From Proales similis (taxonomy: Eukaryota > Rotifera > Eurotatoria > Ploima > Proalidae), in assembly GCA_019059635.1 (NCBI GenBank), contig JAGVRJ010000007.1, positions 2,046,001 through 2,110,000 of the forward strand: a DNA stretch of 64,000 nucleotides. Reading direction: 5' to 3'. Shown here piece by piece: positions 1 to 64,000 of the stretch; the stretch's first letter is position 1; every line of letters begins with the position of its first letter. The translations under genes and the position numbers were made by a program. The notes beneath the pieces are model-generated. The model made no database searches. It saw nothing but the letters and a program-made list of their open reading frames with translations, and was not told where the DNA came from.

Positions 1-85
1 ACAGTCAAGTGCGGACTATGAAAATAAAGTATTAGGCAAAGAGAGCAGCAAAGAGAACAAAGAAAAGTTTTAATAGATTAGAAAT

Positions 86-2395
86 ATGATTGAGCTCGGC
101 AACATGAGCACGGGCGGTCCAATGGACACTCGATGCAGTCAAGACATGTCACACGAGTACGCAAACAGCGAGAAGGCGCACAGCGACCAGGAGGTGAAAA
201 GCGAGCCGAAGAACTCGCCGCCCACTCCGCCATTGTCGAGCGCGTCGACTTGCAGCTCTTCGTTTTCCTCGCCGTCGCCTCCGTTGCTGAAAAAAGACCC
301 GAGTCCATCGCGCAACGGCACCGACAAGCGACTGAATGGCATCGGATTCGCCTACCGAAACGATTTCGAGCCGCCGACTAACGCCAGTCTGGCGGAGAGC
401 GGAGTGCACAAGTCGCTCTACTCGCCGGCCAACTCAACTGGCCAGAACAACTATCACCAGCACTATGAGCTCGGACACCAGACGCCGCAAGGGTTTGGCA
501 GTGCGCGTTTCCAAGTCAATGCGGCCCCTCCTCATCACCATCACCAACTGCAGCAACAGCATCACACCTTCCATCCGAGTGGCCATCACCAGCATCATCA
601 GTCTGGAGGCGAATCGACGCGGTCTGATCTGCATTCGATCGGCGTGCTGGACGTTAGCTCGCCAGATGTGCCACTCGACGTCAAATTCGGCTTCAACGAT
701 CTATGTCCAGTGTGTGGCGACAAGGTCAGCGGCTTTCACTACGGCCTTCTCACCTGCGAGAGCTGCAAGGGCTTTTTTAAACGCACCGTGCAAAACAAAA
801 AGCTCTACTCGTGCGTGGACAAGAAGAACTGTCAAATAGACAAGCACCAGAGGAAGCGGTGCGCCTACTGCCGCTTTCAAAAATGCCTCCAGGTCGGCAT
901 GAAGCTGGAGGCGGTTAGAGAGAACCGAGTTAGAGGCGGACGCAACAAGTTCGGTCCGCTCTACAGAAGGAGTCGCGCTCTCAAGCAGCAGATTCTCAAG
1001 CAGCAGACTGAAATGAACGAGAATGTGGCCGTGGCGGCCGCCCTGGTCGCCTCTGCCGCCAAGAACTCGTCGACCAAGCATTCAGTGGCCAAGTCGGCCG
1101 ATCCGGCCACTGGCGGTCTGGCGATGTTCGCCGCCAACAAGGCCAACCAGCAAGAGCCTGGCGAGTACACATGCAACACACCAGGCGGAGGCGGCTCGAT
1201 GGCGAACCAAAACTACGCCGAGTCGTCCAACAAGCCGGCGATTGGTCGCGGCTCTCCTAAAGGCGCCGAATCGCACATGGACAAGTCGTCTGGCTTCGGC
1301 ATGGGCGCATACGGAGCGCGCGGAAACCTGAACGCGATGGCGGCCGCGTTCAATAATCAGCTGCTATTCAGGAACGCGAGCGATCTGCTCAGCTACTCGT
1401 CGAACATGTTTCCCAAATGTCTGGGCTTTAATCCGCTGGGCAACGTGGCGCTGATGAACCAGCACGTCGGCAGCAAATTCAACAATGGCCTCCATCTGCT
1501 CCAGAGCATTGTGGGCAACAACAATGCCCTGAATGCGTCGAATTTCCGCTTGAACTGCGACACGAATGGCGCCGACCACTCGCCCATGTCGGCGTCGTCT
1601 AGCTCGTCCTTGGGCTCGTCGAACGGCCAGAGTCAAAATGAAATCAGCTCGTCTCATCAGGCGCATTACATGCCGGACATGCTGCAGCGTTTGATTACCA
1701 GTGATCTCATGTACAAGTGCAGCGAGTCCAACATCTTCGAGTCGATGCGCTCAATAAAGCTTGATCTCAACTCGGCCGATGTGATCGAACGAGTGTGCGT
1801 GCTGCTCGAGAAATGGTGCTTTCTCATGGTCGATTGGGCGCGTCAGTCGCTCTATTTCAAGGACATAAAAATCGACGATCAGATCAAGCTGCTGAAGAAC
1901 TCGTGGATCGACATACTGCTGCTCGATTTGATGTGGAAGCAGTGCCGCACGGACGCCTCTTACGACTCGATAGTCTGCGTCAACGAGCAAGTCATCAAGA
2001 TAAACGCAATCAAACACAAGCAGCTGCACGACGTGGCCAAGTCGTTCATGCGCTGTGTGGCCCATTTCCACTCGATAAACTGGCAGTACGCCGAGTACCT
2101 GGCGCTCAAATATCTCGTCTTGTTCGATCCGGACGTGTCCGGCATCAGCAACACGGAGAGTACCGAGGAGGTGCAGCACATGGTTAGCTCTTCGCTTGTC
2201 GAGTACACGAGCGCGTCGGGCTCGTCGGAGAAATTCGCGCAGCTCTTGCTCAAGCTGCCCGACATAAAGCTGATCGGCGTCGAAATAAAGCACCTGCTCA
2301 ACACCATCGACTCGCAAAAGTTCAACGGATCTCTTTTGGAAGGCTCGCTGCTCGGCGAAATGCTCTACGGCCCATCGCCCAGCATCAAGCTCTAA
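86..2395 (+). CDS. ftz-f1: FTZ-F1 / NR5A nuclear receptor, single coding exon
   Basis: Predicted 769-residue DNA-binding transcription factor of the NR5A family (FTZ-F1, SF-1, LRH-1), acting in the nucleus, usually as a monomer. The zinc-finger DNA-binding domain starts near residue 207 ([14 protein letters not shown]) and has the NR5 P-box CESCKG. It is followed by the family-specific Ftz-F1 box [13 protein letters not shown] near residue 285, which contacts extra bases 5' of the half-site. The ligand-binding domain runs from about residue 525 to the end and finishes with an AF-2 helix (LLGEMLYG). The N-terminus is Ser/Pro- and His-rich and contains VKSE, a SUMO-type consensus. The start is the first ATG of the frame; a second in-frame ATG lies six codons later. 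There is no intron, which is unusual for a nuclear receptor. The Ftz-F1 box favours NR5A over NR5B (HR39). Candidate poly(A) signals AATAAA lie at 3124 and 3574. Confidence 0.95.
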
Positions 2396-3736
2396 AACAG
2401 TGCTGCTTGCTTGTGATTGCCACTTTCAGCGCCCACCACTCTTTTTCTTTTAACAATTCTACTCCTCCTCCTTCTTCTTCTTGTTGTTTTTGTGTTGACC
2501 ATGTTCGTTACCATCTGCCTCTCGCTCACAGACTGTTCTGTCTTTTATCTCTCCTCTATACGCCGCAGAGTTCATAGAGTAGTCACGACGAGCCTCGGCG
2601 TCGCCTCGTCGCCACCATTATATTCCTCATTCTGCTCGTCGCATCATCATCCGACGTCCGTTTCATGGTCCAGTCTGTGTGTGTGTGTGTGTCTATTCGT
2701 CTTGTATCCCTTTTTCAAGCTCCGCTTATGGCATTCAGTTCCTCATTGCATGTGCGCCACAGCCGTTATTTATCGACGCCACAAAGCAGTCCATTGTTGA
2801 ACAGCAGAGCAAAGCGAAGCGATTAGAGCAAACTCCTCTTGGCCACAGGCAAGCATCACTTGTCGGTCGCCGTCAGAAAACAGTTGTTACACGACGAGCC
2901 AGCGTTCTATGTTCGCGTCTTTGTCAACAGTTCCGACGCTCTCTGTCAATTCTGTAATTAGAAGCACAAATACGAAACGTTTGTGTCTGTGTGTGTGTGT
3001 GTGTTGGTGTGTCCATGTGGCAGCAGTCTGGCCACAAAGCAAATTACCAAAAAACAAAAAATTTAAAAACAAGCCAAGAGCCGACAGGCACGCTGCGACC
3101 AGTCTGCGACCGGCCTGGCGAGCAATAAAGCAAATGAACGATTCGCTCGCTTTAAGGGACTCGCAATGCGAGCCCACCTGCCACCGCCGTCGAACCCTTC
3201 ACGGCCTCTTTTACTTCAGTTTCTATTTCTCTTGATTGTTCATTTCTTCTTCTTTTTCTCGTTGTTGTTGGTCTTTTTATTGCAAGGGCCTTCTTCAGGG
3301 CGCCTTCTCTCCCCACATTTCCTTTTCTTGTCAGTTGTTGTTTACGTTTTCCATGGGTTTTTAGTTTTTGAAACAACTTGTGGGCGTCATCTGTCGCTCG
3401 CAGTCAAACATCAACGGCAACTAGCTGGGTGTGTCGCACGCATCCAATTCTGTGCTTAATGAAGCCCAGACGGCAAGTCAGACAGAATTAACAAATTTAT
3501 TCACTTTCCTCAGGGATATTCATCGATTGATTGTACACCGCCCACTTTGAGTTGAAGTTTCATTCGTTTTTAAAATAAAGCCTCGTAAACTTACTAATCA
3601 TCAAAGTGTCTTTATTCTCCATTTAAAAGTACGACAGACACCTGCACAAGCAACTAATATGAAACCAAGTAGAAAAGGGCGATTGGCATGGAATGGGCTG
3701 CAATTTCGATTGAGCAGTCCTGGAAATGGACACTTT
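2396..3736. other. Spacer between convergent genes (3' UTRs)
   Basis: No supportable coding sequence. The stretch is pyrimidine-rich with GT runs at about 2675-2692 and 2988-3005. It probably holds the 3' UTR of the nuclear receptor and, at its right end, the 3' UTR of the minus-strand acyltransferase. Confidence 0.6.
3574..3616. other. Facing poly(A) signals of two convergent genes
   Basis: AATAAA on the plus strand at 3574-3579 and its reverse complement TTTATT at 3611-3616 face each other 31 bases apart. They would end the nuclear-receptor transcript and the minus-strand acyltransferase transcript, with little or no spacer between the mRNA ends. Confidence 0.55.
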
Positions 3737-4567
3737 TCACTGCTCTTGTGGCTCTTCGTCATCGCTCTTTCGTTCCGTGCTTGAGAAGAATCTTACGGCC
3801 GCATACGCAGCCATCATACCGACGCCCATGCCAACGGTCATTATGGCACCGTTTACCACGTCGTTCACCTCGGGCGATAAGTGAGTGCCATTTCGAACGC
3901 TGCTGACCCAATGCTGACAGTTGTCGTAAAACAAGTTGTAGCCCTTCTCTCCGAGACGCTGGCGCGCTTCTTTGACAATTGTCTCTCTTGACCTTGAGAG
4001 TTTGGATTAGAAATTTGAAAGAGAGAGAGTGAGAGCCTGCTGGGGCGTTGACTTGCCTGGGTGTATGGCTCTTGTCGTAGCGTTCATTGTCGCACTTTAT
4101 TAAAGACGCCTCCATTTTGCTGATTAAAAAGTCCTCGGTGACCTCGGCTTTGTCAAGCGGCAGGCCTAAAGCACTGCGCAGCGCCTCGTTCATGGTAAAT
4201 GGATCCTGCGGCTCACCAGACCGGTGAATGATCATCATTCGGTTCTTGTCTGTTCAAGTTGATTTAGTCTAGCAGGCAGGCAGCGATTGAGGATGGTTGC
4301 CAGCTTACCGACAAGAATGGCATGATGCGAATATAAGCCTCTTTTAAAGCTTACAACGTCGGCCAGGTCAAGTTCGAGCATAACTTTAAAATTCGCTTGC
4401 AACCGTTCTAAAATCTCTTTCAACGAATGTTTTGATTGGATGGAAATGTCGAACAGATTCCAGTCGGAGATAACTATTTCGTAGTTGCCGTTGCGTAATT
4501 CATCGATAGTAATCACTCGTTCAAAGGCATGTTCACTAAGCCATATCCGAGGCACATCGGACGAGGA
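3737..4567 (-). CDS. LRAT/PLAAT (HRASLS)-family acyltransferase, 5' end unresolved
   Basis: Predicted NlpC/P60-fold lipid acyltransferase/phospholipase, probably membrane-anchored. Exons on the minus strand are 4567-4309, 4249-4057 and 3992-3737 (or 3986-3737, an alternative in-frame acceptor). The LRAT core starts with LADVVSFKRGLYSHHAILV, giving the catalytic His. It ends with ARQRLGEKGYN then NCQHW, where the Cys is the expected nucleophile. A Gly/Met/Ala-rich hydrophobic segment (AIMTVGMGVGMMAAYAAV) near the C-terminus looks like the membrane anchor of this family. About 75 residues precede the LRAT core and I do not recognise them. No ATG opens the first exon, and the preceding bases look like an acceptor (ttgcag), so at least one 5' exon is missing, possibly within 4640-4790. 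The intron after 4057 appears to have a GC donor (CAG|gcaagt), the only donor that keeps the frame. Confidence 0.8.
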
Positions 4568-5411
4568 CTGCAAGTTCACTCCAAATACTCCTTCACCGAA
4601 TCGGCAAAGCTCGGCCAGTCGCTTATTTCCTTTACTTATGGGCTCAGATCGGCTGGAAGAGGCGCTTTCGCTTAGCTTGACTACCTATATTCATCAAACA
4701 CGACCAGACGCCTGTGTCGCTTGTGCAGCCGACGAGCGAGCCCCACAGCCTCATCTCGTTTTCTAATTTTCCTAGCTGCTCCATTTCTCCTATGTTTGTC
4801 GTTTTTTTTTAACTAATTGAGGCAACAAAAACTGATTTCGACCGAGAGCTGCATAATTTTACATTTCTAATTGAGAGAATTGCACAATTTTGCAAAATGT
4901 CTTGCACGTTTCAAGCAATCTCTCCTTACCCTCAGAGATATGCTAATGTTAACTCACGGACAAATGCGCTCCTCAAGTTTGCTAAGAGTTCGTTTGTCTG
5001 ACCAAAGTTCAAGGATGCTCATAAACTTGAAATTGTCTGTCAGTATCTTCAGCTCTATGAACGCAGCTAAAGAGCGAGCACAGAGAGAGTGAGATAGGCC
5101 CTGTTATTCATCGGGTGTTGGTCCTTATCATCGGTCATGTGGAAACTGAAAGCGCGATAGGGCCAAACGACAACTGTTTATTCTTTGAAATTAGAATATA
5201 TTACTATCTGGGCAAGGCCGAGAGTGCCAAATGAGAACAACAATTGAGACTGTAATCGAGATTAGAATTGAGACTAGAATTGTGACTTGATGGACTTACG
5301 AGTGTGACAAGCAGAAGAAAGTTACGATCTGGTCGGGTCTCTTCTTTGCTTTTGAACGCCATTTGTGCCAACAACATCAAAGTCGAGTGGAGAAAAGTAT
5401 AAAGAATAGAT
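4568..5411. other. Spacer, may hold the 5' exon of the acyltransferase
   Basis: On the minus strand near 4763 an ATG opens a short frame of about 20 codons ending at a GTAGTC donor-like site near 4688. Its phase does not match the obvious acceptor at 4568, so I do not annotate it. The rest, up to the zinc transporter start, shows no coding signal. Confidence 0.4.
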
Positions 5412-6759
5412 ATGAGAGCATTGAGTCTATTGCTGCTGGCCACGTTGGTCTACTGCGCCTATTCGCACGGACACAGCCACGAACATGGACATGTGCACAG
5501 TCATGGGCACGCACACGAGCATGATCACGGCCACAGCCACCACGGACATGGCCACCACTCGCACGAAGCACGTGAGGCCAACCCGGCCTACAAGTATTCA
5601 AGGCAAGCGAACCAGCCGGAAGGTGGCCACCATTCGGCCCATGGACATGACCACCATCAGGAAGGGCACGACCAACACGACAACCATCATCATCATGATC
5701 ATGGGGAACACCACCACGCCGAACCACATTCACAGGCCGAGATCAGGGACAAGCTCTCAATTGCGATCCATGCGAGTCTGTCCACTCTGTTGATAAGCAT
5801 CGCGCCGTTTGTGATCTTGTTTTTCATTCCGCTGAACAGCAACAGCGCAGAGAACCAGTCCCTGCTCAATGTTTTGTTGGCGTTCGCGTCCGGCAGTTTA
5901 CTGGGCGACGCGTTTCTGCATCTCATTCCTCACGCCCTGCATCCGCACGACCACAGCCAAGACGAGCACTCACATTCACACGATTCGCACGATCACTCGG
6001 CGCAGACGTTTGTCGGCCTCTGGGTGCTGGCCGGCATTTTGACTTTTCTGCTCATCGAAAAGCTCATCAAGGGCTTGAACGGCCACACTCACACGCACTC
6101 GCACTCGGGCAAAGGCGATGCTAAGCCAAGCGAGCAGAAGAAGGAGAACAAGAAAGAGAACAAAGACAAGTCTGCTCCATCCTCGGGCAAGTGCACCAAT
6201 TCGAAGTAAATTAACGCGGCGCCGATTAACTTGAGTTCAATATTCAGAAATCAGCGTGGCGGGCTATTTGAATCTGGCCGCCGATTTTTCGCACAATTTC
6301 ACCGACGGACTGGCGATCGGCGCATCTTACCTAGCCGGACAGAACATAGGTATGGCTTCTCTTTTGCCACACGCGCACATTGACTAAAACAGCCGATCTG
6401 ACATTGAAGGAATCATAACAACTTTGACAATTCTTTTCCACGAGGTGCCACACGAGATCGGCGACTTTGCCATCCTGATCCAGTCCGGCTGCTCCAAGAA
6501 GAAAGCGATTTTCCTTCAACTGCTCACTGCCCTGGGCGCCCTCAGCGGCACTTTGCTGAGCTTGGCATTCGAGAGCGCCATCAGCGGCATCGCCACTTCG
6601 TGCATATTGCCGTTCACAGCGGGCGGCTTCATTTACATTGCCACAGTGAGCATCATTCCGGAGCTGAAAGAGAGCGCCGGCCTGTTCCAGTCGATCAAGG
6701 AGCTGCTTGCTCTCATTGTCGGCATCGCGTTCATGGTCGTCATTGCCTACTTGGAATGA
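5412..6759 (+). CDS. SLC39A7: ZIP7/KE4-like zinc transporter
   Basis: Predicted 412-residue LIV-1 subfamily ZIP transporter that releases zinc from the ER/Golgi to the cytosol; the Drosophila homologue is Catsup. Exons are 5412-6205, 6255-6349 and 6410-6759, joined in frame by GT-AG introns of 49 and 60 bases. Residues 1-18 form a signal peptide, followed by a very His-rich lumenal segment to about residue 110. A second His-rich loop (THTHSHSG) sits between TM3 and TM4. The signature metal-path motifs [12 protein letters not shown] (exon 2) and [11 protein letters not shown] (exon 3) are intact. About eight hydrophobic helices follow the signal peptide, as expected. The two long His runs favour ZIP7 over ZIP13. 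A poly(A) signal AATAAA lies at 6921. Confidence 0.93.
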
Positions 6760-7269
6760 GTCTCTTCTTTTTTCTTCATTTTAATTGCGTCTCATTTTAA
6801 ACTTTTGCCCGTCACTTGCTCTCTCTCTCTCTCTCTGTGTTCTCTATTGTTGCTTCTCTGTCTTGTTGCACTTTTTAGTTGGACATCAGGCAGAGCAAAA
6901 GTGAAACTTTCTTTTGAAATAATAAACTAGGCTCGTAGGCGCGTTAGAAAATGATTTGTCGAAAATGCGGCGCCCGACCGCATAAATTAACCAGCTTGCT
7001 CTAGCAATTTATTCTTAGAAGAAAAAAAAAGCAAAAAGCAGCCGCAGCATTTAACGATTCAGATATGGACCTGAAAACAAAGAGAGTGCGAGAGAGAGAG
7101 AGAGAGAATAGCGGAGTTGGCTGCCTCTCGGCCGATCTCGACCAAACCAGGTGCCGAAGTGTAAAAAGCCAAAGGGAGGATGATAGAGCGATTGAGGAGC
7201 CCAGCGAGGCAGAGGCAAAGGGCCGAAGGTTAAAATTCATTTAAAATAGAATTTAGAATTTGCGTGAAC
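6760..7269. other. Spacer with CT and GA tracts
   Basis: Contains the zinc-transporter 3' UTR with AATAAA at 6921, a CT run at about 6820-6837 and a GA run at about 7089-7107 just upstream of the PARP16 start. Nothing coding is seen. Confidence 0.55.
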
Positions 7270-8508
7270 ATGTCGTCGTCCGCCATTGACGAGAAGAGGA
7301 GATGGATCGAACAGGAGATTGAAAACATATTCTCGACGCAGAACCTGGCGCGAATAATGGCACTCGACATGGAAATGAACATGCTGACGAGCGCGGCGCA
7401 GAGCTACAGACACGAGAGCGTGCTCAGGCCGTTTCCCAGCACATTCCTGTCCGACTCGAACAACACCAAAGACTACAAGCGAGTGACGAGCGCTCTCCTC
7501 TCACTGCCAGCACTGAGCCAGTGGAGGAGCGAGCTGAAAAACTTTGACTCGGACCAGCTGGCCATTGTCTACTGGATGCTCACTCATCGCGACTATGAGC
7601 TTCTGTTTGACGAAACACTGGACCTGTCTGCTCTCAAGGAGATGACCAAGTTCAACTTGCCGATCGCCAAGCCCACTCACGTGTTCAAAGTAGACTACGA
7701 TCAAGACAAAATTCGCAAGTTTGAGAGAGCCAAGGAGCAGGCGGCGGCCAACAGCTCCGCTTCCTCCTCCTCGACTCCACTCACCTCAATGGCTTTCCAT
7801 GGCACCCGAATGGACAATCTCTACTCGATCCTGCACAGCGGCCTTCTTTCTCATCTAAACAAGGTGCGCACAGACTCTCTCTCTTCCCGACTCGTTTTGA
7901 CTTTGCGTTCAAATCGTAGAACTCGGCGTTCGGCGAAGGAACCTATTTATCGCAAGAGCCGACCGTCTCGCTGCATTACAGTCCCCGAGGCCGCAGCTGG
8001 GACAAGAGCATTATCGGACAGCAAATGTCTTGTCTCCTCGTCTGCGAGGCCGTCAACCATCCCGAACATGTCAAGTCCGGTGTTAAAGGTACAGTCGCTC
8101 GGTGATTTCTTCTCCTCTTCTCTCTCTCTCTCTTCTCCTTACTGACCGGACGATTTGCAAAGACGCGTCTAGCGGAGTGCCCGAGCGCTATTTCGTCGTG
8201 CGCAACAATGAATTTGTCCAAGTCAAGTACGTTTTACTTTATGCCGAGAAACGCCAAGCCAGAAAGTAAGCAGCTGTCCTACACCATTTCGACTTGCTAA
8301 CATTTTCATTCGCTGACCGTCTAGGCCGAGCCGTCTGCTGCATTTTCTGAGCCAGAACAAGTTCGCCTTTTACCTCGTGGCCTACTCTATTCTGCTGATG
8401 TTCGTGGGCCTCCTCAACTCGCGCGCCTTTCACAAGTACATTCGAACGAGCTACAAGAAACTTTCCAGTTTCCTGATGGGTGACGCGGCCACCGCCAGCT
8501 ACGAGTGA
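7270..8508 (+). CDS. PARP16: PARP16-like mono-ADP-ribosyltransferase
   Basis: Predicted 349-residue tail-anchored mono-ADP-ribosyltransferase. PARP16 (ARTD15) sits in the ER and nuclear envelope and modifies unfolded-protein-response kinases in mammals. Exons are 7270-7863, 7920-8088, 8163-8265 and 8325-8508, all joined in frame by GT-AG introns of 56-74 bases. An N-terminal alpha-helical region precedes the catalytic fold. The NAD-binding His is in AFHGTRMDNL and the second H-Y-Y residue in FGEGTYLS. The segment RYFVVRNNEFVQVKY aligns with the PARP16 C-terminal catalytic strand. The last exon encodes a single TM helix (FYLVAYSILLMFVGLL) followed by a short basic tail, the family's usual ER anchor. 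I take the ATG at 7270 as start because the frame upstream has no other ATG. A poly(A) signal lies at 8794. Confidence 0.93.
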
Positions 8509-11500
8509 CCATCGCCCTTTCCTTTGAGCAGATGAATGTGGAAAGACAAACGACGACGATGATGATGATCGGTTCACGTTTGCAGGCGCCGCCGTTCACA
8601 TTTGCAATTTGTTACGTTATTTGCTCGTGTCTCTAATTAAACCAATGAATTTCAATCGCTTTGATCGCAAACATGTGCGCCGGCGGCCTATGTCAATAAT
8701 AATCATAATCATCTGCTTCTTCTGCCAAGATAATCCGCCACTTCTCCAAGTGCTGAACGAGTTGAGATGCTGATTGACTGTTTCCATTTGTCCAATAAAG
8801 TTTTACTTTATTCAGCTGGGATCATAAAAAGTGGGATAAAAAGGGAAAGCAACCAGCAAGAGTCGAATGAGAGAGACCGGCAATTAGCCAGGCAGCCAGA
8901 GGGAGGGAGCCAGAGGGAGCAGGAAACAGTTCAAAATTCGACAAAAAGCGCCTTTTGCGCGCTGTGATGATGGAGCGACCGAGTGTCATTGTTTGCCATG
9001 GTGTGTTCTATTTTTGGCAACATTGACTAGAACAAGCTGAGAAGATCGACGGCGCCGAGCTTGCGCAACAGTGACACCAAGTAGGATCGCGCTCGCTCGA
9101 AAATTTGAAAAATGACAACGATTATTATGAGATTCGCATGAGCGAGAGAATTAGCACCATTAAGACAGGCAGCAGAGAGCAAAGGATTGAAGGAGCCAGT
9201 AGGTTGAGGGCTGATTTGAGTGGGACACGGATATCCAAATTGACATTGAGCCGAAAAGTGACATTTAGCGTCGGTTCGATTGCATAAAAAAAGAATCGGA
9301 TAAATATCGAGGGCAAGGTAGAGAAAGAGAAATGATAATGATGAGAGGGAAAGCGAGAGGGAGAGCCAGAGAGAGAGAGAGAGAGAGAATGATGCAAACA
9401 AAGTCGGGAATTAGACTATGCGGAGGCGAGCCTCAGACAAGGGAGTGCAAAGGCAGATCGATAAGAAGGGTGCGAAGGCAAACAGACAAGTAGACATCGT
9501 TAGCCAGATCGTTGATTAAGAAAAAATTTCAATTCTGACTGCGTTCTGCTCATGATCTGGCCGTTCATTTGATAAATCGGCGCCCAAGTGTTAACGGCCT
9601 CAGTCTGTGCATATTTTTCAAATCATATTCACACTGCTCGCAATCCATTTCAGTCGACTCGTTCGCTTGCTCGCATTCGTTCATTTATTTGCTGTTCTCG
9701 TCTAGTTTGGAACAAATTCGCCGAACAACACCCCCACACACACGCGCACACACACACACGGCGGATTGAGCTACACAATAAGTGACTGATCGGCGAGAGG
9801 AAAAAAATGCAGAAAATGTAATAAGGCAGATATTAGCCGAGATTAAGTGCCAGTGCCAAATGAAAGAAGAGTTATGTGAGGAAATAAAGAGAGAGAGAGA
9901 GGTCTGACGGGAGCAGGCTTCAGGGCGGGTCGATCAATCTGCATTGAATGAGCCAACGATTGAATGGATGGCACAGAGTGAATGGGTGACGGCTATTCAA
10001 AGCACTGCGGCCTTGATCGAACTGCTTTTGTTGGTGATTCGTAAACTCAAGAACATTGGCTCCCGAGAGGCTTCTTCCATTTCCCACTAGGCAATGCGCG
10101 ACGCCAACAAAGCCCGTCAAAAGCTGCTGACTAAGGCAATGAAGCCCCACTTGAACATTAAAACTCATTGAATAGGAGCAGGAAGCTGCTACCAAATGAA
10201 GATTTGAGCTCGGCTCTTGCATTTTCTTGCTTCATCTCTGTCTGCCCTCTGTCTGGCGGTTTGCCTCTGGACAATCGAGTCATTAGAGTAAGATTTTGAT
10301 ATCCCTCTTGAAGAGAAATCTACTTTCGTTTTCTAGTTTTTTGTTCTCTTGCCTTTTTCTAGGCTCCAGCAAGCGTCTATTTGATTTGCTAAGAGGCTGC
10401 AATTAAAGTGAACGCCCGGCCAATTATTTGCAGCAATTAATCGCAAGTTTACAAGCGGAAGTTCACCAATCACCAAGTGCTTTGTGCGTCCTAGGCGGAG
10501 GTCCGCTCTCGCAGCGATCATGCAATCATCCATGCAAATCAAGATAATCGGCCGCATAGACACAGAGAGAGAGACAGAGAGGGGTGGGGGTCCTTCTAAA
10601 TCATCTCAACCGATAAGGGCGACGACAATGGCTCTTTTCTGCATGCGAGCCTAATTAGATTAGGTATGCTGCCGTCGAGGCCAATGTTGCATTTTTAGAG
10701 AGCCATAATCGCTCTCATCTAATTCATGTGTTCATCAAAGCGAATATGGCTGGAACTATTGAGTTCATAAAGAAAATGGGATTTTGGAGGCAGACCCTGA
10801 GAGAGAGAGATAAAGAGCGAGAGACAGCGACCTTTTATGTAAATGGGAGCCAAACAATCCGACAGCTGCAGTGGAAACAGTGTGAACTCAACGCCTCTCT
10901 CTCTCTCTCTGTTTTATGAGCTTGTTTATAATCTCAGATTGCAAATGATGATTTATTAAAGTGAATACATATGAACCGTCATCTCCGCTAATTGCAGCAG
11001 CATCGTCACATGAATGGCACTCGTCGCACGATTAGCAAAGACCTAGCGAGCTGGCGACTATGATCGAATTAGAATTGTAGCTGTTCAGTGTCAGGAGGCA
11101 ATATCAGCAAACGCGATCGTGTGATAAATGCTGCTGGCATCTGCATTTGCTTAATGTCACAGGCCCCACTCGCACTGGCTCTGTTCTGTAGTCTCTTGAG
11201 CTGCTTTTTTTTTCGGCAATTTCTTACGTCTTGGTGGCGTGCTACGCCAGCATGAACTTGGCTTTTTGTTCGAATGCACGATGCATGACATGAATGTTTC
11301 AATCAACTTCTTTTTTTTTTTTTTCGTTCAATTTCGCCTTTGGCTAATTGAAATCGATCAATCGGATAAGCGGAGTGCGACGTCACACAAGTAAAAGCGA
11401 GCGATTGAGAGAGAGACACGATCGTCACAGGCCGCTCTAAAATGAACTGGCGTTGGATTAGGGCATTAACGATTTGCTGCAGACAGCAGCGTGAGTCACT

Positions 11501-13379
11501 GGTTACTTCATCGTTGCCTAGTCTGATTGCTCAGTCGCGTTCATTTGCGTCGCATTTTGCACTCGATCTTTCCGTTTGCCTCCTGCTGCCTTCTGTTCGT
11601 CAACGAACTAACGCTTCTTTTGCCGATTGTTTGAGCAGCAGCGAGTCGACGCCTCTTTGCAATTTTCGTTCACCTGACGATGAACGGCAAATCCTCAGTG
11701 CTCAGCTCGTGGCCTCAACTTGTTTCGTAGTTCTGCTCTGCTTTATTACTTGACGGAGAAGGAGCCGACAACAAGTTGATTGGCGTTCAACATTGCCCCA
11801 CATTGCTGTCTCAACACTCTGTTCAACTCCATTTCATTCTCAACACTTTATTTTGCTTTTCCTTCGTCTTTCTCTCAGGCGGCGATTAGCCATCGTGTTT
11901 ACCATGAGCCTCTGCACGGCGCCTTTGTGAGCCAGAGAGCGAGAAATGAGAAAAACATTTTGTTTAATCTTGTAATAAACGGCCTGAGCGCCAAACAGCC
12001 TCACGCCGGCAATACGACCGCACGTAATGCGATTTGGATTAGACCGAACCAGAGAGGGATCGATCGAGCAACCAGTCTGATCGCTGCCGCTGCCACTGGT
12101 GCTGCTGATAAATAAATAAAAAGCAAATGAAACAAGTTGGCGTCGAGCAGCTAATTCTGCATCTATCAATTTCTGCGCCGATTTTCGCTATTTGCAATGC
12201 TGCCAATGAGGGCTGCGCCGCTTGAGCCAGCAGAGCGGCCTTTTGGCCTTCTCTCAAAGCAATCCTGCATTTGTCTGTTGTGTGTGTGTGTGTGTGTGTG
12301 TGTGAATAGGGCGCTCGTCTCGGTCGATATTAATATTTAATCGAGCTATTTCTCATGCAGCTCAGCTCATGATCGATTCTGATTGATCTCAGACCCATTA
12401 GCCATCAACTCGGCGCTTGAATTTCTAGAAAGAACAATTGGCCCGACAATGAATACGACAAAAAAAGCCGAGGAGGACGAGGAGGAAGAAGAAGAAGTAA
12501 CGTCAGGTGGAAACGACAGCCGAAAAGGACGCGCGAATTACTGACGACGCTACTCGTCGCTCTACGATTCCATTGTTCCTTTTCCATTTCCCTCTTACGG
12601 CGGCTCCAACCTTTCAGATGCATTAAGCGCATGCCTGTCTGCTTCTATGCCTTGCTGCCTGCTTATTTGCCGCCTGCTTCTCTGCCTACCTACCTAGTGC
12701 GAGTATGATGCCTCCGCTGTCAGTCTCCAGCAATTTGATCATTCAACAAACGAGTGAGCGATCGAGTTGGTCCAAGAGCAAATCGTCTTTTCAAAAATTA
12801 ATTATGTTCTCGTGCAGTTATTTTAAGGCCTTAATCAAAATTGAGACCGTTTGACTCGGTGCGTTCATCTTAATTGGCGCAGCGGTTGCTGCGCTCAACA
12901 TTTTCATTTTCATTTCGAGTAGGGACAGATCGCATCATCATCATCGTCGTCGTCATTCGCTGGGCTGTCGTGAGAATATGATTTTCCACTCGTCTCATCT
13001 AATCACTCTCCTGATGCTCATTGCCGCTGCTACGTGCCGCTCTAACGTAAAACTCTACGTGCGTGTCTGCGGATAGGAAAATAGGAAAAATAAAACAACA
13101 GCAGAACGGAGGCGGTTTCATGCGAGTTGTGTGCTGTGCGAAGCGAAAGCCAACAACTTTTGGAAGTGAACCACGAGCGGCCCTGATCGCTCAGCAAACG
13201 AGCCGAGCATCGATCGTTTTTACTTTACTCTGCCTTGGTTAATTTAGACGAGGAAGAACCAGGTTCTGAAACAAATAAGAGAGCGAATCGGCGGAGGCGC
13301 AGAAGAGCGAGCAAATAGCAGAGCAAAACAGTCTCTTTTAATAAGGAAGAAATGCGAGCACCTGGATGAGCAGATCGAA
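8509..13379. other. 4.9 kb gene-free spacer upstream of the amine GPCR
   Basis: No open frame here has an ATG, domain or splice support. AATAAA at 8794 ends PARP16. The rest carries GA, CT and GT microsatellites and poly-T runs. It is the likely location of 5' UTR exons and enhancers of the GPCR at 13380, but I cannot point to a specific element. Confidence 0.5.
12279..12304. repeat. (GT)n microsatellite
   Basis: Thirteen uninterrupted TG dinucleotides in the spacer upstream of the amine GPCR. Confidence 0.9.
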
Positions 13380-15815
13380 ATGAACTTCACTCAAGTGAAC
13401 AACTCAAGCCTGCATGCTGGCTCGTGGAGCAGCGGGCTGGATATAGAACGCATCCTGGTCGCAGTCGTGCTCATTTCAATCGAGTTGACCACATTGATCG
13501 GCAATCTGCTCGTGGTGGTGGCCGTCATGAGCACCAAGGCCCTTCACACAGTGACCAACTCGTTCATCACTTCGTTGGCCGTAGCCGACATGCTCGTCGC
13601 CATTCTGGTCATGCCCCTCTCAATCTACATGGTCCTGTTCGACGATTGGCGGTTCGGCCCGCTCGCCTGCGACCTCTGGATCTGGTAAGCTCTTGTGTCC
13701 TCTTGTCCCAACACCCGAACACCCTCCTCACTATCTCTCAGCCTCCCTCCTCTATTGCGCTATTTGATTTAATGCGGCCTTTCGACTAGCTGTGACGTCC
13801 TTCTCTGCACTGCGTCCATTCTCAATCTGTGCTGCATAAGTCTGGATCGATATTTGGCCATCACTCGACCTCTGTCCTACAGCAGACAGCGTAGCCCGCG
13901 TCTGGCCAAAATGATGATCGCGCTCGTCTGGATCGGCAGCGTGCTCATCTCGTGTCCGCCCGTGTTCGGCTGGAAAGATCAGAACAGAGCGGCCAACATC
14001 TGTCGGCTGAACTTGCTCTTGAGCTACCGAATCTACTCGTCCATGGGCTCTTTCTACCTGCCCGGCATGGTCATGATATTCGTCTATATTCGCATATTCA
14101 AGGTCATACACGATCGCGAGAAATACTTGCGCATCTACTCGACGCACGGCGCGGCCACATTCTCGCTGGGCTCGTCTGGCCAGAGGCAGGGGCCATGGCG
14201 TTCGATTGCTCGATTCCTTTCGCATCCGACCTGTTGCCCTTGTTGTCCTAGTCGCTCGACTGGTAAAAGTGCGGCCAATGAATGCATCAAGTCTAATAAC
14301 GTCAGCGTGCATTCGAGCGCACGCGAACAAACGCCAGTCATTCAACCGCAGTCAACGCCGGCCAACCAGAAACCAGTAATGGCAACCGAGCAGCAACAGC
14401 AGCAGCAGCAGCCACTCAGAGCGCCTTTAGTTCTGATGGAGGACGACAGCTCGTTTGCCAAGCCAAACGACCCTGACGAGCTTGAGATTGAGCTGATCGC
14501 CAGGGACACCGAGTTCGGCAAGGAAATGAGAAGCGAGACGGTGAAAAACGGCCGAGCCCTCAGCAGCCAGGGCGCGATGCAGACAAAGACAAAGCGAAGC
14601 GTCAAATCGAACAAAAGTCAAAAGTCAACCTCAAACTCTAGCTGTCGTCTGAGCGCCAAATCGGGCAAATCGTTTATTCCAGTCTCCATAAGCGCATACA
14701 TTCTCAACCGCAGCTTGGAACGAGGCAACAGTCAGTCGAGTGATTCGATCGGTGAGGCCAAGCGCAAGCGCCGTCGCCCATGCAGCTCCTCTGGCCCGTT
14801 CTCGTTCTGTCTGGCCGGCCTGGCAAATGACGAGCGCAAGAGCCGGCAAGATGGCCACGACGAGTTCGACGACCTCGACGATTACAGTCTCAATGGCCAC
14901 AAAAACCGCAGTGAGGTCGATGATGAGCATCAAAATGCCTCAAACAATCGATTCGCACGCTCCAGGTCGAGTCAAATGGCCGGCTTGAACGAGAACTTCA
15001 AGGTGAAGCGACAAGCGAAATCGTCGCTTCGCTCTCATTCTGGCCGACAAGACGAGCAAGGCCCAGTGGCCGCAGGACGACCGAACGAGTCTCAAGGCAT
15101 TTCAAAGAGAGAAAAGCGCAATTCATTCCTTCGAGTAAAAGAGGCCGCACTGGTGCCAAAGATGGCAAAGAGCTCATCTGACTTTGGCATAAGTCTGCTG
15201 CAGGCCACTCGGCTATCGGGCCGGCTCTCGACGCGAAACGCCCACTTCGAGCCGAATGAACAGGAGAACATGGCGAGAAGGCTGCGAGCCAAGAATCAGT
15301 CGATCACGTCGTTCACGTCGAGCTCAATCACCCTGAAAATACACAGAGGCAACGGCAACGCCTCGTCGGCAAACGGCAACAACGAGCAAATGCATCTGAT
15401 CAAAGAGAGCAAGGCGGCCAAAACGCTCGCCATTGTGGTCGGCGGCTTCATTCTCTGCTGGCTGCCCTTTTTCATCATGTACGTGCTCGAGGCCATCTAC
15501 GGACCCGTTTCCAAGGCCTTGTTCGACTGGATAAATTGGCTCGGTTACTTGAACTCGGCCATCAACCCGATCATCTACGCTTTCTACTCGAAGCAGTTTC
15601 GCACCGCGTTCTATCGCGTCACTCTTGGCCGTTTCAACAAGGACTCCAAGTTGACGCTCAATCAACACCCTAACCAGCAGCAGCATCAGCTCCAGCGAAG
15701 GGAATTTGCTTCAACCAATTTGTACAACTACCGCCCGAGTAATCACAACATTCAGCGCAATCAAACCAACCGTGTGCTCAGACCTGCTGCTGCCGCCACC
15801 GCAAATCATCGCTGA
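13380..15815 (+). CDS. Biogenic-amine class A GPCR with a very long third intracellular loop
   Basis: Predicted 776-residue plasma-membrane receptor for a monoamine. Exons are 13380-13684 and 13790-15815, joined in frame. Asp104 is the TM3 amine-binding Asp (CDVLLCTASIL) and lies exactly 17 residues before the Asp of the DRY motif (SLDRYLAI). The TM3/ECL2 cysteines are present (LACDLW and ANICRL). TM5 has SSMGSFYLPG, TM6 has FILCWLPFF and TM7 has NSAINPIIYAFYS. The third intracellular loop spans about residues 205-645, several times the usual length. It is rich in Ser, Lys and Arg and includes a run of nine Gln. TM7 and ICL2 resemble invertebrate dopamine (Dop1R2-like) and alpha-type octopamine receptors. 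I cannot separate these by eye, so the ligand is left open. Confidence 0.9.
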
Positions 15816-16122
15816 AATTTCGAATAATCACTGCACCTTTTGTTCAATTGTTGTTTTATTGTTCACAACCATTTTTGTTCGCTCGTTTGTTAATTTATTT
15901 GCTTTGAAGAAAGAGAAATGTCGTTTGGTCGACAATACCGCTCTTTGTCGCTTGTTTTCAATTCGAGTTTAACTCAGCCGATGTTGCCCCACCCAGCTAG
16001 GCGCTCTCGTCTTGGGTTGATACTTATTGCGACTAGGCCAGAGTATAAACCAGAGAGATAGTGAGCAGTTGGCGATAAGCGCATTCTAAACGAAACACGA
16101 GAAAAGGGTTTTCGAGAACAAA
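15816..16122 (+). other. Short spacer with the ribokinase promoter
   Basis: This 307-base stretch holds the GPCR 3' UTR, with no clear AATAAA, and the region just upstream of ribokinase. Confidence 0.5.
16044..16049 (+). promoter_or_regulatory. Candidate TATA box of ribokinase
   Basis: TATAAA sits 74 bases before the ribokinase ATG, leaving room for a start site about 30 bases downstream and a short 5' UTR. It is one of the few clean TATA boxes directly ahead of a gene in the window. Confidence 0.4.
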
Positions 16123-17506
16123 ATGCAAAGCAATCAACCTCGCTTTGACGTGGTCTCTGTCGGCGACTGCGTAATGGACTGTCTGTTGTAAGCGAGCTCG
16201 TGCCTCTTTCTCACTCTATGTGTCTTGATGGGCCATCGAATAACAGCTACGTCGATCGTCCGCCGAGAATGGCCGAGACAATGGTGGCCAACAACTTCGC
16301 TTGTCTGCCCGGTGGCAAAGGAGCCAACGCGTGTGAGGCGCCACTTTTCTTCATTTAGACCTTGAATTAACCTGGTTGACCTTGAATTTTTTGAACTCAG
16401 GCATAGCCAGTGCCCGGCTCGGATCCCAATGTGCCTTCATCTGCAAGGTTTGCCTCTGCGTTTAGCATTCGACCTTTTGCCGTCTCTGACTCGTGTTGCC
16501 ACAGCTCGGCGAGGACATGTTCGGAAGGAACTTTCTCGACATTCTCGCCAAGGATAACATCTGCACCGATCAAGTGAGCTTCACCAGCTCAGTTCCGACC
16601 TCTGTGGCGTCGATAATGGTCGACAACAACGGTAAACGCAGCCTTCGCATTCAGCATCGGCCACAATGAGCCAAACAAGGCACAAACAAAAGGGAACAAC
16701 TGGATTGCGGTGAACTTTGGCGCCACTCACGAGCTTAATCAGCAGGACATCGACCGCGCAGAGCAGAGTGTGATCGGCCAGGCCAAGGTATTGATCACTT
16801 CGATGGTGGTGCGGAAAGAAACTGCCCTGCATTCGCTTCGAGTAGCCAAGAAGCGTGGCCGTGAGTGGTCAAAATCCCATCGGCCGACTCGTTCGATTCT
16901 CATTTATTTCAAAAAAAAAGTGAAAACTGTGTTCAACTTTGCGCCAGCGATCGACACGGCCATCCAAGAGTTTGATGAATATGTGGACATGCTGATTGTG
17001 AACGAAGTCGAGGTAATTCTCCGAATACGAAACGGTTCAGACAGTGGCAAACGCAATCTAAATAGGCCGAAGCATTCATCGGGACGAGAGCGGACACAGT
17101 CGAGGAAGCAAGCGAGGCGTGTCGACTGGTGATGGCCCGCGACGGCTTTCATCTCGGCGTGGTGGTCACACTCGGCGAGAAGGGCCTTGTGTTTGGCAAT
17201 AGAAAGACAAACACAATTCGACATGTGCCTGCCAGAAGAGTGCAAGCGGTCGACTCGACGGTAATTGCTTTTAGAAGAGGCGCGCGCGACTAATTTATTG
17301 GCCTCATTGACGAGTTGTTTGCCGTTTAGGGCGCAGGTGACGCGTTTGTGGGCGCAACGGCGCACTTTCTGGCACATTTGGGCGAAGAGCAAATAGAAAA
17401 GGTGATTGAGCTCGCTGCTGAGTACGCTGCGCTCACGGTGGAGAGAAAAGGCACTCAGGACAGCTACCCGCGCCTGAACGAGCTCGAACAGAAATTTAAG
17501 CTCTGA
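16123..17506 (+). CDS. RBKS: Ribokinase, eight exons
   Basis: Predicted 318-residue PfkB-family sugar kinase that phosphorylates D-ribose to ribose 5-phosphate with ATP in the cytosol. Exons: 16123-16187, 16247-16332, 16401-16447, 16505-16631, 16693-16860, 16921-17012, 17066-17260, 17330-17506. All junctions are GT-AG, introns are 53-69 bases, and the summed length is an exact multiple of three. The first PfkB signature is LPGGKGANA. VFNFAPA and NEVEAE are ribokinase-type substrate and metal motifs. The second signature DSTGAGDAFVGA carries the catalytic Asp and the anion hole, split by the last intron. The length is normal for the family. An AATAAA lies at 17633. Confidence 0.94.
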
Positions 17507-18892
17507 ACTTCCGCTCGCAGCCGCCCTTGCTGCTCGTCATTTCTCTTCTTCTTCTATTTTGCATCACCGACTTGACACACACCAGCAATTGAACCTTTTG
17601 CAAACACAATGCCAAATGAAGTAAATCGAAGCAATAAAGGCAGCGCACTCTCACGCTCATTTATTTTTTATTTTTGTTCGTCTCTCATTGAACTCTCTCT
17701 TTGTTGTGCTATTGAACAACAACAACTTCATTAAATCTGGTCGATCACGTTTGCGTTCTAATTGAAAAAAAAACCGGAGAGCTGCTATTGTCAAGTCAAG
17801 TCAGGATTTATTTGGTTCGAGCGTTTAAATTCACAATGTGCTCTTTTTGCATCGATGCCAATCTCGGCGTGGTTGTGTTTCGCTTGGCCGTCATTTAAAT
17901 CGCATGTTTGCCAGTGAACAAGCCAGCCAAGCCTTGGCTAAATGTCAAGCCACGAGCACGAGAGGCAGCGTCAAAAATGCGTTTTCATTTCATGTTTTGG
18001 TTGGCGCTCTAAGCCGAGCTCTGCGTGCCAAGCGGAACTAGCGGAAGCGCTGCATTTCAAGGTGTCAAGCACACGCAAATCCGTTCGTTGGCTTCTTTCT
18101 GTCTGGCAAAGTTCACGCGCTGCATCAACTTAGAAGAAGACATTCGATCGCCCACAGGCCAATCGTATGTCCGTCGACGCCTTCTATTATAAACTGATAT
18201 TTGTTAGAAATGCTGCTGCTGCTGCTCTGTCTGAATGGCTCGCTCTTCAACTCGATTTCAATTAGCGTGAGGCAAATATCGCGATTGTATGCAAACGAGC
18301 CGAATGCCGATGCACGGCCAGACAAGAGAGCAAGCGAGGGCCAAAATAGGAAAAGAGCAGGAGAAGGAGGCCAGAGGCCTAGATTGCACTCAGCTCAGCA
18401 CTCAGTCGAGTACGTCAGCAAGTTCTAGCATGCCCTTTCAGAAGGCGCAGTTTAAAGCCGATCATGATGATGATGATGATGATGATCGTCTTGATCGGTG
18501 CATGTCGATGCTCTGGTGATGATAATTATTCCGATGTCGATGATTGAGTCGGATAGACGGCCACGGATCCTGGCAACAGCCCGCAAGCAGTCGAGCACTA
18601 TCAAGCAGCCCGGACTGCTGCTGCTGCTGCCGCCGGTCTGGCCTTCGTCGAGTAGCCGCGCAAATTTGCATCTTTAATCGGGCAGACCTTTTTATTTTGC
18701 TCGTTTTCTAATTTAATTCAAGAGGCGGCATTCCAACACTCCAGATTCTGGCCTCTTGAAGCTTCTGTTTGCTCAAGGGCCCTTTCCAAATGCTGCTTTT
18801 TAGATGCTCTATTTGCGGCTGTGTGTTTGTGTATTTGTGATTTGGCTTGAGCAATTGTCACTTGTAACGCCAAGCTGACTCGGCTATTGAGC

Positions 18893-18893
<1 letters not shown>

Positions 18894-18933
<40 letters not shown>
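18894..18933. repeat. (CA)n microsatellite
   Basis: About 40 bases of almost pure AC dinucleotide repeat. Confidence 0.9.
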
Positions 18934-18939
<6 letters not shown>

Positions 18940-20342
18940 AGAGATAAACTTGCGAGTTTTGGACTGGCTGGCTGTTTGGCTGCCTGCTTGATTGAGATGG
19001 TGCAAGATGATGAATTGTTAATTAAAGCAATGAATCACTCTATCAAGATTGAATGCACGCATGGTTCGATCCTGAATGGCTTGTTCGTTCTCGGCTCGGT
19101 CAATAGCGCTCTTAGATTAGAGAGCATCAATTTATAAAAACAACCGACCGACCGAGGCAATTTTTTTCATCATTCTCTGTTTCTTGTTTCAAAGCTCACC
19201 ATCATGATCATCATGTTTTGTTCGACCCGAATTATTTCGCTTAATGCTGCGTATATATATATTACGTAGGGCAGTTGCGAGCCGCGTCGATCTTGATCTT
19301 GCTGCATTTGAATCAGCAGAATCGAACGAACGATCAAGCAGCCGAGAACGAGGCCACCAATGCAAAGAGCATGTGAGCAAACACTCGAGTGCACATGCGA
19401 GTATAAATCAGATTGCAGCCAATTGGATACATGTCGTTTTAATTGATAGCCACATGAATTCTGACGGCTCAACTCGACTGCACAGAGGCGAAGAGCGGTA
19501 CTCGACTATGGGCGCCCATTTCAAATTAGACGCATTGATACGCGTAGCCATGAGCGCACTGCTTGCACTATTTGTGCACGTTCATGCCTGATTTGTTAAA
19601 AACCAAGATTCTTGATGGCAGCTCGGTCGGAGTGATCGTCAATCGACGTCGAGCGAATCAAAGCGAGCGAGTGCAAGAGAGAGAGAGAGACAAAAAAGGG
19701 CAGAAATAGAGACCCCGGGTGGGCAAAGATCTCATGGCTAATTGGCTGCCATTCGTGTTTGAGCTCAATTAACTCAGTGTGAGTCTGATTGATTAGCAAC
19801 ACGATCGAGCAAGCATGCAAGAGCGCTGACGTTTCCCGGTCACCGTTTCTCTATTCGTCTGCTAATTTGAAACGGACACGAGCGAAAACTAGAGCTATTT
19901 ACGATTTGCCGCTCGACTCGTCTCGTCAACAATTGCATCATTATTATTGTAGTTGGAAACGATCGGGCCATCTAATCGCAAACTGGCCCTTCTGCTTTCT
20001 GTTCTGGCTCTTGTCTGCTCTGGTTCTAGCTTGCTGTGGTAAGCATCAATCATTGACACGCTTCCGTGGGCGCCCCATTTCTAACCAGCATGCATGCGCC
20101 ACCTTCCTCTGCCAGATGATGATCATCATCATGTGAACCTTGTCTCATGCTTCTCATTTCTATGAAAATGCTTTCCGTTTTGAATTATTTCGCCATTAGC
20201 CACAAACGCAACGCATGCAACGGAAGTAGCATGCTGCACCATACACTCAGATGCCGTCGAGTTTCTCTCTCCTTGCCTCGCTCTTTCTCTCTCTCTGCCT
20301 CCCGAGCTCGCTATTGCTTCTCAAGATTTCGTTCCATATTCT

Positions 20343-20345
20343 CCT

Positions 20346-20376
<31 letters not shown>

Positions 20377-20411
20377 GTCTCTCTCTCTGTCTCTCTCTCT
20401 GTCTCTCTCTG
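20343..20411. repeat. (CT)n microsatellite with GT interruptions
   Basis: About 70 bases of CT repeat with regularly spaced CTGT interruptions, roughly 320 bases upstream of the innexin ATG. Confidence 0.85.
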
Positions 20412-20732
20412 TGCTCGTCTATCTCTAGGCCGAGTGACAGATTTCCGGCGCTGTCTTGCGTAAATCTCGACTCGGGCCTATTTCTTCTTGCGCTTGCTCG
20501 CATTTGCCAGCTCTCCCTAAGGATTTTGAGGTGTCTTTTTTAATACATTCAAACACAAGGCTGCTCGTCAACGCAACACTCCTGTTCCGTCTCTATTTGT
20601 TTCCGTTTCTATTCGACTATGATTTCTACTTTGTTCTGTTCTGCTTTAGAACGACCAGAATAGAGGCGTTCGTTTTGATTCTTGCCAAGAAATAGAACAT
20701 GCTGGCTTTGGCCTAGACCGAGCGCAAAAAGA

Positions 20733-22795
20733 ATGGAATTTGTACGATTAGGCGAGAAAGTCTCCACAACACAGATCCGCTCGTATCGCGACGACGACTT
20801 TTGGATAGATCGACTGCATCACCGCTTTGCCGTGTTTGTGCTGCTCACCTTTTCGGTGCTGATCACATCCAAGGCGTACATTGGCGATCCGATCGGTGAG
20901 CTCCTTATTTTCACTCTTGGTCTCTCTGGACAAGGCCTAATTCGGATGGTTCAAATCTGAAGACTGCTGGGCACCGTCCGAATTCAAGAGCTCGTACGAG
21001 CGATATGCCGAGACGCTGTGCTTTGTGAACGGCACCTACTACATATCGGTCGAGCAGCCAGACATTCCGATCGACAACAAGGAGCGCTATTCGAATCCGA
21101 TCAGATACTACCAGTGGACCCCGTTCATTCTTCTCCTTCTCGCGTGAGTATTCGACTTGGGATCGGCCTTAACTTAAAGACTTAAAGATCGCTCGCACTC
21201 CGACCTCTTCAAGGTTTCTAATGTACGCGCCTCGAGTGGTTTGGCTGTCGCTCAACACGCGCTACGGCATCAACCTGCGCAATCTGGTCGACGCGGCCAA
21301 GAAGTACGAGTCGGTGGACAAGTTCGCCCATCGGCAAAAGATAATCGTCTACTTGTGCAAGAATCTGCTCAGGGCGGTGGACTTTCGTCAGTTCGTGGCC
21401 TCTCGCTCGCCGCTCACCGAGTCGAAGGAAAAGTGCGCAGCCAAGCGAAAGAGACTGCACGGCATGATCAAGCTGATGGGCGAAGAGGACCGCGCCATCT
21501 CGTCCGACATGAACAGCGCGCACCTACTGCTGCATGGCAAGCACGTGGACGAGAGCGACCATTACGCCCAAGTGGACGAGCGGGGTCGTTCGAGGCGCAG
21601 CAGAGACCGCTCGGCGTCCACCGACCTGCGCCATCGCCGACCAAAGTCACGATCGACGTCAAAAGAAAGCAGGCCCGTACACTACTTGAAATTGGAAGGA
21701 CGAACAAAAGCGTCGAGCGGCCCGTGCGTCCGCGTCGAAGCGGTGAGTCGGAAGGAGCTCGAAAAGGAGCTTGAGCTGCCGACCAGACGGGCCAACGTGG
21801 CGTCAAATGAATCGAACGATCTGGTGGAGCAAACAAACCGACAGCTGGTGGCCGGAGCGAACATGCGCATCGTCTACGGCCAGAACTCGCTCTACGTGCT
21901 GAACGAGCGAACCGTTCGATTGCTGCTCGAAGAAGGCACTGAGCTCGTCAGCGACGATCTGGCCAGTAAGGAGTCGACCGCGCCCGACAAAGGCTGCACG
22001 GAGCGTTGCTATTTGCCAAACTTGTCCGGCAACTACCTCTTTCTGCTCTACTTGTTCAATCGGGTTCTGTACATATCGAGCGCGATCGGGCAGCTGGCGC
22101 TTCTGGGCCGCCTGATCGGCGCCGAGTTCACGTGGCTGGGCGTCGAGTTTCTCAAATCTTACATGAGCCAGATCGAGTGGCCCCGTCTCGACATATTCCC
22201 GCGCACAACGCTCTGCGAGATACTGGTGCGCGAGATAGGCACCGTGCATCCGTACGTGATACAGTGCGTTCTAAGAATCAACATATTCAACGAGGTCATA
22301 TTCATTCTGGTCTGGTTCATTCTGATCGGCCTGATTGCGTTCTCTTCTCTGCATTTGCTCGGCTTAGTCGGCCGCTTGCTGCTGCAGTGCGCCGGCTGTC
22401 GGCGTCGGACGCTGGCGCTCAAGTACTTGGACGTGGCCGACATTGCGCTGCCAGAGAGCGAGCTAGAGACTGCGATCGCGCAAATAGACGAGAGTCTGGT
22501 TCGAGTCGACCTGGACCAGAAAGCCACTTGTCAGCCGGTCTTGTCAATGCTCAATCTCAGCAACCGCTACGTTCTTGTCGAATTGAGGGGCTCGGCCGAG
22601 CGCTCGCTGTTCGACCGCTTTTGTCTTGAGAGCTTCTCCAACGACAGTCTGTTCGCCCTCGACATAATCGAGAATAACGCGTCACAGCTCATCTCGGCCG
22701 AGATCGTTCAGTTCATGTGGAGTCGATACAAACTGCTGCATTCGATTCTGACCGACGGCAGCCGGCATTACGCGCTCAGGCGAGTTGTGAACTGA
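20733..22795 (+). CDS. Innexin with an expanded Arg/Ser-rich cytoplasmic loop
   Basis: Predicted 641-residue gap-junction/hemichannel subunit with four membrane helices and cytosolic termini. Exons are 20733-20895, 20963-21143 and 21214-22795, joined in frame by GT-AG introns of 67 and 70 bases. TM1 follows FWIDRLHHRFAVFVLL. The first extracellular loop has its two cysteines (DCWAPSEF and ETLCFVNG). The innexin signature YYQWTPFILLLL starts TM2. TM3 lies near residue 387. The second loop has its cysteine pair (FPRTTLCEI and VIQCVLRINIFNEVIF), leading into TM4. The cytoplasmic loop between TM2 and TM3 is about 250 residues, far above the usual length of about 100. It contains an Arg/Ser-rich stretch (RSRRSRDRSAS) that could be phosphorylated. 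AATAAA lies at 23159. Confidence 0.92.
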
Positions 22796-24868
22796 AACAG
22801 ACCGGAGCCATCAACGGCCAAGTCAACCGGTCAAACACAAACTAGACCGGCAGCCAGCAGTCGAGGGCTTTTACTTTAATTTTCCTTTTCGTTCTATTCT
22901 CGATTCTTCTCGACGGCTTCAAGAGCGAGGATCTGCTCGTTGATTAATTTGCGATAGACATCGATGCCTCGCTCGATGATCAATAATCTCAACAAAGACG
23001 CAGCTTCCTAGCCGGCTGTGGTTTATAACGGCGCCGTCGAGGCCATAAGCTTCAAGTCGTTTATTGGAGCGGCGGAGATTAATTGTAAACAACCCAACGC
23101 GACCAAGACGATCCGGCCCAGCCCCACACCAGTCTGGCCTGGTTCGCTTAGAAGCACAAATAAAACTCAAATTACCATGTATCTGTTTGTTTCTCCTCTT
23201 TAACTCATTTGATCGTGATGATGATGATCATCATCATAATAACCAGCGCGTGGCTCAATCAAAAGAGGCGTAGCGCCCTCGCTGCCACCGGACGCTTCTC
23301 CTTTTTCATCATCTCCTTCGCAACGGCCACCACCGCTTCTTCTTCTCAATTTTTCTGCCTCTGTTCTCTTTTTCCTGCTAATTTGCTTGCTCTGCTCGTA
23401 TTGCTCTGGTCGGGCCTGTTTGGCTCGGACTAGTAGCCGCTTGTCTAAATCGATTTTAAGCGTTTGCTCTTCAATAGGCGCTCAATCGTTTAATTATTGA
23501 TTGGCAAACGCGAGCAAATTACATGTTGATTGGCGTCCACTTGGAATTTTCATTACGCCTCTCTTCTTTTGCCTTTTTCCTTTAGGCGGCGCTCTCGACC
23601 GCCACTCGGCACAACAGCCGGCCGAGCAACTCAGGCAACCTCCTCTCCTGCCTGCCTGCTGAGTAGTGTCTGAGAGGCGACTATTTCGCCGCTTATCTTA
23701 TCAACACGAGTGTCTTATTGTCCATCCTATTCAACGCAATTGGCTCATTCTTTAATCGCTTGAGCCACTCGTGGCCGCACAATTCTCCCCCCGCTCTGTT
23801 TCTCTCTCTCTCTTGGCTCTGCTCCGCTTTTCTCGCTTCTGCGTGCATTGACAAAGGTGCCCGCGTTGATTGAGCACCCTCCTTGAACAATGGCAGCGGT
23901 CTTGGAGGAAACGCGTTCGTTAGTCAAGAAATTTCGACTCAACTCTCGGTCTGATTGTTCGGAGATTATTAGTAGTTTTAGGCTTAGAGTTGATTCAATC
24001 ATCAATTTGGCCTCTTCACTCGTCGTGCCAGTCCGTACGCTTGACAAGCAGATCATCGGAGAGCTATGAAGCTCGCTAAATGCATTTCAAATCAATTATT
24101 TATATGAATCGAATGGCTCTAGGGCGAGCATTTCCTCGTCATTCACATCGACTCCACTGCTCGCAATCATCAAAGGCGAATTCTGCCAAACTGACTCTCT
24201 GCTCTCGAAATTTTCGTCTCTCTCTCGTCTGTGTCGTTAGTCCGACTTGTCGAGATTGAGTCTGCTCGATTTCATTTAGTTAGAGACTCGCCACGGACCG
24301 GGTCTCTCTCTGTGTTTCTCTAGTTGGCGGTGCGTGCGCTCGAGTCCGTTTTGCGCGAAGAGCGCTTGCAGATGGTTAATGACATGGCGGCTTGCCGCTT
24401 GGGCTTGCCATCGGCATGCAAATGCGCTGACGCACTCGTTGCGTGGAGAGGCTCATTCATCGTCGCGGCCAGTTCCGTTCTGACGTGCTGCGCAAAAGAT
24501 ACGTTGTTTTAGGCGCTTACTCAATCGACTGCACTCATTCACTCAGCCGTTTGTTTGCTCAATCTTGGCTGATTGCTCTCTGAATGGGTTGAATGACTCA
24601 AGCTGCTTGATGCCTGCTGCCCGCTCGAGCATCCCGTTCGCCTCATTGCCGCCTCGTTTAGACAGAATTTGGCCCCTGGCTCGACTTAAACGCACTACTA
24701 GGCTACAAGCAGCGGCGATTGACAGCCCCGCAGCAAATATTTGCGCAGCCCTTCAGGCTCGAATGACCACTCGCATGATTATTGGCCGTCTTCCTTCCGC
24801 TTCCATTATCAGGCTCTCTTCTAATTAGATAACAAACAAACAATTCTGTCATGCCGAGTCTAGTCTAT

Positions 24869-24891
24869 GTGTGTGTGTGTGTGTGTGTGTC
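24869..24891. repeat. (GT)n microsatellite
   Basis: About 23 bases of pure GT repeat in the inter-innexin spacer. Confidence 0.85.
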
Positions 24892-25711
24892 AGTTTGATT
24901 TTGATACTTGAAGGCACTATTTGATGGCGCGATTCCGTGCGTAGAGAGCCACGGCGACGGGATGCTGTCGGTGTCCCCACTTGCCGCGCCAAATCACCAT
25001 TCTCTCTTTGACGATGCCTCTTCCTCTGGCTGCTGCTTAGCGCTATTCAACGCGAGTGGACTGCGCTCGCAGGGCACTGACGGCTGGAAGGAAGTGGCAA
25101 GCGCTCAAAGCGTCTAATGGCATCGCATTTACTACCTCGCTTATTAATAAAGCAGAAATTGTCGCCGTCCGCTCGGCCAACTCTTTCCCGTCTTATTGCT
25201 TCTTTCTTTGCTTTTATTTATTTGTTGCAAGGCGTGTGTGTGTTTCGTGCCACTTAATTTGAAAAATTCCTAATCGCGTTCATCAAATCTAATTAGGAAG
25301 ACGACGACCAACGATGCCGAGTTGGCCACACAAGAATCTGTTCCTTCTCCTCCTCCTCCTCCTCGGTGTGTTTCTCTCTCCCTCTCTCTCTCTCCCTCTC
25401 ATTTGCTTTGTGCTCTTTGTGTGTGTGTGTGTTGTATTTCTTATTTTAATATTTGAACCAATTCAAAATCGATAATTAAACTCAAGAAGAATAATACAAC
25501 TTTACAATACGAGTGGACGAGTGGCCGCAGCAGCAGCAGCAGCAGGTATTGATGATTGCTTGATCCAGCATTTGCAGCAAATCAAACAATTGCTCTAGAC
25601 GCAATTAAAATCTCACTGCAACTCGCTGCGAAAAAGTGCGGCCTGTTTGCCTTAATTCAGCAAATCAAATCGATTTGCTCCTAAATACTCGATTCAATCT
25701 GCGCTGCTGAG

Positions 25712-26146
25712 GTGAGTGCTTCGTCTGAAATGCGTCGGTTTGCACCAGTTTGGCTTCTGAATTCGTATCGCGCCGCATTTTTCTCTCTCTTTCCTCTCTC
25801 ACTCTGTCTGTCTGTCTGTCTCTCTTTCGTCTCGTTTTTCCTACTTCCATTTATTTCTCTTGTTTGCCGCTTCCTTGTGGCCCATGCAAGCAATTGTGAG
25901 CGTTCGATTTCTATTAACAGCTCGATAGCTGAGCTGCCTGCGCGTCTTCTGAGCAATAATTTACGACTTGGCATTAAATTCTTGAGCCAGGTGCCTTGCA
26001 GTTATTTGTTGTAAACTAGAGCGATAGAGGCGCCTGCTTAATTTGTCATCGTTTTGATTTGGCCAGCATTGAAATAGAGACATCACGAAATCGAGTGGAA
26101 TTAGGCCTCATGATGATCTAATTAAATTTGCATTCTTGTATTTTAG
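25712..26146 (+). other. Candidate 5' UTR intron of the second innexin
   Basis: A strong donor (CTGAG|gtgagt at 25711/25712) and a strong acceptor (attttag|AAC at 26146/26147) flank this stretch. The sequence from 26147 to the ATG at 26352 has stops in the innexin frame, including a TAA eight codons before the ATG, so the joined product would be untranslated leader. This is inference from splice motifs only. Confidence 0.4.
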
Positions 26147-26351
26147 AACACGACAAGCAGACGAACACGACGACTAGAGACCGTCAAGTAGATTATGTAA
26201 CAAGAGTAGGGCGCAGAGAGGAAGCGGTTAATTACGAGAATCAGAGCAAGCAGCAGAGAGGAATAGCGTCCAACAGTGGTGGTGGTAAAGTCGTTTGACA
26301 GTAAATTGAAGCGAGGCAAGGCAGGAGTAAAGAAGACCGCAGACAGGCAGC

Positions 26352-27926
26352 ATGGACTTGCTTCGGCCGCTTCACGAGCGGCGAGCGAATCGAATCAGAT
26401 ACTACCAGTGGGTGCCGTTCTTGCTCTTGTTCCAGGCAATATTGTGCTACATACCGCGCATAATCTGGCGCACGTTCAACGTCCGCAGCGGCCTCGACAT
26501 CATCAATCTGGTCGACGCCGCACTCAAATACGAAAACGTGGACAAATTCAACGAGCGCGAAAAGATCATGGCCTACGTGATTCGCAACGTCGAACGCTAC
26601 GTGGGCGCCCGTCGAAGTCGCTACGAGCGTCTGTTTGGCAAGCAGCACTGCCACTCAGCAGCAGCATCAGCGGCCGCGCACAAAATCGGCCGGGTAGAGC
26701 GACGCCGCAGCAGCAGCAGCAGATGCATGAGCAACATGTGCTCGTGTCTGAAGATGCTCTACTGGCGCCTGCGCATCTCCTGCAGCATGGTCTGCTTCTG
26801 GACGGGCAAACGACTGGGCAACTATCTGGTCGTGCTGTACATGTTCGTCAAGACCTTGTGGCTGACAAACGCCGTCAGCCAGCTGTTCTTGCTGAACCGC
26901 TTCATCGGCAACGACTATCACCTGTTCGGCATCGAAATAATACAAATGCTGCTCAACGGCCAGGAGTGGAACGAGCTGAGGCACTTTCCGCGCGTCACCT
27001 ACTGCGACTTTAAGATCAGAGAGGTGGGCAACTCGCACGACTGGACCGTGCAATGTGTCCTCCGCATAAATCTCTTCAACGAAGTCATTTACATATTCAT
27101 GTGGTTCTGGCTGTGCATGCTGGCGGTCGCCTCTGTGTTTGACTACGCCACGTGGACGATGCGCATCCTGGTGCCGGGCAACAAGCTCGGCTTCATCAAG
27201 CGCCACATCGACGTTTACAACTATGAACTGAAGCCGCGCGGCAAGCACAATCACCAGTCATCGTCTCGGCTCGAGCCGTTGTACCACAATCCGACGGCTG
27301 CAGTGGCCACGTCCAAAAGCGAGCTGGTCGACGTCGAGGCCGAGAAGCGCATGATGCGCGAGTTTACTTTCAACTATCTGAAAGACGACGGCGTGTTCGC
27401 CATGCGCATATTGGCCTCTAGCTCAAGCGATTTGATCGTCACTGAGATAATCAGCGAGCTGTGGCGCAATTTCAAATTGAATTACGCCGACGAGCAGATC
27501 ACGTTCATGTCAAGCTCTTCATCGAACGCGTCTACTCCGTCGAACGGTTCGCACCTGTCACCAGCCTCATCCGGCTCGGTGGGCTTTAAAGCCGGCGTGA
27601 ATGTCACCAACAACAATAACCAATCGCTTCCTGGCACGTTGAAGCGCTCGCCGACCGCCGACAAGTCGTCGATGCCAAATTGGCCTGCGACCGCTGGCAT
27701 CTACAGCAACGCGCGTCTGCCAAATTCACGAACAGACTCGCCCGTTCCGGCAAATGCGTCGTCGCTACAGCCTTCCGCGCCAGAGGAAAAGCGCAAGCCC
27801 TCCGTGGATGCCGGCAGTCAATTCCTCTCTAGTCGACCTTTTCACAACGAGCCACAGTTGTTTCTGTCTCAATCGCATCAGACGTCGCACAATGCAAATC
27901 CGAATGCCAAGGACACTCATGTCTAA
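26352..27926 (+). CDS. Innexin lacking TM1 and the first extracellular loop
   Basis: A single-exon frame of 524 residues, clearly innexin from its second helix onward. It starts with 16 residues, then RIRYYQWVPFLLLFQAIL (the TM2 signature), then TM3 (YLVVLYMFVKTLWL). The second extracellular loop has its Cys pair (FPRVTYCDF and WTVQCVLRINLFNEVIYIF), leading into TM4. A Ser/Thr/Asn-rich cytoplasmic tail of about 230 residues follows. The normal N-terminus, TM1 and two-cysteine first loop are absent. An in-frame TAA eight codons upstream of the ATG, and the absence of a matching exon in the spacer, suggest a truly shortened protein. A missed upstream exon spliced to an acceptor inside the first codons remains possible. 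Its neighbour at 20733 is a full-length paralogue. AATAAA lies at 28099. Confidence 0.85.
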   Translation: MDLLRPLHERRANRIRYYQWVPFLLLFQAILCYIPRIIWRTFNVRSGLDIINLVDAALKYENVDKFNEREKIMAYVIRNVERYVGARRSRYERLFGKQHCHSAAASAAAHKIGRVERRRSSSSRCMSNMCSCLKMLYWRLRISCSMVCFWTGKRLGNYLVVLYMFVKTLWLTNAVSQLFLLNRFIGNDYHLFGIEIIQMLLNGQEWNELRHFPRVTYCDFKIREVGNSHDWTVQCVLRINLFNEVIYIFMWFWLCMLAVASVFDYATWTMRILVPGNKLGFIKRHIDVYNYELKPRGKHNHQSSSRLEPLYHNPTAAVATSKSELVDVEAEKRMMREFTFNYLKDDGVFAMRILASSSSDLIVTEIISELWRNFKLNYADEQITFMSSSSSNASTPSNGSHLSPASSGSVGFKAGVNVTNNNNQSLPGTLKRSPTADKSSMPNWPATAGIYSNARLPNSRTDSPVPANASSLQPSAPEEKRKPSVDAGSQFLSSRPFHNEPQLFLSQSHQTSHNANPNAKDTHV

Positions 27927-28920
27927 TGCAAATCCTCTGCTCCCATTTTTCTCTGCGTTTCAATCAACTTGGCAAATAGAAATAGAAAGAGCCATCGATT
28001 AAATGGCTTTCGCTCTCGTCAACAGCATCAACACAAGCCTCGCCGGCAATTATTTCCTCTTCACTTTCTCCCCATCTTCTTTTCTTTCTCTTTTGTTTAA
28101 TAAATAAATGTTTATGAGATGTCTCCATTTGACACTGGTTCCACGGCCTGATCGACTGACGCCATGCTATTAACAGCTCCTTCAGGCCTCTCCCCCCCCC
28201 CCTCTCTCTCTCTATCTTTCTCTCAGTCTCTCTCAGTCTTCGCCTCCTGTGACGAATCGCATTTCGCAGTGGAAAAGACACACTGCCGAATGATTGTGAT
28301 ATTTGAATCATCATCAAAACGCCAGATGATTGCATAAACGCATGGCTGAATGAGCCAGCGCATGATTCGGAGGCGAATGTTTCCGAATTCCCGAGGCGGA
28401 AGCAGAAAGGCAGAAGAGGCGTTTTCGGGCTCAAATCTTGATAAATCTTGTCAATGCTGGTTGTCATCTTTGCCTTGATAGCCAGCACTCTATTAATAAT
28501 CTCTTGAACAGCAGATGAACGTCCTCGTCTTCTCTCTCTCTCTCTGTCTTGCTGTACACTGACTGAAAAATGAATTTCCGCCAGGTTGCACCTTTTTTAT
28601 TTGAATGCAAGATCATGAATGCATCGACTTGTGTGCGCTTGTTGATTCATGTGCGTTCAAAAATTTCATCGAGCTAATGAACTCGCTCGCTTTTCCTGTC
28701 TAGCAGCACATTTCACACCAGCTTGTGAGTCTGCTGCTGCTGCTGATTTTTATAGTTCCTCTCTGCCTGCCCGCGCCTTCTTTCTATTTATAATTATTAT
28801 TTTATTGGCATTAAATTGCGATTCATTACATAGAGCGCAGCAGCACCAATAGTGCAACATCCCTAAAAGCGAGCGATCAACAATAAAAAGAGAGAATAGA
28901 CGCATAGAATATATACAAAG
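27927..28920. other. Spacer between innexin and orphan GPCR
   Basis: Holds the innexin 3' UTR (AATAAA at 28099), a C-run followed by CT repeats at about 28188-28235, and AT-rich sequence ahead of the GPCR start. Nothing coding is seen. Confidence 0.5.
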
Positions 28921-30207
28921 ATGGAGAACGGCGGCAGCGTGTCTATTGACGCACTGCTGAGCCTAAACAGTCCAGATAAGCTCGAACTGTTGGAGCGGAC
29001 AATCGACAGCAGAAATCGAATTTTGGCCACCGTGCACAAATGTCTGATCGCGACCAGCTGCTTGGTCATATTCATGAGCAGCGTGTTCAACACTCTGAGC
29101 TTCGTGACGTTCTACAGAATGAAAAAGCGCAGCTCGCAGAACGTCTATCTCAGCGCACTGAGTCTGGCCGAGCTCATCAACACCTATGTGAACGTGGCGC
29201 TGCCACTGGTCATTCAGCTCGAGTACTTTGACAAGGCGTTCGTAAACTTGCAGCGGCTGCAGCTCGCCTTTTGGACCCTGTACGGCTACTTGGTGGAGGT
29301 GGCGCTCCTCCTGCACGTCTGGATCATGGTCTTGCTCGCCCTGGAGCGTTCGATAAGCATCGCTTTTCCGCTCGCCACAAACGTTCTCAAGCAGCAGCCG
29401 AGAAAATCGCTGGCCGTTCTGGTCTCAATAATCCTTGTCTGGAGTTTGTTCAAGCTGCACTCGGCCGGCCTCGAGACCTATTCGTCGTTCAGGAGCATGG
29501 GCAATCAGCAGTTTTATCGCAACATCACAATGCCAATGCTGGTCAACATCAGCACCATGATGTGGTGCATTGTGCCCGAGCTGCTCACACTCCTGCTCAA
29601 TCTGCTCATCATCCGTCAGGTGAACCTGAGCGCCCAGCTGCGCGGCAAGTTCTACTCGGACAGTCACAACAAACGCGTGACCCAGGCGACTCGGGTGGCC
29701 GTCTCGCTCTCTGTCGCGTTCGTCTGCCTGGTCAGTCCGCTGGGCATTTCGATCATAGCCGACATGCTGCTCAACTACGGCAAAAGTGATCCCAATCACT
29801 TGAATCTGTTCGCCGTCGTCCGAATCATGGACGTGATGATTACGCGCAAGCTGTGCCTTATGTTCTACGAGCTGCAGCTTGTCATCAACTTTCCGGTCTA
29901 TTTGTTCACAATTCGCAATTTCAAGTAAGAGCGTAAACTTGCACCGCACGCCACCTGTTCATTGGTTTCATTTCGCTTCGACAGAGAGTCACTGCTTCAC
30001 TTGCTGCCGTCAGTGAGTCTGCTCAACCGAAAGGATTCGACCAAAATCGGCCAGAGCAACAAGAGGAGAGAGCTGCCGCATCGGCCTGTGCCTCTGGTCT
30101 TGGTCGATCGCTCTGAGCATCGTCGGCTTCTAGCCGATCGACTTGTGCTCAACGCCCGCCTACACAACGCGGCAAGTCTGCACAACAGCCAAGGAGAGCT
30201 GTTGTAG
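28921..30207 (+). CDS. Orphan class A GPCR, divergent
   Basis: Predicted 408-residue seven-helix receptor. Exons are 28921-29924 and 29985-30207, joined in frame by a 60-base GT-AG intron. TM2 has NVYLSALSLAELINTYVNVA, a rhodopsin-class LAxAxL-type motif with Glu in place of the usual Asp. The end of TM3 has LALERSISIAFP, so the DRY motif reads ERS (Glu142-Arg143-Ser144). TM7 ends NFPVYLFTIRNFK, so the NPxxY motif is rearranged to NFPVY. The conserved TM3 and ECL2 cysteines are not visible, and TM6 lacks CWxP. The overall look is of an invertebrate peptide-receptor-like or orphan family; I cannot name the ligand. AATAAA lies at 30591. Confidence 0.8.
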
Positions 30208-31029
30208 ACGATCTATTGACGACCGACTGGCTGACTCATCGCCGTTGCCATTCAATTTAATCAATTCGATCCAATCATCCATTTGTCGCTTATTCTCTTG
30301 ATTGCTCGACTGACTGCTCATTCACTCATTCGGTCTCTTGTCTACTCTCTAATTCAGTTGGCCTCCATTTTAAGCGACTAATTTGATCAGTCAATAATTA
30401 AGCATCGTTCGTTCTTCCGAAGAGCTTCGCAACGTCGTCTGCTCGTTCAAAGAACATCATCTCTGCTCCGTCATGAGAGCGTCTCATTGCTATTGATTCC
30501 CGTTCGGCACTGCAGCACGTCTGCTCAGTGCGGAGCGAAAATTGCGCGGCGTTAACAAATTTAATTAGTAACTAATGCCTGGTTGAAATTAATAAAAGAA
30601 CAAATAAAATGCAAATCAAGTACGCGTCGAGTTGAATTTGTTTGGCAAAATGCTGAATTTAAAAAAAAAAACAAAAAAAACAAAAGCAACCCAAACAGAC
30701 AGGTGGGCCGTCTCAAGGCCGTTCTCTGGCAGAATTCGGCGATCGTCCTCTGCTGATGCCTAATGCAGACCTAAACAGGCGTCCCTTATCGAGTCGTCTC
30801 TTGCCGCCGCCACCGCCGTTTTTTAAGCGACTCGCACCAATCTATTTCAAACGGATTTAATGGCACGGATTTTCATTTTCATGGCCATGTGCCGCACGTA
30901 AAGCAACAACTCGCTTTCAATCTGACGCCTTGTGTTCTCGATGCATTGTTTTTCATTTAGTTCGTTTGTCCCTGCATTTCTGTTTGCTAATTTACTTTTG
31001 GCTCTGGCTCCCTCTCCTCTTGTTCTCTT

Positions 31030-31073
<44 letters not shown>

Positions 31074-32143
31074 GCAGTGCAGTTGCTTTTGTGGAGTTGT
31101 TGGCGCTCGCTCGATGGCGGCATGCTGCTGCGCGTCTGAGTTTCAGTTCGCGACCCATGAGGCGTCATCATCGTCATCAAAAGCAGCGGAATCATCATCG
31201 TCATCATTGTAGGCAAAGTATTAAAAAATGGTCGAGTCGAGAAAAATCGCTGCAATTAAGTGCCGCTCTTCTGACTCTTTGTCAGTGCCAGTCTTATCAG
31301 GCAACGTTGGTATCACTGCAAGAGCAAATCAATGGCAGTCATAAATTATCCGCGGCCGACTTCATCTGCGGCCAGAGATTGTTGCAAAGATGACGAATTA
31401 TACGAATTCGTCACGTTCACCTTTGCCAGTGTCCTTAAACCAGCAAAACAACGGAAGTTGACATCTAATCATTCACTGACATAATAGACAAATTCCATCG
31501 ATTTTTCCCGCTCCCAAAACGAGAGTTTATTTGCCGCGCAAACTAACGGCGTCCGCGCGCGCTCATTTTCTTTCTCTCTCTCTCTTCTTGTTCTTCTCCT
31601 CACTCGATTGACTAGCGCGCGTGTGTGTGTGTGTGGGGCAATGTCGATTATCAAGATGATGACTCGGTGGCTAAACAGGGCGGTTGCTATTGTGGCTGCG
31701 TGTTTGCCTGCAGCCTTGGGGTTAATTCGTTTACAAACAGCGCTTGCATTCGCCTTGTATAATGTGTTCAAGGCGGAGTCCAATGTCCGGACACGGGTCC
31801 TATCTATATTTGCCAAGCATCGACTCGCTATCCGCCTTTGCCCGGCTTAATAGTCGCCTTATTTAAAGCTTGACTACCTCGCACGCAACTTGCCCTACTG
31901 GCGGCTTTCACAAGCCCTCAGAGCGAAATTGGAACGAGTACACGTCATCAGGCACTTGCATCTGTGTGTGAGTGTGTCTGTGAGCAAGCGAGTGTGAGGG
32001 CTCTATTTTCCTGATTGTCGCATCTGATCGAACATATGCGCAGCCTCTGGTTAGTTTAGATCGCGATCCAGCGCACCGAGCAACGGCAGCAGATGAAGAG
32101 CGAGATCTAGATCGAGCAAGCAGCAGCGTGATCATCCGGCGTG
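30208..32143. other. 1.9 kb spacer
   Basis: Contains poly(A) signals at 30591 and nearby for the GPCR, a poly-A tract at about 30660-30685, a long CT tract and a GT run near 31620. No coding feature is supported. Confidence 0.5.
31034..31069. repeat. (CT)n microsatellite
   Basis: About 36 bases of pure CT repeat. Confidence 0.9.
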
Positions 32144-33577
32144 ATGATAGGCAACAATCGAAATGGAATCAGACTTTGGGAAGTGTGGACGTCGCGGCTG
32201 CTCAGACGCAAGCTGACCTACCGGCTCCTGGTCGGCCTGCTCAGCCTCAACATTCTGGTCAGTCTGGCCATTCTGCATCAGCAGTCTACGCTCAAGGTGT
32301 TTTTCTACGTCTACTACTCGGACGTGAAGCAATATTACGACAACAAGCAGCTCGTGCACACTCTCGGTCAGTTTGGCGCCAGACTGAAGCATTCGCCTGC
32401 CCGCGAGCACCACGATCTCGGGCATCCGCGGCAGCAGTTCATGTTCGACGGCACGGTCGATTACGTGCTCAACAGCGAGTCGGTGGCCGAACTCTTGCAT
32501 TCGAACAATGTGCAGCGTCGTCAGTTCTATTTGCCGCGTTTGATAATAAACAACAGCCAACTGTGCAGCAACTCGACCGAGCAAGCGGGCGGCCATGGGC
32601 GGTCGCCGCCAGTTTTCCTTCTCTCGCTAATTCACTCGCATTACAACAACTTCATGCGACGACAGAGCATGCGCGACAGCTGGCTCTCGGTGCGACACGA
32701 GCCGGTGCGCATAAACGGCCAGACGATGAGCGTCAGGCATCTGTTTGTGATTGGCAACGATTTCAATCCGGCCACCTACAACATGATCAAACAAGAGGCG
32801 GACACGTACAACGACATAATCATGATCGAAACGTTCGAAAGCTACCAAAACCTGCTGTACAAGCACATGGCGCTGGTGGACTGGGTGCTGGACAATTGCG
32901 AGCGCGTGCGACTAGTCATGAAGCTGGACGACGACGTGTTTGTCAACATTCGCTCGCTGCTGCGTCATCTGACCGAGAAGGCGCTGCCCAGCTCGAGTCC
33001 CTTTCTCTACTGCAACGCAATCGACTCGGCCTGGCCTGCCCGGCAGCCCACCTCCAAATGGTTTGTAAATCAGAGCGCCTATCCGTTCGAGCACTACCCG
33101 CGCTATTGCGAGGGCTTTGCCTACATCACGAACGTGGCCACTCTCCGGCTCATGAGGCGTCAACTCACACTGGTGCCCCGCTTCTGGATCGACGACGTCT
33201 ACATGACCGGCCTTTTGCTGAACGCGTCCGGCGATGCGATTGCCTGGCACAGTTTCAAAGAGTCGCAACTCACGTGGACGTTCTACGACTTTTGGGACGT
33301 CAAGAACAAACTGGGCAGCCTCTACGCGCTTTTCATGAAACTGACGGGCACCAGTGTGGCCGACTCCTATCGCTCCAACCACTTTGTGATTCTGCATTTG
33401 CAACGCGAGAATGAGCACGTGGACTACAGTGGCCTGCGCCGCTCCAAATGCCTCAATCGAACGCATTTAGGCCAAAGCAGGGCAGCTCGACTGACCATGT
33501 CCGACTGTCTGCGAGACAATGGCGACTTTCTTGGCGCCAATTTCTACGAGTTTTGTGCCAAATTATGGTCAAACTGA
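32144..33577 (+). CDS. GT31 Golgi glycosyltransferase (beta-1,3-Gal/GlcNAc transferase type)
   Basis: Predicted 477-residue type II membrane enzyme of glycosyltransferase family 31, which adds galactose or N-acetylhexosamine in beta-1,3 linkage from UDP-sugars in the Golgi lumen. A short basic cytosolic tail precedes one TM helix at about residues 26-46 (LLVGLLSLNILVSLAIL), then a stem and the catalytic domain. RRQSMRDSWLS matches the family's R-x-R-x-S-W motif. FESYQNLLYKH and the metal-binding DDD (residues 262-264, KLDDDVFVN) are intact. YPRYCEGFAY and FWIDDVYMTG are the later GT31 blocks. It is a single exon. The first ATG of the frame is at 32144. Acceptor and sugar cannot be read from sequence. 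It lies 1.5 kb upstream of the transporter/pyruvyltransferase fusion on the same strand. AATAAA lies at 33719. Confidence 0.9.
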   Translation: MIGNNRNGIRLWEVWTSRLLRRKLTYRLLVGLLSLNILVSLAILHQQSTLKVFFYVYYSDVKQYYDNKQLVHTLGQFGARLKHSPAREHHDLGHPRQQFMFDGTVDYVLNSESVAELLHSNNVQRRQFYLPRLIINNSQLCSNSTEQAGGHGRSPPVFLLSLIHSHYNNFMRRQSMRDSWLSVRHEPVRINGQTMSVRHLFVIGNDFNPATYNMIKQEADTYNDIIMIETFESYQNLLYKHMALVDWVLDNCERVRLVMKLDDDVFVNIRSLLRHLTEKALPSSSPFLYCNAIDSAWPARQPTSKWFVNQSAYPFEHYPRYCEGFAYITNVATLRLMRRQLTLVPRFWIDDVYMTGLLLNASGDAIAWHSFKESQLTWTFYDFWDVKNKLGSLYALFMKLTGTSVADSYRSNHFVILHLQRENEHVDYSGLRRSKCLNRTHLGQSRAARLTMSDCLRDNGDFLGANFYEFCAKLWSN

Positions 33578-33638
33578 AGCAGCGTCGATCACTGCCATTT
33601 CGTCCCGTAAAATTCCCATCCCATTCTACCTGAGAATC

Positions 33639-33639
<1 letters not shown>

Positions 33640-33680
<41 letters not shown>
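33640..33680. repeat. (GT)n microsatellite
   Basis: About 41 bases of pure GT repeat in the 3' UTR region of the GT31 gene. Confidence 0.9.
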
Positions 33681-33683
<3 letters not shown>

Positions 33684-33833
33684 CCATTTAAATGAGCACT
33701 GCGCTAAACGAGCGAACAAATAAAATGAATAATAAATATTTTGTGGACGCTAAAGAGAACTGGTTCATGGCGGCAATAGCAAGATTGCGATCAAATTTAC
33801 CGTCTTTTTGTAAATACGGGCATTAATCTGAAG

Positions 33834-33853
33834 AGTCGTCTAAAAAGACGACT
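33834..33853. repeat. Perfect 8-bp inverted repeat, 4-base loop
   Basis: AGTCGTCT, AAAA loop, AGACGACT. The stem extends by a G-T and an A-T pair. It lies about 115 bases past the GT31 poly(A) signal. Function is unknown and it may be chance. Confidence 0.6.
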
Positions 33854-35130
33854 TTCAATCAGGATTTGCGACTGCTCGATCCTCAATTGGGTGCACTTCA
33901 TTTCGGCAAATAAGAGAGACGCTCAGCATTTCGAAGCGACAACAATCAATCCATCATCGTCGTCATCATCATCGTCATCTGGCATCGTCGTTCCTTTCAG
34001 TCGAGCAAGCTCGGTGCGAAAGTAAAAAATTCTCAACGAAACAAATATCCGACCCAACCTGTCGAAAGGCAGAACGAGAGAGAGACAGGGAGAGAGGGAA
34101 AGGCTTGTAGTAGGAGCAGAGAGATAAGGCCTAGGTGGAAAATGAAGCAAACGACGAGCAGAAACAGCTAATTATGAACCAAAAGGGCCGAGCAGCAGCG
34201 AACAAAAAATCTGGGACCCGAGAGATAAAGCGAAATTACAAGCGCGCTCGATAAGGACGGTGAAGCGACTCTTTGGCCTTTATCTCGGCAGAGAAAAAAA
34301 AAGCGAGCAATGAGGCGGAGGAGAAGACAGGTTAATGAGATGAGTCGATTCGGACGTTAGAAAAAGTTTAAGCTGAAATCGACCAAGTTGCAGCAACAAA
34401 AAAGAAGAGCTACAGAGCGAATGAACGCGCAGGTGCTTGGTGAGTACTGGCCGTATGCGACTTGGCAGTGATTGATGGAGAACAGAGGCAGAGAAAAGCA
34501 ACGGCAAAAAGCTGAATCGATCAAGCTTGGGAAAAAGGCAAATGTGCGCTTGAGTATGTATGTATGGAGATTTGAGAAAAAAATGTAATCGCAAACGAGT
34601 GCGTATTTCTTCATTTTCGCTTATTTCTTCTATATGAACATGAATGAATGAAACATATACACGCAGGGGCGCGTCAATTCGACTGGGAAATAAATCAATT
34701 AAGCTAGGCACGTAACGCTCGTTTCGTTTTCGTTCAGTGCTTCAAATGACATTGTTGGTTTCAATTTGCTCGAGTGAGAGAGAAACGGAATTTTTTAATT
34801 CCTTTAAACAAAAAGGAGAGCGAGCGAGAGAGCGATAAATCAAGCGCTTAATCCTTTGGCTAATTTGAAGCGGCTTAGAGCGTTGCATTTAGACAAATAG
34901 TCCGGAGAGCCAAACAAAAAGAGAGACATAAGCACGCTCAATAATTAAAGAGTAAGAACTCTTTTAGCTCGTTTGGTTCAAGTTAATGCTGACACAAATT
35001 CAAGACGAGTGAATAGAGAGGAGAAACACACAAAGAGATTAAGGCAAAAAGTGTAAAGTACAGAAAAAGCCAGAGTTGCATGTGAAACAACCAGCTCCAA
35101 GTGCGAGACGCCGATTCAAATGAATTGAAC

Positions 35131-37250
35131 ATGAGCTCCGGCCTGCTCAGTGTGCGACTGGTGTTCAACGTCGTTTGCTGGTACGCGTTCACGGTGGTCA
35201 GCGCGCTCTACTCCAAACGCTTTTTCAACCTCACTCATGAGCCTCATCTGCTGACGATCGTTACGTTCGCTTATGGGTTCGCAATTCGACTGGGCCGCGG
35301 CGAGCTGGGCAGGCTGATGCGCGAGCAGGCTCTCTTGCGCGTCTTCTGCCTGCTCGCCTTGTTCAACGTGGCCTCCACGCTGCTCACCAACATTTGCATG
35401 AACGAGACTTCGGTGGCGCTCACCTACATTGTCAAGGCGAGCGAGCCCGTATTTGTCATCGTCCTGTCCTACTTCATCCTGGAGCAGAGCTTCACGCTGC
35501 CCGTGCTGCTCTCGCTGGTGCCCATCTGCACCGGCGTTACTCTCACCATCGCCGGCGAGATTCACTTCTCTTCTCTCGGCTTGGTCGCCATCCTGAGCGC
35601 CAATCTGGCGACGGCTGCTCGAAATGTCTTTTACAAAGCGGCCGGCGCAGAGACAAAGCTCTCTGCCAGTCAGAACGAGCAGCCAAGCAGCCACCTGAGT
35701 CCGTTCGGCGCCTACGTGACCATCTGCTTCTTGTCCATGCTGTTCTACTTGCCCGGCTTTCTGCTCGGACAAGTGGTCAGACAGAGTTGGCCTCAGGAAC
35801 AGCTCACAGCCGAGGCGGGCGTGTTTCTTCTCCTCGGTTCGCTCTGCAACTTCCTCTACAACTTGTTCTCATTTCGCGTTCTTGACGACCTCGCGCCAAT
35901 CTCGCACTCGGTGCTCAACATGATGAAGCGAGTGTTCACCGTCTTCAGCTCTTTTCTCTACTTTGCCAATCCGGTCTCTGGCACCCAAGTGATGGGCATG
36001 TTGATGGCCGACTCGGGCGTCTTCTTGTACTCCTACTTGAAGGTCAGGGCGCCCAAGCAGTCGATCACAATCAGAGACTCGGTGAAGAAGCTCATCCGCA
36101 AGGCGATCATGACAGTGATAGTCTCCGTTCTGGTGTATGCCTGGTTCCGGACCACCGTCCCTCCGCCCAGGACCAGAACCATTCGAGTGGAGCTGGTCAA
36201 CCATGCCAAACGCTTGGAGTGCATATCGGCCGTTCAGGCCAAAATCATTGAGCCCTACTCGACAGTGATGCCGCGCAACAAGTCATGTCACCTGCTTGAC
36301 CTTCCGTTCTACGACAACTACGGCGACACTCTTATTTGGTGAGTTGCACGGCTGTGTGTCTTTTTGTGCGCGCGCTTGAATAAGTTTGCCCGGACAGGAT
36401 TGGCGAAGAAATTCTGCTCAAAAAGTTCGCATTGAAAGTAGCTCACCGATCGAACTTGGAAGGCGATTCTAGTCGAGGAATGGCCGAACTCAAGAAACTG
36501 TTCAAACCCGACGATCTCATTCTGCTCCAAGGAGGAGGCAATTTCGGCGATCTATATTTAAAGCATCAAAATTTCCGCAGCATGATCATCAAGAACTTCA
36601 ACAACTCGCAGATTGTTCTCTTCCCACAGACGATCAACTACCAGAACAAGAGCCGCGTCGACATGGATCGGGCCGCTTTTGAGAAAAACGCTCGTCTCTC
36701 GCTCTCGTTCCGCAGCGAACAGTCCTACCAGTTCGCTGTGAAGCACTTTCCCAACACCAAGGTGCTTCGAGTGCCCGACATGGCATTCATGATCGGCAAC
36801 GTGCCCTATGCGCAACATCCGCGCGTCGACGTGTTCATTCTCAGACGCACCGACAAGGAGTCCAATTTCAACCACAAGCTGTGGCAAAAGGCCTACAAGC
36901 ATTTCAGCATGGCCAACGTAACGTACGAAGAGACCGACTGGTACGGCATTCCGCACAGAAAGCCGGCCAACCTCGAGGAGATGTACAGAGTCCGGCTCGA
37001 GCTGGTCACCAGCATAATGGCGCGAGGCAAGCTGGTGATCACCGATCGCCTCCACGCCAGCATCTTCAGCGTGCTGATCGGCAAGCCGCACATAATCATC
37101 AACGACAAGTACAAGAAGATAGTCAACACGCGCTCGCTCGCTTTTTCTCAAATTGAAGCCTGCAGCCCGAGTAATTTGGGCGAGGCCTATGCCGAAGATC
37201 CGTTCGAAGCTGTTTTAATTGCCATCGAGTGGCTTTATTTTCTGCGCTGA
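35131..37250 (+). CDS. Fusion: TPT/SLC35-type transporter + extra TM + polysaccharide pyruvyltransferase
   Basis: Predicted 686-residue protein from exons 35131-36338 and 36398-37250, joined by a 59-base GT-AG intron inside a conserved Trp codon. Residues 1-310 form about ten helices of the triose-phosphate translocator branch of the drug/metabolite transporters. They include YIVKASEPVF near residue 100, Lys169 (ARNVFYKAAG) and the Lys266-Arg267 pair (NMMKRVFTVFSSF). These match phosphate-binding positions of plastid translocators. An extra helix follows at 321-340 (AIMTVIVSVLVYAWF). From about 385 a full pyruvyltransferase domain follows: LLDLPFYDNYGDTLIW, QGGGNFGD (near 447), VLFPQTINYQ, VFILRRTDKES and LVITDRLHASIF (near 616). 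The first enzyme motif lies in the same uninterrupted frame as the transporter, so the fusion does not depend on the intron model. Inferred role: import of phosphoenolpyruvate into the Golgi and transfer of pyruvate to glycans. AATAAA lies at 37466. Confidence 0.9.
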
Positions 37251-38152
37251 TTTATTCTTGTCTGTTGCTCATAAAACCGGCTGGCAGCTGCTTCTTCTTC
37301 TTCTTTTATTTTAACTGAGTGAATCCCGAGCGATCTGCTTTTCTGGCTTTATTCATTCTCCCAAGACGAGATCAGTTACAACCCTGGCCGCTTAGAATCT
37401 CGTCAGCATCCATCCGCAGCGCCTCTCATTGTCGACGAGTGTGTTCCAAGACAATTCTATTAATAATAAACTTTTTGTTTCTCTCTGATTCTATTTTCTC
37501 TTCCTCTCTCTCTGGTCTCTTTGCCCAGTTTTAAAATTAGAATGGAGAAGAGATGAAGAGAGTAAAGCTCAGGGGCGGCTCTGTCAGGTGTGGCAAATCA
37601 CCAAAACAAAAAAAAAGAAGTTGCTTGAACTTGATTTGAGCGATGGCCAACATGCTTCAATGATTTGCGTTTTTGTTCTTTTGATGAAATTCTTGTCGAG
37701 AGAAAGGAAGCGATGCGCGACCAAATCAGCAATTGCACGATTCCTTTCTGTCTCCTCTTTTTCTCGTTGCTAACGCATTTCAAATTGACGCCCGACTCGT
37801 CACTTGGCTCGCTCGACAATTACCACAATGAACGAGAAGCATGGTCGCCAAATAGAGAAAACGAGCATTAAGATAAATTCCCTAATTGCGTGTCTGTCTC
37901 TCTCTCTCTCTTTCTCGTCCTTTTTGTGTCTCCCTGCATCTCTCCGTGCCCTTCTCGCTCTCTCTCTCTCACTCGTATTTGGCCCTTGGTCTGAATTCAT
38001 CAACAAGTGCTCACTTTTTTCGTCGTTTGTGAATGATTGGAATTTTTCTTCTAATTGACGCCTGCCTGCCTTTGATTGGCCACGATCTATGCTGAACTCT
38101 TCGTCCATGTCAAGCAAATTTTTCTAATTTATACTCGATTCGGCCTGTTCAG
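37251..38152. other. Spacer downstream of the fusion gene
   Basis: Contains the fusion gene's poly(A) signal at 37466 and CT runs. At the right end is a pyrimidine-rich stretch with a CTAAT branch-point-like motif, ending in CAG directly before the next ATG. Confidence 0.5.
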
Positions 38153-39088
38153 ATGAATTTCTACGGAATCTACTATCCATACGGCGGTCGCATTTGTTTT
38201 CCCACTGAATACTACGACTACACGCCGCCGGATATTGACGACTCTTGTTGTCCTTGGGCTCCAGTTCTTCCTATCTTGTACGACCAACAAGCAGCAGTAG
38301 CAGCGATGAGCTCGCCCGCTCGCACAATGCAGTATTATGGCGCTTCTGTAGCCAGGCCGCAGTACGCGGCCTACAATCAGCCTCGAGTGCAAGTCACCGC
38401 TCCCTGTGCGGCAGCCAACGAGCCAACTAGGTACACGGCGTCCAATTCAGGCTGCTACCAGGCAGCACCAGCGCCACCAGCGCCGACAAGCACTCCGCCG
38501 CCAGTGGCCGCCCCATCTGCGCCGCCAGCTGCTCCTCGTCATGAGCAACAACAAGACTATTGGCACGAATCAGTCGAGCACGATCCACTGATTCGCGAAT
38601 TTTATCGTCTGACAACCTGTCCGTCGAACCCGTGCGCCAGACGACCAATTTACTTGCCGACCATTTATCGGCCGTACACTTGCACAACTCGACAAGCGGA
38701 GGTGCTCTGCGAGTACATTGATGTGCTCGATTGTCCACCTAGGCGCAGATTGATTTGCTCCAAGTACGACAAGAAAAGTCCGTGTCGTCGGTCGGGCTCG
38801 AATGCCTACTCGTCGTCGCGGCGACGTCGACACAAACGAGACTCGCCGCCAAGAGACGAGCAGGAAGAGAAGGCTCACTCGCGTCAACAAGACCCGTTCG
38901 ATCCGTTCGAGGACCATCATAAGGACCGGCCCTACTCGCGCACTAGGGAGGTGCGTGAAGAGAGGTACGAACGAAGGACCGCGCCGGGCAACAGCTGGGA
39001 GTACGAGCCTCGTCTCGGCGAGAGAACGTTCAGCTTCGGAAACCGCTCGAGTGAAAGAAGAAGCAGCCACACTTTCCTAACCAGATAG
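38153..39088 (+). CDS. Unrecognised 311-residue Tyr/Pro/Cys-rich protein
   Basis: I do not recognise this protein. It is a single uninterrupted frame with codon use like its neighbours. It begins with an aromatic, Tyr- and Pro-rich segment (NFYGIYYPYGG). Two Cys-containing blocks follow: DDSCCPWAP near residue 30, and a block at about 155-205 with seven Cys (TTCPSNPCARR, YTCTT, VLCEY, LDCPP, LICSK). A Pro/Ala linker lies at about 102-128. The last 100 residues are highly charged and Arg/Ser-rich (RRRRHKRDS). No signal peptide or TM helix is visible, so it is probably intracellular. The ATG is directly preceded by a good splice-acceptor-like sequence, so the leader may be spliced on in cis or trans. 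AATAAA lies at 39156. Composition argues for a real gene; function is unknown. Confidence 0.65.
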   Translation: MNFYGIYYPYGGRICFPTEYYDYTPPDIDDSCCPWAPVLPILYDQQAAVAAMSSPARTMQYYGASVARPQYAAYNQPRVQVTAPCAAANEPTRYTASNSGCYQAAPAPPAPTSTPPPVAAPSAPPAAPRHEQQQDYWHESVEHDPLIREFYRLTTCPSNPCARRPIYLPTIYRPYTCTTRQAEVLCEYIDVLDCPPRRRLICSKYDKKSPCRRSGSNAYSSSRRRRHKRDSPPRDEQEEKAHSRQQDPFDPFEDHHKDRPYSRTREVREERYERRTAPGNSWEYEPRLGERTFSFGNRSSERRSSHTFLTR

Positions 39089-42000
39089 ATAGGCCTTTCT
39101 TCGCCACCTTCTGCCATCTTATTTGCCCTTATTTGTTTGCATAAGAAATAATCTGAATAAAATTCAAGCGGTTCGCATGCAAGCAGAGCGATATTTCATT
39201 TGAATAGATGCGGAAGGCGGGCGGCGAATTTTCTTGCTCGCTGACGAGCAGCAGGCACGCGAGGGAAACGCAATGAAAGAGCGCGCGCACAATCTGGCTA
39301 GGAAGTGATTCATTACCGGTGGCAAGCATTTTCCTCAGATTCGGTCCAATTTCCGCTTTGACTGACACGATTGCTTGAGATAAGGCAACACCTTTCGGGG
39401 CGTCAAAGCGGCCAGCAGACTCGATTGCATAACGGCGGCTGCATTAAAGAGAACGCGAATCAAAGGGGCCCGATTCGATGGCGTTCTTTGTTGCGGCATG
39501 GCGTTGCATCCTGACGAATTATGACATTGATTGAAAGAATTAGACAAAGGCGCGATGGCTTCAATTCCCAGACGAGTGAAAGACTAATCGCCGACAAGGA
39601 CGCGAATTCTCACTGAAGCACTTAGCCAGAGCCGTTATTTGCGCTGCTCATTTCTCAAAACCGATCCATTTTCCTAATGGCTTTCATACCATTTAAGCGC
39701 TCGCTTTCTTCTTCTTCTATTAATAATAGCAATCGATCTAAACAACACCACGACGCACATTTCGCAATCTCGAGTGAGAAAATCGAAACTAAATGGAAAC
39801 CGCTTGCAATCAGGCTCGATTGGTCCGAGCGACTGTTAGCTCTTTGCCATTTCGGCTGCGTGTTTATGCCCACAGAGTGCCTCTAGGCTGAGGGAGCAAC
39901 GAGCGAACAGAGAGCAACGCCCCTACAAGTGTCAGGCACAGCGAGAGGCGAGCGATTATATAATTTGAGTCAATTGAGTTGTCACATTTGATTGTTGCGG
40001 TCTTGAGCTGCGCCTCTTTGGCTGCGTATGTGTGTGCCTGCCAAGGCGTCAAACCATTGGAATTGTAAATGCAAATTTATTTAAATTACAGCCGCCCAGA
40101 TGAGTTGGCTTTTGTTTGAGTTCAAGAGACATTCTCCTTCTACCACCGCCTCCTCTTTACTTCTCTCTCTCTCTCGATTTGGAGCCTTTTCGATTTCGTT
40201 TTGTTCATCCATTTTCGGCTACTATTATTTTTCTTCGTCATCGTTTCTTTTGCTTTCATTAGACGGAAGTGCAACGCATCGTTGACTCGCCTAAATTAAA
40301 CATGAGTGTCTGGTTGGTGTGTTTGGGCCTGAAAATGCATTTGCTCAAGCAGATTGATGCAATTCAACCTAAAAAGCCGCTACTCTCGATCTTTCATTTT
40401 CTAAACTGCTTGGCCTCTCTGCTTGCTGATAGCATTGCTGCCTCTCATCCTTCTTCTTCTCCATCCTGCTACTTCTGACTCTGCTACTCATCTCGCTAAC
40501 TCGCCGCGCGCAATTAATGCGCTCGATTGAGAAATTAATTCGTTAATGATGGCCTAAATTAGCCAACGTTTTTTATTGATTGCATGCGCCTCTGCTCAGC
40601 GGCTCGCTTGTTTGCGTGCCTATCGCTGCTCGTTCTCCTTCTTCTTGTCAACGGCTCGGGCCCATTTTCGGCTTAAGCAACCAGCCAGTCAGTCTTGTGG
40701 CCGCAAATAAACAAAAAATAACGCGAGCGTTGAGGAATGCAAATGGCCACAAAGAGAGAGAGAGAGAGAAAGAGAGGGGAGTGAGGACGGGACCATGTTA
40801 GAACCGAGTCGAGTAGACTAATGACCATCATCTTGCCAGATTAATATGAGTTGACTTGAAAATGAAATCGATTTATTGACTTGCAAGATATCGGCCAGAT
40901 TTTGGCCTCTCTCGACTCGGACGAGCAAACTGTCGCGCGCGCGTGTTTACTCAGCTCAGTGCTCGTCCGGCATATGCCCCCTGGCCAATCCGGTCTTGCT
41001 CCGTTTGGTCATCGCAGATTTGCTCAGACATGTTTATTTTGCCAATTTCGGCCGCCTACAAGCAGAAAACAGCATCGCCGCCGCTGGCCATAAATCAATA
41101 GGCGTTGCCAATTACTACTCATCTTGGCTATTGTCTGTCGAGCCAAGTCGAGCGAAGCTGGGCACGGCCGACCAGCGCCGACTTACCGATTTTCATCATC
41201 AATTTCAATTAGTTGCTCTAATTTATTGATTCTGAGCCTCAGAACATAAACGCTCTGCTGCTGCTGCTTCTTCGTTCTTTTTATTTCTTCATCGCTCGCT
41301 CTTGTGGCGTTGCCTGCCTGGCCGAATTGTGGTTGCAGGGCAGGCGAGCCTTGATGAGCATCCAGCTCGTTAGAGCTTCATTTTCTCCTCATAACGATTC
41401 GATCGCCCGCCCATTATTACTTAAACTGGAGCAATCAGTTCAAGTTGAGAGAGACTAGCAAGCAGAGGTAGCAGCAGTAAGTAGCTGCTGCTGCCTCGGC
41501 CGATAACAACGGCCTGAAAAGTATTTGCAGCAGCAGCAGCAGCAGAGGCGGCCATTGATGCAATCGGCTGCCAAGCGTGCGCCGCCGAGCTATTCGAAAG
41601 TTGTTTATTTGATTTTTAATAAATGAATGGAATATGTCAGAGAAGAGCGCGCCTGGTTGCAACCGTCCGCTTCAATAACCGAGCGTTAAATCAGTAGCAG
41701 CAGAAGCATCAGAGCAAGCAAGCATTCGCAGTCAGGCGCCCTATCACTGACTAGAGCCGCCTCTACTTGACTCGGTTCGATTGAGTTTTCATTTTCTATT
41801 TTTATCAGCCTCTCGCAAATATCGCATGAGCTGGCATTAATCATCATACATATTTAAACGACGGCACCATCGCGATGACACGAATTCATGCACAGCCGCT
41901 GCGACTTGAACGCTTCAGCGCAGTTTAATCGCCAGAAAATCAGCAAACCATAGAAACGTCAACTGGTCATGCAGGCAGACAAGAGACGTGCAGCCTTTAG

Positions 42001-43032
42001 AAAGGCGAGCAGGCAATCAAGGCGCGGGTAGGCAGCCAGCTGACGACAATGCAAGTGCCGGACATGCATATGCGTGCTTTTACTTGATGCTGCGTGCGTC
42101 ATTCCCGCCGCGCTCCATTTCAATCTTAAATAGACCTCTTCGGATAGCCCGTCGCATGCGGTGTTCACCACAATGGGGTCTCTGTCGGCCCAGTTGATCT
42201 TTGGCCGCCCATGTCCAGCTGACTAGAAGATAAGCCCGACGGTGGGCCTTAACGCCCCTGTGCGTCGATTGAAAAAGCGATTGCATGTTCTTTTTGTTTT
42301 CGTCGGATGATTGTGCGTTGAATCAGACGCACGACGCTTGATGCGCTGAAATGAGGAGGAGAAGGAGGAGAGGGGGCGCTTTTGCGCGAGCTGGCGAGAA
42401 AACGGTGCAAACCATCGAGCCAATTGATTTCAGAGCCAAAGGCCCTGTTCTCTTTTCCTTCTACTCGCGTTCTCTATTTGCTTTGTTGCTTCAACTCATC
42501 CAGGCAACAAAAACAACAGCAACGAGCAAAAACAGCGCACGGCTTCATCATCTTCATCATCTTCTTGTTCGTGAGCAAGACGATCAGCAGCTGCACGAGT
42601 AGCAATTGAGCAACGTTTTAAATCCAAAGTAGCGCGAGCATCGTAGTTGAGCTAAAGGCGCAGTTGTTAAGCAAACAACCGGGCCAATGCTTGGGCCTCT
42701 TTCTGTGTTATTGACTGCGAAATTCTCATCATGTTTGAAGCGATCGACTCTAATGAGCAAATAAGCATCGATCTGAACCATCGCCATCTCAATTGCAGTA
42801 GCAGCCATCCAGATACTAACGTCTTGTGCTCAAATATTTAGATGAATTATCAAGTTTACTGATTGATTAGTCAAACGAACCTACGGTCAACCTCCAACCA
42901 TCGATCGTGTTTGTCCGCTCGATTGTTGGCCAGTCAATCTTTCTTGCCTGCTGAAGCAGCTATTCACCCTTTACTCGGTTTTACTGGCCGTCAACCGGTC
43001 TATTTGTCCTACCGACTTGCAGAGCAGATCAA
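39089..43032. other. 3.9 kb spacer, probably holding missing 5' exon(s) of the LDLa gene
   Basis: After AATAAA at 39156 there is no supportable coding sequence. The LDLa gene that follows needs a signal-peptide exon, which should lie here. Candidate hydrophobic stretches exist (for example around 42545-42590), but none has a convincing ATG plus donor. Confidence 0.4.
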
Positions 43033-45238
43033 ATGTACTGCGTCACGGACCGAGACAAGTTCCAGTGCAAGCCGAACGAGTGCATCGAATGGTCGCAAGT
43101 GTGTGACGGCAGGGCGCACTGCAGCAACAGAGCCGACGAAGATTGCGGTTTGTAGATTGTTTTTGGTCTAATTTGTGTGATTTTTGCTTTTGCTCGTTGT
43201 TTTCATTTTCTTTGTTCTCATTTGTGGGCGTAGTCGACGGTCGGCAAGCTAAAACGGCAACGACTCATAATAACGTTGGCGGCGTTCGAACGATGTTTGG
43301 ACGGCTGCCTGCCTGATTGGGCAGGTGCGTTTGCGAGCACTGGTTGCACAGATGAATTATTTATTTCATTTTGTTTATCGCATCTAATCGGGCCCAAATC
43401 AATTCTTTCCTAGTAGTCAGCCACCGAGTCAGCTAGTTAGTAGCCGAGTCGTCGAGCATTCGAGCACTAAGCACAAAGTTGTAATTATTTCAGACGAGCT
43501 CTCGCATTTGTCGACAAGTTTCTGGCCCCGCGCGATCAGGGATCGTTGGCCAACAGCAGCAGTTGCATCTCTTCGCCCTCCTCCTCCTTCTGCAGCTTGC
43601 TCTGCTTTTTCGCTCTTTCTTGCCATTTCTATTCCCCTTGGGCATTACATAATAACAATGTGCATGCAAAATCAATATTTGCGCGCTTTTTCGATCCTAA
43701 CGAATTAATCTCGTCGGCAGCGATGTGAAGCACACTTGGCCCCTACAAGCGTCTCACGTCCTTTTCATAAGAGTTGTTTATTTATTGCCGCCGCCACCAC
43801 CAGCGCCAACTCGTAGAACGAGCATCCACACTAACAACTGCGAGCATCGCCACCGCCGTTGCAAATCTCTCGCTTGCGCCCTTTCTCTAAGCTCGTCGGC
43901 GCACGCAATTAGCACCAAAGACCGATCGTGCGCGCGCCATCCGTCCGCCACCCGCTTGTGCTTTAGCTCTCGTCCGTATCGATCGGCCTAATTTGCCCAT
44001 TCCCGCTCTTATGCCTCTGATTCCTTTTTTCTTTCTTTCTTTTTTTTTTATTTCTTTATTGTGGTTGACACTCGGCTGCCCGCCTCTGTTTGCTGCTCGA
44101 AATTCTTTCCCAATTGGGCTAATTCATTTCTCTCAAGCAGACATGTGCACGAATGACTTGTACATGTGCAAGGATTCGTCGCGCATCAACTGCACTCTGG
44201 CCTGTTCTAGCCTCGGCTATATACCGTGCAAGAACTACAGGGACACGAAGATATGCGAGAGCGTCAACCGACGCCTAGGTGAGTCGAATTGCGATCAAAT
44301 TTCCCAGAATTTCTGGCAACTTACGCTTGAAAATGCAGCCCTTCGCAACGTATTCGGTGACAACACGCCGCTCTCGGCCAACTCGTTTCTACTTATCGGT
44401 AAATGCTCTTTTCACGCGTTCAGCCAAGTGAACAAGACGAGTCTAAATGGACTTGGCCGTCAGGCTCTGGCATATTAATTCTAGTCGCATTCGTGTTCAT
44501 CGTCCTGATGGTGGTCGTCAAAACAAACCGATCCAGACGAATGAAGCAGCGAGAAATACTCAACATGTACAACAACGCCAGCATCGACTCGAATCAAATC
44601 CTGTCGGCGTCAGTGAACTCGATCGACAGCTGTGCTCTTCACTCGCATTCTTACTCTGAGCTGAAAGCGTTCAAGAGAAGCAACGACAAGTTCGTTCAGA
44701 TAGACAACTCGCTCTACAAAGTGATTAATGTAAGCAGCTTCCTCATTCTCTTTCTCTCTCTCTCTGTGGCGGTCTGTAGAGCTTCTTAAAATGATTGCAG
44801 GAGCCGAGACGAGACGAGTTCAAGACGAGTGACTGGGCACTCGATCAAGCGGGCGAAATAGCCGAGCGGGCGTCTTTGTACGGAGAGCCGCCGCCGTCCT
44901 ACAAGATGGCCAAGTTCTTTCCCAAAGTGAGCAAGCTCGACGCGAGCAGCCATCATTTCAGACACTCGCAGAGGTCGAGCGAGGAGAGCCAAGACTGCAA
45001 CCCGTACGAAAACATTGACGAACATCCCGAAGAGGCGTCGAGCCGGCCGCGACGCAACAAGTTCGACGCCGTCAAGCGGGTCGAATTGCGATCGGGCAAA
45101 GTGAAAAAGCCGGCCATCAGACAAGCGTGCACCGTCGCAGAACCTCACTTGTACAGCCAAATGCAGTCCAATCGTCGAATGCCAACAGCAGCAGCAGCAG
45201 CGGTCAACAGCAATTTAAACGTCGAACATTTTCTCTGA
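43033..45238 (+). CDS. Single-pass membrane protein with one LDLa repeat and a PPxY-type tail, 5' end unresolved
   Basis: Exons as seen: 43033-43147 (may begin further 5'), 44141-44278, 44339-44398, 44437-44729, 44801-45238. The first exon is one LDL-receptor class A repeat with all six cysteines (FQCKPNECIEWSQVCDG and HCSNRADEDC). The next encodes a Cys-rich segment (DMCTNDLYMCKDSSRINC). Exon 4 has one TM helix (GILILVAFVFIVLMVVVK), followed by a cytoplasmic tail of about 215 residues containing GEPPPSYKM, a PPxY motif that could bind WW-domain ubiquitin ligases. No signal peptide is visible, so an upstream exon is expected. The ATG at 43033 is only the first in this frame, and an acceptor (cttgcag) sits just before it. 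The 44279-44338 intron is 60 bases and also open in frame, so it may be retained. I do not recognise the full architecture. Confidence 0.7.
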
Positions 45239-45381
45239 ACTCGCTCAGCCTTTTTGTTTTTAGTTTCGTTCAATGAATGCTCGCTCTTTGCTCGCAACGG
45301 TCTCAGTTTGGGGGCAGAATTGAAGTTTTATTTTGAGCACAAATCGTTGCTTTGGATGTCTTGTTCTAATCGCTTTTTGAT

Positions 45382-48300
45382 CTATTTCGATTTGAGCTCA
45401 CCAGACGCCAAGTTCTTTCGACGCTCGATCATCGCCTTGAGCTTCAGTTTGATCCCTGTGCTGGTCAGTGGCTTTGGCAACTGGCTGCTGCCTTTGCCTC
45501 CGCTGAAACTGTTGATTATGTCCGGCTCTGCCAGGCTCAAGAAGACCACATTGGTGGAGGCGACCTCGACTGCCAGCAGCTTGGCGTTCTCGTTCATGCC
45601 CGGCTTGATGTCGTAAACGTAGGTGAGCAGCTAAAGCAATGACTGGTCAGCATTGGGCCGAACACAACAGGCAGATTGTCTATCGACTTGCCTCATCGAA
45701 CAAGTATTCGTTATCGAACGTGTCAATAACGTACAGAAGAAGGTATTCGGGCGCGTAGCTCTCCGGGCCGAACATCAAGTCGATTTGGTCCACGTTGCTT
45801 CTGATGTAGTTCCAGGCCACCTCGCGGCCAAGCGGATTTCGGCTCAGCAGTTCGATTGTTCGAAGAAAGTCGGCCGAACGAAGCTTGTCCTCGACAACGT
45901 CACGCACAAGTCTAGATTAGGAGTCGAGTTGAATTCGGCATTATCGCTGCCTGGCAGACATATATACCTTTTCAACAGCCAAGGCAGCCGAGTGTAGGTC
46001 ATTGCCTCGAGCCAGAGCTCGCGCTCTTGCACGTCGTTGAGCACCTCGTAGTTCATCAGCGCCATCTGCCAGTCTCGCACGTCGTACGTGTTCTGGAAAT
46101 GGAAGTTGTAAACGGTCGAGCGCACGTGCGCTGGCAGTCTTTGGGAGCAAAGTCACAAAGTGGTCACTTGACGCCGTGAGCAGGTGGTTACGATTTTGGA
46201 TTGAGAAATCCGCCGCTGGTTGCCGAATCCCAAAGAGTGGACGCGTTCCTCAGACACGTGTCGTGCTGCATGCGACAAGAGAGACTGACCAGCGTCTCTC
46301 GTTTGAGTCTAAACGACGTAGCTCAGCTGAAGCAATCCTTGTCGCAGTCCGTAAAAGTGCTTACTCTTCGACGTGGTCTCCTGTCGCTTGCCATACGTCG
46401 TCTTGTCGTTCTGCGCTGTTTATCAAGTCGATGAAGAACTCCTTTATTCGGCACGCAATGAGAAACGAAGGCTACAAGCGAGAGAGAGAGAGAGAGAACT
46501 CACTGCGACTGGATAGAAAGAGGCGCGGTGCTCGAGCAGATTGGCCAGATTTCCGGCGTGGTATTGAGTGGTGCGCCAGGGCAAGTAGCCTTGCTCGCGA
46601 TCGGTCAAGTACTCGAGCACGTCGACCACTTGCTGGTAGGAGGTCTTGCCGGCCATCGCGTTCACAAACAGATTGTGGATGATGTTCGATCGGTCCTCTT
46701 CTTCAAAGTTCTTTGGCCAGCTGAGTTGAAGCGGCGACAAGCTTCACTGACTGTGTGCTCACCTCGTTTCTAGCTCGCAGGGCGTTGCCCAGATTTTCCC
46801 AGTTGGCCACGCTGTAGTCCATGAGATAGTAGCCGGCAAAGAAGCGGTCACAGTGCACCCAGTTGTACATGGTCTGACCGTCGCCGACCACAAACGAGGC
46901 GGTGCGCGCGTCAACGTTGAAGTTCTGCTCCAGTGGCTCGGCGTCGTTGGCCGTGCGGCCGAACATGCACTTGAGCGGAATGTACCAGACAAAGTCGAAC
47001 TGCGACGGGTAGAGAACAATATCGGCGAACAGCGAGTAATCAGATGCGAATCGCTCCTGCTGCACATTCAGGTAGACTTTGTTGTCGGCGGCGTTTCGCT
47101 CCATTCTGACTCTGACAATTGGATAGTTGGCCTGTTTTAGCCAACGGTCGGCAAACTCGCCGGCTGGCCAATTGCGCTTTTGTTGTTGTTGTTGGTTTAC
47201 GAGAACTCGATCCAGAGAGAGGCGAGAAACACTTACCACTTGGCCGATGGCGTCGAAAAACTTGTTCGCAACTCCGATGCCGTTGTCGCTCTCCTTCAAG
47301 TATTTCTTTACGAGCAGTGAGAACAGGGAACAGTGAGAGTGCGTGGAGAAAAGGGAGCTTACGATGAGCGCCTGAAGCACGCTGGTCTCGCCGACCTCGT
47401 ACTCAATCATTCGAATGATGCTTGTCGCCTTGGATGTTTCGACCGAGTCGAACAGTTCAATGGCTTCCAGCGCAGAGTCGACATCTTTCACCACCGGATG
47501 CGAGGACGGATAAGCTAGTCGGCGCCAATTGATTGTTCGTTAGGCCTCGTCTAATTTGGCTGGCGAGTTTTACTTACAATCACTGACAAGCACCTGAGCG
47601 AGCTCTTCGGTGATGAACTGGTCGTACTTGAAGTGGCAAGCTAAATTAGAAAGGCCGGACAAGTTGAATGAGTCGATCGGGGGGACTTACCACTCGCCAG
47701 TCGGGTCGGGCTCGATTCACGAGACGATACTTGAAGTAGTTGGCTTAAAAATGCGACAAGTGAGGAGCAGCCAGAACGAAGCGAATGGCTCACGAATGAT
47801 TACCTAGAGCTTGTTCAAGCCAGAGCTCGTTCCACCAGCGGAAGCTGACGTAATTGCCAAAGTACTGAAACGAGCATTCGATAAGTGAACTGTATGAACG
47901 GCCAGAAGGGACTCACGATTTCGGACAGCTGCTTTGCAATCAAGAGCGCAATCTGTTGCTTCAGTCTCTCGGGCACGGTCTCTTCGTCGAACAGTAGCTT
48001 GGCCTCGTCGAATATGGGCAAACCAAAATGACCGAGAGCGTCGACAGGGTAGAACGGAGCCGCAAACAGGTCTGTGTTCAACTGACTGTGTTAGCGAGCG
48101 CAGCACAAACAAAAGAAGCGATTAAACACGGCACCTATTTTGGACGGAAGAGCGTCGGGCAGTTCTTGCGCAAAGTATTTCTCCAGCTCATTGAGCAAGT
48201 CGACGGCCAAGGTCAGAGGGCCTTTGACTTGTTGCGCTTGAACGAGGGCTCTGCGCGCCCACACTCGCACTTGGGTGCCTCGCTTCGAGTTCATCTGCTC

Positions 48301-49399
48301 GTAGGTGAAATCGGTTTTGTTGAAAATTGTGAGGCCGATCATGAACGGCGGCAGTGAGGGCGTGATGTCAAATTTAGTGAAAACTTCATTTCCCTGCGTG
48401 ACCTCCGACTTGAGAAAAGCATGCGTTTAGACGCCGCGAGCAGATCAGGCAACGAACATTCGAAGCGTTTACCCTGACTGGCATGTTGGAGAGAGCGGTC
48501 GTTCCAACCGGATGACGAACGTTTATGTGATAAGTGGCCCGGTAGTGTGGCTCGTCGAAGCAGGGACTATTAAGGGCAATCTGCAAGGCCTGCCATTTGG
48601 ACTGAGACGGAGACAACACTTACTAGGCTTTGGACGCGTCGATTGGCTCGAACTGTGAGGCGATCATGTAGCTTGATGCGACTTGCTTGAGTCTGGGCCG
48701 TTGGAAAGCGAGAAAAGTTACTCACCCGTCGAACTCGTTGTCGTCGTTGTTGTATTGAATTTGGAATATGCCGGAATTGAACGCTTTCAGTGAGCCTGTG
48801 AAATAGAGCTTGAGTCGGTAGACGGAGCTACTGCTCAGTGTGCGCGCGGTCTTGAGCACAAAGTAGCCGTTTGGAAGGTAGAAACCGCCGCAGGTGATCT
48901 CAACAGGCGATCCGTTCAGATCGTACAGCTCGGGCAAGAAGACCGACATGAATTTGGCGTTGAGGATGACAAAGTTGGTGGCGCGCTCAACCTTGAACTC
49001 GATCAGCACTTCGCCGTTGTAGAATTCGGTGGCAATTATCGGCGTCTGGAACTCGATATCGTAGTGAATGGGCACTAGGTCGCCTGGCAGGCGCGCGCTC
49101 TCCCACAAGGCGCCGTTCATGGACTGCGAAAGCTCGTCACATGTTGCCAGGTCGGTTCGATGCAGGCGGCCTGATGCATCTGGCTGCTCTTGTTCGCAAA
49201 TCGGACGAGCGACGAACGCCGTCAGCAAGCCCAACGCGGTCGAAAGAATTATAAACGTAATCACAACAAAGGCCAGCAGTTTATAGCTAACAAACTTCTG
49301 ACCCTCCATTTTTGGCTTTTCTGCTTCGGTTTTCTCTTGACGGATCTTGTCGAATGTTGCCCGAGCGGCCTCGGCGTCTCCAAATAAAAACAATTTCAT
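45382..49399 (-). CDS. Catalytically dead M1 aminopeptidase homologue (aminopeptidase N-like), 17 exons
   Basis: Predicted 1044-residue type II membrane protein of the M1 (gluzincin) fold. Exons, minus strand: 49399-48726, 48692-48624, 48566-48473, 48408-48135, 48071-47917, 47864-47804, 47743-47691, 47626-47578, 47514-47363, 47305-47237, 47176-46763, 46710-46504, 46471-46365, 46308-46192, 46138-45968, 45911-45692, 45630-45382; the sum is a multiple of three. One TM helix lies at about 40-65. The M1 framework is clear: SQFEPIDASKAYPCFDEP, SNMPVR, KIDLFAAP, YFGNYVSFRWWNELWL, SSHPVV, and an ERAP1_C-like helical C-terminus. The active site is gone: GAMEN reads DALGH (381-385), HEXXH reads KQLSE (417-421), the third zinc ligand Glu is Gln440, and the catalytic Tyr aligns with Thr503. 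It cannot be a normal zinc peptidase; a binding or scaffold role is likely. The intron after 45692 has a GC donor. Confidence 0.88.
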
Positions 49400-50488
49400 T
49401 TGCGAGCGTTGTAAACTCGCTTATCAAATCTTAACGACTCTTCAAAGAACGCCTTCCTGAGCCTTTTTGCGAATGCGATTGCGGACGCTCGACAAATAGA
49501 GCGGGCTCATTGCGCCATAAAAAACTAAATAGCAGTCGCACCAATCCAACTCTTGAACGCCACTGGCCTCGAAAACGAAACGAACAATCATCACTTTGCA
49601 TCAGTTTCTTATCGGGATTCTTCATCGCCTTCTCGGGCGACACATTTCGAATTGGTGTCCGCACAAGTCTCAAAGACTCAACCAGTCAATATAACGCTCA
49701 TGACTCTGATCGATTCGATTAGAATTTATTCAAAAAAAAAGGAATAAGAAGAAGAAGAAGAAACAAAATCTCATATCGCGACTTTACAAGTACAAATGAC
49801 TGATTGGCTGTTGGTTTGACTGCTGTTGGTTTGACTGCTGTTGGTCTGACTGCTGTTGGTTGGAATTGCGGTTGCGTGACTTGGTCAGGCTGTGGCCATT
49901 CTGTTTGCGGTGCGGCTGCCGTTTGAATATTGCTGATTGCTGCCGAGCAGTAGGTTGCTGATGAAAGGCTCGTTAGCTCGTGAATTTAAGTCAAAATTTA
50001 TTAAAATCGAATTGAAATAATTACAAATAGAGGCAAATTTTTATAAAATTTCAGCCATGTGATAGAGTACGCGAGTGGGAGCGACAGTCGATAGTTGAGA
50101 AGAAGAGCAGAGTAGTCGATCGATAGACAAAGTTGCAGCACAAGTTTGCGAGCGGGATTTTGGTCGAAAGAGTGACAGACAGACAGAGAGAGGGAGAGGC
50201 CGCTTAGGGGAGAGAGGGAGAGAAAAGTGATTTAGGTCAAGCAGTTGTGCGAGGCCCAAACTTGCGTTGGAGTGGTTGCGGTCTAAATGCCACAGCAAGT
50301 GCATTGGGCTCGTATTCGAGTAAGTGATAATCAGCAAAATGAAAAGAACGTAATAAATAAATGATTTAGACTCGAGTGAACTTGTGTGGGTGCAATAGGT
50401 GTGTTTTGAGGGCAGCAAGTGAATGAGCTTGTGCTGGTGTGTTCAAGTGTGTGTGAAGGGCACAAGTGATATGAGCGGTGGACGACGC
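49400..50488. other. Spacer between M1 homologue and Cdc42
   Basis: Contains the promoter side of the M1 homologue and the 3' UTR of Cdc42 (both minus strand). TTTATT at 49997-50002 is the nearest good minus-strand poly(A) signal for Cdc42. A short tandem repeat is at 49807-49860. Nothing else is supported. Confidence 0.5.
49807..49860. repeat. 15-bp tandem repeat, about 3.5 copies
   Basis: Unit GCTGTTGGTTTGACT repeated head to tail, with one T-to-C change in the third copy. Confidence 0.85.
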
Positions 50489-51064
50489 CTAGATAAGGCG
50501 GCATCTGGCGCGTCGCTTGACTTCGGGAGGCGTCAGGGCAGCGACGATCGCCTCGTCGAACACGTTCTTGAGCCCTTTCTGTGTGAGGGCAGAGCACTCG
50601 ACATATTTGACGGCCTTGAGCTCTTTGGCCAGCTTCTCGCCTTGTTCGATCGCAATCGGTTTGAGCTTGTTCTTGGCTAGCTTGTCCAAAGTGGAACTCT
50701 CCTCTCTAAGATCGATCTGCGTGCCCACAAGCAGGAAGGGCGTCTTTTGACAGTGGTGCAGAATTTCGGGCACCCACTTCTCGCGCACATTCTCGAAAGA
50801 AGACGGATTGACCACAGAGAAGCAGACGAGGAACACGTCCGTCTGTGGGTAGGAGAGCGGTCGCAGCCGGTCGTAGTCCTCTTGGCCGGCCGTGTCGAAC
50901 AGGCCGAGTGTGTACGGCTCGCCGCCTATCATCACCGTCACCGCATAGTTGTCAAACACGGTCGGCACGTACTCGCTCGGAAATTTGTTTGTCGTATAAG
51001 AGATGAGCAGACAGGTCTTGCCAACTGCACCGTCGCCCACCACAACACATTTAATGGTCTGCAT
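50489..51064 (-). CDS. CDC42: Cdc42 small GTPase
   Basis: 191-residue Rho-family GTPase controlling actin and cell polarity at membranes. It is near identical to animal Cdc42. P-loop GDGAVGKT, switch [12 protein letters not shown] and switch [16 protein letters not shown] are intact. The Cdc42-specific guanine-binding TQID replaces the TKxD of other GTPases, and [16 protein letters not shown] follows. The Rho insert region is present ([14 protein letters not shown]). The tail is basic and ends in CRLI, a CaaX box expected to be geranylgeranylated. It is one uninterrupted exon of normal length. Loss of the usual introns could mean a retrocopy, but the frame is fully intact and strongly conserved, so it is probably functional. 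Confidence 0.96.
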
Positions 51065-54000
51065 GACAGCTCGATTCCGTATCTAAATCCCAAAGAGAGT
51101 GCGATCAAAACATTCACATCTACCGACGTATGGGTGTAAGGTGGTGCGCGTAAGAGCCAAATTGGGGCACATAGAAACAGAGAGAGAGAGAGAGGCAGAA
51201 AGAGAGAGTGAGAGGGGTACAATGGGCTCCCGACCGCCCGACCAGACGAGCTGGATTAGTTTGAGCGGCGGCGGCGCCTCCTCAAGCGCGCGAGTCAAAC
51301 TACTCTCCAAAGTTCGAGCGCGGCGATGTGTATGCATGTTTGCTCGATAAGCGAATGGCTCGACGATTATGACGGGCCAGGCAACAAACATTCTCGTCAT
51401 CATCCTTCGCGAACATGATTAATTCCGGCACACATTCGGATAGCTCTAAAGTTCATCTCATTATGAGATCGCTCGTGCTTGCAGTTTTAACTGCACCTTG
51501 GCCGAGCTTTGTCCCCCCGCACAAGCCATCCGATTCGCATTTTCCTGAGCGCGACCGTCATTCAGCCGCTCTATACAATCTTTTCATTCTCTTCTCCTCG
51601 CCTTAAGCCTCATCCGTAAGAGAATGAGCAGTTTGTCGTCTTTCAGGCCCTCCCTCCCCTTCTTCTTCATCTTCTTCTTCTTTATTCTATTTCAAAGGTA
51701 GCGCCGCCGTAGCCGCTTGTCTATTGTCCTGAGTGCTCGATCTCTTTTACGAACCGATTCGGCTTTCGTTGTTTTTCCTCGCAAAAGCCGAGCCTGAGCC
51801 AAACCAATGCGTCAATGGGCATCATTTGTCTCCGCCGAAGGCTTCAAATAGGCACCGCATCCATTGCGACTAAAACGTGATGTTCAGGATTCTGTGGCCC
51901 GAAATACCAAATTTCGAACGCAAAAAGATGCAATTGACATGATTCTTATCCGTCCGCCCAAGCCGGTGTGGGCTTCGAATAAATTCAGCGACGCAAAATG
52001 CCAATTTTCATTTCTTCTTCTTCCTTCTCTCTTTCTCTCTCTCTCTCTCTCTGCCTCCGCTCGCTTTGCAAGGCCGATATGCAAATCAGTGTGATGTAAG
52101 AATAGGGAGAAAATCGAGTACTGATCATTGCCGAGGTGCTGGGAGATTATTCAAGGGACGGCCACGATAAACCTGTCTTTGGCCGGAGCTTATCAGTTGG
52201 CGTGTCTCACACAAACTTGTGTTTTATCAATGGCGGAGTTCACTGAATTTTATTGCGCAGATGAGCACTCGAGCGGAAGAGCATTGGCGCTGGATTTAGA
52301 GCAAGAGTGTCAGCAGAGCGATGATGGCGCCCATGTGCGGAAGGAAGCCGATGCTCTAACACTTCCGTCGTTAAGAGTGCCATCTAACATCCGCTCGTCA
52401 TTATTGCCTGACATGTGCCCGGCGAAGCTTCTCGGCGCCATCAAGTCAGTGTCAAGTCAAAGAGTGTGAATATTTAGGGCGACAAATAGAAAAATTAAAA
52501 CACCGCTCGACAAACAAGCCATTCCCGCTACTGCTGCCACCGATGAGTTGTTTGCTGGCGCAATCAGAGATCACGCCAAGAGCCAAAGAAAGAGAGAGAG
52601 AGAGAGGATCGGGCCGGAACGCTCAATGGTGCCACTAAGTGTCTGATTGTTTACTTTAGATCGCGAGGCAGCATGTTATTTTGAGATTAGCCACACAAGT
52701 GGTTTCATGGTGCTAAGCTTTTAATTTGGGCTGGAATCGAGCCAGCAGCAGCAAGCGATTTAATCTTGGCGTTTAATTAGTCTGATTGGGCTTTGGTTGG
52801 TCGCTGATTTGTTTAGTTGCTTGAATTACCTTTGGCACCTATCGATTCGGCGACAAATAAAACTGAGAGAGAAGCATTTGGGAGACGGCGTTTCTCTCAT
52901 TCTCAATCTGCGATTTTGGATCGCAGTGACGATTGTGCTCGTCGTGGTTGTTGTTTTTGTTGTTGTTGTTAGTACTCGTTTACTTTTAGCAGCCTCACGC
53001 ATGCGAGAATTTGTTTTGCTTCTTAAGACTGTGAGTTCTTTCTTTTCTAATCAAGTGTGTCATGCATGGGCTCTTTAGAGCGTCTTTTAATTATCGAGAT
53101 TGACAGTGCGCACCGCTCGCCCTCCCTCTGCGCCGCCTTAATCCCTATGACTACCACTTGAAGGAGAGAGAGAATGATGGGTTGTGTGTGTGAGTCCGTC
53201 CTATCGCTCATGTTCCTATCGTCAGTGTGCGATCTTTATGCATCAATGAGTCTGCATCTGGCCACTTACTCGCTCCTGGCCGAACTTTTTTTTTCACTTC
53301 AAATCGCTGATTCTGCTGCTCGTCTGCCCCCCGACCTGATCGCTTTTTTAGCACCTTCCTAATGCTCAATTGAACGTTCAATTTAATTTTCATCTCAGCA
53401 TCATTTCTTTTTGTTCTTGAGTGAGACCGCTCTTCTCATTCAATCCGGTATTGAGATTTGCATTTCACTATTAACGATCAGCGCTTTTTAGTTCCTTATT
53501 TCTTCTCGTCTGAACCGTAAGAGTTCGTTTTTCTCTCCGTCCGTCTATTAAACGACGTCTGGTTAAAGCAGCGATCCGAGCCATTTGCTCTAGCTGCGTC
53601 TGCTCACTGCTTGGGCAGGTTTCGGTTCCATTTCTGGAAAATATTCTTTGCCGCTTAATTGCAATTACGGCCCCAAGCAACATTTAAGCGACAATTAACA
53701 AGCGCCCTCTATCACGACTATAAGAAAGCATTTTCAGTTGTTCGTTTGTTTAATTCCTGCTCATTTCTGCCTCGAACCTATTGGTTTTGTTCTTCAAATT
53801 CTTTTCCCTCTCTCCTTCTCTCTTTCTCTCTCTCTCTACATCGGCCTTTGTTCTGTGAGTGTGTGTCTCTCTTCCTTTCTAGTTTCACTCATATTTGCCC
53901 AATCTGTGCTGCTCTTGGCGTCAAAATAACCTTGACGAAAGAGTCGGAGGCTCTATGAGCAGATTGCGTGCATAATACCAAGCGCCCGATTAGGTTAGAT

Positions 54001-54786
54001 AAGTCAATGATTTCTTGGAGATGATCATGCTGCATTCGACATAGCGCGCGTGTTTACCTGGACACAGTCCAACTACTTATGTGCGTTTGCGTGCTGGGCG
54101 TTGTCCGCAAGCCAAACAAACAATCAGGCCAATTGAATTGTTTGTGTTGGAGTCGAGCCGAGGCTAACCGGCACTCAGCACGTTGCGTGCATAATAGCCT
54201 AAGATAGAGCTCGAATGACCCGCTTATATAAATACGAAGAGGGGCCGAAGAGAAGAGAGAGGAGGGGGAGAGAGGCAGCATAGATCGAGTAAGTGAACAG
54301 ATAATGAATAATTAAATTAGTCCTTATAGCTCGAACACAATTAAATGCTGCGTCATTGGCCGACTAAACTAGTAGGCCGCTCTGAGCTTGGAAGGGCTTG
54401 AATTCGTGCCAAATGAATAAATTATGCGCGCGTAGAGTGATGCTTAGGCCACGACGGCGGTGGCGGCGGCGTAGTTAGTGTGTGTGTGCGCGCTTGCTTT
54501 AGTTGGCCCAATTTCAAGTCGAATGCGATCCGAGTGCGTGTGAGCCGCCAACGCACGTATACGCGTGCATCTCGCGCGTTGCGTAAATTGTGCCGTCGCA
54601 CTCACTCACTCACGAGTCGTTTGAGGTGGGTGCTGCTGCTGACGCTACGCAATCTACGTAAACGTCTCAGTTTGTTAGTGTTGTTACTAAGGCGATTGTT
54701 CTCAAATTGCGACGCTTTTTTACTCGACTTGTTTTCCTATTCATCAGTCGTCATTGAACTTTAGAATTAAAATTTGAGCGAAAACG
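51065..54786. other. 3.7 kb spacer
   Basis: Upstream region of Cdc42 (minus) and of the first PIM-like kinase (plus), so the two genes are divergent. It contains GA and CT runs and scattered short frames without domains. No RNA gene is supported. Confidence 0.5.
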
Positions 54787-55809
54787 ATGATGAACATCCA
54801 GCTGGATGTCTGCGAGACATCCGACATCCTACTCAGGCAAAAGCGGAGCACGAGCGCCACAACAGACACGCACAAGTTCGTTCGCTTCTCGACCTACGTG
54901 AACAGAAACATGAGCGAACAAGAGGCGCTGCGGCAGTTCAACGCCGAGTACCTGCTCGGACAGCGCATTGGCAAGGGCGGCTTCGGCACAATATTTGCCG
55001 GCGTTCGCCGCAAGGACAACACAAACGTGGCGATCAAAGTCATCAAGAAGAACAAAGTGACGCACTGGTACAGCGTTTGTAGTCGCGACTCGGGCGCTGA
55101 ACAGAGTCTGACGACGACGACGACGGCGGCGGCGATAATCACCGCAAGGATTCCGTTCGAGATCGCGATCATGATTCATTTGCGCGGCTCGCCCTACTGC
55201 ATTGAGATAATCGACTACCTCGAGCTCAACTCGTGCTTCATCATCATCATGGAGCGAATCGAGAGCAGCAAGGACATGTTCGATCTGATAAGCGACCGAG
55301 CGCCGCACGGAATGAGCGAGCAGGACGTGCGCCACTACTTCAGACAAGTGGTCAAGGCCGCGCTCGATCTGCGCGCCAACGGAGTTCTCCATCGCGACAT
55401 CAAGGACGAGAACATCATGGTGGATCTCAAGCAGCGCAAAATCAAACTGATCGACTTTGGCGCCGGCTGCTTTAGCAGCGATGAGGGCCGTCATCTGGAC
55501 GATTTCCACGGCACTCGGGTGTACGCGCCGCCCGAGTGGATTCTGCAGCGGCGATATGTGGGCGAGCTGGCCACCGTCTGGTCGCTGGGCGTTCTCCTCT
55601 TCAACATGGTCTACGGCGATATTCCATGGGAGCTGGACGATGACATAGTTCAATGTCGTCTGGACGCCAAAATTGACATTTACCATTCGAGGTTCGCAAG
55701 CGAAAAGTACGCATCGCTGAACTCGCTGATCCGCGCATTGCTCGAGGTAGACGAGTCGAGGAGGATTCGTCTCGATCAGATTCTCGATCACGACTGGCTC
55801 AAGCAATGA
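54787..55809 (+). CDS. PIM-type serine/threonine kinase, active-site intact
   Basis: Predicted 340-residue single-exon protein kinase of the PIM family, usually constitutively active and cytosolic/nuclear. The domain starts near residue 57 with the Gly-rich loop GKGGFGTIFAG, then VAIKVIKKNKV with the ATP-anchoring Lys. The catalytic loop HRDIKDEN (His202-Arg203-Asp204), DFGAG and the PIM-style activation segment FHGTRVYAPPEWI follow. VWSLGVLLFNMVYGDIPWE is a PIM hallmark. There is a Ser/Thr/Ala-rich insert of about 20 residues (TTTTTAAAIITA) before the alphaC region. About 55 N-terminal residues precede the kinase domain. Two consecutive ATGs (54787 and 54790) could each start. It is paralogous to the kinase at 61947. 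AATAAA lies at 56438. Confidence 0.92.
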   Translation: MMNIQLDVCETSDILLRQKRSTSATTDTHKFVRFSTYVNRNMSEQEALRQFNAEYLLGQRIGKGGFGTIFAGVRRKDNTNVAIKVIKKNKVTHWYSVCSRDSGAEQSLTTTTTAAAIITARIPFEIAIMIHLRGSPYCIEIIDYLELNSCFIIIMERIESSKDMFDLISDRAPHGMSEQDVRHYFRQVVKAALDLRANGVLHRDIKDENIMVDLKQRKIKLIDFGAGCFSSDEGRHLDDFHGTRVYAPPEWILQRRYVGELATVWSLGVLLFNMVYGDIPWELDDDIVQCRLDAKIDIYHSRFASEKYASLNSLIRALLEVDESRRIRLDQILDHDWLKQ

Positions 55810-58800
55810 CAGCCGACCATGCTCCTATCAACACACAAAACAGTAGCCCCTCTCCTCAATCCTACGCAGTCTCGGGCCACCAAAATGACAAGCGCCGAGT
55901 CTCACGCTTCACTTGCAACATTTTTATTTTCCTCCTCTTTCATTTCGTTCGTTCTGCTTTGGTTTGATGAAAGTGCGCAAGCGACCGATCGCTCGATCGA
56001 CTCCGAGCACTTGATTTGTAAACAGCGAGGGAAGCAAACTAACGTGTAAATAGCGTCCGAGCACTCTCTCACTCTCTCTACCTCGCTGTGAATCGTTTGG
56101 GTTCAATGTAAGTTTGGCCCAACATCAGCATGTGCACCTTTTACTTGAGGCCTCTTATTTTCTTCGTTCTCGTCCGACAAGGCTTTATTTATTCGACAAC
56201 AACAAATCAAACTCCTAACTTATTTGTACAAAAAATGAAAAAAGAAAAATTCGAACGAAGATGCGACAGGTCGACGGCGCCTTATATTTATTGTGTCATA
56301 TTGTGTCGCAGTTGCTCGCACTCTCTCTAATTCGCTCTCTCCATCCTATTTCTTTATGCTTGCCTTCGGGCCGTAATTCAAATGCAATCTATCGCCTCGT
56401 CACGCGATCTATATATTTATATTTATTAAAGAAAAGAAATAAAATCGTTCAAAAAAAACAAACAAAGACGTTCTGCTCTTCACTTGGGTCACATTGAACT
56501 GTAGTTGTGTAGTTTTCGATTGCGACAACTTGATTCGAATACGAGATAAATGGCTGGTCGCGACATGTATTGCAACGAGGTCAAAGGTGTCGCAAGCCGG
56601 CTCCACTATCTTTAGTAAGCGGGCAGACCGGTATGCTTATCAAAATTCACACAGCCAGTCAAACTGAATGAAAACGGCAAGATCGCGCGATCGCATCTGT
56701 CACGCATCGGGCGTATAAATATGATGATGATTACTCTGCTCTGCCTCTTCAGGCCTGCGATTTCAACAAGAAATTAAGAGGCCAATTCGGATATGCAATC
56801 GACGAGAATAGGAGAGCTGAGACGCCAAGATGAGCCCTAATTGATTTCGGATCATAGCGCCGCTCTCGTACCGAATAACCCTTTGTTCTAGTGCGTTGAG
56901 TGTGCGCACACACCCGCAACTCGCAGGCAGGCAGCCTTCGACGTTTCCTAATCACTCGGGCGGCAAAACGACCGTCGATAAGTGATTAACTGCTGGGAGT
57001 TTATCGAATTGCCAGCCTCATTGGCCGTGTTTTTCTGTTTATTTATTCAGCTTTGCGGATCCCAGGTGGCAAAGAAGTGCGAGTATCTAAGGGCATGCGT
57101 GCGTGCATTCAAGCGGACTAGTTGTAGCCAAGAAGCAGCGAAATTCATTAATTTCAGCGCATTCGTTCTTCAGCCGTCTCAGCTGGCGGTCCTTGGGGAG
57201 CGCTGCAAAGTAAATATAGTTCACATCGATCGCAAGAAGAGAGCCACGAGGCGTCTTATTTGCGTTTTAATTGAGCTAGCAAAGCAAGCAGCCAAGTGGT
57301 CACAGTTTCTTTTTTTTTTGTCAAAGCGCGCAACAAATTCTACTCCGGTCGGTCGTAATCGCTTCGTACAGCAGTTTCACATTGGCCAAATCGACTTGTT
57401 CATTCACGCTACGCTTCGCTCGTGCTCTCTGTCTAGTGTGTCTATTCTCTCCGAGCAAACAAAGGAGGCGGCCAACGACGACTGGCCGAACGTCTAGTCG
57501 CTATTATTCTCGGTCTTGCTCTTCTCGTCCTTGAGAAGTTTTAAATGAATCGAGACTAGCAAGCGAGCGAGTGATCACTCTGATGATCATCTCCCCATTG
57601 CTTCTATTATTTCGCTTCTAATTACTTGCCAACGGTTTCGTTGTTGAATTCATTGTTTAATTTACTGACGTGTAGCATGGCCTGGTGGTTGGTGCCAATC
57701 GCTTGATCACTTATTCGCTTGTTGCCTGACACGCCGACACAATAAGAGTCGATTAGGAGAGCAAAATAGGAGAGAGAGAGAGAGAGCGAGGGAGAACGTA
57801 CAAGAGCAACAATGGGCAAAACGGCTGGCGCCAGAGTTCGCTTATCTGGAAACGAGTTCAAATGCTGTGAAGGGGTTCGGTCGTATATGAGTTATTCTCT
57901 CTTTTTCGACACATAACCCAGAAATCAGCTAGCGCCGCTCAATATTCGCTCACTTCAGAGCGGCCCTTTGTTTCGCTTTCAATAATGTGCCGTTGTCCGA
58001 TCGGACCCTATCGCTCAGGGCCCATCTGCTTATCCACTTTTCATTTAGCAGCTACTGATGATAATCGCGCCTTTCAGCAAGACGCTTCATCAATAAGAGC
58101 TGCCTTTTTTCCTGATCACTATCTCTCTCTCTCTCCATCTCTCTCTCTCGTGGGTGTGTGTTTGTTGCTTCTGCTCTTTCGCATTTCATTTCGTTTCTCT
58201 ATACCTGGCGTGATTCTCAACTCTCTCTCTCTCTGGCTGCTATCATGTCTTCATAACAATTGCTCTTAATGACAGCTCGTTCTGGAGAGGCTCAAATGAG
58301 AATAGAGAGAGAGAGAGAGCGCCCTATTCGGAGCGAGTTTTCGACAGAAAGAGAGAAAATGTGTGTCGCCCTGCAGAGAAGAGATCACCAAGGCGTGGAC
58401 GTTTGAGTAGAGATGTCAAGAGAGAGACGGAGAGTGGCAAAAAAAGAGAGAGAGAGGGGGAGGAATGCTTTTAGGCACCGCTCGTCTGAAAGTAGTAAGG
58501 CCCGAAAAGTCTCGAAGGTCAGGTGCTCAATGTCCAGGTCATTGGAGGCACGAGAGACAAAGTTGGCCGTTTACGTTCCGATTCGCTGTTCGAGTCCTTT
58601 AATTTTCTGTGCAGAGCAGCATTGACCCACGGTGGCACTGTTCGACTTTTGAAGGGTTTCGCAACTTAATTTCGGTCTATTTGATTAGCGGATACCAGTC
58701 AAGTGCTCTCAGTCAAGCACGAGCTTATTTCTCAGGTAGTTCGGGCTCTATAAACGCACGAATTAGAGTGCGGGCTTCGATCCAATCTTGTGTGCACTTG

Positions 58801-61800
58801 CATTTATATTGCTCACATTTCTCTACGAACGAGAGCTTCTAAACCCTGCTGGCGTTCGAATTAATCAAGAGTGTGCTACACGACGACCTCGCCCAGCACC
58901 CGACTTGGAGGTAGCGGCGACCTGTTGTGTCTGATCAAAGGTGAGCATGACGTGCACGAGCATGAGTAAGCATTTAGAGACGAATGATTGCAACGCCATA
59001 AATTCTCTTCACGTTTCGTCATGCCGCTTTGACGTCAGTTCTTGTGAGCCTCTCACCTACGAGTTTTGCCTCATTCAATTTTCATATTTAAACGGACCGC
59101 TGATTTATATCTCGATTATAAATTCGCTCTCTCTCTCTCTCTTGCTCGCTCTCTTTATCTTTATTTTCTAATTTCTGTTTCAACTCGGCGTGACCATCGC
59201 GAGAGTAGATTCTACACGCCAATGCCTATTAAAGGCGAGCGCGCACCGCAAAGCCCAATTGCGCAATTAGACCCATTCGCAAACAGGATGTGGATTGTGC
59301 TCCTCAGGCGTGTCTCTATTTATGCATGTGCGCTCTCGAGTTGCTTTGTCATTGCGTGCGCCTGCCTCTGTCGCTCAGTCGCACAAGCGCAGCGGTTCGA
59401 ATTAGAGTGAGCCAATCGACGACAATGAACGCAAGAGAGGCGGCGCCGTCCGCTTATCTTATCGGTGTTTAAATCAAAGAGCAAAGTCTGTCGTTATTTT
59501 TTTCTTCTATAATTGGTTGCGTAATGTCTTGAAACATAACTTCACGAATGAGTCGAAATTGCGCGCGCGCGTGTGTGTTTGGTGGCAAAGCGTCTTAGAA
59601 GCGAGCGACTTGCAGCGATAGGGGGCGCTATTCTACTCGGATGATAGTCAGAAGGCAATATGCGCAGTTCGCCAACGGTGTTGTTCTTCTGGCCTGCTCA
59701 CTCGCAAGGAACAAGATCAGCCGCAGGTCGGCGAACCTCATAAATCATTTAGGCTCGTTTACCGCGCGCTACGTTGTTTGTCGAGATGGGCGTTGTCGCG
59801 CCGCCTTCTTCTTCTTCAATGTTGCTTTGCTTTCTATTTTGAATGCGCACTCGGCAGCCTGCCAGCTGCCGCCAGTCGTCGAGAGCCGCGTGTGTGTTTA
59901 GGGCTCGATTGTTTGTATGGGCTGGGCTGGCCAACAAGCATGGGCGTAGTCGCCATCATCTAATCCGGCCGCGCAAGTGTTCACGCCTCCTAGTTCTCTC
60001 CTCGGCTCCGAAATTCCGCTTGCTCACGCCTTTCGCTTCTCTTTGCGCATCTCTCGTCTCTCTTCACATTCATCAAAGTTCATCGTCACTCACTTTCACA
60101 CTTTCACTCGGTTTGCTCATTCTCTTTGATTGGTGGTTTCTCTATTTTTGTTATTATTCCATTCAGCTATTTTGTTTGGTTGGGCCGGAGAGAAACGCTC
60201 GAAGCGATTCTTCACGCGGTGGCCCTTAGCTCCTGCTTTACTTGCATTCGACATACTCAAACATTTGAGTAATATAGGCCAAACAGTAAATCGAGCGCAT
60301 GCCCCAAGGTGTTACGGCTGTTTCTTTTTCAATAACAATAAGCCGCTCTCGAGCTCCATCCATCCAGCCCGGTCCATTTGGTTCACGGATCAAGAGCACG
60401 AACGAGCTGGAGCTTTTGCAACTCTTCAGGCCGGTTTAACTATGCCGGCAAGAGCAAAGCCAGAACAGCACTTAGCTCCCTGTCGACCTAAATATAAACA
60501 AAGTAGCTGCCATTAAGGCGCAAAGGCAGGCAAATTGCTGCCATGGATGCCTGTTTTAAATTAGTTTTATTTCGGGCCAATTAAAAACAGCGGAACATGA
60601 CACAAAGCAAATTATCACTTAGATGCCCCCATCGTCAGATCAGACAAGCGAGTGGAGAGCAATGGCGGGGAGCCTGCTGTTTGCGTCGAGCCTAAAGTGC
60701 GATCTGGTCTGTGTGTGTGTGTGTTTAGAGGTAAAGAGGTAGATTGAAGTATCGCAAAACAAAAACAGAAGAAGGAAGGAGGCGCCATCTGGCTCCAATT
60801 GGCCACGGTCACTGGCCAGCTTGACCCGACACGTGGTCAATAGGTGTGAGCAGTGCGGCACGCATGAGCGACTCTGCGCTAAATAAATGCGTTCCTATCT
60901 CTCTGTCCGTGTGTGTGTGTGTGCGTGAGAGCGCGTTTGTATGTGCGCGAGTATAACCGAGTGTGGCGCACCTTTTCTTATGAGGCCGCTGGCATAATCT
61001 TGACTTTTACGACCGCAGCCGTCCAGTGATTTTATGGCTCGTTTCTTTCTCACCCATTTCTCTCTCTCTCTCTCTCGCTATCTCTGCCTCGTCTCATTTG
61101 ATTTGATTCGTTCAAACGCTTACTTATTTGCAGCTTGTATGTCAAGCAGGCAACGCTCACGCATTGTTTGCTTCGCATCGCTGTGTACTGAATTCAAAGA
61201 AACGACGAACGTAGAGAGCGAGAGCGAGCGAGCGAGAGAGAGAGTGAAAAAGTGAAGATGTTGACGAGATGCTGAATGATCAACGATGAGGAGCAGAGAG
61301 CGCGAAATGTGAACATTTGTTCGCCCACGCGTTCCATTCGCTTTCGGTTGTTGTTTTCAAGAGCGGCCAATTTGTTGCATGGACCTGCGCATTTAACGCC
61401 AACACGCGTATAAATTCACCCGTTTAAATGGAAAATTATAAATTCGCTTTAGATCGACTCGGCCACAAAAGTGACATCAAAGTTCACTTTACTTGCAAGA
61501 GCCCCTGTTCTCCGCAACGATTCTTTACAGCGCGTCGTCAACTTAACAAGCCATTGAAAAGTTGCTTTTTGTGCGTTCAATATTGTTGTTGTTCAATTCT
61601 ACTTTATCGACGATCAACACCATTCTCCGCATCAACGTTCGTCTTGCATCGTTTTGTGCGTGTCTCTTTCAACACACACACACACTCTCTCTCTTTCCCA
61701 TTGTCTCTGTGTTCCATTCAATTTGATTGCGCTGAATCGAACAAACCAAGTGCTCGGGGAATTGAAAAAAAAAGAAGAGAGGGATTCAATAACAATATTG

Positions 61801-61946
61801 AATTGCGTTCAATCATTTAACAACCAAAAGTAAGCAAACAAGCGGGCGACCAAGCGATTCGACCAGACAGCCAGTCAACGAGTGATACTTCAAAAGAGAA
61901 ATAGCTTTCAATCAAAGCAGCAGCATAAATAGCGACATTTGAGACC
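55810..61946. other. 6.1 kb gene-free spacer between two PIM-like kinases
   Basis: Only the 3' UTR of the first kinase (candidate AATAAA at 56438) can be named. The rest has GA, CT and GT microsatellites and AT-rich patches. Frames such as 56982-57497 and 59641-59901 lack an ATG, a domain or splice support. It is the largest empty interval of the window. Confidence 0.5.
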
Positions 61947-62999
61947 ATGCTAGTGGCAACAAAGCCAATTCAATCATCCATTTCACACGCTAGAAATGAG
62001 AACACACTGAGCAGCTCGTCGACATCCTCATCGTCCGAATCCATGTCCTCGTCGTCGTCGCCGTCAAGTCGGCAAAACAGTCAAGGCTCGAGCGATTGCG
62101 AAGCAAACGATGGCAACAGCAGCAGCAGCAGCAGTAGTAGCGAATATTCGTTCGATAGCTGCCTGATTGCAATGAGCGCGCTTGACATAAAGCCAGTGTA
62201 CAAGATCGGCGAGCTGATCGGCTCAGGTGGCTTCGGCGCCGTCTACAGTGGCGTGTTCGGGTCTGACGAGAGGCCGATTGCGATCAAAGAGATAAAAAAG
62301 CATCGAGTAAACAGCTGGTACCGGCCGACAACCCTGAACGGCAAAGCAAAGCCGATGGAAATCGAGCTGATGCAAAGAGCGGTCAATTGCGACGGCTGCA
62401 TTAAACTAATCGACGTCATTGAGGATAGAAGCTCCTATCTGATCGTCATGGAGCGTCCGAGCCGATCTATCGACATGTGGGATTACATAAGTCGCAACGG
62501 GCCCATCAACGAGCGAGACGCGCGCAGCTTCTTCCGCCAGCTCGTAGCCAGCCTGATCAAGCTGAAAGCGCGCGGCATCATGCACGGCGACGTAAAAGAC
62601 GAGAACGTTCTGGTCGATCTGGACACGCTCAGCATCAAGCTGATCGACTTTGGCGCCGGCGCCATTTGCGACGATTCAAACCAGGGCCGATTCAGCGAGT
62701 TCCACGGCACTCGAGTCTACTCGCCGCCCGAGTGCGTGCAGAACGAGACGTACGAGGCCGGCGCCCTGACCGTCTGGTCGCTGGGCGTTCTGCTCTACAA
62801 CATGCTCTACGGCGATATTCCGTTCACCACCGACGAGCAGATACTTGAATGCAACGTAGACTTCAGACGCTACAGGGACAGGTACCGGGCAAGCCCGAGC
62901 GAGCAAGCGAACGATCTAATTCGGGCTTGTTTGAAATTTAAGCCGTCTGAGCGCATCCGGCTCGAAAACGTGATGCATCATAAATGGCTTAGTTTGTGA
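61947..62999 (+). CDS. PIM-type kinase with HGD instead of HRD
   Basis: Predicted 350-residue single-exon kinase of the PIM family, paralogous to the one at 54787. About 80 N-terminal residues are mostly Ser runs and likely disordered. The kinase domain has the Gly-rich loop GSGGFGAVYSG, AIKEIKKHRV with the ATP Lys, and VMERPSRSIDMWDYI. The activation segment FHGTRVYSPPECV and VWSLGVLLYNMLYGDIPF are PIM-like. The catalytic loop reads MHGDVKDEN (His213-Gly214-Asp215), so the conserved Arg of HRD is Gly while the catalytic Asp, Lys and Asn remain. Such non-RD kinases do not need activation-loop phosphorylation, which suits a PIM-like constitutive enzyme. The start is the first ATG of the frame. 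Confidence 0.9.
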   Translation: MLVATKPIQSSISHARNENTLSSSSTSSSSESMSSSSSPSSRQNSQGSSDCEANDGNSSSSSSSSEYSFDSCLIAMSALDIKPVYKIGELIGSGGFGAVYSGVFGSDERPIAIKEIKKHRVNSWYRPTTLNGKAKPMEIELMQRAVNCDGCIKLIDVIEDRSSYLIVMERPSRSIDMWDYISRNGPINERDARSFFRQLVASLIKLKARGIMHGDVKDENVLVDLDTLSIKLIDFGAGAICDDSNQGRFSEFHGTRVYSPPECVQNETYEAGALTVWSLGVLLYNMLYGDIPFTTDEQILECNVDFRRYRDRYRASPSEQANDLIRACLKFKPSERIRLENVMHHKWLSL

Positions 63000-64000
63000 A
63001 CAAAGAGCCACGCATTCGACTATTCATTTCGCTCAATGATCAAACGTTCATCTCGCCCGGTGCCGCTACTAGAGAGGCTTCGATCAGCCTTTTTAACTAT
63101 AAATATGAACATAGAAACCTATATATATAAATATTGAACGACCGAACGAACGACCGCCGTCTCACAATCTGAGCCTTGACACCTCTCCGTCTCAAGTCAA
63201 GTGTTCACCTTGTTTTACTTTTACCTATTTGCCTTTTACTTTTCTTTCTTCTTCTTTCTCTTTGGCCTTTTTTTGCTGATTTATTCGCTCATTCTACTTG
63301 TCCGTGTTCTATATTTTCCCAGCCTCTTTCTTTTGCAATTATCAAGACCTCGTTTCATGTAAACTAAATCTCAGCGACAGCAGCAGTCAACTCTTTCATC
63401 ATTTTCCTTCTTTTATTTTTGGCTCGTCCACTTTCTTCGCATATAAACGCTTATATTCAAACACCAGACTGGCTCGTTGGTCTTTTTTTAGGCGCAGGCG
63501 AATTCTTCGATCGAAGCAAGCAGGCAAGAGGGAGAGAGAGACACTTGGCGCCCTAAGATGGCCAGGAGAATGTCAGCTCAGACTAGACGCTGATGTGGAA
63601 CAGCCGCCAAGTTCCTTTTGCTCAACTCTTCGGACGATGGAGGCCAGAATCTTGAGCACAGCTTCTGGCGATGGGTCATGAAAATGAAAATGGCGATGAG
63701 TTCGCTCATGAAAAGAATGAGGAACAATGCGAACACGTGCGAGCAAGAGTAGAGAGAGAGAGAGAGGGAGCAGGTCTTGTCTGCGATAGCGAGAACGAGC
63801 CGGCTAGACAGGCAAACGTGTTGCGAAAACGTGACACGTGAATTCGAACAGGTTGTGTGTGCCCGTGTGAACGAGATCACAACTAAATTTGCGCTACTCT
63901 GATGCGCGTATCTCAAGGCCAGGGCCGAAACAAGATTTCGAATTCAAGTGAGCGTATTTTTTTTTTATTGCTTTGCAAGACACCTACGTCACGTTTTCTC
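63000..64000. other. Downstream flank of the second PIM-like kinase
   Basis: AT-rich sequence near 63095-63135 and CT/GA runs. No canonical AATAAA is seen immediately after the stop, and no further gene is supported up to the window end. Confidence 0.45.

Follow-up and report, generated by a model that had tools for sequence, protein, structure and literature searches.

The window, i.e. the whole 64-kb stretch of DNA analysed here from Proales similis, a marine monogonont rotifer, lies on a 2.3-Mb contig (C7) of a searched genome of 15 contigs and 32,716,893 bases. The animal origin given in a preliminary description of this DNA is borne out by the neighbouring genes, with two innexin genes, one for a nuclear receptor and several for G-protein-coupled receptors. 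Within the 64-kb window, no match came from scans for tRNAs or against Rfam (gathering). In the genome as a whole, Chitin_bind_4 and Col_cuticle_N had no hits, a result that falls short of demonstrating absence. On the forward strand, an ATG at 35131 opens a gene whose stop codon ends at 37250, and the limits previously given for it correspond exactly to the start codon and the last base of the stop. Its predicted spliced product has 686 amino acids and joins a carrier of the TPT (triose-phosphate transporter) family to a polysaccharide pyruvyltransferase (PS_pyruv_trans). The following features were recorded.

32144..33577, forward strand: glycosyltransferase gene of the Galactosyl_T family (PF01762, E 2.8e-40), 1.55 kb upstream of the fused gene and on the same strand
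35131..36338, forward strand: exon 1 (coding), with the TPT carrier, the linker, an 11th hydrophobic helix and the first ~25 residues of the pyruvyltransferase domain, up to YDNYGDTLIW
35158..36033, forward strand: TPT domain (DMT superfamily), residues ~10-301, from PF03151 and PDB 5Y78
36091..36153, forward strand: interdomain hydrophobic helix (TM11 by reading), residues ~321-341, from hydropathy
36339..36397, forward strand: predicted intron, GT-AG, 59 nt, phase 2
36398..37250, forward strand: exon 2 (coding), with the remaining PS_pyruv_trans domain including GGGNFGD, ITDRLHA and the stop, from PF04230 and Pvg1 5AX7
37465..37470, forward strand: AATAAA, 3' of the stop

The carrier-then-enzyme order proposed earlier agrees with the Pfam matches (TPT in exon 1 and PS_pyruv_trans in exon 2, both above cut-offs), and the motifs YDNYGDTLIW, GGGNFGD and ITDRLHA were all found. 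The idea that both domains share one continuous frame holds for the carrier/enzyme junction and the first conserved motif (YDNYGDTLIW), which lie inside the uninterrupted exon 1, but not for the enzyme domain, which contains the predicted 59-nt intron. A stop at 36340-36342 closes the TPT frame directly after this motif, and the rest of the enzyme is found in another frame (ORF 36384-37250); removal of 36339-36397 yields the stop-free join ...DTLIW-IGEE.... This splice is a prediction on which most of the enzyme depends, and it is well supported, since in two paralogues an intron of identical position and phase is predicted and metagenomic relatives end at the same residue (see below). On the forward strand between 34900 and 37600, no AATAAA or ATTAAA polyadenylation signal separates the two domains; apart from the one listed above, the only such signal is at 34944, 5' of the gene.

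Exon 1 matched Pfam TPT PF03151 with an E-value of 3.1e-50 and 171.6 bits (cut-off 30), and the carrier matched the Galdieria phosphate translocator GsGPT (PDB 5Y78) with an E-value of 4.2e-23. NCBIfam TIGR00817 (plastid-type phosphate/PEP translocator) gave 128.3 bits, under its curated cut-off of 317.9. The carrier belongs to the TPT family by the Pfam curated cut-off and falls outside the curated plastid Tpt group. Plastid phosphate translocators are carriers alone, and those of plants that exchange PEP for phosphate have the motif N-L-L-T-N; compared with these, the C7 gene reads T-L-L-T-N and the metagenomic relative P0023 reads N-F-L-T-N.

As in GsGPT (PDB 5Y78/5Y79), the TPT domain is nearly full-length and the equivalents of K204, K362, R363 and Y339 are kept. 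We took T188, Y339 and H185 of GsGPT to be substrate residues; T188 and Y339 fall on T86 and Y243 of the C7 gene, T86 being placed by equal lysine spacing and not by the printed gap. K204, K362 and R363, which coordinate phosphate according to passages of PMC9010763, are K102, K266 and R267 of C7 in the 5Y78 alignment, the numbering offset of GsGPT being taken from these three residues themselves. T86, K102, Y243, K266 and R267 are invariant across the 4-row carrier alignment A3, and the carrier of the C13 paralogue retains the lysine, the tyrosine and the KR pair, with N at the place of T86. Unlike these, H185 of GsGPT is not kept in the Proales carrier, and its place varies within the family (by eye: T83 in C7, N in P0023 and P0024, I in P0026 and C13).

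A stand-alone TPT-family gene at C12:1302.8k, inspected by eye as a control, also has the lysine and the KR pair, so these residues mark the family and not PEP. PEP, taken in the preliminary description as the imported donor, is a candidate cargo of the carrier half, and its direct channelling to the enzyme would be a putative further step. A rather unlikely reading, still deserving some weight, is that the fusion is real and the enzyme active but that the carrier moves another cargo (sugar phosphate, nucleotide or another anion) or acts chiefly to anchor the enzyme in the Golgi, PEP arriving by another carrier. Both the phosphate-coordinating residues shared with the stand-alone gene and the variable H185 place speak for it. 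An anchor alone would need none of the five residues invariant in the four rows, and two further observations against this reading come from the paralogues described below.

Exon 2 alone matched Pfam PS_pyruv_trans PF04230 with an E-value of 1.2e-26 and 94.7 bits (cut-off 25.3), and its best solved match was fission yeast Pvg1 (PDB 5AX7, P0118; E 6.1e-34, phmmer). The bacterial enzymes CsaB and WcaK, which are soluble and share this fold family, matched weakly at its C-terminal motif, far under the curated equivalog cut-offs (19.9 bits for CsaB TIGR03609 of NCBIfam, cut-off 213.1). The enzyme belongs to PS_pyruv_trans by the Pfam curated cut-off and lies outside the curated CsaB group. Exon 2 had no match in PHROGs, and two scans of viral contigs returned 51 and 84 pattern matches, among which no relative was confirmed in either scan.

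The likeness to Pvg1 extends to single residues. D106, R217 and R337 of Pvg1, proposed as catalytic in passages of PMC4872226, align with D399, R508 and R620 of C7, and C12 and C13 have the same residues, i.e. the pyruvyltransferase half recognised earlier conserves the proposed catalytic residues in all three paralogues. H168 of Pvg1, which hinders one acceptor type, is H459 of C7 and is kept in all three Proales genes; at this place P0030 has G, and P0028 and P0047 have S, so acceptors may differ within the enzyme family of the fused genes. As for the Pvg1 disulfide C68-C373, C373 is kept as C658; C364 is the likely partner, although its aligned place is three residues off C68. In Pvg1 as here, where it is predicted at 321-341, a hydrophobic helix precedes the domain.

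Four places in the genome matched PS_pyruv_trans: three are TPT-PS_pyruv_trans fusions, on C7, C12 and C13, and the fourth is on C9. The six TPT matches are the three fused genes, two pieces on C12 that look like one stand-alone gene, and one sub-cut-off place on C1. In all three fused genes TPT precedes PS_pyruv_trans and an intron is predicted at the same residue and in the same phase (59 nt in C7, 57 in C12 and 54 in C13); C13 has one extra predicted intron of 64 nt inside the carrier. Identity between C7 and C12 is 95% for the carrier and 77% for the enzyme; between C7 and C13 it is 41% for TPT and 44% for PS_pyruv_trans. The C7/C12 DNA alignment consists of a single piece, window 35119-37240, which corresponds to the coding unit, with none in the compared flanks. 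Between C7 and C12, dN/dS is 0.16 for TPT and 0.19 for PS_pyruv_trans, so that both halves are under purifying selection; dS between C7 and C13 is saturated in the carrier. Shared introns, the extent of the DNA alignment and the low dN/dS together indicate that the fused gene went through at least two duplications in one piece and that selection has preserved both halves.

These results bear on the reading in which the carrier has another cargo or is mainly an anchor: selection on the carrier is as strong as on the enzyme, and its pairing with a PEP-using enzyme type in three paralogues favours a shared substrate. They also bear on the suspicion that the gene is a chimera of two unrelated genes produced by assembly or annotation, a reading to which we assign a very small probability. 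The junction lies inside one open exon, and three genomic copies exist, whose domains range in identity from 95% down to about 40%.

A side observation concerns the unequal divergence of the two halves. In the stretches compared between C7 and C12 (window 35131-36338 against L013 3997-5204), dS is 0.16 in the carrier half versus 0.70 in the enzyme half, with a switch near window 36050-36200; the pattern resembles that of gene conversion between the two copies over most of exon 1.

Relatives were sought in other species with each half. With the enzyme half as query, protein databases gave 22 proteins; none had both domains, i.e. none of the 22 was annotated with PF03151 and the ten that were rescanned lacked TPT. 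A seven-row profile search, in which 8000 candidates were scored, gave six proteins, including the metagenomic TPT proteins P0023, P0024 and P0026 (391-419 residues, 36-43% identical to exon 1). These three share the same linker and the same start of the enzyme domain, i.e. the same carrier/enzyme junction. P0024 and P0026 both stop at NYGDSLIW, and P0023 continues for eight residues past NYGDTLIW, which is the intron place in C7.

The complementary search with an exon-2 profile scored 8000 candidates and gave 5666 matches, of which the best 120 were examined. P0028, P0029, P0036, P0040, P0043 and P0047 start 1-29 residues before the post-intron GEE (GEQ in P0043), and other exon-2-like frames of the group start further in. 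P0024 and the exon-2 match P0029 are probably two exons of one gene, since a 2644-base contig of the same source is given for both. P0030 from Brachionus plicatilis, 48% identical, crosses the splice point as NYGDSLIW-LGEE; its model comprises the enzyme domain alone, with an N-terminus that is not a carrier and has no hydrophobic stretch, either because the gene model is too short or because the carrier has been lost.

The absence of this domain order as one complete protein from both protein searches able to reveal it, together with the carrier-less Brachionus model, is what a chimera would lead one to expect; against this stands the same junction in P0023, P0024 and P0026. Rather than being always encoded as two separate genes, the homologues repeat the two-domain order looked for in relatives, as complete fusions in the two paralogues and through exon 1 in the three metagenomic proteins. 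On these comparisons, the fused gene of the rotifer is real and not due to chance.

The position of the stop codon deserves separate consideration. Unspliced RNA at the C7 donor reads TGG TGA (W-stop) at 36338-36342 and would give the carrier and linker with a clean stop, and the paralogues do likewise (TGG-TGA in C12, TGG-TAG in C13). One could propose two products, unspliced RNA giving the carrier alone and spliced RNA the fusion, or else a parting of the halves after translation. We regard this as improbable: W-stop codons right at the donor in all three genes, and P0024 and P0026 stopping straight after LIW, are in its favour, but many GTA or GTG donors in this phase give a stop, which is expected without any function, and P0023 runs on for eight residues.

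A quick tree was built from 62 rows, i.e. the three Proales proteins and 59 hand-picked proteins out of 145 fetched, with SH-aLRT as the only support measure. C7 and C12 grouped with P0028-P0032, including Brachionus (98), and C13 with P0033 and P0037 (96), both paralogue groups lying inside one 24-row clade (99). The tree program flagged long branches for P0025 and P0027 and odd composition in six rows, including P0030. Should this tree be correct, the duplication that separated C7 from C13, and hence the fusion, would predate the split between Proales and Brachionus. The rotifer clade was nearer to Balamuthia and to membrane-anchored rows of eukaryote type than to the two named bacteria, with moderate support (82-94).

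Gene transfer is a known trait of rotifers, and the enzyme half might be a recent acquisition from bacteria, with a bacterial-type capsule chemistry. Besides this habit of rotifers, such an origin could draw on the best 120 of the 5666 exon-2 matches, which include two named bacterial proteins and many entries to which a source assigned names of bacterial style (EpsI, EpsO). We give it little credence, as the grouping with Balamuthia and the anchored eukaryote-type rows in the hand-picked 62-row tree and the best solved match, yeast Pvg1, both speak against it.

TPT and nucleotide-sugar carriers have ten helices with both ends in the cytosol. Hydropathy of the C7 product gave ten hydrophobic stretches, then an 11th at 321-341, then the enzyme. 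Ten stretches precede the linker helix in C7, C12 and C13 alike, at a loose threshold that also marks stretches of soluble domains, and the interdomain helix is kept in both paralogues. Given ten carrier helices with cytosolic ends, the 11th helix would put the enzyme in the lumen. Charge does not decide the topology, with five K+R before TM11 and six after. Structure models were too weak to use, both for exon 1 (4 rows, mean pLDDT 39.2) and for the protein P0001 (5 rows, mean pLDDT 54.7, residues 1-325 below 50).

The cysteines offer another view of the compartment. Cysteines in both windows of the Pvg1 disulfide were present in 14 of 16 anchored rows versus 3 of 65 others; the exceptions were the anchored rows P0010 and P0012 and the unanchored rows P0013, P0030 and P0058. 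For this count, 81 of 148 sequences passed a motif filter (both domain ends and enough N-terminal sequence) and 67 were dropped; the windows were 20 residues wide, kinship was ignored, and the filter may misplace single rows. A cysteine pair that tracks the membrane anchor suggests an oxidising, lumenal environment for the enzyme.

Other proteins, too, have hydrophobic stretches ahead of this enzyme domain. P0001, P0002, P0004 and P0007 (614-685 residues; P0004 from a eukaryote transcriptome set) resemble the Proales protein in having several N-terminal helices, a last helix and an enzyme domain, the latter 28-35% identical. Their helical half gave no Pfam family above cut-off, TPT included, and no homology to TPT was found for it, hhalign giving a probability of 0.3 (0-100 scale) against the rotifer carrier. 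In these proteins the enzyme may have been fused to a membrane domain independently.

Carriers of the TPT type work by swapping phosphorylated compounds for phosphate. Phosphate is also released when a ketal pyruvyl group is transferred from PEP (PMC8615578), and in fission yeast PEP enters the Golgi via Pet1p and Pet2p for use by Pvg1p, as stated in parts of PMC6801904 and PMC4872226. The Proales protein is like yeast Pet1/Pet2 plus Pvg1 by the proposed division of labour, i.e. PEP import and lumenal pyruvylation; these are separate genes in yeast, unlike the one chain with 11 predicted helices in Proales, and the separate-gene arrangement was not encountered here, three of the four genomic PS_pyruv_trans places being in one unit with TPT.

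We consider it fairly probable that the gene, one of three paralogues, encodes an antiporter of PEP and phosphate in the Golgi joined to a lumenal glycan pyruvyltransferase of the Pvg1 type. Its product would be a protein of the Golgi (or ER) membrane, with ten carrier helices whose ends are cytosolic, an 11th helix and a lumenal ketal-pyruvyltransferase. The carrier half would let PEP from the cytosol enter the lumen against phosphate; there, the enzyme half would pass its pyruvyl group on to a terminal sugar (probably galactose) and release phosphate; and the carrier half would return this phosphate to the cytosol as the counter-ion for the next PEP. Since a TPT carrier exchanges phosphate and the transfer frees it, one chain would balance itself, PEP in and phosphate out. 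Topology, compartment, PEP as cargo, galactose as acceptor and the coupling of the two steps are the parts of this mechanism that we infer.

The Galactosyl_T gene upstream of the fused gene is possibly the maker of the acceptor; in fission yeast, the galactose that receives pyruvate is the work of a galactosyltransferase, pvg3, according to passages of PMC6994554. Its membership of a gene cluster was considered and dropped, as no Galactosyl_T frame was seen by eye beside the C12 or C13 genes and the genome holds 22 matches to this family (19 with E <1e-12), several of them clustered on C3 and C4. Separately, the PS_pyruv_trans place on C9 (L011:4054-6807, reverse strand) is a 917-residue open frame in which a glycosyltransferase family 8 domain is followed, at the C-terminus, by a partial match to PS_pyruv_trans; it is another enzyme fusion of this genome, distinct from the first. 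A reverse-transcriptase-like frame (by eye) occurs close to it, at L004 168-770.

The preliminary description knew of no animal pyruvylation system with this architecture. For animal pyruvylation as such, this can hold for enzymes only, since pyruvylated glycans have been described in the sea hare Aplysia (nerve glycolipids) and in sponges (proteoglycan) in passages of PMC6801904 and PMC6994554; the passages of these two papers on animal pyruvylated glycans name no animal enzyme. A literature search over titles and the starts of abstracts, weak in that it covered few subscription journals, gave, among the records listed, no rotifer pyruvyltransferase and no TPT-pyruvyltransferase fusion.

The Proales genes provide a concrete animal gene family in which the proposed pyruvyltransferase active site is intact. 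The fusion lends itself to a clean test of possible coupling between donor import and glycan transfer within a single chain, because the by-product of the enzyme, phosphate, is what a TPT-type carrier exchanges. In its full form the proposal is tentative and falls somewhat short of probable: a single animal protein may import its own activated donor and cap surface glycans with acidic pyruvate ketals, using phosphate as counter-ion. If true, no animal pyruvyltransferase would have been assigned to a gene before, as far as the literature searched shows, and the family would represent a capping system of monogonont rotifers, comparable to sialic acid, that was duplicated before the split between Proales and Brachionus.
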